NCBI RefSeq assembly: GCF_048771995.1
Contig: NC_133030.1
Coordinates: 63,189,501 to 63,253,500, forward strand
Length of the DNA: 64,000 nucleotides
Origin: Taeniopygia guttata
Taxonomy: Eukaryota > Chordata > Aves > Passeriformes > Estrildidae
Reading direction: 5' to 3'
Part shown: piece by piece, positions 1 to 64,000 of the stretch
Layout: each line of letters starts with the position of its first letter
How positions within the stretch are numbered: position 1 is the first letter of the stretch
Position numbers and translations under genes: made by a program
The notes under the pieces: generated by a model
Told to the model about the DNA's origin: nothing
Database searches by the model: none
Seen by the model: only the letters and a program-made list of their open reading frames with translations

Positions 1-688
1 CACAAAACGACTCTGCTATGATGGAGGGGTAGGGAAAAGGCAATTTAGTTAATACATGGGGTTTTGGGGAGTAGGAATCCCATCTGCCCAGCTCAGGAGT
101 TTGGAATGCTCAGAATCCTCAGGCAAAGAGGATTCACCTGTGTAAACTGCAGGTTTCCACTCTGCTCCTGGATTTTTCCTGTTTGCAAACATCATAACCA
201 CAGAGAGGAGATTCCAGGCCGTGCCCCAGGTTGTCCCTGACCCCAGGGAGGGCTGGGAGCATGACTGAAATCCCACTTCCTGCAAAGCACTGAGCAGCTC
301 CTCTGGCTGCATCAGCCTTTAAAAACACCTCCTGAAAAGGTCAAGAACCCAACAGGGATTCCCTGACCACCACTGGCATCAAAAGTGATATAAACACAAT
401 TTCCAGCTGCTCTATCCTATCCCAGGAATCCCAAAACACCTCACACTGGTGGTCACACACTCCTATCCAGGCTGCCTGTCCCAGCTGCCTCTCCTACTTC
501 ATCCTGGAAAACCATATTGGATGCTTTCACAGACAAAAAACACCAAACCTGAAATATTTGACATACTTTTGCAACAGTTTGATAGTGGGAACAAAGAGAT
601 CAGGGAATTCTCTCTCTGCTCAGTCCCTTTCCACACCAATTCAAGGATTTATCAGATTTTTTCCCCCTAAATTAATGATTTACTGTAC

Positions 689-1666
689 CATCTTCCAGTT
701 TCCATGTTGTAGATCCATATTTCATCCCTAGGCAGGTAGAAGTCATAAAACCCCCGGACCTGGGCGTTCTGCAGGACAGGTCAGAGAAGGAAAAGCAGGG
801 TTAGAAGGATGTTTGGGATGTCTGACACGTGGAGTTACAGACTCCTGGGAATGTCTGCACCCCCCCTGGGACCTAATCACAGCACAGATGGAAGCAGGAG
901 CAGTGCTTGTGCCTCCCACCTGCACGGAGAGCAGGAATCAGCCCAGTTTAGCACCTGCTGGGGACAATCAGCTCCCAGCAGAGCCAGACAGGGCTACATG
1001 GAAGTTAAATCTCTGTTTTATAGCCTGAGCCAGGGAGCAGAAATGAGTCAGAAGCTCCTTTTTCATTCCCCCATTACTGAGTTCACTGACAACGACTGTC
1101 ACTGAAATGATTTTGTGGTGCTGCAGCACACCCTCAGTGTGACAACAGAAAACCTGGGCTCCTTAGAACCCCAACAATTATTACCACCCAAAATTACAAA
1201 TTACAAAATGTAATCACAAATTACCACCCAAAACCACAGTTGTGCAAATAAAATCACCACTCCCAGGGTGCACAATTCCAATCAGACAATACTCCCTTCA
1301 CCTTTTGCCAAAGGCAAACGACACCCCAAAAAATCCATGTATCTGCCAAGCTTTAACACCCGTGATTTATTCCAACGTTGCAAAACACCCCTGAAGGCCG
1401 TGCTACAAATTGCTGGCTGGAGCTGCTGTGTTCCGGGGGAGGAATAATTCCCCAGAGTCACGCCCGGGTGGATGGGACACAGTTCCCAGGCCGGTGCAGG
1501 GCAGCTGTACCTTGTATCCTCCCCAGACGTACATGCAGCGCCCGTCGGTGACGGCCACATGCCCGCTGCGCTCCGCGGGGCTGTCGTTCTCCAGCTGCTC
1601 AAAGCCCTCCTCGGCCGGCGCCGGCAGCTCCTCGTCCGCAGGCAGCTCCTCGTTCTCATCGGCCAT
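689..1666 (-). CDS. KLHDC2: KLHDC2, Kelch domain-containing protein 2 (5' part, coding exons 1-2)
   Basis: Two coding exons are visible on the minus strand: 1666-1511 (52 codons from ATG, phase 0) and 768-689 (80 bp), joined by a GT-AG intron at 1510-769. The rest of the gene lies beyond base 1. The N-terminus is acidic (MADENEELPADEEL) and leads into the first Kelch blade (AERSGHVAVTDGR, then YVWGGYK). Exon 2 continues NAQVRGFYDFYLPRDEIWIY and NMETGRW, nearly identical to human KLHDC2 as I recall it. In the family, KLHDC2 is the substrate receptor of a CUL2 ubiquitin ligase that recognises proteins ending in Gly-Gly. The degron-binding arginines are in later exons and cannot be checked. I see no exon 3 in bases 1-688, which is intron with no recognised gene. 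The ATG exon may not be the first transcribed exon, because a TGCCTGCAG acceptor-like site lies just upstream of the ATG. Confidence 0.93.
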
Positions 1667-1707
1667 CTCGGGACGTGCTGCAGGCACAGCCACACGGAAT
1701 TCCCTCA

Positions 1708-1855
1708 GCCGGATCAGCCAGGGCAGCTCCTGGATCCCCACCCTGGGCAGCGCTGTCCAAACGCTCCTGGAGCTCTGGCCCATTCCCTGGGCAGCGCTCA
1801 GCACCCTCTGGAATAGTGGAACATCTCCCTGAGATCCTGACCGTCCCCTGACACA
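1708..1855 (-). repeat. CR1 LINE fragment just upstream of the KLHDC2 ATG exon
   Basis: The stretch with GATCAGCCAGGGCAGCTCC, a short gap, then CTCCTGGAGCTCTGG and CCCATTCCCTGGG matches the CR1 copies at 25600-25850 and 54420-54625, in the same reverse orientation. It starts about 40 bp upstream of the KLHDC2 start codon, where a 5' UTR or core promoter would otherwise be expected. Confidence 0.7.
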
Positions 1856-2034
1856 GTGTGGAGCTTGGGAAATCCAGGATAAACTACGCATGGTTGGAGT
1901 AAAAACCGCTCCAGGTGGGGATTCCTCAGTGGTGCCCGATTTGTAATGGTTACAGTTGACAGTGTGACTCAAAAGCATCCGTTTCAAAAAATATTGAAAA
2001 TCTTATCTATAAATACTTTGATTGATTTGCCCAG

Positions 2035-2165
2035 AGATGCTATGGCTGCCCCTGGATCCCTGGAAGTGTCCAAGGCCAGGATGGAGCAGCCTGGGATAGT
2101 GGAAAGTGTCCCTGCCCACGAACAAGGTGAGCATTAAGGTCCCCTTCCAACCCACACCATGTCAA
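2035..2165 (+). repeat. CR1 LINE 3' end
   Basis: Shows the standard avian CR1 tail: a CTGGATCCCTGGAAGTGTCC-like segment, GGGATAGTGGAAAGTGTCCC, then TTAAGGTCCCCTTCCAACCC. It is followed by an A-rich stretch (about 2165-2210). Confidence 0.85.
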
Positions 2166-2849
2166 AAAAAAACCCACGAAAGAAAAAAAAGAAAAAAAAA
2201 AAAAGAAACAATCCAAAGGGGAATAAATTTGACAGCTTTGCCCACAACAGCAGCAAATCCTGGAGCTTTTCAGTGTCCCCCACCCAAAGCTTCCCACAGC
2301 GGCTCAGTGCGGGACAGTGTCACCCATCCTACACAAATCCCACAGAAACAATGTCCCTGCTCCAAACCACGCAGAACGCCAAACCCCATACTGCGCTGGG
2401 AAAACACAGATACAAAGCTCGGGAAAGCCAAACAGCCCAAATTTGTGCCCCCACAGCCAGGGAAAAGGACCTGAGTGGGACAGTCACACTGTCCCACACA
2501 GAATACAGACAGAATACACACAGGGTATTCTGCTGTTCCCATCCGCCGCTCCTGAGGGCTTTTTGCTGTTTAATTTTAATCACTCCCGCCACGGAGACGC
2601 TGCACCACCTTCAGGGGGTTATCTCTGAGCTTTAATTACGATTTCTAATTTAGATTAGCAAGCCTTGCCCACAGCCCCGTGAAACCTGCTGCTTGGAGCT
2701 AGCGGTGTCTTCACCGCCTCGGAGAAATGGCACCGATATGATATTTACCTATAATAGATATGTGCAGCAGTCTATTATTCGTTTTACCCCTCAGACACGC
2801 TGGTCCCTTCAGCCATTTCCCTCTCATCTCCCCTCAGCCCCGCGGCTCT

Positions 2850-3170
2850 GCCCACCGCCCTCACACACACCGCGGCCGGGGGCTCCTCACGACACCTTCT
2901 CCTGTCGCGACATGCCCGAGCGCAGGGCGGGCCCCTCACGACACCGCTCAACTGTCGCGACACCGCGGCCGCCCCGAGCGGTGCCCGCCGCCGTTACCGG
3001 CCCGGCCCGAGCCCCCCGAGCCCCGTCCCGCTCCTACCGGGCCCGCCGCTGCCTCCTGCCCTCAGCCGCGGCCGCGCCGCAACATCCGCCGGGCGGGCGG
3101 CGCCTTCCGGCGGCACCGCGCAGGCTCCGGGCCCGGCACCCCCAGATCGGCCCGGGGAAACCGCGGGGTT
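2850..3170 (-). promoter_or_regulatory. CpG island, candidate KLHDC2 promoter
   Basis: A sharply CpG-rich block lies 1.2-1.5 kb upstream of the KLHDC2 ATG in otherwise AT-rich DNA. It holds two exact copies of the palindrome TGTCGCGACA, at 2903-2912 and 2953-2962. Two minus-strand donor-like sites (exon ends at 2998 and 3038) could splice to the acceptor-like site just before the ATG exon. Calling it the promoter is inference: no other gene start is nearby, and a CR1 copy occupies the DNA directly upstream of the ATG. Confidence 0.55.
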
Positions 3171-4640
3171 AACGCTGGGAGCGGCTGAACGGCCCCAAAA
3201 TTCACCCACAGGGCACCGGCACCCCCGAACTCAACCCGGGGAAACCGCGGGGTTAACGCTGGGAGCGGCTGAACCGCCCCAGAATTCACCCACAGGGCAC
3301 CGGCACCCCCGAACTCATCCCGGGGCACCTCAGAGTTAACGCTGGGAGCGGCTGAGCTGCCCCAAAATTCACCCCGAGGGCACCCGGGCACCCCAGAATT
3401 AAAAATAGGAGCATTTGAACCGCCCCAAAATTCACCCTGAGGGCCCCGGTACCCCAGAATTAAAAATAGGAGCATTTGAGCTGCCCCAAAATTCACCCTC
3501 AGGGCACCGGCACCCTCCAATTCACCCCGGGGTTCCGCGGAGTTAATGCTGGGAGAGGCTGAACTGCCCCAAAATTCACCCCGAGGGCACCCGGGCACCC
3601 CAGAATTAACACTGGGAGTGTCTGAACTGCCCCAAAATTCACCCCAGGCACCCCGGAATTAACTCTGGGAGTGTCCGAGCCGCCCCAAAATTAACACTGG
3701 GAGCATCTGAACTACCCCAGAATTCACCCCGAGGGCACCGGCATCCCCCAGTTCACCCCGGGCACCCCAGAGTTAACAATGGGAGCGTCTGAACTGCCCC
3801 AAAATTCATCCCGAGGGCATCCGGGCACCCCAAAATTAACACTGGGAGCATCTGAACTACTCCAGAATTCACCCCGAGGGCACCGGCATCCCCCAATTCA
3901 ACCCGGGCACCCCAGAATTAACACTGGGAGTGTCTGAACTGCCCAAAAATTCACCCCGAGGGCACCTGGGCACGCCAGAATTAACACTTGGAGCTTCTGA
4001 ACCGCCCCAAAATTAACACCGGAGCACCCAGGAATGCCAAAATTCACCCTGGGGGCACCGGAACTACGCCCAAAATCACCCTGAGGGCACCCGAACTGCC
4101 CCAAAATTACCACTGGGATCATCTGAACAGCCCCAAAATTAACACTGGGGCACCCGGCCCCAAGTTACCCAAATTCACCCTGCTGGCACCTGAGCCACCC
4201 CAAAAATCACCCTGAGGGTAACTGAACAACCCCAAACTAACCCTGGGGGGACCTGAATAACCCCAAAATTAACATCACAGCATCTGAACCTCCCAAAATC
4301 AACACTGGGAGCAAAACTAACCATGAGGACACCTAAAGAACCAGACAAATTTACCTTGGGGCATCAGAACTACCCCAAAATTAACCTCAGGGGCACTTGA
4401 ACCTTTTAAATTCACAATGGGGGCACCTGAACCCAATAAAATTCCCACTGGGGGCATCTGAAACCCCCAAATTAACTATGGGGGGGCACCTCAGCCCTCC
4501 CAAAATTAACTTCTGGGGCACTTGAGGCCAACAAAATGAACTCTGGGGGGCAGCTGAGCCCCTGCAAATTAATCTTGGAGGCATCTGACTCTACCAATTA
4601 AATCCCAAACCCCCAAAATCAGACCACCTGAGCCCCCCAA
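3150..4640. repeat. Degenerate minisatellite, unit about 55-65 bp, roughly 24 copies
   Basis: Repeated cores read CCCCAAAATTCACCC, GGGCACC, then GAATTAACACTGGGAGC and ATCTGAACT. Units near 3150-3350 are rich in CpG (CCGCGGGGTTAACGCTGGGA), whereas those beyond about 3900 have mostly TpG or CpA at the same positions. The array abuts the CpG island and ends in the KLHDC1 3' flank. Incidental open frames through it are not genes. Confidence 0.9.
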
Positions 4641-5616
4641 AATCAAACCTTGGGGTTCAGGGGGGCATCTGAACTCCCCCTCCCAAAAAAGGAGGGGAGG
4701 GAGTTCAGCACATAAAATTAGGCTGTTAAAATAACCAGTCACAAAACTTCCTTTTTGAAACAAATTTGCTCTCCCCAAACCTCTTTTCCCCAAAGAATTA
4801 ATTTTGACAGACTTTAAAACCATCAAAAACGTGTCCAAATGATTCTTGCTTCAACTCTCTATAAAATTTTAATGGCTGTGCTCCCGTTAAGTAAATATTT
4901 GAAACAGAAAAATAACCAGTACTACATTTGCTTTTTTTTTTAAACAATAAATAAACAACTTTGTTGTTGTTTTTTAAACAAGAATGAAATATAAACTTTG
5001 CACATCCAAAATACAATATACAACTTATTTCCAAAAGGACTTCCTGGTAACAGAAACAGTAAAACCAGGTGATGAACTGAAGTTTTCCTATAGAGATCAG
5101 GTTGATGTTGCAGCTTTTTCTTCCAAGTTCCACAATTCCCCGATGGATTTTCCCATTTGAAGTGTGAGGTGTGGGGCTCCAGGGTTGGATTTTGGTCAGA
5201 GCCTGGTGGAACCAACATTTGGTGGTAGCAAATTTGTTACTTTTGAGACTGACAAGGTGTGAATGTCCCCAAGATACCGAGGTGAATTTATCTTTTTGGG
5301 AAGGCTGATGGGGGTAAGGCCAAGGAGGATTTTTAGACTTAAACCATATTTTACCCAGCTGAAATGGATCATGTCCCCTTCCAAAAGAACAAAAGGTTGT
5401 GAGGGCTGTGTGGTCAGAACCATGAGAGCAGAGGTGAACAATTATCTAGAAATGAAGTTGTATCAGTTCTCCATAACGCAGGAAACGAGAGATTCCCATG
5501 AAAAGGATTTGTTGTCAAACTTCCCTCAGAAGCCCAGCTGAACACAGAGCTGCAGGGGAAGAGCACAAAGCTCCTGGACAAACCCCAGAGGCGTCCCAGC
5601 AGCTCCCTGCCCTGCC

Positions 5617-8600
5617 TCATGTGGAGTGCAGCTGGCTTTGTCTCTCAGTCTCAGCTTTCCTCTCCTGCCTGTGGGTCATGGCAGCCCAAAAAGTGATTTT
5701 TTTCAGCACATCCTGCAGAAGTTTGGATGGCAAGCAGGGAATTTGCTTCTCCAAAAGAGCTGCGTTTTTCCCAATGCAGTCAAGACACAGCCTGAGGAAG
5801 GGAAATAGAAAAAAAAAAGAAAAAATTTGAAGTAAATGGTTTATATTCTAACCGATGGCACTTAGTAAAAGCTGGTGATGAGCATTAATTACAGGTGCAG
5901 GGAATTACACAGCAGCAGTGATTAAACTGCTGTGCAGCATCACACACCGAGGGGTTCAGGAATTTCCTGAGGAGGAAATTGGGTATTTCACCCAATTTCT
6001 GCAGGAGCAGGTGGCTAAAACACCAGCTGGGGTAGTGGGAGGTGTCCCTGCCCAGGGAACACGATGGGATTTAAGGTCCCTCCCAGCTTAAACCATCCTG
6101 GGATTCTGTAACCAACTCACCTGAGCAGGGAATAAGGCTGAGTCTGAAATATCAACAAGTCACTGCAGTGACCCTGAGCAAGAGAAGAAAAGAACCATTA
6201 GAATGACAAAAACTTCTCTCTACTCAGCAATTCTCCACATGTCACATTTATTACCGCGTGCATGAGTTAGAAATATTCTCCTTGACCAACTATTTATAAA
6301 GAATTTGAATTACAAATTCCTTTTTATTCTGTCAGTCAAGAAAGCCTCAGGTGGGGATTCCTCAGTGGAACCAGTGGTGTGTAAATTATAATTAATTTAT
6401 AATCTTTGGTGTGTAAATTATAGTAATTTCCTCAGTGATGTGTAATTTGTAATGATTTCAGTTACCAATCTGAGCAACTTGCTTGAGCCAAACTCAATAT
6501 AGTTTTGGGTTTTTTTTAAACTGAATTTTAATTGAAAACTAAAATACATCAATTAATATATTTATATACTGAAGTTTTCCTACAGAGACCAGGTGATGTT
6601 GCAGCTATTTCTTCCAAGTTCAATTAATTTTCTTCAATTAATATATTTATTAATATAGAGTAATTTTATTTATTTATTTGCTCAGACATTTTGGACTCCC
6701 CATCTGTGGAAGTGTCCATGGCCAAGCTGGATGATGCCTGGAACAGCCTGGGATAGTGGGAGACATCCCTGCCCAGGCAGGGGTGGATTCAATGGACTTT
6801 AAGGCCCCTCCCAGCTGAAACCATTCCATAATTTGATATTAATTATAATTGTCCCACTGATGGGATTTATTGTTCGGTTTACTGACCGTGTCCATAAAAA
6901 GCAAATCATCTTTGCTGCCCCCAAACACCATCACTTCTCCCTCCTGCCCGAGGCAGGCTGTGTGCCACAACCTGCAAATCAAACCACCAACACAGTGAGT
7001 GCCAAGGAACAAGGACTTGTGTGTTAGCAGCAAGACAAAGCCATTATTGCAGAGGTAAAAAATAACACCTTAAAATTTATTACTCGTTTGTTTAACAACA
7101 CAAAATAAGAGAGCGGTGTGACTTCTCAGCTCATGAGAGTTATTTTCATACAGACCAATATATTTTGTTATTATTTGACTTTTCTGTATTCTGGGCATAT
7201 AAACTTTGTCTTATTTACCACCACAGTGGAAAATTTTTTGGCAACTCTACAAACCAAGCTTTTGCCAAGCTTTTCCTTTTGCAATTTTCCACTTTCTTTG
7301 GTTCAGAAGTACAGTTTTCTTGTGGCTTTCAGCCTGGGGTGGTTCTCAGTGCTGACACAGATCCCTGAGCACTTGGAGCTCCAGTTCTCCTGTTCCAGTC
7401 TTACCCTTCCCCCAGAGATTCCTGGGATCCCTTGCTGTGAGTCAGTAACTTCCATCACACCAAGGAAGTTTTATCATAAAGACCCCACAAAATCAAAACC
7501 TGACTTTATAATCTTTGAGAAAGATCCTGCCCCTTCAGCAGCCACCCCTGGTGGGGATTTCTTTTTCATTATTAGATTTTTCTGCTCTATCACCGCTGCT
7601 GATGGATTTTAGAGCCACTGAACCAACATCAAACACACCACTGAAATTTCATGCAAAAAATCAACGTCCCCACTTTCTCTCTCCCTTCACATCAGTCCTT
7701 AGGTACCTCACCTTTTCCCTTCCTCATACCTGTGCACAGATCTGTCTCTGCCTGCTCTGCATTAGGGAAACTCTGGGCTTGGTCACGGAGAACACGGGGA
7801 AGCCTTTCCTGCCTGGGCTCTGCTGACATCCTAGCTTGCAACCTGAGGCTTTTCCTACTGCCTGAGAGCTCCTGTCCTCTCATGGGCTGCTCTAACTTAT
7901 CACCTAAACATTCTAACAAAGCACGTTATTGAATCACACAGGGCTCCTCCACCACAGCAACGGCATCACATGGCAATGAAAACTTTGGGAATCCAGGCGT
8001 TAAACAGTTGCTTCTCTATTTCAACCCAGCGTGAAAAACCTTGGCTGAATAAAACTGATGGACAGAAAAAGGAATAGGATTTTCTATCAGTTATGGGAAT
8101 GAAAACATTGGGAATGCAGGAGTTAAAATTTGTTCTTTATTTTAACCCAGCATGCAAAACTAAAATTGATGGCTAGAGAGAGGAATTTCTACCAATTCAG
8201 GATCACCTGAGAAGGTAAAATTTTAGTAATTCCTAAAAGTGGAGGTTGAAGGAAATTATTCTCTACAGAATTTAGGGAGGGAATCAGAGTTGCAGAAGCA
8301 TCAGGAAAGGACTCTGTAATAAATTTCATTACAGAGCAAAACAAATATATAAAAGAAGTACACATAGATGTATTACTGCTCTGCATTTTAAGAGCAACTG
8401 AACTGATTTAAAGCTTTTCCAGCTGCAGAGATCCTGCAGAAAATCAAATTACAGTACCAACACTGGACACTTAAGCAGTTCAGCGTATGGACAGGCTTTT
8501 GGTGTGGTTCCTTTTGTCCACCCCAAATCCCCAGGACACATCCCAGTGTCACCTGCTCCAGGTGGCCCTGCCTTGGCAGGGGTTGGACTGGAGGATCTCC

Positions 8601-11600
8601 AGAGGTCCCTTCCAGCCCTAACATTCTGTGACTTCCTGAAAAAATCCATGAGGCTTTGGGCTTTGCTTGAAGGAGGGGAGGGCCTTTAGTTCTAGAAAGA
8701 TTTAGGTCCAGGAAAGGTGCTCAGCCCTACAACCCAAATCTCAAAATGCCCTGGGAAGCAGCTGGGGCCCAGGGATCCCTGATCCTCCCAGGCACAGAAT
8801 TATTCCTGCTGAGCTGCTGCTCCTGGGCTGCTCCCCAGCACATCCCAGGAAAAATCACAGCACAGGGAAGCTTCAGGAGACTCAAGAACTGAGCCCAGAC
8901 CCCTGGCTGCTCCTGCTGTGCTGTTTTTAAAGACTCCTCAGTCCTGAAATAGCATAAAAATATCACTGATCATAAACTGAATGTATTTGGTGAGGCTGAG
9001 GTCTGGGTTTTTTTGGGTTTGAAAGGTAAAAAGGCAGAAAATGTGGTTTAGATGTGGCTGTTGTGTTTAAAACAGCCCAGAATAGGATAAAACAGGAAGA
9101 AAATTAATTAAGGTGAAGATATTTCAGTAACAAGGCAAGGAGCAGAGCAGATGCTATTTATATATTTATAAAATTGTTATATTTTATATTGTAATAATAA
9201 AATAACAAAAATTAAATAAAATAATAAACATCTTGTGATATATATTATTATATAATTAGTGCTGGGAGCTCCTGGGTGAATGCAGGGAATGAATTCAATG
9301 AAAATCTGAATATTTAAGATCTACAGCAAATCAGTTCAATAATTTTTAACTTAGAAACACAGATAATGCTTCAAACACTGGGCTACTCAATTTTCCTTTT
9401 GAACCCTGAAGGAGGAATCAACTTTTTCATGGTTCTCTGCTCTGTTATTTCTAATAATGTATAAATATTAATGAGCTTTTATTATTCCCCTTGGTTATTT
9501 ATTCCTCCAATTCCTATGGTTTGTTCACAGAATAATAATTTGGATACAGAGCACCAGGTCAGTTGGATACCCAGATCCTTCACCACAAAAAAAAACATCT
9601 TTTCATGCAAATAAGCATCAAATACACTAGTTAAAAATGAGGTATGAAGGGAAAAAAAAGGTATTAAAGCAAACTATTTGACCACACTGCACTAATATCC
9701 TAAAACAGTCTTTAAAAATACGGTTCAAGAATTTAAAAATGGGCTCATTTTGAAAAAGGATTCCATGTCAGCACACATGATTTCTGTTTCTATACCTGGG
9801 CCTGCTCTTGGGCAGATGGGTGAGCTGCTTCCATCCATTTGTTGCAATGCTGTGGATCCAACCATCACCTGCAATGTGAGAACACTCATAAATGGGCTTT
9901 TTGGGACAAAAAATTAGCTTTTATTCACACAAGCAGCTCTAAGAGCATGTTTATTTTCACTCTTTGTGATTTAATGTTGCCCCAGAACCCTCCCTGCACT
10001 GAAATCTGGAATCAAAACACACCCAATCCCTTTCTTTTGGGTAAACTGAGAAAATCAACTCCTCCAGTGCATTTATCTATGAAATTATTATTTATCTGAA
10101 AATTATTTTTGTCAATTTCAGGGTTTTTTCCATAGAAACAAGCTGCCTTTTCTACAAAAGCAACTCCTATCAACTATGCCACACCCTGTTTGTGTGATCT
10201 GAAAAGCACAATAGAACTATTTCTATTACTCTGAATGACTTACTCAGAGGAACATTATCAGAGCTTAGTCCACCAAAAAGGAAAAGTCTGTCATCCCCTA
10301 TGGGGGTCAGCGTGTGCCAGGAGCGATCTCTGGGCTTCTCTCCACTGATATTAATCCTGGGGGAAACAAAGAAACAAAACCCCCAAATGTTCAAACAATG
10401 CTGAAATTGTTGAATTAGTTAATTTAAACTAATTTGGCAGAAAATTTCAGTTTGTCCTAGAACCACCTGGGTGTTTTCTCAGTTAAAAAAAGAGATTAAA
10501 CACTCAAATAAATTCCATGTACATGTAGGGAAACAGTTAATTGAGATCAAATTGATGATTCTTGAGGGGCTGCAGGCTCTCCACTCCAAGGAAAATTATT
10601 TTAAATCACACAAGGATTTGTGGTTTTACCTCTGATCCAAAAGCTACCACCTCTTCAAGCTGGTGCTCACCCAGACTTTGAAATATAAATATTAGTAAAG
10701 AGGGGCTTTCCTAAGTACAAAACAGATGGAGGTTTACTATTGATAAAATCTAATTTGAAATCTATTTCAGCTGAGCTGTATTGATTTTATTTTAGTTGGG
10801 ATTGCTTGAGAATGTGAACAGTAAAGATCCTGATATCCCAAAAATCGTTTATCAGAGATAATTAAACAGGGATTGCAGAAGTGCCCTGCTAAATTTGGCA
10901 CTCACGTCAAGGCCAAGTTGCAATAATTGTTTGAATCCAAGTGAAGAAAAGAGGCCAAGTACTAAAATTGGACAAGGGGCAACCTGGGCTTTGATGGTTT
11001 AAAAAAAATATCAAACAGATACTGATGATACTGATAATTGATACAATTTCAATTTTCATGCACAAGAAATGATCCCAGTACCAGAAATAACCAAATATTG
11101 AATGACAGTTTAGCAGAGCTCAAGGCAGGGAAAGCAGCTCCTGGGCAGTGGCAGCTGAAATGAATTTTGCAATCTCCTGCTGGATGCTAATCCTGGGTTA
11201 GCAGGTTCATATCATGCAATTCCTTAAGAAAGCTGGGTACAGTTGAGTAAGAAAAAAAGACTTGACTGGTTAGTAAATAAAATAATTCTTTACTAATAAA
11301 TAATTATCACCTCCCTTTGTGATAAGAGGAATAAATAATAATGAATAAATACAAACGTTATCTCCTGTGAAAACTTTTTTTCCCCAGTATCTTAAATTTT
11401 TTTTTTTGTCTTAAATCTCTTTTTTCAGTCTCTCAAAGGCTCTGCAGAGGTGCTGCAACAGCTGAACAGAAGACTCCTAAATTTATAGTGATCCAATATA
11501 TAAATATATCAATATTTATATATACACATTGTACTAAATGATGGATAAATCTTATGAGCTTTTCTTGGATCACAATACAGAAATAACACAAATTTTGGAA

Positions 11601-14600
11601 AAATCATCATTTTTTAATGGCCTTTTATAGAAGAGACCTTTCCCCAAATTGTGCTGTAACTAGAGACAGTAAACCCAGCATTCAAAAAGCCCTAAAACCT
11701 GGAATTCCATCTGGATAAATGTAGCCAGGCTGAAAATGAAGGTGTTAAATCACTCCATGCTGTGCTTCAAACAGCACCATCAGTGCTCTGGTGCAGAGCA
11801 GGAAAAGCTCAGCAACCACTATCAAATTCAATTCCATTGAAATCACAATCCAGCAGCTGTTAGAAGTCCCCAAACCCTCATTCTCCTCTTGGAAAAGCTG
11901 CAGGAATAGCTCTGGAACTATTTAACAATATGTTTCCATCTTCTAAATTCAGTTTTAAGTGTTACAAAAGCAAACTTACCTTCCAGACCAAGTCCAAGTG
12001 TCTAAATTCAGGCAGTGCAAATCATTCATTCTGGTTTGCTAAAACAAAGAAATAAAATCCCACTCGGGTTATTTTAAGCAAACAATAAACAAAGTATTTC
12101 AGTGAGGCCTTCCTGGGACAGAATATTCCAACTACCAATAGTTTGAAGCAATCTTTACCCACTTGCCTTAATATAAATCTGAATTATGTGGCAGATGAAA
12201 AGCTTTTCTCCTCACAAAAACCATGCAACTCTCAGGGAAGTGCCTGGCAGAAATATTTCCAGTCATGCAACAGCACTATGGGGCCAATTTTAGCTTCTAG
12301 AAGTGAAGAACTTTGTGGGATTTATCCAGCTCCTGCAAATATTTTTAATTTCCATCCACAGAACTCCTGGCAGGGCAATGCAGAAGGTGTTTTACTCTCC
12401 TATTGTTGCCTGGTGTTATTTTCCTTGACATTGAGATCAGAAGTTTGTATCCTCCTGTCTGGTCACTACTCCTTGGAGTATCCTGGTAGTGCTGTACTCT
12501 GGATATTCCCAGAAATGTCCATCATTTGTGCTTTTCCCTCTTTTCCTTTCACAAAGTGACCACCAGCAAGGTTTTAGGACTCTTTAGCATTTGCCATAAA
12601 ATAAAATGGGAAATCTTTCCTCTTGCTTATCTGGCTGGGGTTGGAGATGAAGGAAGTCTCTGACTGCCTTGGGGTGGTGATAAAAGAACTTGCTTGCCTG
12701 GGAGCTGTGATTCCCCTGGGAGCTACAAAAACCATCTGGGGAGTAGGGAAATGTTTCTTGCCTTACCTTCCAACTCCTTTTCTCCCTGGGCAGTCCATAG
12801 ATCTATTAGAAAAAGCCTTTCTCCAGCTTGCAGATCCTCTGAGGCAGAACTAGGCTGACAGGAGTGCTTGTACCCTAGGAGCGAGGCCGAGGGACCTCCA
12901 GAGCTGCCCAGCAGAGCCCTGGGAAGTCTCTCAGGGATTTCAGGGAACACCAAGGTTTGCAGGAATGCTACAACCTCCTCTGCCAAGCACTGCTAACCCT
13001 GCTGGGCTGGGAAGGGAATGGGAAGCAGCATTCTGGGGAGGGAGGGCAATAGGATAAAGACAAGACTGTGAGGGTTTGGGGCATTGCCTGAGCCATTTTA
13101 TCCCTCAAGAGGGTGACTAAAAACAATCAAGTGTGGTCCAGCTGACAGCCAGGGGAACACATCTGTCTTCCATGACACCCCTACCCAGTTTCCTACTCCT
13201 TCTGGTGCCTTTGAAGGGCATGAGGGCATCAAATCATCCAAGCAGAAAGCAAAATGCAGTTGGGATCCTTTGTACATTTGGGGCAAATCCAACATCCTGG
13301 CCTCTACAGCTGGAAATATTCAATCATGTTGGAGCAATACAATTTGATATAAAGGATATCTATCAAATTTGCTGTTATGGTGAAAATTAAGGTTTCAAGA
13401 GGATCCTGTTCAAGACCTCCTCACTGACTTTCCTTTCCTGGGCATTAGGCAGAAGATGGAGAAATTCTCTTTCCAGCTCCCTGGGAAATCAATGTGTTAT
13501 AATCTTTGCATTCTCATGGTTCAACAGCTGGGCAGATGCAGAATTACAGCAACTTCATTCTGAATTCAAACCACCACCAACTGTCCAAGACTGAGGCCTT
13601 TAACAAATAAAAGCACCTTTCTACCCAACCCTTCTTTGGGAAGCTGGAACCACACAGGTTTACAGGATCATCACTTGCCACACAGCTCTCCTGCAGCTTC
13701 TCATGGATTTCTCTTTCCTGCTCTATTTCATCATCCTGCTGCCAATCCTAAAATGATTTTTAATTGGCTTAAGAGCACCAAGCCTCCTAAGAGGGTTGGA
13801 ATTTCCCTTGGAGTTCCAAGGGCTCCTGAGACACTCTGCTTATCTCTGGCAAGTTGATTTCTTGGCAGCCAACGTTAGGCAGGAGCTGCTTGGTCTCAGG
13901 ATTAGCACCATGAAAGGCTTTAAGGGTGACATTATTCCCAGCTCCCTGCTGGGACAGGGAATTCTGCAGCTCTGCCTCCTGGATTTCCAATCAAAAGCTA
14001 TTCCAGCTCCAAACTTTGCCAAGAGAAGGATTGCAGCTCCACGGATCTTCTGAGCTTTGCTGACAGAAAATATAAACATGCTTACATTAAGGCACCAGAT
14101 GTGTGAAGAGCTGCTGCAAAGATTTTGGTTTATTTACTTCATTCTCAACATGAAATTTTTCCACTTAAATCAAACACAAGACTCACATCAACTTCTGGAC
14201 TAACTCTCCTTCCTTCCCACTTTCTCCCATTTCTGTTTTTCCAGGGGCTTACCTGAAGTAACTGAGTCCACATAACACTTCTGAGCCTGTTTTCAAATGA
14301 TTCCTGGTACAACTGATTCTCATCATCATCATCACCATCATCATCATCTTCTTTTACCAGTTCTAGCTCCAAGTTTGGAAAAAGGTGCCCTTTCCTCCCA
14401 GAAAGATGAATAGGAGAAGCCTCATGACACTTCCTGGCCCTTTCTGGTTCCTTGCAGAGCCTTTTCCCTGGGAAGATTTGTATTATGGTGAACTAGAAGG
14501 AGAAGGAGGAGCAGAGCAACCCCGTGTTTGCTCCATAATTTCTGGAGAAAAGCAAAACTTCATCCTTTGGGGAGGAATTATTCCTCGTGTCAGGAAATTT

Positions 14601-17600
14601 AGTGGTTTTCTGCTGTCTTTAGCTTTTTCTTTTCATGACTTACATTAATTCCTCATGCCCCATTGAATGTTCCCTCACCTTTTTATGTTTCCTTTCATTT
14701 ATTTCTAGGACAGAAAATGGATCAATAATAATCACCAGGGTGAAAATTACACTTGCTGCCCTCCTACAGAATTAAACACAGCTTTCCACAATTTCACTCT
14801 TCCCTGACATGGGTTCCCAAGTGCTTTCACTGAAATTTAGCAAGTTTTTAAGGAAGCTGAAGAGAAAAACCTTTTGAGATCAGAATGCTGTAGTCAAACA
14901 GAGTTAAACAGAAGCCTGAGGGCAAATCCTCTGAGGGCAGTGGAGGAATGACAGGTGAGCTCCAGCTAAATCAGAATTTCACTGGCAGAGGCTGCATGGA
15001 ACCCCAGCTGGAGTTACAGAGCTGATCGAGAGTGCAGCAGCCTGGGGTGAGCACAGAGCCCTCCCTGACAGAGCCCTGGGGGAAGGAGGCTCTGGAGGTG
15101 CTCAGGAGGAGCTGGCAGGGCAGGAACAAATCATCCAAGGGACCTTTCCATGCCCACATTTGGGGTTTTTCCCTCTCAGCTCACTGAGGGAGGAGCAGGA
15201 CTGGGCTGTGGTCAGCAAATGTTCAGTTGTGAGCACACAGGACAGGGGCACAGGGCTCACTCAGGGCACGGATAACCTCCATTTTTCACTCTCCTCAAAT
15301 CTCTTTATTTCCTTCAGTTATCTGCAAACCCAGTTTGTCCAAACCTACAGCCCTGGGAGGTGCTGAGTGCAGCTCTCTCAGGCTTCAGGAACAATTCCAG
15401 AGATCCTGAATCACAGGTCACATAATGGCAGGAACAAACAGGATCCATTTTAATTATTTTCTTTTCTGTTTGCTCTGGAAAGGCACTTAAATCAAAACTT
15501 CCTGCAGGTGTGAGAGGCAACTGAGAGTGGGAAGTGGCTGGACACGGTGTGATCACTCTGAGCAGCAGGAGTGGAAGGAGTGCAGATTAGCCAAAGGAAT
15601 ATTCCAGCAGGAAAATCAGGGAATGGGGAACAAAGTGCAGTTTTACACTGCTTTGTTTGCCAGGATTTGGGAATGCAGGGCTGAGGCTGTGGCAGCTTTC
15701 CAAGGTGGAGCTGGAATATGTTCATTCCCAAACTAATTCCTTCTCCTTTTTTAGACCAGAACTACAGGAACACAGCACTGGGGGCTCTCAGAAGCTTCTT
15801 CACTGTCAATTTTGGAGATAGAAAACATCCAGGCTCATCCTCTAGCTGAGTAGGATTAAAGGTTCTAAGTCAGCTGTAGTGAAAAGAGCTAAAAACTTCA
15901 ATTAAAATAAAACACAAGAGTGCACAGTCACTGAAATTGGGCGGGTTTTTAACTTGCCTTACAGGATCTGTTTCTTACATCAGTGCTTCAGCAGAGAGGA
16001 GCTGAGTAGAAAATCTCCTTTAATTAGCACTGGAGAAGTTCCAAGTGTTGCTGAGAGGTTTGAGTATCTCCCTGCTTTAATCAGGGGGGTGGTGCCTATG
16101 GCTTTTTTAACTTAAAAGGAGTCAGGAAGAGTAAAAATTACACAGCCACAATCCAACCCTAAATTATTTATGCACAGATTATGTCTACTACCTCTTCAGA
16201 CATCTGAATTTCAGTCACTTATGTGCAAAAAGTGGCAAAATTCAATTATAAAGCCAACTCAAATCTGTAATTTACCTCACAGTCATCTGTGTTTTACCTT
16301 TTTTGAGACAATCATTAATATTACAGACAGAATTTTTCTTCTTTTTGTAGAGGGTGATGATAAGCAGCATCCTGGATTCAGAGCCCTGAACATCCAGGTT
16401 AAGCCAAAGGCATTTGGGGTTTTTTTCCCTACTACAAAATGACATTAAAAAAAAAAAAAAAGCCAGGAGAATAATATGACTGCTAAAAAAATATTGAATT
16501 ACCAGCACTCGTCCTCCAAAGATGTAACCTTTATTTCCCAGCACAGCACACGTGTGAGCTGCTCGAGGCTGAGGTGGATCTCCACCCTGAAAGAACCAAA
16601 ATAATCCTTCAGAACACCAGCAAATCTCCTGGACAGTTTTATTTTCTGACCTACAAATCATCAGGAACTGCTACTGAAACCCCTGGAAATTAGTCTTAAA
16701 ATTTGATGTTATATCCCTGTTCTAAAAAGTCCTCTCTGTGTAAATCAGAACTGAAAGTGGCAAAACTGGCTTGTACTTTGCAATGGTAATTTTGCATTTT
16801 GCATTTGTTTTTATAGGGATTTTAGAACATCTTGTAAGACCATAAAATGCTGCCAGACACTCTTTAAAATTACAACTTCTGCTGAGTTCTTACGTAAACT
16901 CACCTGGATTTTATGAACTTTAGAGAATATTTTCATCTCAATAAGGCAGAGCTCTCCTGTTATCTGTGAGGAGGTTATCCATGGTAATTAGACATGGATA
17001 CAGATTTCCAAAGGGCTGGAACCCCTCTGCTGGGAAAACTGGGAATGTTCACCTGGAGAAGGCTCCAGGGAGAGCTCAGAGCCCCTTGCAGGGCCTGAGG
17101 GGCTCCAGGAGAGCTGGAGAGGGACTGGGGACAAGGGATGGAGGGACAGGACACAGGGAATGGCTCCCACTGCCAGAGGGCAGGGATGGATGGGAGGTTG
17201 GGAATTCCCAGATTTGCTGTGGCTGCCCCTAGATCCCTGAAGTCCCCAAGGCCAGGCTGGACAGGGACTGGAGCAGCCTGGGACAGTGGAAGGTGTCCCA
17301 AATTTCTAGAGCACAATAATTCTTCCAAAGTCAGTAAAATCCCAACTGTGTCAATGTGTGAGACTAAAAACCACTCACTCGAATTGTTGGTTGAGACCAA
17401 GTCTGTGTGGTTGTATCAAAAACATGAACATCATTGTGCCATCCCCAGAATATCTGTCCTTCCTAAAAAAAAAAAACAAAAGAAGAAATTAAAAAGATAT
17501 ATATATATATATTATTTTAAAATCTTTCTGCTTAGTGAAGGACACAAACCTGGAAGGGTTCTGTCCAAACAGAAAATACACTAAAGTAGGCAATTTCATG

Positions 17601-20600
17601 AAAAGATGTGGTGATGTTTTTAAGAATGCTGCAGCAGCTTAGATTCACTTGAAGGTCAGCAGCACCCAGGGATGTTGAGGCTGGTGACACCTGAAAATTG
17701 GCTTTGGGCCCCAACATCAGACACTGCAGCAAATTTCACCTTCTAAATTTTGTTGTAATACACTGAGAAATTAAATAATTGTAAAAAACCAATTCTTGTG
17801 TGTCCATCTTTAACGTTTGAGGTCAGGAGCTTCCTGTCAATACTCTGCTCAGTCATCTTTGTAATAATTACAAGAAATTACTGTAGGAAAGTTGATTATC
17901 CAGGCATCCTTGTGGAAAATAAATTCATTAAATTAACTCAGAGTATTTGTCAGTTAGACCTGGGAAGCTGTAAATTCCCTAATGTTATTTCAAATAAATA
18001 AATTATAAAAATCATTAATTAAAACTACAAAAATTACTAAAATTTCCTGGAATTTTCAGCTTTAAAATACAAAATATTTCATAAAATGTTTTTTATAATT
18101 TTCAGATTAAAATCCCAAGGCCAGCACTGGGAACTTGGAATATGTGGAACAACCACCACTCCCAACATGCAGTATCTGGAATTTCAAACCTTAAAAAGAT
18201 TCCAAATTTGCATTTCTGCTGATGCTATAAATAAAAGAAAAATCAGATTTTCATGCTTCTCAAGGGTGATAAAAAGGAGCTTTCTTTCCCAGTCAGAAAG
18301 CACAAATCAGTGGGAATGGGGACAAATCTCTTACCCAAAATGCATCGTGGACATCGAAACAATCACTGAGTTCATTGTGCTTCCTGCAGCCATAGCCTCC
18401 AAAATAAATTAGCCTGAAACAACAAAACCATTTCATTCTTCTGTAGATAAGATTAACATGAACAAGCTGTAATAATGAATCATTTGGGTTGCTGCTGCAC
18501 TAGCAGTAACATAAACATTGAGAATATTTTGTGTTGCACCTGGTGATGCAAACCCAAACAAGGCGAAGGTCACAGCCACGCCCTCAACAAACATGACTGA
18601 AACCCACACAAGGAAATTATTCGAGACACCTCAAAGTCTCTGTTCCTCTCCCTAGAAGTTTATTTCCACTGCTGTTTTCAGGCAAAAATGGGAAATAACA
18701 CCCAGGACAGTGAAATGCCTTCTTCTCTGCCTTTCCCCTAGTGAAATTCCTGTGCTCCTGCTGCATTTTTTACCTTCTGTGTCCAACTTTAGGCAAGAAA
18801 TGTTCCCAAGGTTTGTCTCACAGGACACAAAAAGTCAATTTTTGGCTTAAAAGAAAATTTTTCAACCAAGCACTACTGAAAGATCCTCACACATCTCCCA
18901 GCCCAATATTCCACCCAGGAAAGGGGCCATCCATAAATAATCTTTTTTTTACATCAAAAGCTTCCATTCTATCACCTAAAACAGGTGATTTTCTCAGCAT
19001 GCAGGTGACACAATACTTTGAATAAATGCATTTAGTTTTGAATGATCTATTAACAGCCAAGGAGTTGTTCAAATATCTGTATATTCCTATCTCTTGCAGT
19101 TACATTACAATTATCTGGCACCCAGGGGCATTGCACAGCTTATGCAAAACCTCTTTAGATGTGGAGTCCAGACAGAGATAAATCATTTCCATCTGATAAT
19201 GTGCACTATAAATCACATTCTGACTTGTTTGTAACACATTTAATAATAAATCACTGACAGGGCACCCGCTTGTGATCACTTCTGCCTCATTATCCAGTCT
19301 TTTTCCATAATAAAACACAAAATCTGGAGTATTTCTGTTTAGCCAAGTCTGTTTTCTAAACACAGTCACTTTTCCAACACAAATGTCCAGACTGACTCAG
19401 TCCTTGCAAGACAAAGATAATCACTGGAAAGCCTTTGCAACTGCCAGCTGTTAAAATCCTTGGGAACACGCTAAATTGATTTATTGCAGGTAAATGTAAT
19501 GCTTAAAATAATGAATATTGCAGAGAAAGTAATTTTTATACTGTTTTTAATGTGTTAAAATCATACAATAGATGCATGATAGCTTTCTAAAGTGTAAAAC
19601 ATTCCACACTTGCCATAAATATCCCAGCCCTCTCCTAAAGTGGGATTTTATTTATCAGTGGTTCAGCTCACATGTGAGGAAAATCTTGTACAAAGTTGTT
19701 ACAAAATCCCCCAGCAAGTCAAGCTAAAAATCAGAGTTTCCTCCATCCCAACCCTGAGTTCTCTTCACTTTTTAACACTTTCTCTCTGTAATTAACACAA
19801 ATTAAATATTTTCAATGTGCTACCTGTTTTCGTACACCCAGCAGGAAAGTTTGTCACGAGGTGTGGGAGGTTGACCTTTAAAATTTGTGATTTTTTTCCA
19901 CCTGTAGGTTCCGGTTTTTGTTCTCAAATTGACATAATACAGCTTGAAAGGAAAGAAAAAATGACAATGTTTTCAGTATAAAGAACAAATCACCACCAGA
20001 AAAAAACAACCCACCACCCCCAGAAGCCTGGAAGTAAAAGAGGAAATGGCAGTGAGTTTACAATGGTAAATACACCAAAAAAAACAAGGTTAAAGTGGGA
20101 GAAATGGCAGAAAGTCGGCTCCAATTCACTGATTTTCTAGTCCCGAGTAAACTCTGACTTTCTTTAATTAAATGATAAAACAACTGATTTCATGTATTTT
20201 GTTAATTCAGTTTTCAGTTATAAGGAAAGCTGGTAGCTCTATTTTAACCTTAATTATGACCTGATTATTTAAAAAGCAGTGAACTGCTATCAAAGAGAAA
20301 AAAGAAAAGTGATATTCAGAGATTAATCTCACTTAAGGTTGTCAAAATATTTTAAAAAACCAATTGGGAAAGCACTGACATAAATATAGAAGGTTTAAAA
20401 AAATAAAGCTTTTCTCAAATTTCTCTTTAATTCAAATACAAATATACCAGATAAACAGCAAGGTCAGTATTAGTATTTATGAAAATACAATATTAATAGG
20501 GGAAAAAAGATTACAATACCCGATTGCTGTATCCTTTATCATCAAATCCCCCAAAAATGTACAGCTTCCCATTGATGCTGGCCCCACAGCTGCCTGACAT

Positions 20601-23600
20601 GGAGGTGGGTAACTCCCCTTCCATCAGGTGCATTGTCCTGCAATTAAAAAAAAAACACATGAAGCCCCTTCCAATCTGCCAAAATGTAACAACCCCAAAC
20701 AGATTTATTCAGAATGTTTAGATTTAAAAGTTAAAAATACAGCCTGGGCCATAACTAGGATTTGGAGCTGTGGGTGAAGTTGGGCTCCTGTGGTGGAAGA
20801 GAACTTCCAGGTGGATATTGTGTTTTTATAAAGTATCTTGATTCTTCTGGAGAAGAAAGCCACATTAGGAGAGCTTTAGTAGAGCTGAAACATTAATTAC
20901 TCAAAATCTGGAAATAGCTGCACGTGTGGAACTGTGCTGAGAGCTCAGGCAGGCCAGGAGCAGATCCTGGTTATATATAACCTGGAAAAATTCTGTTCAA
21001 CCCAGATCACTTTCCTGATCTCTGGGAGCACAAACTGCTGGACTGGGACAGCAGGGGAAAAAAAGGAATGTGAGGGGCTTTGGGGGAAAGAAATGGGGGG
21101 AAAAGGGGCAAGAGAATGGGGGGAAAGGGAAAAAAGAGAGGAAGAGGAGAGGAAAAAAGGCAGGAAAAAACAAAGTGGAAGGAAAACTGGCAAGTTCTGA
21201 GTTATTTTTAGGAGGAAAAAAAGAAAGTGGAAGGCAAGAGAGAAAGGGGGAGTTCTGAGTTATTTTTGAGTTGCAATGTACATGGAATTAATTCCAAAAA
21301 TAATAAATCCATAACTGTAACTAGATCAAGAGCCCAAGTAGCCAGTGTTTAACTGTTTTAACATGAAAGTTAATGTAAAAGAACTACGCCAAAATAAACT
21401 GCCAAGTAAATGCAGCTGTGTTAACAGAGCCTGGAGCCAACCATTTCCACCATTCCCTTGCACACAATAATTAGACTTCAGCAGGGATTGTGTTTCCTGG
21501 AGTTAATTTACCAGCACAGGTCTGTCCTTCAGTGCTGACATTAAACACCTGCTGTTTAACATGACCAATGTCCCTGAAGGCTTTTCCCTGCAGATCAGTG
21601 ACAAAAATCAGTTTCAGGTAATGATTGGATAGAAATGGTGCCACTCACCACAGCCCACTGTCCATGTCATAGATCCAGAGCTCATCGCTGGGCAGATAAA
21701 CTTCATTTTCTTCAATGGACTGAAAGGGGAACAATGTTAAAATGTTCAGTCAGTTCTGCCTTTTGTGTTTGCACATGAAATGCCAAGCCATGTTACTCAG
21801 CAACACTGAATGATCTCAAGGAAATCAGAAGTCATACCCTACTGTTACTGCTCTGATCAGAAAATGGATTTATTTTAAAAATAAACAACTCATTCCTCCT
21901 CAGGACCTCTCAATAAAGGCACAGATCGAGCAAGTTCACATTTTGCTAGAAAAGATGTGTAACAACACCAACCAGATACAAAGCTCCTGAATTAAAACTC
22001 ATTTAGATACTTTTTATCAGGAGCTGTTTCCATTGGCATAATGAAAAAATAAAAAATAGAATATAAAAAGGGGACTGAAAACACAAAAAGTTACTAGCAG
22101 CAGTAACTTGCAAGACCAAGGTGTCATACATAAAGGAGAAAATTAATTCTTCTGTGGAAAAAAAGATTTATGAAGATTCCTGAATAGAGGTCATTAAGAA
22201 AGATACATAATTTGGGAAATAATGATGAGGAAACACAACAAACAGGAGAGGAAGCCCAAAAATGCAGTACTCGTGGTGAGTAACAACTACAGCATTAATT
22301 ACTGCCTTGGCACCAGAAAGAAATTAGTCTGGCAGTGAGTAAGCAGCCACAGTCAGTAAACAAATAAAAACTGGCTCAAAATTAAACGAATGTGAAGAAG
22401 TGAAACACAAAACTGAAATATAACTAGTGACAATTCAGTTACTGATATTGATGACTTGCCTTCAAATGATGTTTTATTATGAATTTCTCACTGTGAAAGG
22501 TGCAAAGCAGGCAGGTACATCCTATTTTTGGTAGATTTATTCTGCCAGTTACCTCTGCTCTGCTGTTACACACTCCTGGTAGCTTCTGCAAGGAGCACAA
22601 GTTGACTCCATTTAATCTGGAGATGTCAGAGGTCGAGCACCTGCTCCAGAACCAGCTCTGAGCAAACACACTCATGCCAAAAATAAAGTTTGCTGGGCAG
22701 AAGTCCAGCAGCAACACGTGAAAAATGATTTATTTGTGTAAAGGGCTACTTATAGAGCAACAATTTTCATAATATTTTCAACAGGTAAATACGTAAAACT
22801 ACTAAGAACACTTGCAAAGTTTATCTGCTAAACTTCATATACGTGGTCTTGAATGTGCCACAAACCCACAATTTTTTATTAGAAAACCTTTAAAAATATT
22901 GTGCTCATTAGCTCAACCAAAGTTTTAAAGACCAGAGCATAAAAACTACTAAGATTACCAGTGATTTAGGGGGTATTTAGCTATACAGAGTATTATGGAA
23001 TTTAAAGCCAGGAGTTTCCCACTAGAGTTCTTTGCTTGAGTATGGAAGGACAAGCTTTGAACACTTCAAAGTTACCTTAGACCACAAAAAATATATATAG
23101 AATATGAAATATCTTTATAGAAAGAACAGTTTCCACCTGATCAAGACCAGGAATTGCACTAAGCACAGTCTTTTCGATTTTATGGCCAATGTGCACAGAC
23201 AGACAAGATAAAAAGATAAATATTAAAAAAAAAAAAAAAAGTAAAAGTAAATGGATGTATTTAATGTAGTATCATTCTTATCTTCCTTTTGGGTTGTATA
23301 CATAGAGTCAAAAGACACAAGGACCTACTTATGACAGAACCAAAAGTGCTTTTTAAGGAAAACAAAAACAAAAACTAAAAATTGTGGGTGGGTTTCAGCC
23401 TGCCACCAGCTTGTTTTCGAGGCGACAGCAGCGCTTTCTAAGGGAGAAAAACGTGCTGTAAGCACCACACAACTACTAATAAATAAAAAACACGGGGACG
23501 AGGCAGCGAGAACATGAATTACACCCTGGAAAAGCTGAGCCACAAATGACAGAGCTGAGGCTTGAAGGGAGAGGCGCTGAGGAGCGAAGGAAGGGCGCGT

Positions 23601-24506
23601 TGGAAGGGGCCGGGAGCGAACCGGCTCCGCCAGCCACACGGGCTCCGGGACGGAGGCGGCTGCGAGCGGGGCAGGAGGAGGAAAGGGCGGCGGGTCAAGG
23701 GGATCGGAGCGGCCCCGCCATCCCTTCAGCGCCATCCCCTCTGTGTTCTCTCCTCAGTGCTTTCCCCTCAGCGCCGTCTCCTCAGTGCTTTCTCCACAGC
23801 GCCATGCCATCACTGTTGTCCCCTCAGCGCCATGCCCTCAGTGCTGTCCCCTCAGTGCTTTCTCCTCAGCGCCATGCCATCAGTGTTGTCCCCTCAGCGC
23901 TTTCTCCTCAGCGCCATGCTATCAGTGCTGTCCCCTCAGCGCCATCCCCTCAGTGCCATCCCCTCAGTGCCGTCCCCTCAGTGCCATCCCCTCAGCGCTA
24001 TCCTCTTAGTGCCGTCCCCTCAGCACTATCCTCTCAGTGCCGTCCCCTCAGTGCCATGCCCTCAGTGCCATGCCCTCAGTGCCATCCCCTCAGTGCTTTC
24101 CCCTCAGCGCTGTCCTCTCGGCGCTGTCCTCTCAGTGCCGTCCCCTCAGCGCCATCCCCTCAGCGCTATCCCCTCAGTGCCATCCCCTCAGTGCTTTCCC
24201 CTCAGTGCCGTCCCCTCAGCGCCTCCCGCCGCCATTCGAACGGCGCGCGGCCGCCGCAGCCAATCAGCGCCCGCGCCACAGCCCCGGGCGCCCGCCGAGG
24301 GCTGAGGGCCGGCGGGGGAACCCCCCCTCCCCGCCCCGCTCCCCGCGCCCGCTCCCGCCGCTCCCGCCCCCGCCGCTCCTTCCCGGTTCCCCCGCCCGCC
24401 TTACCACATATCCTCCCCACACGTAGAGAAAGTTGCCGTCCACCACGGCGCAGTGGCCGCTGCGCTCCTCGGCCACGCCGAACTGATCCGCGGGGTCCGC
24501 CGCCAT
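5617..24506 (-). CDS. KLHDC1: KLHDC1, Kelch domain-containing protein 1 (complete, 13 coding exons)
   Basis: Coding exons on the minus strand, 5' to 3': 24506-24405, 21719-21649, 20637-20520, 19942-19824, 18413-18335, 17462-17379, 16586-16503, 12038-11980, 10356-10244, 9868-9796, 6971-6887, 6173-6121 and 5791-5617 (TGA at 5619-5617). All junctions are GT-AG with continuous frame. The protein is 404 aa (human about 406). Kelch blades carry Gly-Gly pairs at about 31-32, 87-88, 142-143, 215-216, 267-268 and 318-319, with RSWHTLTP and LWHTACLG motifs. Arg217, Arg222 and Ser251 align with the human KLHDC2 residues known to bind C-terminal Gly-Gly. Residues 344-353 (SLLRLCLDCI) fit the elongin BC-box SLxxxCxxxI exactly, and LPSKLLQ (367-373) follows like a cullin box. 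The family acts as a cullin-RING ligase receptor for C-terminal degrons. The ATG lies inside a YY1-like AAGATGGCGGC. A possible ATTAAA polyadenylation signal is at 4873-4868. Confidence 0.97.
6020..6115 (+). repeat. CR1 LINE 3' end in KLHDC1 intron 12 and exon margin
   Basis: GTAGTGGGAGGTGTCCCTGC, then GATTTAAGGTCCCTCCCAGC and AACCATCCTGGGATTCTG form the standard CR1 tail. It ends about 6 bp from the splice donor of KLHDC1 exon 12. Confidence 0.85.
6695..6840 (+). repeat. CR1 LINE 3' end in KLHDC1 intron 11
   Basis: GGAAGTGTCCATGGCCAAGC, AGCCTGGGATAGTGGGAGAC and AAACCATTCCATAATTTGAT mark the CR1 tail. It lies about 45 bp from exon 11. Confidence 0.85.
8515..8640 (+). repeat. CR1 LINE 3' end in KLHDC1 intron 10
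   Basis: GGCAGGGGTTGGACTGGAGG, ATCTCCAGAGGTCCCTTCCA and ACATTCTGTGACTTCCTG belong to an older CR1 subfamily tail. Confidence 0.8.
9150..9262. repeat. AT-rich low-complexity stretch in KLHDC1 intron 10
   Basis: Almost pure A+T with ATATTTATAAAATTGTTATA-like and AATAAAATAAT runs. The rest of the intron (6972-9795) shows nothing recognised beyond the CR1 copy at 8515. Confidence 0.8.
12039..16502 (-). other. KLHDC1 intron 7, 4.5 kb, no recognised gene
   Basis: Unique-looking sequence with no convincing exon. It contains a CAT/TCA trinucleotide run at about 14320-14352, read on the minus strand as an Asp-rich frame (14372-14145) that ends beside a GTAAGC donor-like site. Two stretches with many short open frames (12143-12560 and 13130-14080) show no family resemblance. 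Confidence 0.5.
16975..17305 (+). repeat. CR1 LINE fragment in KLHDC1 intron 6
   Basis: Carries the longer passerine-type CR1 3' region: GGGAATGTTCACCTGGAGAA, GAGAGCTGGAGAGGGACTGG, ACAGGACACAGGGAATGGCT and then GCCTGGGACAGTGGAAGGTG. It ends about 75 bp from KLHDC1 exon 6. The near-identical copy at 51780 shows it is a dispersed repeat. Confidence 0.88.
21050..21250 (+). repeat. Polypurine tract in KLHDC1 intron 2
   Basis: About 200 bp that is almost all G and A, with runs such as GGGGGGAAAAGGGG and GAGAGGAAGAGGAGAGG. Pyrimidines are rare. Such tracts can form triplexes or G-quadruplexes, but that is not shown here. Confidence 0.85.
23725..24225. repeat. 14-bp minisatellite in KLHDC1 intron 1, about 35 units
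   Basis: Near-perfect repeats of GCCATCCCCTCAGT, with variants GCTTTCCCCTCAGT and GCCGTCCCCTCAGC. It begins about 180 bp downstream of the first KLHDC1 splice donor. Because 14 is not a multiple of 3, every plus-strand frame is open, giving false ORFs of up to 402 codons. Confidence 0.95.
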
Positions 24507-24800
24507 CTTGGTGGGGGGGGAGGAAGAGGAGGAGGAGGAAGAGGAGGAGGAGGAGGAAGCGGCTCGGCCGCCTCAGGGCGCGCGTCCCACCACCGCCTCC
24601 TCCGGGTGAAGCTGCGGCTCCGCCGCCGGTCGCTCCCCTGGGGCGGACGGGAAGCGAGGAGGGTCCAAAGTGTGGGGCGGCACCTGGCGCGCGTGGCGGT
24701 GGGAGCGGACGGAGCCCGCGCTGCCCCCGGTGCCGGGCAGCAGTGCCGGGCTGAGGTGTGAGGCGGAATAAACCGTGCGGGAGGATGTGAATAATGCGGG
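24507..24800 (-). promoter_or_regulatory. KLHDC1 promoter and 5' UTR (CpG island)
   Basis: CpG-rich DNA surrounds the start codon and continues on both sides (about 24230-24740). On the transcribed strand the 41 bp before the ATG are almost entirely C and T (GGAGGA-type runs on the plus strand). The start codon itself sits in CCAAGATGGCGGCG, a YY1-type initiator element. The transcription start was not determined. Confidence 0.7.
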
Positions 24801-24934
24801 AGGATGTGAATAATGGGCGCGAGAGGAGGAAAGAAGCACCGGGAATAGGAGAGCTGAACGCAAACCGCAGGGCGAGAAGGAAAGGAGGAGCTGGGTCCCG
24901 AAGCGGGACGGGGTTTAAGGCTCCGGGCAAGGAC

Positions 24935-25215
24935 GTGGAATGATGGACAAGGGGGAACGGCTTCAAGCTGCCAGCGGACAGGGATGGATGGGAGATTGGG
25001 AAGGAATTCTTCCCTGTGAGGGTGGGGAGGCCCTGGAGTGGAATTCCCGGGGAAGCTGTGGCTGCCCCTGGATCCCTGGCAGTGCCCAAGGCCAGGCTGG
25101 GCAGGGCTTGGAGCAGCCTGGAACAATGGAAGGTGTCCCTGCCATGGCAGCGATGGAGTGGGATAGGCTTTAATGTCCCTTCCAGCCCCAAACCATTCCA
25201 TGATCCTGCGGATTC
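24935..25215 (+). repeat. CR1 LINE 3' end, KLHDC1-POLE2 spacer
   Basis: CAGGGATGGATGGGAGATTG, GCTGTGGCTGCCCCTGGATC, GGCAGTGCCCAAGGCCAGGC and AAACCATTCCATGATCC mark a nearly full passerine CR1 tail. Confidence 0.9.
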
Positions 25216-26870
25216 TGTGATAGACACACACAGCAGGACTCCCTGTCTCTCTGAAGGTGAGACAAGCCACTCTCCTGCCAGAAGCAGCAGCTATGAAATA
25301 GTACCAGATATTAATTAAACACTTGGACAGTTCCAGTTCTTACTCTGTTTTATCAACAACCGAGTCAGTTCCAGCTGAACTGTGTGTCCAGCTGGAATTA
25401 ATGGAATTCAAAACAAAACAGGTACAACTCTTCAGAAATAGTAGAGTAGAACTTGGGAGAAATGTGCACTTTAGCATCTTATAAAAGGGCACCAGAAAGT
25501 AATTGTCAAGATTTTCTTGTGACAATAGGATGTACACTTCCTGTGGTGGATCTAGGAGGGAAAATGTTAATTATTCACATGGATAAACTGATAATATTAA
25601 TCACATGTTCTCCTGAATTGGAAGAGACCCACAGGGATCAGCCAGTGCAGCTCCTGGCCCTGCACAGACCCCCCCAACAATCCCACTTTGGGCATCCCTG
25701 GCAGCTCCTGGAGCTCTGGCAGCCTCAGGGCTGTGCCCATTCCCTGGGGAGCCTGGGCAGTGCCAGCACCTCTGGAGGAAGAACCTTTCCCTGAGATCCA
25801 ACCCAAACCTCCCCTGGCACAGCTCCAGGTATTCTCTCAGTGGTGACACAGGGATCAGCACCTGTCCTGAACTCTTAAAATGAGGCAAGGTACTGATGGG
25901 GCTCTGGGATCGTGGTTAAAACGCAGGAGTCAGCATTTGGAAGAGATAAAAAAGCCATGGAAAGCAGACAAACTCTATCTATAGATCTCGAGGTCAGGTA
26001 GAGCTTCAATGTGCTGTCTCAGGAGATGGGATTTTGCCAGTGGAGCAGTGGCAGACTTGGAAATGAGCTGTTTGTCAGTGTAACAAAACAATTCCATGGA
26101 TCCAGGTAGATCCACGCTGGCTGATCCTGGAGCACTGGGCTCTCTCCAGTTGCTCTGATGTCCAGCAAAGCCACGTGAGGTGACACAGACAAAGATCTGG
26201 GCATGGTCTGCAGAGCTGCAGATGGCTCAGTGAAACACAAGGCTGCAGCTCACGCTGGAATACTTTTATATCTCTGGTGGGAGGCTCCAGGCAAGCTAAG
26301 AGAGCCCCCAAATCCAGCAGGATGCTGTAGGAGTGTACTTTATATTCCCTGGTTGGTCATGGCTCTAGAGAAAATTATTTTTGGATGAGGGGCACATCCC
26401 TTCTCCAAGGTGCACCTTCCTTCATGTGGCGAGACAGGAGATGAATGGCAGGATCAGATTTTCTTAGAAGGAGAATAAGCAGTAATTTTAGCAAATTATG
26501 GTACTTATGTAAGAATTGGGCTTATAATTTGCACCTAGCTGCATGCCTGCGACAAAAAAATGAATCATATTTCCTGCCAAAATAGCTGAGACCTGTCAGA
26601 TGGCAGCTCTTTGTCTGAAGAGAGTGGCAGCAGCTTCACCCATGAGCTCACTCCCCGATGAGGAGCAATTATAAACTGTGCAGTTGAGAATGGGCTATAG
26701 AAAATAGCTGACATTTTCTGTCTGTCTTTAAATCCCTGCAGTCTTTAGATCTAACTCTTTCAAGAGTTGCTTTGTGAGCCTTCTGTGGAATCAAGCTGTA
26801 CTTTGAGAGATGGGGATGAGTGTTTCAATGAAGTATCAGGTGTTTTCCATCTGGAGAGAAGGCAGCTACT
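25216..26870. other. Spacer between KLHDC1 and POLE2: one reversed CR1, otherwise nothing recognised
   Basis: A reverse-oriented CR1 lies at 25600-25850 (GACCCACAGGGATCAGCCAG, CTCCTGGAGCTCTGGCAGCC, ACCCAAACCTCCCCTGGCAC). The stretches at 25216-25599 and 25851-26870 show no ORF with family resemblance and no RNA gene that I can identify. Confidence 0.6.
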
Positions 26871-26874
26871 CCAC

Positions 26875-27035
26875 AATCCTGGAACTGTGGCTGTCCTGGA
26901 AGTGTCCAAGGCCAGGTTGGATGAGGCTTGGAACAACCTGGGACAGTGGAAAGTGTCCCTGCTGTGGTAGGGAATGGGATGAGATGAGTATTAAGGTGTC
27001 TTCCCATCCAAACCATTCTGGGATTGCTGTGATTA
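26875..27035 (+). repeat. CR1 LINE 3' end upstream of POLE2
   Basis: GGAAGTGTCCAAGGCCAGGT, GGGACAGTGGAAAGTGTCCC and CCAAACCATTCTGGGATTGC form the usual tail. Confidence 0.85.
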
Positions 27036-27309
27036 TGTAAAAAGAGCCCTGGAGAGCATCCTGTGCTCACAGGACCTGTGCTGACATCACGGTCAGATGT
27101 ATTTGATGGATGTTTTGTGCCAAGAAAATCTGAAGTGAGAGAGATTCTGGAGTACTGGAGATGCAGAGGAACCTGTGCTGGGCCTACAGGGAAAGAGGAG
27201 GGAGAAATATTGTGAGTTACAATGCCTGTAAAGGAACTGATACCGTGGATAATTGTGCTGGGTATCTTGTGTCAATCATATCAAGTGTTTTATGGAACCA
27301 GGGAATTGT

Positions 27310-27975
27310 TTAAGTAGGAAAAGCCCTCTATGAAGGTGGAGTCTGCCAAGGCCGCCACTCCCGCACGTCCCCATATGCCACATCCACATGGTGTTTAAAT
27401 CCTTCCAAGGATGGGGACTCCACCACTGCTCTGGAAGCCTGTGCCAGGTCTGGACAACCCTTTCCATGGGGAAATTCCTGCTGATTCCACCCTGAGCCTG
27501 CCCTGGCCCGGCCTGAGGCCGTTCCCTCTGCTCCTGTCCCTGTTCCCTGGAGCAGAGCCCGACCCCCCGGCTGTCCCCTCCTGGCAGGAGCTGTGCAGAG
27601 CCACAAGGTCCCCCTGAGCCTCCTTTGCTCCAGGCTCAGCCCCTTCCCAGCTCCCTCAGGGATTCTCCAGCCCTTTCCCAGCTCCCTCAGGAACTCTCCA
27701 GCCCCTTCCCAGCTCCCTCAGGAATTCTCTAGCCCCTTCCCAGCTCCCTCACGGATTCTCCAGCCCCTTCCCAGCTCCCTCAGGGATTCTCCAGCCCCTT
27801 CCCAGCTCCCTCAGGGATTCTCCAGCCCCTTCCCAGCTCCCTCAGGAACTCTCCAGCCCTTCCCCAGCTCCCTCAGGAACTCTCCAGCCCCTTCCCAGCT
27901 CTTTCACGGATTCTGCAGCCCCTTCCAGCTCCATTCTCTGCCCTGGACACGCTCCAGCCCCTCCATGTCTCCTGT
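27310..27975 (-). repeat. Reversed CR1 LINE with an internal 31-bp tandem amplification
   Basis: Outer parts are a recognisable reversed CR1: GGGACTCCACCACTGCTCTG, GGCCTGAGGCCGTTCCCTCT, AGCTGTGCAGAGCCACAAGG at one side and CTGGACACGCTCCAGCCCC at the other. Between them, at about 27645-27935, a 31-bp segment (CAGCTCCCTCAGGGATTCTC plus CAGCCCCTTCC) is repeated about nine times. A typical CR1 has this CCAGCTCCCTCAG motif only once or twice. The copy ends about 50 bp before the POLE2 CpG island. Confidence 0.85.
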
Positions 27976-28019
27976 CAGGAGGAGCCTGGAGCCGCCCTCA
28001 GGACTGGCGGTGCTCAGTA

Positions 28020-28154
28020 GAGCCAGCTCAGGGGACAATCCCGGCCCCAAGCCGGTCCCCACACGGGCAGAGCCGGGCCGTGCCGGGCTCCTCCCGCGGC
28101 GGGGCCGGCCCGGCCTGAGGGGGCGGCCCGGGCGCGTTTGGCGCCATCGCCGCC
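28020..28154 (+). promoter_or_regulatory. POLE2 promoter with E2F-type site
   Basis: The CpG island continues to about 28430. TTTGGCGC at 28137-28144, 10 bp before the ATG, matches the E2F consensus TTTSGCGC. E2F control is expected for a replication-fork gene. The ATG has a good Kozak context (GCCGCCATGG). No TATA box is seen. Confidence 0.7.
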
Positions 28155-31100
28155 ATGGAGCCCGAGCGGCTGCGGCGCCGCCTCAGCTCCGCGTTCCGCC
28201 TGCGGGGGCTCGTCCTGCGCCCGTGAGTAGCGCCGGGCGCGACCCTGCTCCGGTCCCAGACCCGAACCCTGCTCCGGACCCGGACCCTGCTCCGGTCCCG
28301 GACCCTCCTCCGGACCCGGACCCTGCTCCGCACCCGGACCCGCTCCGGACCGGCCCCGGGCGGGCCTCGGGCCGGGCAGCGCCGGTGCGCGATGGGGCCG
28401 CGGCCGCTCCGCATCCCCCGCGGCGCCTCCTCAGGATGTGGGGCTGCCTTTCCCAGCTCTTCCTCCTTCCCCCGCTCCTCCAGAGCCATCCCGCCTGTCC
28501 TGCTGCTGCAGGCCCCTTTTATCCATCCCTCTCGTGACCCTGGTGCCACCAAAAGCTGCCCGCGGGCTCCCCTTGGAGCCCTCCCTGATGTTGGGTGTTT
28601 AGTTGAGTTTTTTGTCTGCCTCGGACCCTGACAGCTCTGGGATCTGAGTTCCACTTGCCAGTCTTGTGCTCAGCGTTCTTTACTAGAGGGAGGGATGGCG
28701 TTTCCAAAGACAGGAATGGTGTATTTCCAAATATAATGGGATGTGTTATTTAGAGATGCTAAGGTCAATTAAAAGGGATTCCTGCTTGCAGTGGAAGGTG
28801 TCATGATTTACAAGAGACTGGGTCTCCCATCGTTCTTACTTTCCCTTTCTTTCTCGTGTGTGTTAGTATCCGTTAAATTCTATTTCTGTTGTGGTTGGAA
28901 TGTGATTCTTTTGGACAGTGCCCTGATACTTTCTCTAGAGAGGAGCACAAGTCCAGAACTCCTGACACCACAGTTCCATGAGCTGAGACATTTTGAAGGT
29001 CAGGCTGATCACCAAAATGCCACTTTGGTTGGCCAACAGATGACATTAGTAAGAAAATCATTATATTTAATGCAAGACTCTTGTCTAAGGTTGAGGGGAA
29101 AACCAGATTTCTAAATCTTGTGTTATTGAGAATGAAAATAACTTCTATTTCAAATATATTGATAAACTGGAGCAGGTCCTGTGGGAGCTGTTGAGGTCCT
29201 GGGCTGGAGGCCAGGAAGAGCTGGAAGCTGCTCTGGTGACATCCCAGCTTCAGGGCTACACATGGATTTGGAGTCCAAAATGAGAGATGTGGAGCTGCTG
29301 GAGCGAGTCCAGAGAGGCCACGGAGCTGCTCCTAGGGTTGGAGCCCCTCTGGAGCCAGGCTGGGAGAGCTGGGAATGTTCCCCTGGAGAAGAGAAGCTCC
29401 AGGCAGAGCTCAGAGCCCCTTGCAGGGCCTGAAGGGGCTCCAGGAGAGCTGGAGAGGGGCTGGGGACAAGGGATGGAGGGACAGGACACAGGGAATGGCT
29501 CCAACTGCCAGAGGGCAGGGATGGATGGGAGATTAGGAAGGAATTCCCAGAGAATTCCCAGATACTGGGGTGGAATTCCCAGATTTGCTGTGGCTGCCCC
29601 TGGATCCCTGGAAGTGTCCCAAGCCAGGCTGGACAGTGGGGCTTGGAGCAGCCTGGGACCGTAGTGTCCCTGCTGTGGGCAGGGAGTTGGAATGGGATGT
29701 GCTTTAAGGTCCCTTCCCAGCCAAACCATTCTGGGATTCTGTGATTAGAGGGTCAGAGAACATGGCATGGAGAGAATGTGAAGGATTTGGGCTTATTATT
29801 ATGGGTGTATAGCCTCAAGAAAGGAAGATTCCTGAGGAGTTAATCCCAGTCTTCCTAAAAGTGAGAAGTGTTCTCAATGATGCACAGTGACAGGGCAAGA
29901 GACATTTAATTCTTCAGTGTAACAGCAATTAAACTTTGCAGTTGGTGGAGTAGGGAAGTGCTGGAATCTCCCTCACTGGAAGTTCTCAAGGCTTGTGTCC
30001 ACGGGGCCCAGGACAGCACAACCCAAGCCCTGCTTTCAGGAGAAGGCTGGACCACAGGGTCTTCAGAATTCCCTTCTAACATGGAATTTTTTATGTGAAG
30101 CTGAGGTTCTCCACATCTTTTCCCTGATATTTTCAATCCCAGTGGTTTTTTTTCTTTGACTTAAACCCACGTGCTGTAGTGCAGAGCTAATTATTTCTGC
30201 TTTTTAACCACAAGCCACGTGGTGATGATGTGCACACCTGCCAAAATCAGCACAGTTTGTGTCAACTATTGAATATTAATTGCTTTTTGTGCTTTCTCCT
30301 CTGGGATTAGGGATGCCCTGAAGTATCTCACTGAAGCTTTCCAGTCCACCAGTGAGGGAGAACTTGACGATATAATTGAAAATGTCATCGATGCAGTTGA
30401 AAAACAGCCTTGTAAGTAAACAATTTATTTTTCTTGAGCCAGTTTTCCTGGCATTTCGGATGTCATCAAGACAAAGACAGTTACAGCAGAGTCACTGAGG
30501 TGTCACTGTAGTGTAAAGGGTTGATTGAGATAAATGTATTTTTTGGCCTTTTATTTTGGTTAAACACTGATGTTTGCAATGTCAGCAGAAGACATTTGTG
30601 CCAATTAAAGAGTTGGCAGTGCAGAATATCCTGACTTTTCCAAGAGTAGTAGCAGTGACAGTTATTAAGAGTTTGTCAGGACATCTTTGTACCTGAAACT
30701 GTAATTTTAAATATAAAAAGTGGAGACAGACTATTTACACATGGAGGGACAGGACACAGGGAATGGCTTCCCACTGCCAAAGGGCAGGGTTAGATGGAAT
30801 GTTTTGAAGGAATATTTTAAGTAATATTTTGATGGAATATTTTGAACCTGCTAGGGTGGGGAGGCCTTCAAACTAATTTCAATTATCAGTTTAAATCCAT
30901 GAAAACAGCAATGTGCCCATCTTCAGAACTGTGTTGGAATACTTAAGACAGCAATCCTTGTGATAATGTTCTGGAACCAAATTAACCTCCAGAATGTGAA
31001 GGCTCAGCTCTAACACATTTGTGATATATTTGGCAGCTCTGCACAAACTATAATTGTCTTGTTCTCCATGTTTGGGGAATTCAGGGTGGGCACAGTGTAT

Positions 31101-34100
31101 TTTTTTCCCAAGGAATGTGTCCTTTTGGTGGCAATATTAAGTGATCCATCTGTGTGTCATTACAGAAAACATGAATTATTTGTGTGTATTCCAATAAGGA
31201 GACTCAGCCATTTAATGTAGTGAAATATTGGACATTCACTTCCTTCCTTGCTGCAGGTGTAATCATTGGGATTTTTCTTTCCAGTGTCATCCAACATGAT
31301 TGAGCAGCCCTTGGTGGAAGCAGCTGTCCAGGAATGCAGCCGGGCCCCGGATGAGGCCATGTAGGGTGACATTATTACATTTTATGGGAACTTCTGGGAG
31401 CTGCTGTCATTTCCTTGTTCCTCCTGGGGAAAGGAATGCCAGCCCTTGTCTGCAGTCGTTGCTCTGTGCTTTTGCCTTCCTGCTGCTGCCTTTGCACCAG
31501 TGATGCCTCAGGTTTTGGCTTTTGTATTTTTGTACATTCTGTGCTGCCTTAGTGTGCAGTTCTGTGCTTCATACGAGGGGATGCTGAGCTCTCTGCACAG
31601 AGCAGGGAGACAAAACAATTCCTGCTCCAGCTGGGCACCAAGGACAAATGATCCAAATCTCAGCCCAGGAGCACAAACACCGTGGGCTGGAAAGAGATAA
31701 ACAAGCAGGGTGGGACTGCCTGGGCTAAAGCTGAAATAATTGTGACATCTTCAAATCATGGATGATGTGCTTTAAAAAAGCCTTTGAGTGTTAAAAGCCC
31801 CAAAAGTGAAGAAAAGAAAGAGCAGCTCGGTGCTGGAGGAGAGTCACTGCTTTACTCTAGAAATCATTAATAATCAGAAGGAATGAGATGCAAAAAGCCC
31901 CAAACATTTCCAGGTTTAAAAAGCTTTATTAACACACACTGACACATGCAGGATGAACTGAGCTTGCAGCAAACATGGGGAATCTTTTTCAGTTTGTAAA
32001 GACCATTTTATCCTAGGGGTGAAATGCTTCAAATGGTTAAAACCAAGTGTTTATGGTGATGCCTCAGGTTTGGCTTTTATATTTTCACATTCTGTGCTGC
32101 TTTAGTGTGTGGGTCTGGGCTCCATACCAGGGGATGCTGAGCTCTCTGCACAGAGCAGGGACACAAAACAATTCCTGCTCCAGCTGGGCACCAAGGACAA
32201 ATGATCCAAATCTCAGCCCAGGAGCACAAACACCGTGGGCTGGAGAGAGAAAAACAAGCAGGGTGGGACTGCCTGGGCTAAAGCTGGAATGGGACAATGA
32301 ACTCCAAGGTGCCACTGGAGCAGAACTGATCCCAGGGAGAGCCCCGGGAGCACTCGTGCATTTTGGGGCCATTTTGGTTCATTTGGGTGCAGCCCTGGCT
32401 GGGCTCTGGTGCTGCCCAAGGTGGATCCATGCAGGAGATCCTTTAATAAATCCCGAATTTATTCTGTAACTCCATCCAGCCTCTGCTCCAGGGCAGTTTC
32501 ACGAGGCTTCACCAGGCTGCTCCTTGGAGCGTTTGTTCTCATGGCTGGGCCTCCATGGGGCCCTGAAGAGAATCTGGAATTCTGGAATTCAGCTGCTGGT
32601 GTTGTGTGTTGGGTGTGCTGCAGGTGGAATATTAACCAACACTTCTGGCCATGCTTTATTTGCTTTGCTGTACATGAAAGTTATCTCAAGTTGCTTTTGT
32701 TCCTTTCTTTTCTGAAAGCACTTTGGAAAAGTTTTCCTGTGGGGTGCCTGTTCCTGCTTTTTTGTTTAGTTTTTTGAAGCCCTGATTGATTTCCCTTCTG
32801 TGATAGCACAGTGTGGAGCAATTACTGGAGTTTCTGAGAACTTTGTGATCCTGATGGATGTGTTTCCTTTTGTGTTCCCATCGTGATGCAAAGCATGAAA
32901 AGAGATGGTTTGCTGGGCATGTCAATTAGATCCTGTCATCCCACAGCCTCTCAGGATGGAGAAAAATTGGGTTTAACTTCGCTCCTTGCCTTGGAATCTT
33001 TATGATGCAGATGGTTTAAGTGTGACTTTTCTTTGTGGTGCTTTTTTATACTTAATGTAGGGGGATTTTGTGCTCCAGAAATGAAGAGAAATCCATATGT
33101 CTGGATTCTCAGTGCAGAGTCCTGAAGGGAAAAGCTCTACAGATCACAAGGACAAGTCTTTTAAATTATTTAACTACAAGATACAGGAGAAAGTAGACTA
33201 GAAAATAGGAAGAGAAGATAGGGAACAAAACAAATGTCACTTTAGCCAGCATATTTGTTAGTTTGTTTCATGCACTTCATGGAATCACAGAATGGTTTTG
33301 GTTGGAAGGTGACATTCAGTTAATGCTGTAACTGTTCTTATTTCAGAGAAAACGTTTTCAACATTATTGGAGCCTTTGACATTCCACGTTATATTTATAA
33401 TTCAGAAAGAAAGAAGTTTCTGCCGTAAGTCACCCATATTTTAAGTTTCAAGCACTTCAAGAACAAAGCCTCTATTTCTATAGGATAAGTCTGGTTTTAA
33501 TCTTTCCCTCTTGGGTCTGTTCAACTGAAGCCTGAGTGAGAAAAGTAATAAATGTTTAAGACCAAATTTATGCCACCTAATGAATAAAAAAGACAGTAAG
33601 GCTAAGGACATACATCACTAAAGGTAGTTTGGGTTTGTTTTTTTTTTTTCTCACATTGGGCTGTTTAAATTTATTTTTTTAATAAATTTCATCTGTCTGT
33701 TGCCTGTATTTATTTCTTAGTCTGTATCTTGCAGCTCCCTGAAGCCCTGGGGGGTTTCTAAGGAGAGCTCCAAACGGTAAAAAAGAAAAATTAGGAGCAG
33801 CTGGTGAGAAACTGGAGGAATAATGCTTTTGTTCACAACTGCTTAGAGGCATGACTGCTTTTTTTAAAATGGATTTCTGCAGAGATCTCTTTGGGTGGAA
33901 GGATAAATCTCAAGGCCTGTGAGTTAGAGGGGAATGAAATGGATGCAGAAATGCAGAAACAGAGGATCCTGAGCAGGAATGTATCTAAGTCATGGTGCAG
34001 CTTTTGTGGCCTCCCAGACTTTTTAGATCAAGAAATCATTTTTATGTGGGGAGTATCCCTTTTCTAAATGGTGATTGTGTTGTTTCCTTGCAGCCTGTCC

Positions 34101-37100
34101 ATGACTGACCTGCCTAGGCCGAGTTTGTTTGGGACTGCCAAGGACAAGGCAGAGCTGTTCCGGGAGCGCTACTCCATCCTCCAGCAGGTCAGGAGTCCAC
34201 AGGGATGGATCCCACTTCTCCTTCCAAAAATACATCATGCTCTGAGCCTCATAAACTCTGCCTCCCAGCTTGTCACAAATAACTTCTTTTAGCAGCCTTA
34301 CAGATGCTTTCATGACACTTTTTTTAGGCTTAGTTTTATTATCTGGTGTTATTGGTCATCTGTTTCTTGGAAGTAAATTCTTGTCAAAAGGACTGAATTA
34401 TTAAAAGTTGCTGGATGAAGGAGAGTAAGAACTTTCTGAAGTGTTTTGCATAGTGCTTGAAGCAAAGTGGCTTTTTGGCAGTTCTCATTTATTTTTAAAC
34501 TGAATCACTTCAATTTTGGTTTGTGCAGAGAACTCACAGACATGAGCTCTTCACTCCTTCACCAGTTGATGCTCATCCTGATGATGGCAAGAGCAAATTC
34601 CAGGTAAAAAAATGGAGTTCTTTCCAGTTTTAATCCAGATAATAATAGCAGTTCTTTGTGCTAGCAGCCACTAATGGGAATTTTCTCCTAAGCCACATTG
34701 AGAAATAAGGCTCTGATTTTGGTGATGAGCCTGTATCCTCTGGCTCATCTGTGTGTTCATGTACAGCCATGGCCTGTGGGGCTTTGTCTTGCTTGGGAAA
34801 AAGCAAGCAAGAGGGTTTGAGTTTGGAGAGTTTGATTTGATTCTGATTGGATTATTTGCCTTTGATCCCAGCTAAAGACAGTAGAAACTCTCTTGGGCAA
34901 TCCAGCTAAAGTGGGAGAAGTGATTGTGCTTGGGATGATCACTCAGCTCAAGGAGGTGAGTTCCTTTTTGTTGTGGAGTCTCTGATCACTGCTCCTTCAG
35001 TGCTGTAATACATTAAAAAATGAGAAAACTTAAATATCTCACACCTGACTCATTCTAAGAGACTTTCCCACAAGCATTCAGTGCCAATGTGTGTGGAAAA
35101 TGTCTTTCTTTGTCTTCCCACTACAAAATTTTTATGTCAGCAGCAGTTAGGATTTTTTTTGGCATGTCCCTTCTTGAGAGGCTGGAGCTTCCAGTGGCTG
35201 AGCTTGGACTTGCCAATGTCCTGGACTGTGGTTTTTGGGAGGGGAGCACCAGCAATCCCAACTGCAGCAGCTCCCAGGGGAGCTGCTGAGATACATTTAC
35301 TATAAATGACATTACTTTCAATGCTTGCCAGCTTAAAACATTAAACCCAGCCAAATAATTTCTAAATGCTGACTGATAGATGCTTCTGATTGAAGCATTT
35401 GTGTGTTTGGTATATTTTGCTTTATTAATGAATCCTGTTTTGTAGGGGAAATATTTCCTAGAAGACCCCACAGGAGTGGTCCAGCTAGACCTTAGTAAAG
35501 CAATATCCTTTTGCTGTGATGAGAGAGCTGGAGGAATTTCCTGTAGACCTGCAGGATTTTAAATTGAACAGTAAATCAATGCTGACCATTAAAAACTACA
35601 TATTGAGAGCTGCAGCTCTGTCTTTCTCCTTTGTTTTCCATTCCTTGGCTGCTGCAGCTCCTGCCTTTCCCTTGGATATGGTCACTTTCCCTCCCCATGG
35701 AAGCAGAGCCTGTTCCCCTTCCTGGGATTTTTCTGGACTTACCTGCTCAGGTACCAGGGAATTTCCAGGCTCTTCAGGCAGCCTGTGAACTTTCAGTGCT
35801 GTCCAAATCTATTACACCAGCTGGAAAGCAAATTTTGGTTCAAAAACCTACTTTGAATCTGAGAAAAATACATTCCTTAACCTTCCTGCACCAGTTCCAC
35901 AGTGGATTATACACCGAGTCCTCCTTTGTTCTGGCAGAAGGTAAAGCAGACTGGGTTTATTTTTGGTTTGTAATAAATTATTCTGTTCAAGCTGTAGCTG
36001 CCAGATGTGGCTGAGCAGAGAAGTCTCATTTTGGTGACCATCAGTGAGTCTGGGACTGAGATTTTTTGCCTTCAGCTTTTGCTGGGACCTCGTGGACTCT
36101 GGAGGCAGAGAGGAGGAATTTGGGGGTGTTGGGGCATGTGAGGGTCTGGAGCAGCTTTGAGGATTGGCCCCAGCATGCTTGGAGAGGTTATGGCTGGATT
36201 AGAAAGACAGCCTGGAAAAACCAAAGGAATTATTTAATGATCTGAAAATGCTGCTCTGTGCTGGCAAAGCTTTTTAATGAGGTTTCTCATTAGGATGATG
36301 TAAGAGCTTGCAGTTTTGGAGCCTTGTTATAGCAAAAAAAAAAAGGGCTATTTCTGTATGTGGAATGTTCCTCTGTGCAAGATCCATGGTCTCAGTCTGT
36401 TTCCTGGTGTGTTTTATGCTTGTAAGAAAAAGTTGGGAACAGAAATGAGAGTGTGGATAAGTAAATATCACCCTGTTCCTTCTGTTCTCAACAGTGGGAT
36501 TTGACACAAGGAGCACTTGCATGGGGACCCTTCCAGGACAGGGCCAGCAAAATCATTCCTGTTCCCCTGCATTCCCCCTCAGTGGCTTGTGGGGGCTGTT
36601 CACGTGGCTGTGCAGCAAATCCATTCACAGAAGTGGCTGAGGTTTAAAAAAAAGTTGTTTTCTTGCTCAGCCCTTTTCCCACCCAGATCCTTGGGTGCTC
36701 TGGTTCTGTGGAGCTGCCACAAGAGAGGGATTGATGGAGGCTGGGGCTGGCAGTGCAGCACGGCTGCCAGCTCTCTGACTAATGTCTGGGACATGATGCT
36801 CTTAGAAAAACTGAAGGGTTATTTTGCTCTTCCAAAACCTCCTAGGTTGGTATGAAGATGAAGTTTTTCATGTGAACGCTTTTGGATTTCCGCCCACTGA
36901 GCCTTCTGCTACCACGAGGTACAAAAGTGACTTTTGGCAGCCTCACTCCATGTTTTCCTATGGGTTTCTAAGTAGGATCATTGTTGTTTTGTAATTTCTC
37001 TGACATTCAAGTATGTTATTCTTCCTCCTCCCCAAATGCTTTAAAATAAATATCATTTTAAGGAAGCAATTCTGGGACTTACAGGCACTGTAGTGTTGGC

Positions 37101-40100
37101 AGAAAAACCCTTCCAAAGGCCTGTGGGTTCTGCATACTAATGGAAATTGGGATGTAAACCCTTCTCAAATGCAAAGCCAGGTAACTGTTCCATGGGAATA
37201 ATAAATTCCTTGTTGCTGAGAGAATGGATCCCTGCGACAGTGAAAGGTGTCCCTGCCCATGGCAGGGGCTGGGATAGGATGAGCTTGAAGGTCCCTTTGA
37301 ACCCAAACCATTCTGGGATCCTAACTGGGACATTTTAATGATGCAGAGCCTTCTATGGGAATATAAACTTCTTTGGAGGGCCTTCCTCATCATCAGTAAA
37401 GGCTTCTGCAAAGCTGAAGCAGCTGGAGGAAGAGAATGAAGATGCCATGTTTGTGTTTGTGTCTGATGTGTGGCTGGACCAAGCAGAGGTGCTGGAAAAA
37501 CTTCACATTATGTTTTCGGGTAGGTGAGAATTGCTTTCCCTCTAAACCTTGTTTGCATGATTTCTTCTATAAATTTTTAGTACAAACAGTGTTTTGACCA
37601 GTAGCCATTTTCTGGGCTGTGACAAGAAAGTTTCCCTGGCTCCTGAAAGTTTTTCCTGGGCTTAGCTTAAAGACTAATTCCTTAGTTCAGAGAGATGAAC
37701 ATTGCTGCCCACTGCCAGATGGGATATTGGGAAGGAATTCCTGGCAAAGCAACAGTAACTGGAATTGCCTGAGCAGTTTGAGGATCTGATGATGATGATC
37801 CATCATCAGATCTGATCATCATCAGGGGAGGGGCTGGGATGGAATTGCCAGAGCAGCTGTGGCTGCCCCTGGATCCCTGGAAGTGTCCAAGGCCAGGCTG
37901 GACAGGGTTTGGAGCAGCCTGGGACAGTGGGAGGTGTCCCTGTCCATGGCAGGGAGTGGAATGGAATGAGCTTTAAGGTCCCTTCCAACCCAGCTCATTC
38001 CAGGATTCTGGGATCAGCAATGTGGCCAGCACTGGGAAAAACAAGCATTTATGAATTGCTCCTTTGTATTGCAGCAGTTTGGGAACAGCTTGTCCCTCCT
38101 GCCTCGGGCAGAATGGAAGTGTGAGAGAGTGGCTGGTTTAAAAACAGCCAGAATTCAGGGTGGGAAACTGCTCCTCACCAAAAGGGAACTGGACAGAAAT
38201 GAGCAGAGTCATGCAGGAGCTACAAAACCAGTTCAGTATCTGGGTCAGAGCTGGCAAATCCTGTGGGCAAGCTGGGCTTGAGCCGGGCTTGCAGGTGCTG
38301 AGGGCAGAAAGGGACCTTGGTCAGTGAGGTCTGTGTGCTGAGCTCACCTGGCAGAGATGCAGACCTTGCATTTGCTATTTTGAGACTTTAATAGGCAAGT
38401 GATAACCTTCTTAATTATAAACTAAATGAGCAGCTGTGGGGGAGAGCAAGGAAAAATATTGATGAGCCATTTCTCTGAGATAAGCAATTCTGTTCTATTT
38501 ACCAGCCCCTTTGAAAACCAGTGAAGTAAATCCAAGTGTGATTCTGTGTGTCAGGAAAATGGAGAGTAACTGGGATGTGAGATGAATGCCTGAGTAGCTG
38601 TTTCTATTTTTATTTCAGGGATGGGAATCAGGTTTCTTTTTTTCCCCCCTTTGCTTTGAAGCAGTTAATGGGTGAGGTTGTGAGCACTCATCAGATCCTC
38701 AAACTGCTTTATAATGCCAAAGGGGGAATTGGATGTTGGGAGAGCCCTTAAATTGGAATGATCAGGGAGGTTAATAGCAATTCAGTGCTGCTTGCTTGCC
38801 GTTTTCCTCTTGAAGGCAATAATACATTTTTAAAATGGCATTATTTATGATAATTGCACTTGGTATAATTCTCTGACTGGGTCAGGAGTTGGATGCACAC
38901 AAACACTGCTGGAACTGTCTGTAAATGCCAGAGGGCTCCCTCAAAGTGACGTTTGTACATTGCCATCACCTTTTTGAGCTAAAAACAGCCTGGATGAAGA
39001 AAATCAGTCAGGTGTATTAATAGCAGCAGAGCTTGAAGGGCTGTTTGAGTTCCTGCTTTTCCTGGAGTGAGCTGAGTGCTGGAGTCAATGGATGCACTCA
39101 CAGATCCTCTCTTTTCCCAGGTTATTCCTCTGCACCTCCCACCTGCTTTTTCTTCTGTGGAAATTTTTCATCTGCACCATATGGCAAAAATCAAATCCAG
39201 TCCCTGAAAGGTAGGAAGGGCTTTGTAAACAGCCAGACATGTGCACCGAATTAAAATAATGATGGCAAACAGATGAAGACAGCAGAAAATAAACCTTTTT
39301 TTTTAAAGTGCACTGCAGCAGAAGGGGGATTCACCCAAGGTGTGTTTATTTCTAACCAGGGGTTGTGTCCTGTTTTTCCCTTACTCCAGGTTCTTTGAAG
39401 GCTCTGGCAGATATTATATGTGAATATCCCAGCATCCATAAAAGGTACAGAGCAAGGGGAAATCTGTTTATTTGGTGAAGCCTTTAATTACTTGAAGGAG
39501 CTGAGGGTTACCCTGTTTTCTCTGTCTTGTGAGCCAGCTGTGATCAGATAAAAAGCTGGTTTTGTAACAGGCCTGCAGGTTTGTTTGGGAGCAGGGTGAG
39601 TTTGATTTTATCTAAAACAGCTTGGCATGGAAACTGCTAATGAGGGAGCCAAGGTCTCTCCCTGAGATACTTTCCTGGCTCCTGCTCTCTGAATTCAGAA
39701 CATCAGACCTAGTTTTTAAGATCAGTTTATATGAAAGAGATTTGTTAAACTTCTTTTTTTTTTTTTTTTCTGCAGTAGTCGATTTGTGTTTGTCCCTGGT
39801 CCTGAAGATCCTGGGCCTGGTTCTATTTTACCAAGGTCAGTTTGCTTCACTTCCTCACATCCTGAAATTTTGAGTGAAATTTGAGTTAATGGTAAGAGTC
39901 TTGTTGATACCTCTGCTATTTATTTTAGACCCCCCCTGGCTGAAAATATCACTCAGGAATTCAGACAGCTGGTGCCATTTTCAGTTTTCACCACAAATCC
40001 CTGCAGGTAACCATGTAACTGCTAATTTTTTTAAATATATTTTTAAACTAAATCATGTGCAAATATAATTTTCAAAGCCAACAGATTTTGGGGAAAATCT

Positions 40101-43100
40101 GCCTTAAATTTTTCAAATTAATAGAATTCTTCACTTGCATGAATTGTGAAAAGTTTTAAATACAGTAAGACTTAAAAAAATCAGTGAAGAAAGGAAGTAG
40201 TGCTAAAAAACTTGATATTGAATATAAGAATCCTGCTCAAAAGCATCATAAGGGAAAGTATTATTTTCATTCAATTGTCTGTATTAGAGGGAGATCAACT
40301 TTCTAATGCACCTTCCTTATTTTTAGGTTAACCTTAATTAATTTCACTGCTGTTTCCCACTCAGGGTTCAATACTGCACCCAAGAAATCATTATTTTTCG
40401 GGAAGATTTGGTCAACAAAATGTGCAGGAACTGTGTCCGTTTCCCAAACAGCACCATGGACATTCCCAACCATGTGAGTGAGTGGAGGTCACCACTTTTT
40501 ACCAAGATTTTTGATTTTATTGATCAGCAGGGCTGGATTTTGGGGGTTCTGATCCTCATTCTTGTGGCACATTTCATGAGTAACACAGAGGGGGTGTAAG
40601 AAGGATTTATACATTTAGTATTCTTATTTTTCTTTACATTTTGACAGCAAAATAACTCAAACCGTGATACTTTAAGATGGGATTGAGTAATTTTGTCACA
40701 CTGGAGCTGCCCTTGAACACAGAACTTGCAACCATCAATGTCCTGCCAAGAAACACTGATTCCTAGAGGCAAATTTTAATGCAAATTACCATTTCTTAAA
40801 GATTTGATCGGTTACCCAGTGCCATTTGCAGTAAAGCAGCAGGTCACTTCCTCCAAAATTCATCTGCTTGCTTTGTCTCCTCACTTGAAATTGAAATTCT
40901 GCTTCTCACACATCAGCAGTGTGCTCTGGGTTGTGGTTCCACATAATGAAGCCGCAGCAGGAGCTGATGGGATTTACTGAAATAATTGGATGAGAACAGT
41001 CCAGGTAGTCCTGGCTCTTTGCAGTGATGGATGGAGTTTGGTTTTATTTATTTTACAGGAGTTTTTGTGTTTACTTGCCTCAGAAAGGTGTTTTTGCTCA
41101 GTGTCTCTGTGAACACCGAGGTACCTTGGTTTTGTGGGCACAATTACATTCCTGACACTTCTCTGTCCTCATCCAGGGCTTTCCAGGAAGGAAATGTAGA
41201 ATTGCAGCACTTTCTGTAGGTTGTTTTTTGCACACTCCACTTTTCCTCAGCCTTTTTGCCTATTTTAATTCAGCCATCAGTGAGAAAAAACGAGAGAGAA
41301 ATTTTGTCACAAAGAAAGGAAAATCATCTGGGAATCAAATTATTCATTCAGTTCAGGGAAGACTTTTTTAGTGTGGGTCATGTGGTTAACTGGAAAGTAA
41401 TAAGGGAAAAAAAAACAAAAAATGGGAATTGTGGCAGTGTTGGTACTTTCTGGGCTGGAGGAGCAGGTAAGTAGATTTTCTTGGGGAATCTGATTGATGA
41501 AATAATCGTGACATCTTCAAATCCTGGCTGTGTTTTAAAAAAGCCTTTGAGTATTAAAAGCCCCAAAAGTGAAGGAAAGAAAGAGCAGCTCGGTGCTGGA
41601 GGAGAGTCACTGCTTTACTCTAGAAATCATTAATAACTAGAAGGAATGAGATACAAAAAGCCCCAAACATTTCCAGGTTTAAAAAGCTTTATTAACACAC
41701 ACTGACACGTGCAGGATGAACTGAGCTTGCAGCAAACATGAGGGATCTTTTTCAGTTTGTAAAGACCATTTTATCCTAGGGAATAAATGCTTCAAATGGT
41801 TAAAACCAAGTGTTTATGGTGATGCCTCAGGTTTTGGCTTTTCTATTTTCACATTCTGTGCTGCTTTAGTGTGTGGGTCTGGGCTCCATACCAGGGGGTG
41901 CTGAGCTCTCTGCACAGAGCAGGGAGACAAAACAATTCCTGCTCCAGCTGGGCACCAAGGACAAATGATCCAAATCTCAGCCCAGGAGCACAAACACCGT
42001 GGGCTGGAGAGAGAAAAACAAGCAGGGTGGGACTGCCTGGGCTAAAGCTGGAATGGGACAATGAACTCCAAGGTGCCAATGGAGCAGAACTGATCCCAGG
42101 GAGAGCCCCCGGGAGCGCTCGTGCATTTTGGGGCCATTTTGGGTCATTTGGGTGCAGCCCTGGCTGGGCTCTGGTGCTGCCCAAGGCGGATCCATGGAGG
42201 AGATCCTTTAATAAATCCCTGATTTATTCTGTAACTCCATCCAGTCTCTGCTCTAGCTCAGCCTTCTCAAGGCATCAGTGGGGTTTTTTTGTTGCAGGTT
42301 TGAAGACCATTTTATCCCAGGGGATGAATGCTTCAAACCAAGTGTTTGTGGGTTTTGTTTTGTTTTCTTGGTTTTTTGTTGCAGTTTGTGAAGACCACTT
42401 TATCCCAGGTGATAAATGCTTCAAACCAAGTGGTTGTGGGGTTTGTTTTGAGTTTTTTTTTCTGTTGTTGCAGTTTGTGAAGACCATTTTATCCCAGGGG
42501 CACCTGAGCCCGCTGCCGCTGTACGTCAGCCCCGTGTTCTGGGCCTACGATTATTCCCTGCGGGTTTATCCCCTGCCAGACCTGCTGGTCACTGCTGACA
42601 AACACGACCCCTTCACTGTCACCAGCAGCGACTGCCTCTGCATCAACCCTGTAAGAGCCCCCAGCACTCCCATCCCACCTTCCTCACTCCCTGCACTGGC
42701 ATTTGCCTCACACAAATGTGGATTTTTTTCCCCCCCTTTTCCTTCACAGGGTTCGTTTCCCAGAAGTGGATTTTCCTTCAAGGTCTTTTACCCCTCCAAC
42801 AAGACAGTTGAAGACAGGTAAGTGGGTTTTTCTTTTGTGCTGAGTTTCTGATTATCATAAAAATAAGATAAAAACCACAGAAAATGTGTAATATTTGAAT
42901 GTTCCAGCAGCTTAACTTACACTTCATACTTAGGCAGTGTAACAAATCCAAATGCCCAGAACTAAAGAAATAAATTTAGAAATAACAAATATCAATGATG
43001 GGAAGCGCAGTCCAAAGGTAAAAGGAGATGACTGCATTGCCTGATTTTCAATGATAGAGACCTAATTGGGAAGCAGGTTTGTTTCTGGGGATGATGGTTG

Positions 43101-43587
43101 TTACATAAATGAATTAAATTTAGGAACAATTTTTGCTTAATTTTGTGATAATCATCAAGCCCAGAAGCCACTTTCAGGCTTTGATTTCATATCTTTTTAA
43201 ATCTGCACTTGTTCATTCCACTGACTGGAAAAAGCCAGTTGCAACACCAAAAAAGTATTAAAATGTATCAAAGGGCTTAAAATGGATGAAAATTTACCTG
43301 TTTAAAATAATGATGGTGTAACCCATTAAGAAAAGCATAACTTTATGTTCTTGTTGGAGAAACCTTCTCAGGGAATTAATAATGGGTCAGCCTATTTAAC
43401 TTGTACTTTAATATAAAAAATACCACACCATTAGATACTTTAGGTCTTTAAATAGTTGAAAACATGATTATCAAGTCTTTCCTAGATAAAGAAATTTGAA
43501 CATTATGAGGATTATGAACTATTTTCAAAATAAACCTTTTAAATACTGTTTTTCTTTGGTATTTTCAGCAAGCTTCAAGGACTCTGA
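28155..43587 (+). CDS. POLE2: POLE2, DNA polymerase epsilon subunit 2 (complete, 19 coding exons)
   Basis: Exons: 28155-28222, 30311-30411, 31285-31360, 33347-33424, 34094-34187, 34529-34603, 34872-34955, 35446-35502, 35892-35940, 36846-36918, 37347-37519, 39121-39210, 39390-39444, 39776-39835, 39929-40006, 40365-40473, 42474-42650, 42750-42817 and 43569-43587 (TGA 43585-43587). The 527-aa product has the same length as human POLE2. It is the non-catalytic B subunit of the leading-strand polymerase, holding the catalytic subunit to the CMG helicase. An N-terminal helical domain (about 1-75) is followed by an OB-fold (about 160-275) and an inactivated phosphoesterase fold (about 285-490). The phosphoesterase signatures are degenerate ([24 protein letters not shown]), as is normal for this family. 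All introns are GT-AG except intron 8, which is AT-AC. The carboxy end is KTVEDSKLQGL. Confidence 0.97.
28238..28350. repeat. GC-rich 12-18 bp tandem repeat at the start of POLE2 intron 1
   Basis: Degenerate units of CCGGACCCGGACCCTGCT and CTCCGGTCCCGGACCCT. The minus strand is G-rich. It begins about 15 bp after the first splice donor. Confidence 0.8.
29285..29745 (+). repeat. CR1 LINE fragment in POLE2 intron 1
   Basis: About 460 bp of CR1 3' region: GGAGCGAGTCCAGAGAGGCC, GGGAATGTTCCCCTGGAGAA, ACAGGACACAGGGAATGGCT, then CCAAACCATTCTGGGATTCT. A shorter piece of the same family lies at 30741-30865 in intron 2. Confidence 0.9.
31501..32511 (+). mobile_element. LTR fossil in POLE2 intron 3, interrupted by sequence also found in intron 16
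   Basis: An LTR-like element starts TGATGCCTCAGG at 31501 and ends GGCTTCA at 32511, flanked by a perfect 4-bp duplication CCAG (31497-31500 and 32512-32515). It is built as a partial 5' copy (31501 to about 31732), a 325-bp insert (31732-32056), and a near-complete LTR copy (32057-32511). The insert plus second LTR, 31732-32511, closely matches 41498-42277 in intron 16. The family is not certain; TG..CA ends and a 4-bp target duplication suggest a class I retrovirus-like LTR. It is an old fossil without coding capacity. Confidence 0.75.
35503..35891 (+). other. AT-AC (U12-type) intron 8 of POLE2
   Basis: The 389-bp intron begins ATATCCTTTT, the U12 5' splice site, directly after codon 211 (Ala). 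It ends CAC before CAGTTCCACAGTGG (Gln212-Phe-His-Ser). A perfect U12 branch element, TTCCTTAAC, lies at 35873-35881, about 11 nt from the 3' end. No GT-AG choice keeps the protein QFHSGLY intact, so minor-spliceosome removal is strongly indicated. Confidence 0.95.
37200..37322 (+). repeat. CR1 LINE 3' end in POLE2 intron 10
   Basis: GACAGTGAAAGGTGTCCCTG, CCCATGGCAGGGGCTGGGAT and CAAACCATTCTGGGATCC. It ends about 25 bp before POLE2 exon 11. Confidence 0.85.
37690..38018 (+). repeat. CR1 LINE fragment in POLE2 intron 11, with an internal palindrome
   Basis: Starts CTGCCCACTGCCAGATGGGA and ends CATTCCAGGATTCTGGGATC. At 37783-37812 the arms GATCTGATGATG and CATCATCAGATC form a perfect 12-bp inverted repeat around a 6-nt loop. 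The palindrome is not part of other CR1 copies in this window. Confidence 0.85.
41756..42473 (+). repeat. Tandem decoy copies of the start of POLE2 exon 17
   Basis: Three upstream copies of the exon 17 start (TTTGTGAAGACCATTTTATC) lie at 41756, 42298 and 42385, before the true exon at 42474. Each follows a pyrimidine tract and AG. The period is 87-89 bp, or about 80 bp between the first two once the inserted LTR is removed. The copy at 42385-42408 is also followed by GT, so it could act as a 24-nt in-frame microexon encoding FVKTTLSQ. A further copy sits at 31993 in intron 3. Confidence 0.9.
41820..42277 (+). mobile_element. Solo LTR fossil inside the decoy-exon array of POLE2 intron 16
   Basis: 458 bp starting TGATGCCT and ending AGGCATCA, perfectly inverted termini, with a polyadenylation-like TTTAATAAA about 70 bp before the end. 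Flanking ATGG and GTGG are probably the 4-bp target duplication. It splits the array between its first and second units. A matching LTR lies in intron 3. Retrovirus-like LTR, family not assigned; a fossil without coding sequence. Confidence 0.75.
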
Positions 43588-43705
43588 ATTTCTGTGGCAC
43601 TGAAAAAGGCAGTGAATCCATGGGAAGCCAAGTGTATTTTTTTTTACATGCCTAAGTTTTGTGATGTATTATGGACTTTTTCAAAACTGATTTGTTTTAT
43701 ACACA

Positions 43706-43711
43706 AATAAA
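43706..43711 (+). terminator. POLE2 polyadenylation signal
   Basis: AATAAA lies 119 bp after the stop codon, giving a short 3' UTR (43588 to about 43730). The following stretch, 43731-44219, holds nothing recognised. Confidence 0.8.
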
Positions 43712-44219
43712 CTTTTACAGGAAAAGACACTGGTGTCAGTTTAGATAAATTGTAAAGTCAGAGTGAAAAATAATGGGCAAAGCATAAAAAAAGGTTAAGT
43801 GGAGGAACCAGCTGTATCAAACAGGAAAGGAACATGTTTTTTAAAAAGGAATTAAAGATAAGGAGAACTTGGATAGCTGGTTATCTGCAAGGGAGCCTGG
43901 AAATGGGGGTAGGATTTTAATTGGTCTTGGAAACTTGGAAACCCCCAGGAAAGTTCTGGGAGGTGTTTTATAATGGCAGCAGTTTGAAGATGGTGTTCTG
44001 CAGACAGGACAAGGAGTGGTAAAAGCAACGACATGATCCTTTAGAACTTCTGGAGAAGGCTGGGAGGAGGAAATCTTGATGGGGGGAAGTGGGAAAGAGG
44101 GAAACGTAGCCAAAATCTCCTCCAGGTGTTTGAGGGCATGGAGGGCAGAGCAGGGTACCCCAAAGTGCCCACACCAGGTGTGCCAGAGGAACTTTGATTC
44201 ACAGCCCTGCCCAGGGCAG

Positions 44220-44800
44220 TGTTATAAATACAAATTATAATACTGGCTTTTCACAAATACTAAAAGAATTGGGTTCTATATGTATAATGTTAAATTAACT
44301 TTGCTATGCAGTTTTAATTTCTGCTATTAACTAAATTAAGACATAGTAGTGAAATGGCTGATATAGTTATGCTTGTGATAATTAAACTACTTAGTTGGGA
44401 TAACACCCAATGAACTTATCATGACCCAATGAACTTATGATGAAGACCCCTACTACTATCAACACCTCCTGTCTGTAAAAAGTATAGACTGAGGTGATGA
44501 TGAGAATGGACTAAAACCACAGGCAAGAAATGTGCATGCTCTAAAAAGGTGGACCCAATGCTAAACAGTTCTTAGAACATGTAAACTAGTTTGGGGAGAA
44601 ATTTAAATATACATAATTGTTTGTGAATATGCAGTAGGCTGATGCAATAGAAAAGTTATATAAAGGCTGTCTCTGAAATAGCAGGTGTGCTCTTGGCTGA
44701 ATGCCAAGCACCCAGCTGTTACCTTTGCTTTATTTTTGTATCCTACTGTCCTTTATTAAACTTTTAAATTTTACCGGGAAAGTGAACCTCGTTTTTCACA
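44220..44800 (+). mobile_element. Solo LTR fossil upstream of DNAAF2
   Basis: 581 bp beginning TGTTATAAATAC and ending GTTTTTCACA, flanked by a perfect 4-bp duplication GCAG (44216-44219 and 44801-44804). It contains TATATAAA at 44657-44664 and ATTAAA at 44755-44760, in the order expected for U3, R and U5. The 4-bp duplication points to a class I endogenous retrovirus. No internal genes remain, so it is a solo LTR fossil. It lies about 260 bp from the X-box array and 446 bp from the DNAAF2 ATG. Confidence 0.85.
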
Positions 44801-45061
44801 GCAGGAAGGAGGAGGCACAGTGGGATACGGGCTCTGAGGGAAGCTGGGTCTGTTGAGGATTTACAAGTGCCCTGTGAGGGGATGGCAGTGGAGTTCAGAG
44901 TATGGCATGGGGAGGGAACACACACTTTGCTGAAGGATGAAGAGATGACGGTGGAAAACCAGCCCTGCTGATGCTGGCTGGAAGCCACCGAGGGGAGGGA
45001 AAAGGCGAGGCCGGGACGGAGAAGTCTCGGCCCTGAGGGACAGCCCGCCATGTCGTTTGCC

Positions 45062-45195
45062 GTCTCCATGGCAACCGCTGCGCCGCCGCCATATTGCTTA
45101 CCATCACCATAGCAACCGCCGCCATCTTGTTTACCATCACCACAGCAACCGCCGCCATCTTGTTTACCGTCACCACAGCAACCGCCGCCATCTTG
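45062..45195 (+). promoter_or_regulatory. DNAAF2 promoter array: four X-box-like (RFX) and four YY1-like motifs
   Basis: GTCTCCATGGCAAC at 45062-45075 matches the X-box consensus GTYNCCATRGNAAC perfectly. Near-matches follow at 45103-45116 (one mismatch), 45136-45149 (two) and 45169-45182 (one), the last three spaced exactly 33 bp. Each is paired with GCCGCCATCTTG, a reverse YY1 motif, at 45118, 45151 and 45184, plus a variant at 45084. RFX factors drive motile-cilia genes, which fits DNAAF2. An upstream ATG at 45050 would give a 20-codon uORF if transcribed. Confidence 0.8.
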
Positions 45196-45246
45196 CTCGG
45201 CGTCCCCACAGCAGCGCTCCCGGCCGAGCCGAGCCGTGCCGGGGCC

Positions 45247-48200
45247 ATGGCGGGCGCGGGGCGGCTGCAGGACCTGGACCTCAGCGCCGAGGAGGCGGAG
45301 CGGCTCAAGCGCGCCTTCCGCGACGAGCAATTCCGCGCGCTGTTCGCGGAGTACGCGGCCGAGCTCACCGACCCCGAGCAGCGCCGGCTGTACGAGGAGG
45401 AGGTGGCGGCGCTGGAGCGGGAGCGCGGCATGGAGGTGCGCTTCGTGCACCCGACTCCGGGCTTCGTGCTGCGGACCAGCCAGGACGGCTCTCGCCGCTG
45501 CTACATCAACGTCTGCAGCAACGCGCTGATGGGCGAGCCGCGGGCCCGCGCCGAGCGCGGCGGGCAGCGCTGGGAGCTGCCCTACAGCCTGGCCCCGGGC
45601 CGCGAGGAGCTGCGCCCCGGCGGCCGCCGCCGCCTCCTGTACGACGTGGTGTTCCACCCCGCCGCGCTGCGCCTGGCCGCCCGCAGCGCCCGCTTCCGCC
45701 GCCTGCTTCGCGACACGGCGCTGGAGGCCGTGGAGAGCCGCTGCGGGGTGCGGCTGGATCGCAACAACGCCACGGTCCTGCGAGGGGTCTCCTACAAGGG
45801 CGTCCCGCAGGCGCCCGTCATCCGCTCCCCGCTGCCCGGCGGCGCCCCGAAGCCGCCCGACGACGGCGAGTCCCCGCTGCCGCCCTTCCCCTTCCCCTTC
45901 CCCTCCCCGCCCGCCGCCGCCCCGCCGCCCGCCGCCGGCTCCTCGCCCGCCGCTCCCCCGCCGCCCTCCGGCCCCACCACGCCGCGCTGGAGCATCCGCC
46001 ACCGCTCCTACGTGGACCTGCAGGACTACCGGCACAGCCGCGACTCCGCGCCCAGCCCGGTGCCGCGGGAGCTGGTGGTGACGGTGGAGCTGCCGCTGCT
46101 GCGCTCCGCCGAGCAGGCGGAGCTGGAGATCCGCGGGCGGGAGCTGCGGCTGGACTCGCGGTGTCCCGCCTACCGCCTGCGCCTCCGCCTCCCCTACGAC
46201 GTGGACGAGAGCGGCGGGCGGGCTGCTTTTAACCGGGCCCAGCGGCAGCTGCAGGTCACGCTGCCCGTGGTGCTGCCGCCGGGCCCGTCCGGGGAGCGGC
46301 TGGAGGGGGCCGAGCCCGCTGCCGCGGGGCTGGCACGGGCAGGGCCGGCGGAGGCGGGCGGCGGAGCGGCTCCTCCCCCGGAACTCGGGCCTGGCGGCGC
46401 GGCCCGCAGCACGTGTGGCGGCGGGGAGCCCGGTGATCCACTCGCCGAACCCCCCGCTGACCCTCTTGGTGATCCTCCCGCTGGTCCGGCTGCCGAGCCC
46501 CTCGCTGAACCACCCGCGGAACCGCCCGTAGAACCACTCTGTGATGCACCCGCTGAACCCCACGTTTATCCAACCTCTGAACCCTTTGCTGACTCCCCTC
46601 CTGAACCCCCCGTTTATCCAACCTCTGAACCCTTTGCTGACTCCCCTCCTGAACCCCCAGCTGAACCGGCCACTGATCCAAGCTCTGAACCCTTTGCTGA
46701 ACCTGCCACTGATCCAACCTCTGAACCTGCCACTGATCCAGGCTGTGAACCCTTTGCTGAACTGACCACTGATCCAACCTCTGAACCGGCCACTGATCTA
46801 AACTCTGAATGCCCTGCTGAACTGGCCACTGATCCAAGCTCTGAACGCTTTGCTGACTCCCCTCCTGAACCTCCTGCTGAACCTGCCACTGATCCAGGCT
46901 CTGAACCCTTTGCTGAACCGACCACGGATCCAACCTCTGAACCGGCCACTGATCCAAGCTCTGAACCCTTTGCTGAATTTGCCACTGATCCAACCTCTGA
47001 ACCTGCCACTGATCCAGGCTCTGAACCCTTTGCTGAACCGACCACGGATCCAACCTCTGAACCGGCCACTGATCCAAGCTCTGAACCCCCCGCTGGTCCA
47101 ACCACGGACCCCTGCTCTGAACCTTTCACCGAACCCCCCGCCACTGATCCACCCGCAGAACCAGAACCACCCACCGAGCCCCCGGAGCCAGCACTGCCCT
47201 GCTCCGGTGCCGCTTCCCCCATCGCCAGCCCCGATCCAGCCATGCCCACCGGGGACACCCCTCTGCAGGCCTCTGAGGGCCACCCCAGCGAGGTGGCCAC
47301 ATGCCCTCCCTTCCGTGCCCGGCAGGACGAGGCATCCCTCACTCTGCTCCTGCTGGTGCCCGGCATCCAGCCCCGGAGCCTCCGTGGGGACGTGGGCACA
47401 CACCACTACAGCCTCCGCTTCCGCACCGCCAGCGCGGCCTTCGCCCTGTTCCTGCGCTTCCCGGCCGCGCTGCTGCGCCCCGAGAGCAGCGTCAGCGTCT
47501 CTGCTCACAACGCCGTGGTGGGGCTCGCCAAGGCCCCCGGCAGCACCGGCCTCTGGGACAAGTTCAGCTTCGGCCTCCACCCCTCCGCTCTGCAGGTAAC
47601 GTGGCACGCTGGTGGCACACCCGGGGTGTCACCTGCCCGAGGTGCCCTGCTGGGTGTGGCTGCTGGTTGCTGAATGGTGAGTGAGCACCCTGAGTGGTGG
47701 CTCAGGGAGGTGTGAGGAGCAGTTGGAAGTTGCTGCTTCCTCGGAGAGCTGCTCCCGGATGGCAGTGCCATGACCTGATTTGTGCGAGTCTTGTATGAGC
47801 AGCGCCAAGGTCACGCCATGGAGCTGACACCTTCATCCTTGGAATTGGAATGACTTCTGCTACCCTTGCGAATTTTTTTTTCTAAGGGAAATTCTGGTGA
47901 TGAATGAAAACAGTAGCTATGTCCTCTATGTCCTTAGTGCTCACTTTTAAAGCCCTGTGAAGTGCAGCCCGTTCACACAAAGAAAGCTCTTTATGATACA
48001 CCAGGCTTTTACACACGTGTGCATACACTGTCATGAAGTGCAGGGGGAGTGTCCCTGTCTCTGTGTTTTGGGACAGAATTCCCATTTACAGCCACAGCAA
48101 CCCCCATCAGTTCAACCAGAGCAGAACAGCAAGCAGCAGCTGTGAACTGTCCTGCTTTGCTGGGGTAAAGATTCACCTGCTCTGTCTGAATATGATTCTA

Positions 48201-51200
48201 ATTTAGTATTTTCTAATTTTATGGGTTGTTGGGCAGTGGTGCTCCCGTGGTGGGAGAAAGTGGGGTGGCTGCATCCAGTGTCCCCAGAGGGATGCCCAAC
48301 TTGTGACATTGTCCAGAACCATTCACACAAGTTTTGTGGAGAGCCGCTTTCCTCTGTGAGCTCAGACTTGCAGACAGTTTCTCATGAGCAGGGTTTAAAG
48401 CTGCACAGTTCTTGTGCAACCTTCTAGCCATGGGATTTGGAGTTTGGCTGGAGTTGAGAGCAATAAAATCCTCTGCAGTTTGGATCACGTGCAGTGGGAT
48501 TGCAAGTCCAGGAAGCTGGCAGGCTTCAAGCATATCCACTGGGATAGACTTGGTTTGGAGCAGCTTAATTGCTCCATCCCTACAACTAGAAATGACTTGT
48601 GCCTGATTTTGAAAGATATTTATCCAATTAGTGTTTGTGCAGCTGAAACCACGTTGAATTTCCCATTTAGCGGCCGCACACCTTTTACAACAGCAATTCC
48701 TGTGAAGGAGGAGCTGATCATTTCAGGGAAGCATCAAAGATGATGAATTTATGGGGAACCACCCACGCTGAGCTGTTTGCAGAGCATTTCCTTTGCTTTT
48801 ACCGGAGCAGGAGCCTGCAAGTCTGTGCAAGTGGGGCCACAGAACACTCAGCGCTGCTGTTCACTGCTGTGATCTGGCACTGCCTGCTGCTGCCACGTCA
48901 AAAAAGCCACTGTGTAAACTCCTGCCTGTTTTCTGTGCAGGTACTGAGGCTGCCCAGGGCACTGGTGGAGTCCCCATCCCTGGGAATGCTCAGGAAAACC
49001 TGTGGATGTGGCACTTGAGAAGGTGGTTTAGTGGTGAACGTGGTGGTGGTGCACTAATGGTTGCAAGTTTGGTATATGGATTTGTTATTGCAATTGGAGG
49101 AACATTTTGTGATTGAAGGGTTTTAAAAGGCCACCCAGTAATGAGATTTTTGGCTTTGTGAGTTACAAAAGCCCCTTGAATGTGCTGATTTTATTATATA
49201 TTGCAAAATGTTTTGGGTGGAGTAGGAGAAAGAGATTGGGAATTAGTCATCAGCTTCCTGGCCATTCAGTCACAGCAAACTCCAAGAGATTCTCCTGGCC
49301 TCCAGTCCTTTTGGACAGTGGGCTTGCAATTGAAGCAGGAGAAATAAACTGAAGTAATTTGTCCTGTTTGTTTGGGTTTTGTTTTGGTTTTTTTTTTTTT
49401 AATCTGTGCTATTTCCCCAAAGTGCCTGAGAGCTGCACTCACTCAGATTGGAGGGAGAAAAATGAATATTTAATTAGAGCCACTATTACTTGCTGCCTTC
49501 TGGCCATTAACCATTTGTTCCTGGTCGCTTTTCTTCTTCTTATGTTGGTTCCTTCAATTTGTCTGATGCCACCTTGGGGGTTTTTCTGCCTTGAGTCTCA
49601 TTCTATAAATCACAGCTGTGGTTCTTGCACTGAGACCTGTAACGAGTCACATCAGTCACTGCAGAGTGCAGAGCAGTGTCAGTGCCTAAAGGGAGCTGTT
49701 GGGGCTGAGGTGAGCAGGAATTTCATCCTGGAGCAGGAATTTTATCCTGCACTTCCCAATCTGCTTGGTGGTCATCTCCTCTTACACAACAGCATTGCCA
49801 GAGGATGGTGCCTGGCAAAAGTGAACCATGGAATGGTTTGAGTTAGGAGGGATCCCTAAAGCTCCACCAATTCCATGGACAGGGACACCTTTCTCTATCC
49901 CAGGTTGTTCCAAGCCCTGTCCAATGTTTTTAACAGCTATGGAATTCCTGCTCTGCTCCATTCTGGGAAGCTGATTGCTGCTGCAGGCCGAGGGTTGCTG
50001 TGGTGCTCCATGGAGCAGATTCCTCCCTGGGTTAGTTCAGAGTCTGCCCCTCCTCGGTGCTCCATGCCACGGTGGCTGTTCCGTGCCCTCTGAGGCTGCC
50101 TGCCCAAATCATTCCCATCAAGTTCCTTCTTGGAAGCTGGTCTGATCCACATTCTGGTAGAAAAATGAGTTGGGCTCATCCTTAGTACGCCATGCTTGAA
50201 ACAGAACTTCAAGAGCTGCTTTTCCTTTTGTAGTCAGAGAGGCTGAATCCCTGTGCTGGAATATGATCTATTTAGAGCTCAGTTTCCATAGATGCTGAGC
50301 AGTTGGAATTCCCACTCCAGCAAGTGCCTCTTTTGAGGAAATCTTTACAGTGCCCTGCTCAAACCAGAATGTCCACACTGCAGTGGGGCTTGAGGATCCT
50401 GGAGGTCTTTTCCATCCTCTTGATTCTATGACTTGTTATGGTGACCAGAAATTCTATAAAAATAAAGAATCCATAACTTTGAATGTTGTGGGCTTAGGGT
50501 CACATATTTTAGGGTTTTAAAAACCACTTTTTGTCACTGTTCTGGTGCTCAGTCACTGCACCAGAGACCACAGTGCAGATCCTTCTGCAGGGCCTGCTCC
50601 AGGCCCTGTTTTTCCAGGGAATACTCTCATGACCTGAGGAAGCTGCTTGATTTCCCCACTGCCAAAATCTCTGCTCTTTGCCTCAAAATACCAGCCATGG
50701 GCTGTGCTCTCCCCATCACTCTTCATTGCAGCTCACCCTCTGTAACCTTTGCTTAAATCCTGGGAATTCAGGCTTGGGAAACTCCTGCATTAGAGAGTTC
50801 CCCTTCATTTCCAGACAACACAGCCTGGGGAGTAAATGACGGAGGAAGGACGGTTGGGAGTTAAATAACCATTAATACAATTTGTAAGCCTGCCAGGCAG
50901 GGTTTCTGAGAACATGTCCCAGTGTGTCCTGGTTTATGGCAGTGCTGGAGCTGGGCAATTATGGAAATTGTACCTTTGGAAAGCACTTGGAATGTCTTGG
51001 GATGTTTGGTCTCCTGGGGTTAAATGCTCCATTCCTAACAGAAATAAGAAGCATTTTTTGGGGGGTGTTTTGAGCTGCTGAGACTTAGGGGCTCAGTTCT
51101 TGGAGCATGTGGAACACATTTGGCAGGGAATGAATTCTGCAGTTTTGGGGTCGTGTCTGCTCATTTTCATGGGATTAGAAAGAGACTGGTTCATGCAGGA

Positions 51201-54200
51201 ATTCCCTTTTAGGCTGATCCACACCCTTCCTGCCCTTCTCAGAGGCCTGCAATGGGTTTGCTCAGAGGATGTGTGCTCGTTCCTCTGCTCAATTCCCCCT
51301 GGGTGCAGGGAATTGCAGCCAGCCCATCCCTTTCCTAAAAGACCCCGTCAGATCTTCTGGAGAATGTGACACTATTGGGATTTAACTCACGTAAACCCCC
51401 ACGGGGCTCCAGAGAACAGCAGGGAGCAGAGGAAAACAGAGGAAATATTTCCTCTGCTTTCCTATGCATTGCTTTTTTTTTTTTTTTTTTTTTTTTTTTT
51501 TCCACATTTACAGGCTGAAAAAGATTATATTGAGCATTCCTGAGGAGTTCATGGTTGGAGCTGGGTCTGAGTTATACTGTGTGTGAGGGATCCAAATGGG
51601 AATTGCTCAGAGATAGGGAAGTTTTGTTTAACTTTTCTGGGAGTGTTGAGGCCTCCATGCAGGATGTTCTGCATGGGTGTGATTTTTCTGCTTGGCACAG
51701 CCACCAATGCCATGTGAAGGAGACCCTTTGGAAGCTCCTGGTGTTTTTTCCTTCAGAAAGCAGCTGGTGAAAAAAAAAAAAAAAAGTGGAGCTGTTGGAG
51801 CAAGTCCAGAGAGGCCACGGAGCTGCTCCAAGGGCTGGATCCAGGCTGGGAGAGCTGGGAATGTTCCCCTGGAGAGGAGAAGCTCCAGGCAGAGCTCAGA
51901 GCCCCTGCAGGGCCTGAAGGGGCTCCAGGAGAGCTGGAGAGGGACTGGGGACAAGGGATGGAGGGACAGGACACAGGGAATGGCTCCCACTGCCAGAGGG
52001 CAGGGATGGGTGGGAGATTGGAAATTGGGAATTCCTGGCTGGGCTGGAATTCCCAGAGCAGCTGTGGCTGCCCCTGGATCCCTGGCAGTGCCCAAGGCCA
52101 GGTTGGACACCCTGGGACAGTGGGAGGTGTCCCTGGGGTGGCACTGGATGGGATTTAAGGTCCCTTCCAATCCAAATAATTCTGGGATTCTGGGATGATC
52201 AGATGCCCCCTAGAAGAGGCTGGAACCTGGTAAGGTGATCTGGGCTGATCCAGCCTGGCCTTGGACACTTCCAGAGATCCAGGGGCAGCCACAGCTGCTC
52301 TGGGCACCTGTGCCAGGGCCTCACCACCCTCCCAGCCAGGAATTCCCAAATCCCAATATCCCATCTGCATTTCCCTACATCACTTGTGTGGAGCTGGAGG
52401 TGGCAGAGTTCTGTTGCTCCTGGCACTGGGACCATGTGGAGAAGGCCAAGGGCTGGAAGTGTCCCCAAGGGCTGGAAGTGTTCCCAAGGGCTGGAAGTGT
52501 CCCCAAGGGCTGGAAGTGTCCCCGAGGGCTGGAAGTGTCCCCAAGGGCTGGAAGTGTCCCCAAGGGCTGGAAGTGTTCCCAAGGGCTGGAAGTGTCCCCG
52601 TGGGCTGGAAGTGTCCCCGTGGGCTGGAAGTGTCCCCATGAACTGGAAGTGCCCCCGTGGGCCGTGCTGGGCTGTCCTTGTCCTCACTGAGCTCAGAATT
52701 AGGGCTTTTGTGGATAAAAGTTTTCCTTGGTTGGTGAGTCAACCAAGCATGAACCCTTGAGAGCTGCGTTGAGAAGTGTAAAACATGGATGTTTTAAACC
52801 TTTGCCACCTTTCATGGAGAAATCATCCTGGAGAGCTGTTTTGCTCTCATTTCCAAGCTGTTTGGAGTTATAATTTTCAATTTCCAAGCTGCTATAAAGG
52901 CTTATTGTAACAGTCAGGGGTTACTTCTAAGAAGATGCTGCTGGAAACTGGAGCTGTTGAATGTAATCCTCCAACAGTTTATTTTTGGTTCAGTTAATTC
53001 TGTGCTCAGCATTTCAAGACTCTTGGCAAGTTTTTTGGGAGGTCAGAGAAGGACAAAGAAGGAGAACACAACAAACTTATTATTTCACATTTTTCAAAGT
53101 AATCCCTTTCCCAAGCTACATTAAGGACCATAATTAGTTTGCTTCTGCTATAAAACAAACTAATTTCTGAATAGTCTTTAATTGGTAGCTGCATTTTGGG
53201 AATACCGTGACTACACAAAACAGTTATGTCAGGAAACATTATTAACCTACTGATGAAGCTCATCAAAGCTTCTTTGGAGCTGTTTCATCTTTGCAGTCAT
53301 GAGCACCTTAGAAAAGTTTTAATTTCACTACAGGTACCAAAACTTGGAGCTTCAAATTCTCAGCTCTCAGAGCTGGTTTGTGCTGGGATCCCACAAATGC
53401 AGAGGTCAGGAAATCCAGGAATGTCTTTTCCATATTGGCATTAATTGTTGGGTTTGGATGAGAGAGGTTCTGGCTGCCCCATCCCTGGAATTGTCCAAAG
53501 CCAGTTTGGATGGGGTTTAGAGCAGCCTGGGATAGTGGAAGGGTTGGAACTGGATGGGATTTAAATTCCCTCCCAAACCCAAACCATTCTGTGATTCCCT
53601 GATCCTCTCATTACAGGAGCCACCAAAATAATTTAAGCCCGAAATCTGTCCTGCTTTTCAAACTTGCAGCCTGTGTGGGAGGTATCTGTGGATGGAAACT
53701 GTCTTCAATTTGGATAAATTAAAGCAGAATAAACCCATCTGAGTGCCGAGGGCAGCGTGAGGGGAGCGGCTCCGCGCTGTCGGTGCCGTGAGACACAAGG
53801 ACGGGTTTGAATGATGAAGTGTTCCAGAAACCAAAGTCATCCCTGCTAACATTTATGTTAATTTGGTCTCAGTTTAGTCACAGGGAAAAATGAATGTGTA
53901 CCAAACAGCAGATGACAGTTGTGTGCAGGGAAAAACAAATTAAATTCGAAGTTGCTAAGAGAGCATCATAAATACCAGAAAATAAACGGCTTAAATTGAA
54001 GAATTATTTTACAGGGTCATTCAAATAAGCTACAGATGGTTGTCCTCTGTTTGCTCTGGCTTGGAAGGCAGAGCAGGCTTTAGAATAAATTCCTGAATCA
54101 TTTTTTTCCAAGGTCTGTGCTCTGATAACATCTGCAGTAATATAAATGCCTCGGTGTGTGCTCCCCGTGAATGCAAAGTCTGAGTTACAGTGCCTGGTGG

Positions 54201-57200
54201 AACAGGCTAATGATAATCACCTTATTGCCAACAAACACACCCCAGGTCTGTGATTTATGGCAGGCCACGGGGTAGGGATGGGATAAAATGGTAAATACTT
54301 CTGGGAATTCAGCGTTGGGCTGGGTGAAACTTGGTAAAATTGGTTTGGGCAGTGAGTCAGAATTAACGGAGCAACAGCACAAGCGGTTATTTTTTATCCT
54401 CATTTAAAGCACGGATTAATCATAGAATTATGGAATATTCTGAGCTGGAAGGGACCCACAGGGATCATGGAATCCAGCTCCAGGTGCTCCCAGACCCCCA
54501 GCAATCCCACCCTGGGCATCCCTGGCAGCTCCTGGAGCTCTGGCAGCCTCAGGCTGTGCCCATTCCCTGGGGAGCCTGGGCAGTGCCAGCACCTCTGGGG
54601 GAAGAACCTTTCCTGATAATAGACCTCCCATCCAGTTTTTGCTTTTTAACTTTATTTTCTGTGAAGAAAACAAATTCCTTTGCTTTTAATCAGGAAGAAA
54701 TTCTCCAGAAAGATTCAGGGCATTTGTTGCCAAATTGTGAAGTCCTGATGGCACTGATGAGGAGAGGCTGTCCCTCACACAGCCACGGGTGCCAGAGGCA
54801 GATTCAGAGGGAAAGGAGATTATTTTCCTCATTTTATGGAGGAAAAGTAGGATGAGACTTTGTGCAACCTGGTCTAGTGGAGGGTAATTAAAGGTCCTGA
54901 ATTATATCCCATGACAGGGGGGTGGAATGAGATGAGCTGTGAAGTCCCTTCCAACCAAACCATGCTGTGGTTCCCTGACTGATTTTTCAGCTGGCTGAGC
55001 AGGGCTGTGCTTTGCTCTCTTGGATGTACAGGCAGGGCACCAAAATCCCAAATTTCCTCCGGGGGAGGCTGAGCTGTCTGTGCTCTGTGGGCCAAGCAAT
55101 CCAGGGCAGAGCTGGGAATTCTGCTCTGAGCTGCCCAAGGATCAGGAGCTTGTGGGAGTTCTGGTGCTGCACAGATTTTGTGTCTGCAGCCTTGTTCTGT
55201 ACTCTGACACCTTCCCCTGAACTCTGCAGAGAATTTCCACAGCCTAAAGCTCTGACAGATCCCTCTCTCACGAGGGAATAAGAATTTTAGGCTTTGCATG
55301 CAGAAATGCAAAAAGAAGGGATGTTCTGAGAGGGTTTTCAGCCAGGGCAGCTCTGCTGCACTTTAATCTCTCCCCAAACCATCCAGTGCTGGCTCTTTGC
55401 CTGGATTGTAATCTTTCTGGATAGAAAATGAATCCAATCCTCTGCCTTGGAAAACCAACAGTATGTATATTATGACTTTCCATATTGTGATTTCTAATTT
55501 AACTAGTGGAAAAAATAGGACTCTGGCTTATTTTTCCAATCCTGGTTTGTTTTTTTTTTTAAGACAACAGTTAAATTTTGTACCTCAGACACAATGTGAC
55601 ATCTGGCTGTGCATAAGGCTCCATCCACAGGGGGCCAAAAATGTGCAGAATTGCCTTTTTGCTTCTTGGTCTGCAAGATGTCAGTGATAATTGAATTTAA
55701 CTTTCATTGGATTGACAGGAAGGTTGAACTGGACCGAGAAATTTAAAAGTGTGACTTAATGTGGAAGGATTGCAACTTGTCCCTGTTATTTCCAATTAAA
55801 TATGGAAGGTAATTCCCAGAACCTGAGCTACTCCTTCAGGTCAGACCGTTTTTATTTTGTCTGTCCTTCCCCTCAGCCTACACAGATGATGTGTGAATAA
55901 CATCAGGACAGGGAAAGCTCTGCAGTTCCTATGAAACAGCCCCTCCAGGATATATTTTAGGACCTTTAATTACCTGTAACTGATTTAAATCTCTAAACTC
56001 ATAGCAACACATTTCAGGCTGTTTATGAACAGCCAGGAAACACACCCCAGGCTGTGTCTCTGCCTGTGGATACCTCTCCTTTTTTGTTTTTGCTTTTTTT
56101 TGGGGTTTTTTTTCCCCCAACTGGCTTGTCTGCCTGGAGATCAGAGCAGCCTCAGTGGCTGGGTGTGAAATGGATCCAGCCCTGAGTGTTCCAGATCTGA
56201 TCTTGGAGTGAGGATCCCGCAGTGCCTCTCCAAGGAGGTGTTTGTGTTTTACAGACAGCCAGGAGACAAACCCACAACAGTCTAACACCTTCCTGGTGTT
56301 AAGGTAGGTGAGGATGGTACAAATCATTTTTCAGAGTCTACATTTATGTATTATTCACCCATCCAAAGAGAGAAAAATACATTTCCTTTATATTTTATAC
56401 TATGCAGATTTGTACTTTCAAGCAAAATTAGCTAAGCACTGGTTTTAATTCATTTCACCTCATTCTGGTATTTGAATGTCTGGCTTAGAATTTCTCTGTT
56501 GAGACTTGAGTGTGCTGTGAAACTTGGGAATTGCTGTCCTGGCTTTCTTTGCAGTGAGTTTTTAGCCCCAGTACCCCTGAAGTGTAGCAGAAAAAGAACA
56601 TAACCTGCTGTTTTCTCTCTTTTTCTTTAGGAAAGATTGTTTGTCAGTGAGGAGAACGTTGATGGATTTCTAGGCACTGCTTTCTGCCCTTCCCCTTGCT
56701 CCCAATCAGCACTGGAAAGCCAGCCATTAATTGAAGTGCTGGGTGTTACTGAGGACAGAATTCAAATCAAGGTGGAGGTAAGGATCCAGGAGCAGCACAG
56801 GCTGATTGATGTTCTTCAGCAAGATCCTATCAAATCCCACTGAAACAGCTTTGTTCCTGTTTTGTCCTGAGGAAGCAGGGAAAACCCAGGACTGGGGTTA
56901 TTTGCAAGTGTAAATGTCAGTGTTCAGGAGTAAAAGTTGTGTTTGTGCCATTTCCTGTAACAAAAGGATTGAAACCTCCTCTATTTCATTTGGAATCCAG
57001 TCATTTAAAAAAGTGCTTTTTCCTTGCAGGAATAGCTCACCCACTCAGCCTTGTACAGGTAGAGAAATCCTAGAGGGTTTTGTCTGGGAAGAATCCTGCC
57101 TCATCTTTATTCAATCCATGTATTGGAATACTTGGTGGGTTCCTGTTGTGTAGATAATTAAACATGAGGCTATTAATCTTAAACACCAGTCTCAAATTCA

Positions 57201-59296
57201 ATCCTTGAAGTTTGAGGCCTCATTCAGGCTCTCCTTCCTCTGTCTGGAACAAGCCAGGCAGTTTCTGGGATCTGCCACGGGATTAAACTGTCCTCCCTTG
57301 GCAAAATAAATGGAGAGATGAAGAAATCAAAATGTTCCTTTTGTAAGGAGGAAAATGTGAGGTAAACCCCCTTCATTCACTGGGATTTCTGGGTGGGCAC
57401 TGCATCCAAAATTCAAATGAAACTTTCCTTAGAGGGAACATAAAAAGCAGGAACAAGCAGGTCCCTGCTGTGGCCATGGGCTGGGGCTGCAGCTGGGGTA
57501 GATAGTGGATCCAGCTTAATTCTCACAGCTGCTGTGACAAAAAAATGAAATTCTAAGTGTTGGAGAGTAGATAAATCCCTTTTGGGATCTTAGGGCAACT
57601 GAGATACCTTAAATCATCCCATTCCTGCTCCTGTGTGGGGCCAGGAGTTGGTGTTTGTGGGAAATATAGGAAAGGGAAGAAGGTTTTTAGAAAGTTGTAA
57701 AAGTAGGTTTTTAAAATAGAAAAAGTAGAGAATTTAGAGTTAGTTGTAGTTGTAAAGTTTGAAAGTAGAAAAGTTGTAACAGTATAGTGAGTAAGGATAT
57801 GGAATAATAGTTTGAGTTTAGATTTGGTTAAGTAAATTTTAATATTGTAGAAAAATATGTGTAGCATGCTAGTGGCTAGAAAGTTTTAAAAATGCTCTAT
57901 AACAGAAAAATCTTTACTACTAACAAGATGTAAACTATTACCATCTTTCAATTATCTCAACCATATATTAAGACTAATACCACAATAAAACTCAAAAAAC
58001 AGTCCCATCCCATTTATACAAACCTCTGACACAGAGCTGATGATTCCTGAGGGCCCCTTCCAACTCATGTGGGAGAATTGTCCAGTTTGGAAAGGACTGA
58101 CTGGTGTTTCCCAAGTTTCCTGTGCCTTGGGGTGTGAGAGAGTCTCTGAATCCATGAATCCAGCTGCTCTTGGATAGATCCTGCCTGATCCTGGCTCTCC
58201 ACTGACGGGCACCTATGAATTACCAGCTGGTTTTGGCCAAAACTCCCAGTAATGGTGAAATGGGGGAAGTGCTGTTTGGACAGCACCTCTGCCAGTTCCT
58301 CCTCTCCCGAGGCAAACTGCAATTCCCAGATGAGCCCCACAGGCCAGGAATGTCCCTAATTGCAAGGTCCCAACCTTGCAACAAGAGTTAAGATCCCCTG
58401 GGTGATTCTGTGGCCGCTGGGAGTTGGGGATTTGGGAATCAGGAAAGTGGCCACTGGGATTTGGGGATTTGGGGATTTGGGAATCAGGAAAGTGGCTGCT
58501 GCTGGAAAGGAAGCAGGAAACCCTGGGGAAGCAGAAGGATCTCCCTGCCCCTCATTCCCACACATCAGACAAGAGCAGGAAAACCTCAGCACCCGCTCAC
58601 TTGGCTTCTAGAAGGAGAATCATGGAATCACAACCTGATTTGGAACCTTAAGGATCATCTGCTTCCAACCCCCTGCCACGGGGTTGGAACACTTTCCACT
58701 ATCCCAGTGGAGCTGAGCTGTTGGAGAAACAAATCTCTCCTATCTTTGTGTGCACAGTTTGTTCCAGCTATAAAATAATTCATTTATTTCCTTGACAGCC
58801 ACAGGAACGTGATGGAGCAGGAACATTTGGCAGCTCGGGGGGAGCCCTTGCTGGAAATATTGACAGCGACTACCCCGAAACAAAGGCAGCCACGGAGTGT
58901 CCTGCAGCTGAGGGAGGTGCTGCAGGATCCAGCCCAGCTCCCACAGCTGGAACAATGGGAAAAGCAGGCTGTGCCTCACACCATTGTTTGCAGCACGAAC
59001 CTCCTGCCACCAGTTCAGCGATTCCTGGCGGATCCGGGAGAACGGAGCCCGATTTAGAAAGTGCTGCTGCAGCAGGAGACACAGCCCCGGCCCCAGGCTC
59101 TGGAAAAGCAGGAAAGCTCCAGGGGGATGGGGATGGGGATGGGGATGAGGAGGCAGCCCCAGGGCTGGGCAGCAGGGCAGGTTCCCCCATCCTGCGGGAG
59201 GTGAACCCCGAGGACGGCAGCGTGCGCATCCTCCGCGACCACCGAACGCGCTGCCCCGTGGAGTTCCACAGCCCGCTGCTCTTCCAGCTGGATTAG
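45247..59296 (+). CDS. DNAAF2: DNAAF2 (kintoun), dynein axonemal assembly factor 2 (complete, 3 exons)
   Basis: Exons 45247-47595 (783 codons), 56631-56777 (49 codons) and 58799-59296 (TAG at 59294-59296) give 997 aa; human is about 837. It is a cytoplasmic PIH-family co-chaperone that preassembles axonemal dynein arms. The PIH1 domain covers about residues 20-190 (LTDPEQRRLYEEEV, EVRFVHPTPGFVLRTS, INVCSNALMG, LPYSLAPGREE). A CS-like domain lies at about 270-350 (VPRELVVTVELPLLRSAEQ, RLRLPYDVD). A third conserved block spans about 692-830 (ASLTLLLLVPGIQPRSLRG, ERLFVSEENVDGFLG, PLIEVLGVTEDRIQIKVE). The end is EDGSVRILRDH..FHSPLLFQLD, as in human. The start follows GGGGCC; it is the first ATG in this frame. 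The extra length is a repeat-rich linker at about 398-640. Both introns are GT-AG, and intron 1 is 9 kb. Confidence 0.96.
46438..47170 (+). repeat. In-frame coding repeat expansion in DNAAF2 exon 1
   Basis: Twelve- and eight-residue units such as EPATDPSSEPFA and EPATDPTS alternate to give a roughly 60-bp higher-order period, covering residues about 398-640. It is rich in Pro, Glu, Asp, Ser and Thr, and probably disordered. Human DNAAF2 has an unrelated-looking low-complexity linker at this position. Codon choices differ little between units, suggesting recent amplification. Several antisense frames are open only because of the repeat. Confidence 0.92.
51780..52375. repeat. Two CR1 copies in opposite orientation, tail to tail
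   Basis: A long plus-oriented CR1 (GGAGCAAGTCCAGAGAGGCC to CCTTCCAATCCAAATAATTC, ending near 52198) meets a minus-oriented CR1 (CAGCCTGGCCTTGGACACTT, GGGGCAGCCACAGCTGCTCT). Shared segments could pair as an imperfect hairpin in RNA or single-stranded DNA. Confidence 0.8.
52448..52650. repeat. 19-bp minisatellite in DNAAF2 intron 1, about 10 copies
   Basis: Near-identical units of AAGGGCTGGAAGTGTCCCC, with single-base variants (CCCGTGGG, CCCATGAA) at the 3' end. It lies directly beside the CR1 pair. Confidence 0.95.
58615..58718 (-). repeat. CR1 LINE 3' end, reversed, in DNAAF2 intron 2
   Basis: AATCATGGAATCACAACCTG, AAGGATCATCTGCTTCCAAC, CCCCTGCCACGGGGTTGGAA and CTTTCCACTATCCC. It ends about 80 bp before exon 3. 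Confidence 0.85.
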
Positions 59297-61020
59297 TGCA
59301 TTGTTTCAGCGTTTCCTTCTGCTGTTTGGTGCTTGCTCTGTTTTAGGATTTCCTTCTGTTGTTTGGTGCAGTTCCATGTGCTGGTGGATGACATGGAGGC
59401 CGTGCATTCCCACTAAAACCAGTGCAACACCAAAACTTTTCATTGTTAACAGTTTAACAATTTTCTAATCACATCTATGGCAATAATTTTACTTACAAGA
59501 AAAGTTGGAGGTGACTCTGAGCTCCTGGAAAAAAAATGTATCTTATTGTTTACATAAATTTTTTATTTTCTTCCCACGTTTCAGGGATTATTTGTATATA
59601 TCCTCAGTCTAATGGCTCCCTTGGGAATTGAGCAGTAATCATTTTCCAAACCTTTCATTTTGTGATAACTGCAGGATTAGACTCACAGTGATTCTTAGCA
59701 ATCAAATGAAATTTCTAATTACCCGGAGAAGTTCTAATTAGTCTCCTAGAAATAATCAACATTTATACCCTGTATTCCATCCTAGTGCTGTGCTTCAGAT
59801 CTGCAGCACCCAGATATCCCCCAGCTGAACAAATTCCATTGCACAAGAACATCCTCTGGGTGCACGTCTGCTCTGAAGTATTTACAGTTGGTGAAATGGA
59901 TTCTCTTTATCCAGATTTGATTTATTTTTCTCCGTTTCCCTCGAGTTTCAGTATTTCTCACCTCCCTAAAGTAGAATAACCAAGAGAACAGAGAAATTCT
60001 AATAATAAACTTCCTGTTCCCCTTTCTCACTGTTGCTGAACCGACTTGCTTTTGTTAGAGAGGTGCTTGGTGGCACATCCTGCCTGAGCTTTGCTGGGCT
60101 CAGCTTAACCCCGGCAGCTTTTTGGGAGAGGCCTCTGAGGGTGAGGCACCAGCACAGCTTCAGCACCAGCCCCGACCCAGTGGAACAGAGCACAGAGTAA
60201 TTACCTTGCAAAATTGTGGTTAAATAACCCCTGGAAAAAGAAAAAAAGCAGCATTTTCTTTCTCAGACTTATTTCTGTGTTCTACAAAAGCTGCTGAGGT
60301 GCTTCTGCCACAGCTGAGTTCACAGAGGAGTGGCATTAAAGCTGCTGGAGCATTCACAGATGGCTCCGTGGCCCCAGCTCAGCCCCTTCCCACCACACAG
60401 CAGCAGTTTTCACACAGCCAATTTGAAACAACTTTAAAGAAAAAAATATCCAAACAAAAGAGGTGTTGTGCCACCAATTTGCTACTCTTTTCTGCCTCAA
60501 TTAATGAGTATCATTAAAAACTTAATGAAGTTAAATGCACACTGCTAGAAGGAGTGATGGCACGTGTCCAGCCCTCGGGATTAAAGAACTTCCCCCTCCT
60601 TCCCCTCCTGACTTTTTAGGAACACGAGGTGACATCATCTTTTTGCTGACAATCAAGAACTTCTCTAGGCTTACAAAACAATGGAATTTTTATTTCGGCA
60701 GAACTAAAAAAATCATATATTTATCTACATTGTAGTAAAAACAATGACATTTATTTTTTTTTCATCCTTCATATATTCATCGACACAGCGCAACCGGGAC
60801 TCGGGGATTGGGCGTGAAATGACCCCAGGTGGGACCCCAGGCACCACCAGAGCTTTGAAGCACCAAAAAAGATGCATTTAAAAGTGTTCTCCTCCTCCTC
60901 CTCCTCCTCCCAGCAAACACAGCAGCAGGTCACTTTTTGCGTAGGGGCTGCAGCACGTCACCCGTTTCCAAAACGTGGTTGCCAAACATGAGAGATTACT
61001 ATTTTGGGACACCTTTAACA
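59297..61020. other. DNAAF2 3' region and spacer to MGAT2, no further gene seen
   Basis: A likely DNAAF2 AATAAA lies at 60004-60009, implying a 3' UTR of about 0.7 kb. A short tandem duplication of TTTCCTTCTGCTGTTTGGTG occurs at about 59309-59375, and a CTC trinucleotide run lies at about 60888-60910. Nothing else is recognised. Confidence 0.5.
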
Positions 61021-61027
61021 AGAATGT

Positions 61028-61033
61028 TTATTC
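61028..61033 (-). terminator. MGAT2 polyadenylation signal
   Basis: TTTATT on the plus strand is AATAAA on the MGAT2 strand, 105 bp after the stop codon. Confidence 0.65.
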
Positions 61034-61137
61034 ATATTAAAGCAGAAACCAACTGATAAATGCTGTTTATACACGTGTGTGCCTGGAAAAGACACAATGG
61101 AACAACTCAAGGAGAAAAGGCGCTGCGAGGAGGATCC

Positions 61138-62463
61138 TCACTGGAGTCTGCGGTAGCTCTTACAGAGTTCGTGGTCCCTGATGTCTCCCCACCCTCCGTT
61201 CTTGACGTGAGGGGACAGGGGAGCCATGGAGTACCTTTTACTGATGCTCATCGCCTCGGGAAACAGGTACTGTTGGTTGCTGTTCAAGAGAGAATCGATT
61301 TTGGCACTCTGGGTGGACGGTCTGCAGGATTTCTTGTGGTGCATGCCACAGTCCCCCGTGTGAAAAATCCTGGGGATTTCGGGAACCAGCACTTTCCAGA
61401 ACTTTGGAAGACAAGAGACAGTCAAGTGCTGCAGAGTCCAGTCCCAGTTGTAGTCATCGTAGGTGCAGAAGGCGTCCGTGCACTCGATGAGCTTCTGGTA
61501 GGTGTCTCTGCCGAAGGCCATGCCCATGTTGTGCTCCGTGGACTTCCACGTCTTCATCTCCACCTTGTCGGCGCGGCCGGCAAAGCCGCCCCGCACGGGG
61601 CTGTAGGTGCCCAGCGAGACGAGCTGGCACTCGGGGCAGTCGCGCCGGCGCAGCGCCCAGAGCTGCTTGAGGACGTGGTAGAAGTCGGGCGCCAGGTAAT
61701 GGTCCTCCTCGAGGAAGAGCACGGGCCCCGCGTGCTCCCGCAGCGCCCGCACGCGCTCCCACACGAAGTGCAGCTTCCACCACCAGTGGTGCTTGGTCTG
61801 CGCGAAGCGCGCCTCGCGGTAGTGCCCGAACGAGTCGGGGAACTCGGCGTTGATGCAGCCCAGCCGCAGCGCCGCCGCCTTGCCCACGTCGCGGGGGCAG
61901 TCGCGGGGGTCGTGGCCCGGGAACTCGCGCGGGTACAGCTGGATGCTGAACGGGAAGAACACCTGCAGCACCGGGCAGAAGTCCACGCGGGCCGCCAGCC
62001 GGTTCAGCTCCTCGGCCCACAGGTCGTGGCTCAGCACCAGCAGCACGTTCTCCACGCCCGCCGCCCGCCGCAGCGACTCGAGCAGCAGCCGCAGGTGCTC
62101 GGCGCGGTCGTGCACCTGCACCACGAGCACCACGTCGGGCCGCGCCGGGAAGCGCGCGGCGTTCCGCACCGGCTGGTCGAAGTTCAGCCGGTACACGAGC
62201 GAGCGGTAACTCAGCGTCGCGTTCTCCGACAGCACCTCCGCCGCCACGCCGGCCGACGCGTTGGCGGCGGGGCGGCGCGCTACCGGCGGCGGGGGCTCGC
62301 TGACCCGCGGCGGCTCCCCGGTGCTACCGGGACCGCCCCGCTGCTGCTGCTGCTGCTGCTGCCGCCGCCGCCCGCCGCCGCCGGTGCCCCAGAGCGCCAG
62401 GGCGCAGAGCGCCAGCGCCAGCGCCAGCAGCAGCACCTTGCGCTTGTAGACGCGCAGCCGCAT
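61138..62463 (-). CDS. MGAT2: MGAT2, alpha-1,6-mannosyl-glycoprotein 2-beta-N-acetylglucosaminyltransferase
   Basis: A single intronless coding exon encodes 441 aa (human 447). The enzyme adds GlcNAc in beta-1,2 linkage to the alpha-1,6 mannose arm of N-glycans, committing them to the complex type in the Golgi. It is a type II membrane protein: cytosolic MRLRVYKRK, a membrane segment at about 10-25, a stem, then the catalytic domain from about 85. The stem has a seven-Gln run (35-41) and two sequons, N68 and N81. The metal-binding EED is at 252-254 in FLEEDHYLAPDFYH. Strongly conserved blocks include KHHWWWKLHFVWERV, YDDYNWDWTLQ, CGMHHKKSCRPSTQSA and the C-terminal GGWGDIRDHELCKSYRRLQ. The start matches human MRFRIYKRKVL. 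An open frame continues upstream without conservation. CpG-rich coding DNA also leaves a 557-codon antisense frame open, which is not a gene. Confidence 0.98.
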   Translation of the reverse strand: MRLRVYKRKVLLLALALALCALALWGTGGGGRRRQQQQQQQRGGPGSTGEPPRVSEPPPPVARRPAANASAGVAAEVLSENATLSYRSLVYRLNFDQPVRNAARFPARPDVVLVVQVHDRAEHLRLLLESLRRAAGVENVLLVLSHDLWAEELNRLAARVDFCPVLQVFFPFSIQLYPREFPGHDPRDCPRDVGKAAALRLGCINAEFPDSFGHYREARFAQTKHHWWWKLHFVWERVRALREHAGPVLFLEEDHYLAPDFYHVLKQLWALRRRDCPECQLVSLGTYSPVRGGFAGRADKVEMKTWKSTEHNMGMAFGRDTYQKLIECTDAFCTYDDYNWDWTLQHLTVSCLPKFWKVLVPEIPRIFHTGDCGMHHKKSCRPSTQSAKIDSLLNSNQQYLFPEAMSISKRYSMAPLSPHVKNGGWGDIRDHELCKSYRRLQ

Positions 62464-62760
62464 GGTCCCGGCGGCGGCGGCCCCGCTCCGCCGCTCCCGC
62501 CGCCGCCGCCGCCGCCGCTCCCGCTCCCAGCGCGCGCGCGCCGCCGCCGCCCCGCGCGCACACGTCGCCGCTCCCCATTGGCCGCCGCTGCGCCGACCGC
62601 GGCGCCGCCATTGGTCGGAGGAGCCGTCAATCAACTCCTCGGCGCTTCCGCCGCGCCGGGAGGCCGCGCAGCCGCCGCCGCCGCACCGCGCTCTGATTGG
62701 GCGGCGCCCGGAGGGGGCGGGGCCAAGGCCTGAAGGGGAGGGCGGGAAGCGGCGGCCAAA
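62464..62760 (-). promoter_or_regulatory. MGAT2 promoter, CpG island with three CCAAT boxes
   Basis: ATTGG on the plus strand (CCAAT on the MGAT2 strand) occurs at 62577-62581, 62610-62614 and 62696-62700. A GC box, GGGGGCGGGGCC, follows at about 62713. Spacing of NF-Y-type sites with a GC box and no TATA suits a housekeeping promoter. Confidence 0.75.
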
Positions 62761-62869
62761 TCCTTCGGGATTGGGGAAAAAAAGGGAAAATAACCCTGGA
62801 AATGCAAGGAAAACACACGGAAACCCGCCGGGATCCGCGCGAGTAACATAAAAAAAAAATGAGTGAATG

Positions 62870-63440
62870 CTAGGTTTGAAAAACAGCACGTTAAAAAGCA
62901 TCCTGCAATGACAAGAATAAGGTGAGAAATCATTCTAGAAATGCAGGAATAAGGTGAAATTATTATACGATTGGAAAAGAAAATAATTCTAAGATGGAAA
63001 AAAAAGAAATTCTAAGATTGAGAGAATAAAATAATTCTAGATTTGGATGATCAGGATTATGAACCCGTTCTTGAATTGTAAGAATTTAAAACATCAGATT
63101 AATTAATTCTAGAATAGCAAGTATAAAATTACTCCAAAGTTTTCAACATTAAGGTAAGAGTAAAATAATTCCAGAATTGCAAGAACAAGATAAGAAAACC
63201 ATCCTAGATCCCTGCAGGGATCTGTGGCAAAGCCCCATTTCCGTGAAGAAATTTTCCCAATATCCAAACTAAACCTTCCCCAGCTGGCACTCAGTGCCAC
63301 CTCCATGTGCTCCAAGCCATCACATGTTCCAGGGAATGGGATTCTTAAAATAAAATAATTCTAGATTTCAAAAATTAGGATTATGAACCTATATATAAGA
63401 ATTAAAAAATCAGATTAATTCTAGAATCGCAGCTATTTGT
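62870..63440. repeat. Degenerate AT-rich tandem repeat, unit about 25-35 bp
   Basis: Recurring cores read AATAAGGTGAGAAATCATTC, AGAATAAAATAATTCTAGAT, AATAGCAAGTATAAAAT and AAAATAATTCCAGAATTGC. The motif (A)TAATTCTAGAATTGCAAGAA drifts across the array. It lies behind the MGAT2 promoter. Confidence 0.7.
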
Positions 63441-64000
63441 TCCCTGCCGTTCCCATCTCCCAGTCATGGAGCAGCTGACAAGACAGGAAATAAAAGAACT
63501 TGTGGATATGCTCAACATTTTGGTGTCTTCCCCAGAAAAATACCAGCAGTTAATTCCTGGATGGAAAAGCCCTCAGACAAAACACAATCCACACGTCCAT
63601 AGAAGGGTTTCAAAGTTTAATAAGTCAACACAGTGAAACAAATTCAAGAATCGTTAAAACAGGAGGATTAAGAAACAAAGTTTTAGAAAAAAGACATTTG
63701 TGGTATCACAAAGAGAGAAACCCCAAAACCAAACATTTGCTCTGTAAAAAGGCAGCAATGCTGGTCCCTGCCCCGAGTGGGAATGTTGTAACAGAACCTT
63801 TAAAAAAAGAAGCACCTGGCATTCCATGACCGGTGTGGATGGGATTTCTCCTCCCTGGGAAGAGCAGAGTGCAGTCCTGGCCTGGAGAGTCAGAGCTCTT
63901 TGTCCTCCCGAGAAGGAACCACTCACCACAAGGCACAGAAACCCCCAGCACACCCGGCAGCACGGGAAGGACATTCCAAGGAAGGTTCTCTGCAGCTCAG
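63441..64000. other. Right end of window, unassigned
   Basis: No gene is recognised. A minus-strand ATTAAA (63621-63616) could end a leftward gene lying beyond the window; LRR1 would be expected there by human gene order. The short minus-strand frames up to 64000 do not resemble a family that I can name. Confidence 0.3.

Follow-up and report, generated by a model that had tools for sequence, protein, structure and literature searches.

Tandem repetition of a promoter module with predicted RFX, FOX and YY1 sites upstream of a DNAAF2-like gene, and similar arrays at other gene starts, in the zebra finch genome

Homotypic clusters are short stretches of DNA that carry several copies of the sites for the same factor, with the individual sites scattered and independent of one another. 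Related arrangements have been described at particular promoters, and the comparisons drawn here are limited to the available portions of the cited texts. X-boxes together with FOX motifs mark the genes for motile-cilia assembly, in which second X-boxes are more degenerate, in their 5′ halves (PMC4168999). One of these, the gene for the dynein assembly factor HEATR2/DNAAF5, has more than one X-box near its start and a generic FOX core nearby; promoters of this type carry one or two X-boxes at variable distance (PMC4168999). A study in Xenopus reports that RFX2 stabilises FOXJ1 at the promoters of multiciliated-cell genes; it also finds forkhead motifs to be scarcer at promoters bound by FOXJ1 than at distal sites (PMC5245798). 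The MNS16A array at human TERT is a promoter minisatellite whose unit carries factor sites; people differ in the number of its copies, and higher activity was seen with the shorter alleles (PMC5438627). Finally, the TISU element is a 12-base sequence at which YY1 binding was observed, and it acts in one orientation (sense) and from a position immediately 3′ of the start site, in mRNAs whose 5′ untranslated regions are very short (PMC2518114). Among the abstract openings available in the open-access literature we found no paper on tandem arrays that combine RFX and YY1 sites, and the accessible parts of PMC9974502 and PMC5838959 hold nothing on them.

The DNA analysed here (the window) is a stretch of 64,000 nucleotides from Taeniopygia guttata; it lies on a contig of 65.0 Mb and stops 1.8 Mb short of the contig's end. 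Within it, five head-to-tail units of 33, 41, 33, 33 and 33 bp were delimited from the sequence and a unit split (Table 1), the last of which stops 31 bp short of the ATG of a DNAAF2-like open frame. Tandem Repeats Finder (TRF) delimits an array of 33-bp period and 93% matches at 45083-45197. As in a promoter minisatellite (VNTR), the tandem units are of minisatellite length and lie in a promoter. The original prediction placed three near-X-boxes at exact 33-bp spacing behind a first, perfect X-box. That repeat is real and above chance, and its last three gaps are indeed 33 bp; however, the units number five, and 8 extra bases in unit 2 widen the first gap to 41 bp. The closest resemblance is between units 3 and 4, with 32 of 33 positions identical. 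The start of the array is also the start of CpG-rich DNA (observed/expected CpG of 1.04 at 45000-45246 vs 0.21 at 44500-45000).

Table 1. Positions in the window of the array, its units, the motifs recognised in them and the downstream frame.
Feature	Position	Strand	Basis or remark
Whole array, five units	45043..45215	+	sequence, unit split, TRF
Unit 1	45043-45075	+	unit split
Unit 2, with 8 extra bases	45076-45116	+	unit split
Unit 3	45117-45149	+	unit split
Unit 4	45150-45182	+	unit split
Unit 5	45183-45215	+	unit split
X-box, unit 1, GTCTCCATGGCAAC	45062..45075	+	fits RYYNYYN2RRNRAC
X-box, unit 2, ATCACCATAGCAAC	45103..45116	+	fits consensus
X-box, unit 3, ATCACCACAGCAAC	45136..45149	+	fits consensus
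X-box, unit 4, GTCACCACAGCAAC	45169..45182	+	fits consensus; only unit matching the stricter GTNRCCN(0-3)RGYAAC
Decayed X-box, unit 5, GTCCCCACAGCAGC	45202..45215	+	fails consensus on +; loose pattern on - only
YY1-type site, unit 2 (+ strand GCCGCCATATTG)	45085..45096	-	fits GCCGCCATNTTG
YY1-type site, unit 3 (+ strand GCCGCCATCTTG; CAAGATGGCGGC on - strand)	45118..45129	-	motif match
YY1-type site, unit 4 (+ strand GCCGCCATCTTG)	45151..45162	-	motif match
YY1-type site, unit 5 (+ strand GCCGCCATCTTG)	45184..45195	-	motif match
Forkhead core, unit 3 (+ TGTTTAC, - GTAAACA)	45128..45134	-	fits RYMAAYA
Forkhead core, unit 4, laid out as in unit 3	45161..45167	-	fits RYMAAYA
DNAAF2-like open frame, 808 aa, at least first exon	45247..47673	+	PIH1, PIH1_CS domains

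The frame downstream of the array encodes PIH1 (E 3.3e-46) and PIH1_CS (E 3.3e-31) domains, and MGAT2 lies in the same window on the minus strand (61141-62934). From these domains and the synteny with MGAT2 we take the gene to be DNAAF2, which makes the array's neighbour a motile-cilia gene. A weak KLHDC2-type kelch match at 1406-2002, below the curated cut-off, is in keeping with this assignment. The C-terminal part of the DNAAF2-like frame contains a long in-frame repeat of its own (46531-47124), with units of 12, 24 and 60 bp that are rich in Pro, Glu, Thr, Ser and Asp. Matches of the protein to PDB entries fall within this repeat part, and seven of the eight are to circumsporozoite proteins; we consider them low-complexity artefacts.

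The X-box is also written in a stricter palindromic form, GTNRCCN(0-3)RGYAAC. With the published consensus RYYNYYN(1-3)RRNRAC (PMC4168999, available text), an X-box is recognised on the plus strand in four of the five units, so that the extra copies do not, by consensus, fall below the threshold for an RFX site, as the original prediction had allowed that they might. The X-box of unit 1, which had been called perfect, fits this consensus but fails the stricter form, matched by one unit in five. YY1-type sites that fit GCCGCCATNTTG or its complement are likewise present in four units. The exact sequence GCCGCCATCTTG, said to accompany each near-X-box, does so in units 3, 4 and 5, whereas unit 2 has a variant. 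Decay at both ends of the array was correctly anticipated: the YY1 part of unit 1 has become CCCGCCATGTCG, and the X-box of unit 5 has lost its fit. With four X-boxes and four YY1 sites within 173 bp, the array has the density of a homotypic cluster (at least three copies of one site close together).

A forkhead part of the module is newly noticed here. The generic FOX core RYMAAYA, a consensus taken from PMC4168999, occurs in two of the five units (3 and 4), where it overlaps the YY1 site by 2 bases and lies 1 base from the X-box; a generic FOX core near an X-box is also a feature of motile-cilia promoters. By its motifs, the repeated module is thus a predicted YY1-FOX-RFX unit. The stringent FOXJ1 sites WDTGTTTGTTTA and KTTTGTTGTTKTW (PMC4168999) are both absent from 45043-45215 on either strand.

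Repetition of these motifs greatly exceeds chance. The X-box half-site CCAYRGCAAC occurs four times in 45000-45246 vs a mean of 0.006 in dinucleotide shuffles of this interval, and the 12-mer SAASATGGCGGC three times vs a mean of 0.002; none of 500 shuffles reached either count. When prokaryote genomes were tried as a chance baseline, the 18-mer GCAACCGCCGCCATCTTG was found in 48 stretches, none of which had more than one copy. The units, their motifs and the shuffles together uphold the proposal that tandem duplication of a composite RFX+YY1 element took place upstream of the DNAAF2-like gene. Origin as a dispersed repeat or transposon was rejected, since 144 bases of the array, used as a query, found no second place in the genome (in a search that skips common words). 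Single-strand structure was ruled out as a cause of the array (z 0.60), and no known RNA family reached its gathering score within the window.

The array therefore combines features that the described systems display separately. In contrast to promoters of the HEATR2/DNAAF5 type, it has five near-regular units, each with a YY1 site or its remnant, and a FOX core 1 base from the X-box in two of them. It resembles MNS16A in being a promoter minisatellite with factor sites in its unit, although the unit here is a multi-factor module. Like a homotypic cluster it repeats the same sites over a short stretch, but its copies arose recently, by tandem duplication of a composite module. With TISU it shares the 12-base sequence, but the copies are repeated, upstream of the ATG and reversed. 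Forkhead cores beside X-boxes at a promoter would, if bound, be unusual, because promoters bound by FOXJ1 are poor in such motifs.

Arrays of the same kind occur elsewhere in this genome. The pattern GCAACN{0,20}GCCGCCATNTTG has 32 matches, of which four are in the DNAAF2 array, 12 on contig C37, five on C38 and 11 at loci with a single match. The C37 array (L032 5071-6520; G000 C37:1341000-1350999) comprises 39.9 copies according to TRF, or 41 units by a motif-anchored count, and its last unit ends approximately 90 bp before the ATG of a presumably ABHD16A-like gene (Pfam ABHD16_N, E 0.035, below its cut-off). As in the DNAAF2 array, an X-box is directly followed by a YY1 site in the same orientation, in tandem and upstream of a start codon; unlike it, the C37 array has a 36-bp unit made of the spacer TCCCGCCC, X-box and YY1 site, and lacks a forkhead core. 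The X-box fits its consensus in 37 of the 41 units, the YY1 12-mer in 33, and both in 30. This array also carries a CCCGCCC box, and some of its units are of a 29-bp type with GTTATCATGACAAC. The gap between X-box and YY1 site is 0-1 bp in three arrays and 2-18 bp at the 11 single-match loci, and we therefore claim no fixed spacing.

A METTL3-like gene on C38, two exons of which encode an MT-A70 domain, has YY1-rich arrays upstream. A 16-bp tandem repeat of about 72 copies with the YY1-like consensus CCGCCATCTTGAAACC is located a few kb from a METTL3-like exon (L035 206-1348; G000 C38:281000-290999). A separate CpG-rich region (L048 3917-5152; G000 C38:808500-818499) has twelve YY1-type sites, some with an NRF1-like GCGCATGCGC between them. 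Further arrays are found on C6, C18 and C20. Four arrays beyond those on C37 and C38 were read: an X-box array before a RAB6-like gene, an ETS plus X-box array before a KAT8-like gene, a YY1 plus SP1-like box array before an ARMC7-like gene, and another YY1 array near a further gene. The RAB6-, KAT8- and ARMC7-like names are our assignments from N-terminal sequences. Tandem YY1 sites were present in three of 12 other loci (L042, L046 and L048), and seven arrays were examined closely. To our knowledge, none of the ABHD16A-, METTL3-, RAB6-, KAT8- or ARMC7-like genes is a motile-cilia gene. A multi-factor promoter module is thus repeated in tandem both here and at several other gene starts, and its amplification is not cilia-specific, because similar arrays precede genes unrelated to cilia. 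The suggestion that the cilia gene explains the amplification consequently does not hold, and genome-wide counts, in which tandem X-box or YY1 pairs are common, point the same way.

Across the 1.14 Gb genome, the X-box half-site CCATRGCAAC occurs 7080 times and forms 682 tandem pairs with periods of 20-50 (9.6 per 100 sites), whereas a dinucleotide-preserving scramble, which we regard as the fair control, occurs 3672 times and forms 14 pairs at 5 loci (0.38 per 100). The pair counts are inflated by long arrays and by one dispersed 41-bp family, so the excess is smaller at the level of loci: the 100 of 682 pairs that were listed represent 30 loci, nine of which belong to that family, leaving 21 vs five genome-wide for a scramble with approximately half the sites. 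This 41-bp minisatellite family, dispersed on C27, C31 and C32 (e.g. C27:4312221-4312459), carries X-box-like sites on both strands. The YY1 pattern GCCGCCATNTTG occurs 1473 times with 171 tandem pairs (11.6 per 100); its scramble has no site within 50 bp of another, and with only 84 sites is a weak control. Among 100 of the 171 YY1 pairs listed there are 37 loci, 16 of them with at least two pairs, and 41 of the first 100 of the 1473 YY1 sites listed fall in one subtelomeric stretch of C1. Reversed patterns make an unfair control, because reversal adds CpGs and leaves few sites (188 vs 7080 for the X-box and 12 vs 1473 for YY1).

Other motifs were counted in the same way. NRF1 pairs occur at 84 places, and 49 of the 50 listed look like one subtelomeric repeat. 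The ends of C1, C2, C4 and C5 have a repeat every ~7 kb that carries paired NRF1-like sites, and at the end of C1 YY1-type 12-mers recur in the stretch with this repeat. ETS pairs number 46 vs 35 for the reversed control, with 27 of the 46 in two repeats on C40 and C41. A few ETS arrays do exist, and hence YY1 and RFX are not the sole amplified motifs.

We favour, with a probability of roughly 0.55, the interpretation that the gene's own promoter module has been amplified in tandem to yield a five-unit promoter minisatellite that acts as a homotypic RFX/FOX/YY1 cluster. A less likely view is that one functional module was copied by slippage or unequal exchange, and that the extra copies neither help nor harm. 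Other minisatellites near gene starts in the window, such as those with 14-bp units (23717-24227) and 31-bp units (27637-27932), have units in which no known factor site is recognised, so the birth of an array needs no function; the arrays before unrelated genes and the decayed end units are also as expected of neutral copies. Against neutrality, when the units are aligned without the 8 extra bases, variable columns make up 3/12 of the YY1 site and 5/14 of the X-box vs 5/7 of the spacer, a difference that is suggestive, with only five units. In the C37 array, common variants were found for six of seven consensus-permitted changes vs none of seven non-permitted ones (Fisher p 0.0047), but all seven permitted variants are transitions (two of seven among the others), and with this confounding selection is not demonstrated.

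Two other possibilities concern the YY1-type sites. The array might be a YY1 cluster whose role is to set either the start site or a chromatin loop, with the X-boxes merely carried along, a proposal we regard as improbable. It would account for the recurrence of YY1-type arrays with quite different spacers among the 171 tandem pairs, and for arrays without X-boxes, such as the 48-bp YY1 units on C20. However, X-box arrays without YY1 are also common, consensus-fitting X-boxes here equal the YY1 sites in number, and RFX control is to be expected of the downstream gene, since it belongs to the motile-cilia genes. It is far less probable still that the three copies of CAAGATGGCGGC are TISU elements, marking the start of a divergent transcript from the minus strand, and that the repeat encodes a protein repeat. 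On the minus strand the 12-mer is read three times, and an open frame of 178 aa on that strand (44895-45431) crosses units 2-5 with the 11-residue repeat MAAVAVVTVNK, which arises because 33 bp equal 11 codons. Both motif and frame, however, are simple consequences of the repetition, unit 1 is thrown out of the frame by the 8 extra bases, and TISU is confined to one orientation and to a position immediately 3′ of a start site. Relative to DNAAF2, the three copies are on the opposite strand. Elsewhere in the window, a single CAAGATGGCGGC (24499-24510, minus strand) at the apparent start codon of what is presumably a KLHDC1-like gene has the textbook TISU arrangement and offers a single-copy contrast to the array.

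If the array is an amplified promoter module, each unit would be a copy of one module with a YY1 site and an X-box, plus a forkhead core in the two best-kept units. We infer that this genome has a tendency to duplicate promoter modules in tandem, for which break repair at promoters in CpG islands may be responsible, and that the need of a cilia gene did not drive the process. RFX2 or RFX3 would then occupy the predicted X-boxes, FOXJ1 would be held at the adjacent predicted forkhead cores with the help of RFX, and YY1 would support the core promoter through its predicted sites. The candidate cluster would thereby raise or steady DNAAF2 transcription in ciliated cells, and judged from its motifs the array probably does work as a homotypic RFX/FOX/YY1 cluster. 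The absence of stringent FOXJ1 sites from the array speaks against this model, and the FOX cores may be idle, given the depletion of forkhead motifs at promoters bound by FOXJ1.

The more interesting lead is a wider, putative class of promoter-module minisatellites, for which the basis is a single genome, matches to consensus motifs and one control that is fair. Birds lack PRDM9, and in the zebra finch recombination is enriched at CpG islands, with a mean non-crossover tract of ~32 bp; after correction for CpG islands, start sites show no additional enrichment, which tells against the break-repair step (PMC12047795, available portions). The likeness of this tract to the 33-bp unit may be coincidence. 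In many birds, recombination rates also climb toward chromosome ends (PMC10781513, available portions). It is conceivable, though we hold this tentatively, that in a bird genome without PRDM9 meiotic breaks at CpG-island promoters repeatedly amplify entire transcription-factor modules as tandem copies, above all those with X-box and YY1 sites, and that ordinary genes thereby evolve their regulatory dosage through changes in the number of units. Within such a class, the DNAAF2 array could be a small instance and the 41-unit C37 array an extreme one.

If arrays follow CpG-island recombination, the loss of PRDM9 would be linked to a rapid turnover in how promoters are built, and existing bird recombination maps could be used to address this. 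One genome also supplies a natural series of promoters with one to ~41 copies of the RFX/YY1 module, in which copy number could be related directly to expression. In the case of DNAAF2, the immediate neighbourhood of forkhead cores and X-boxes in a promoter would provide a test of cooperation between FOXJ1 and RFX.
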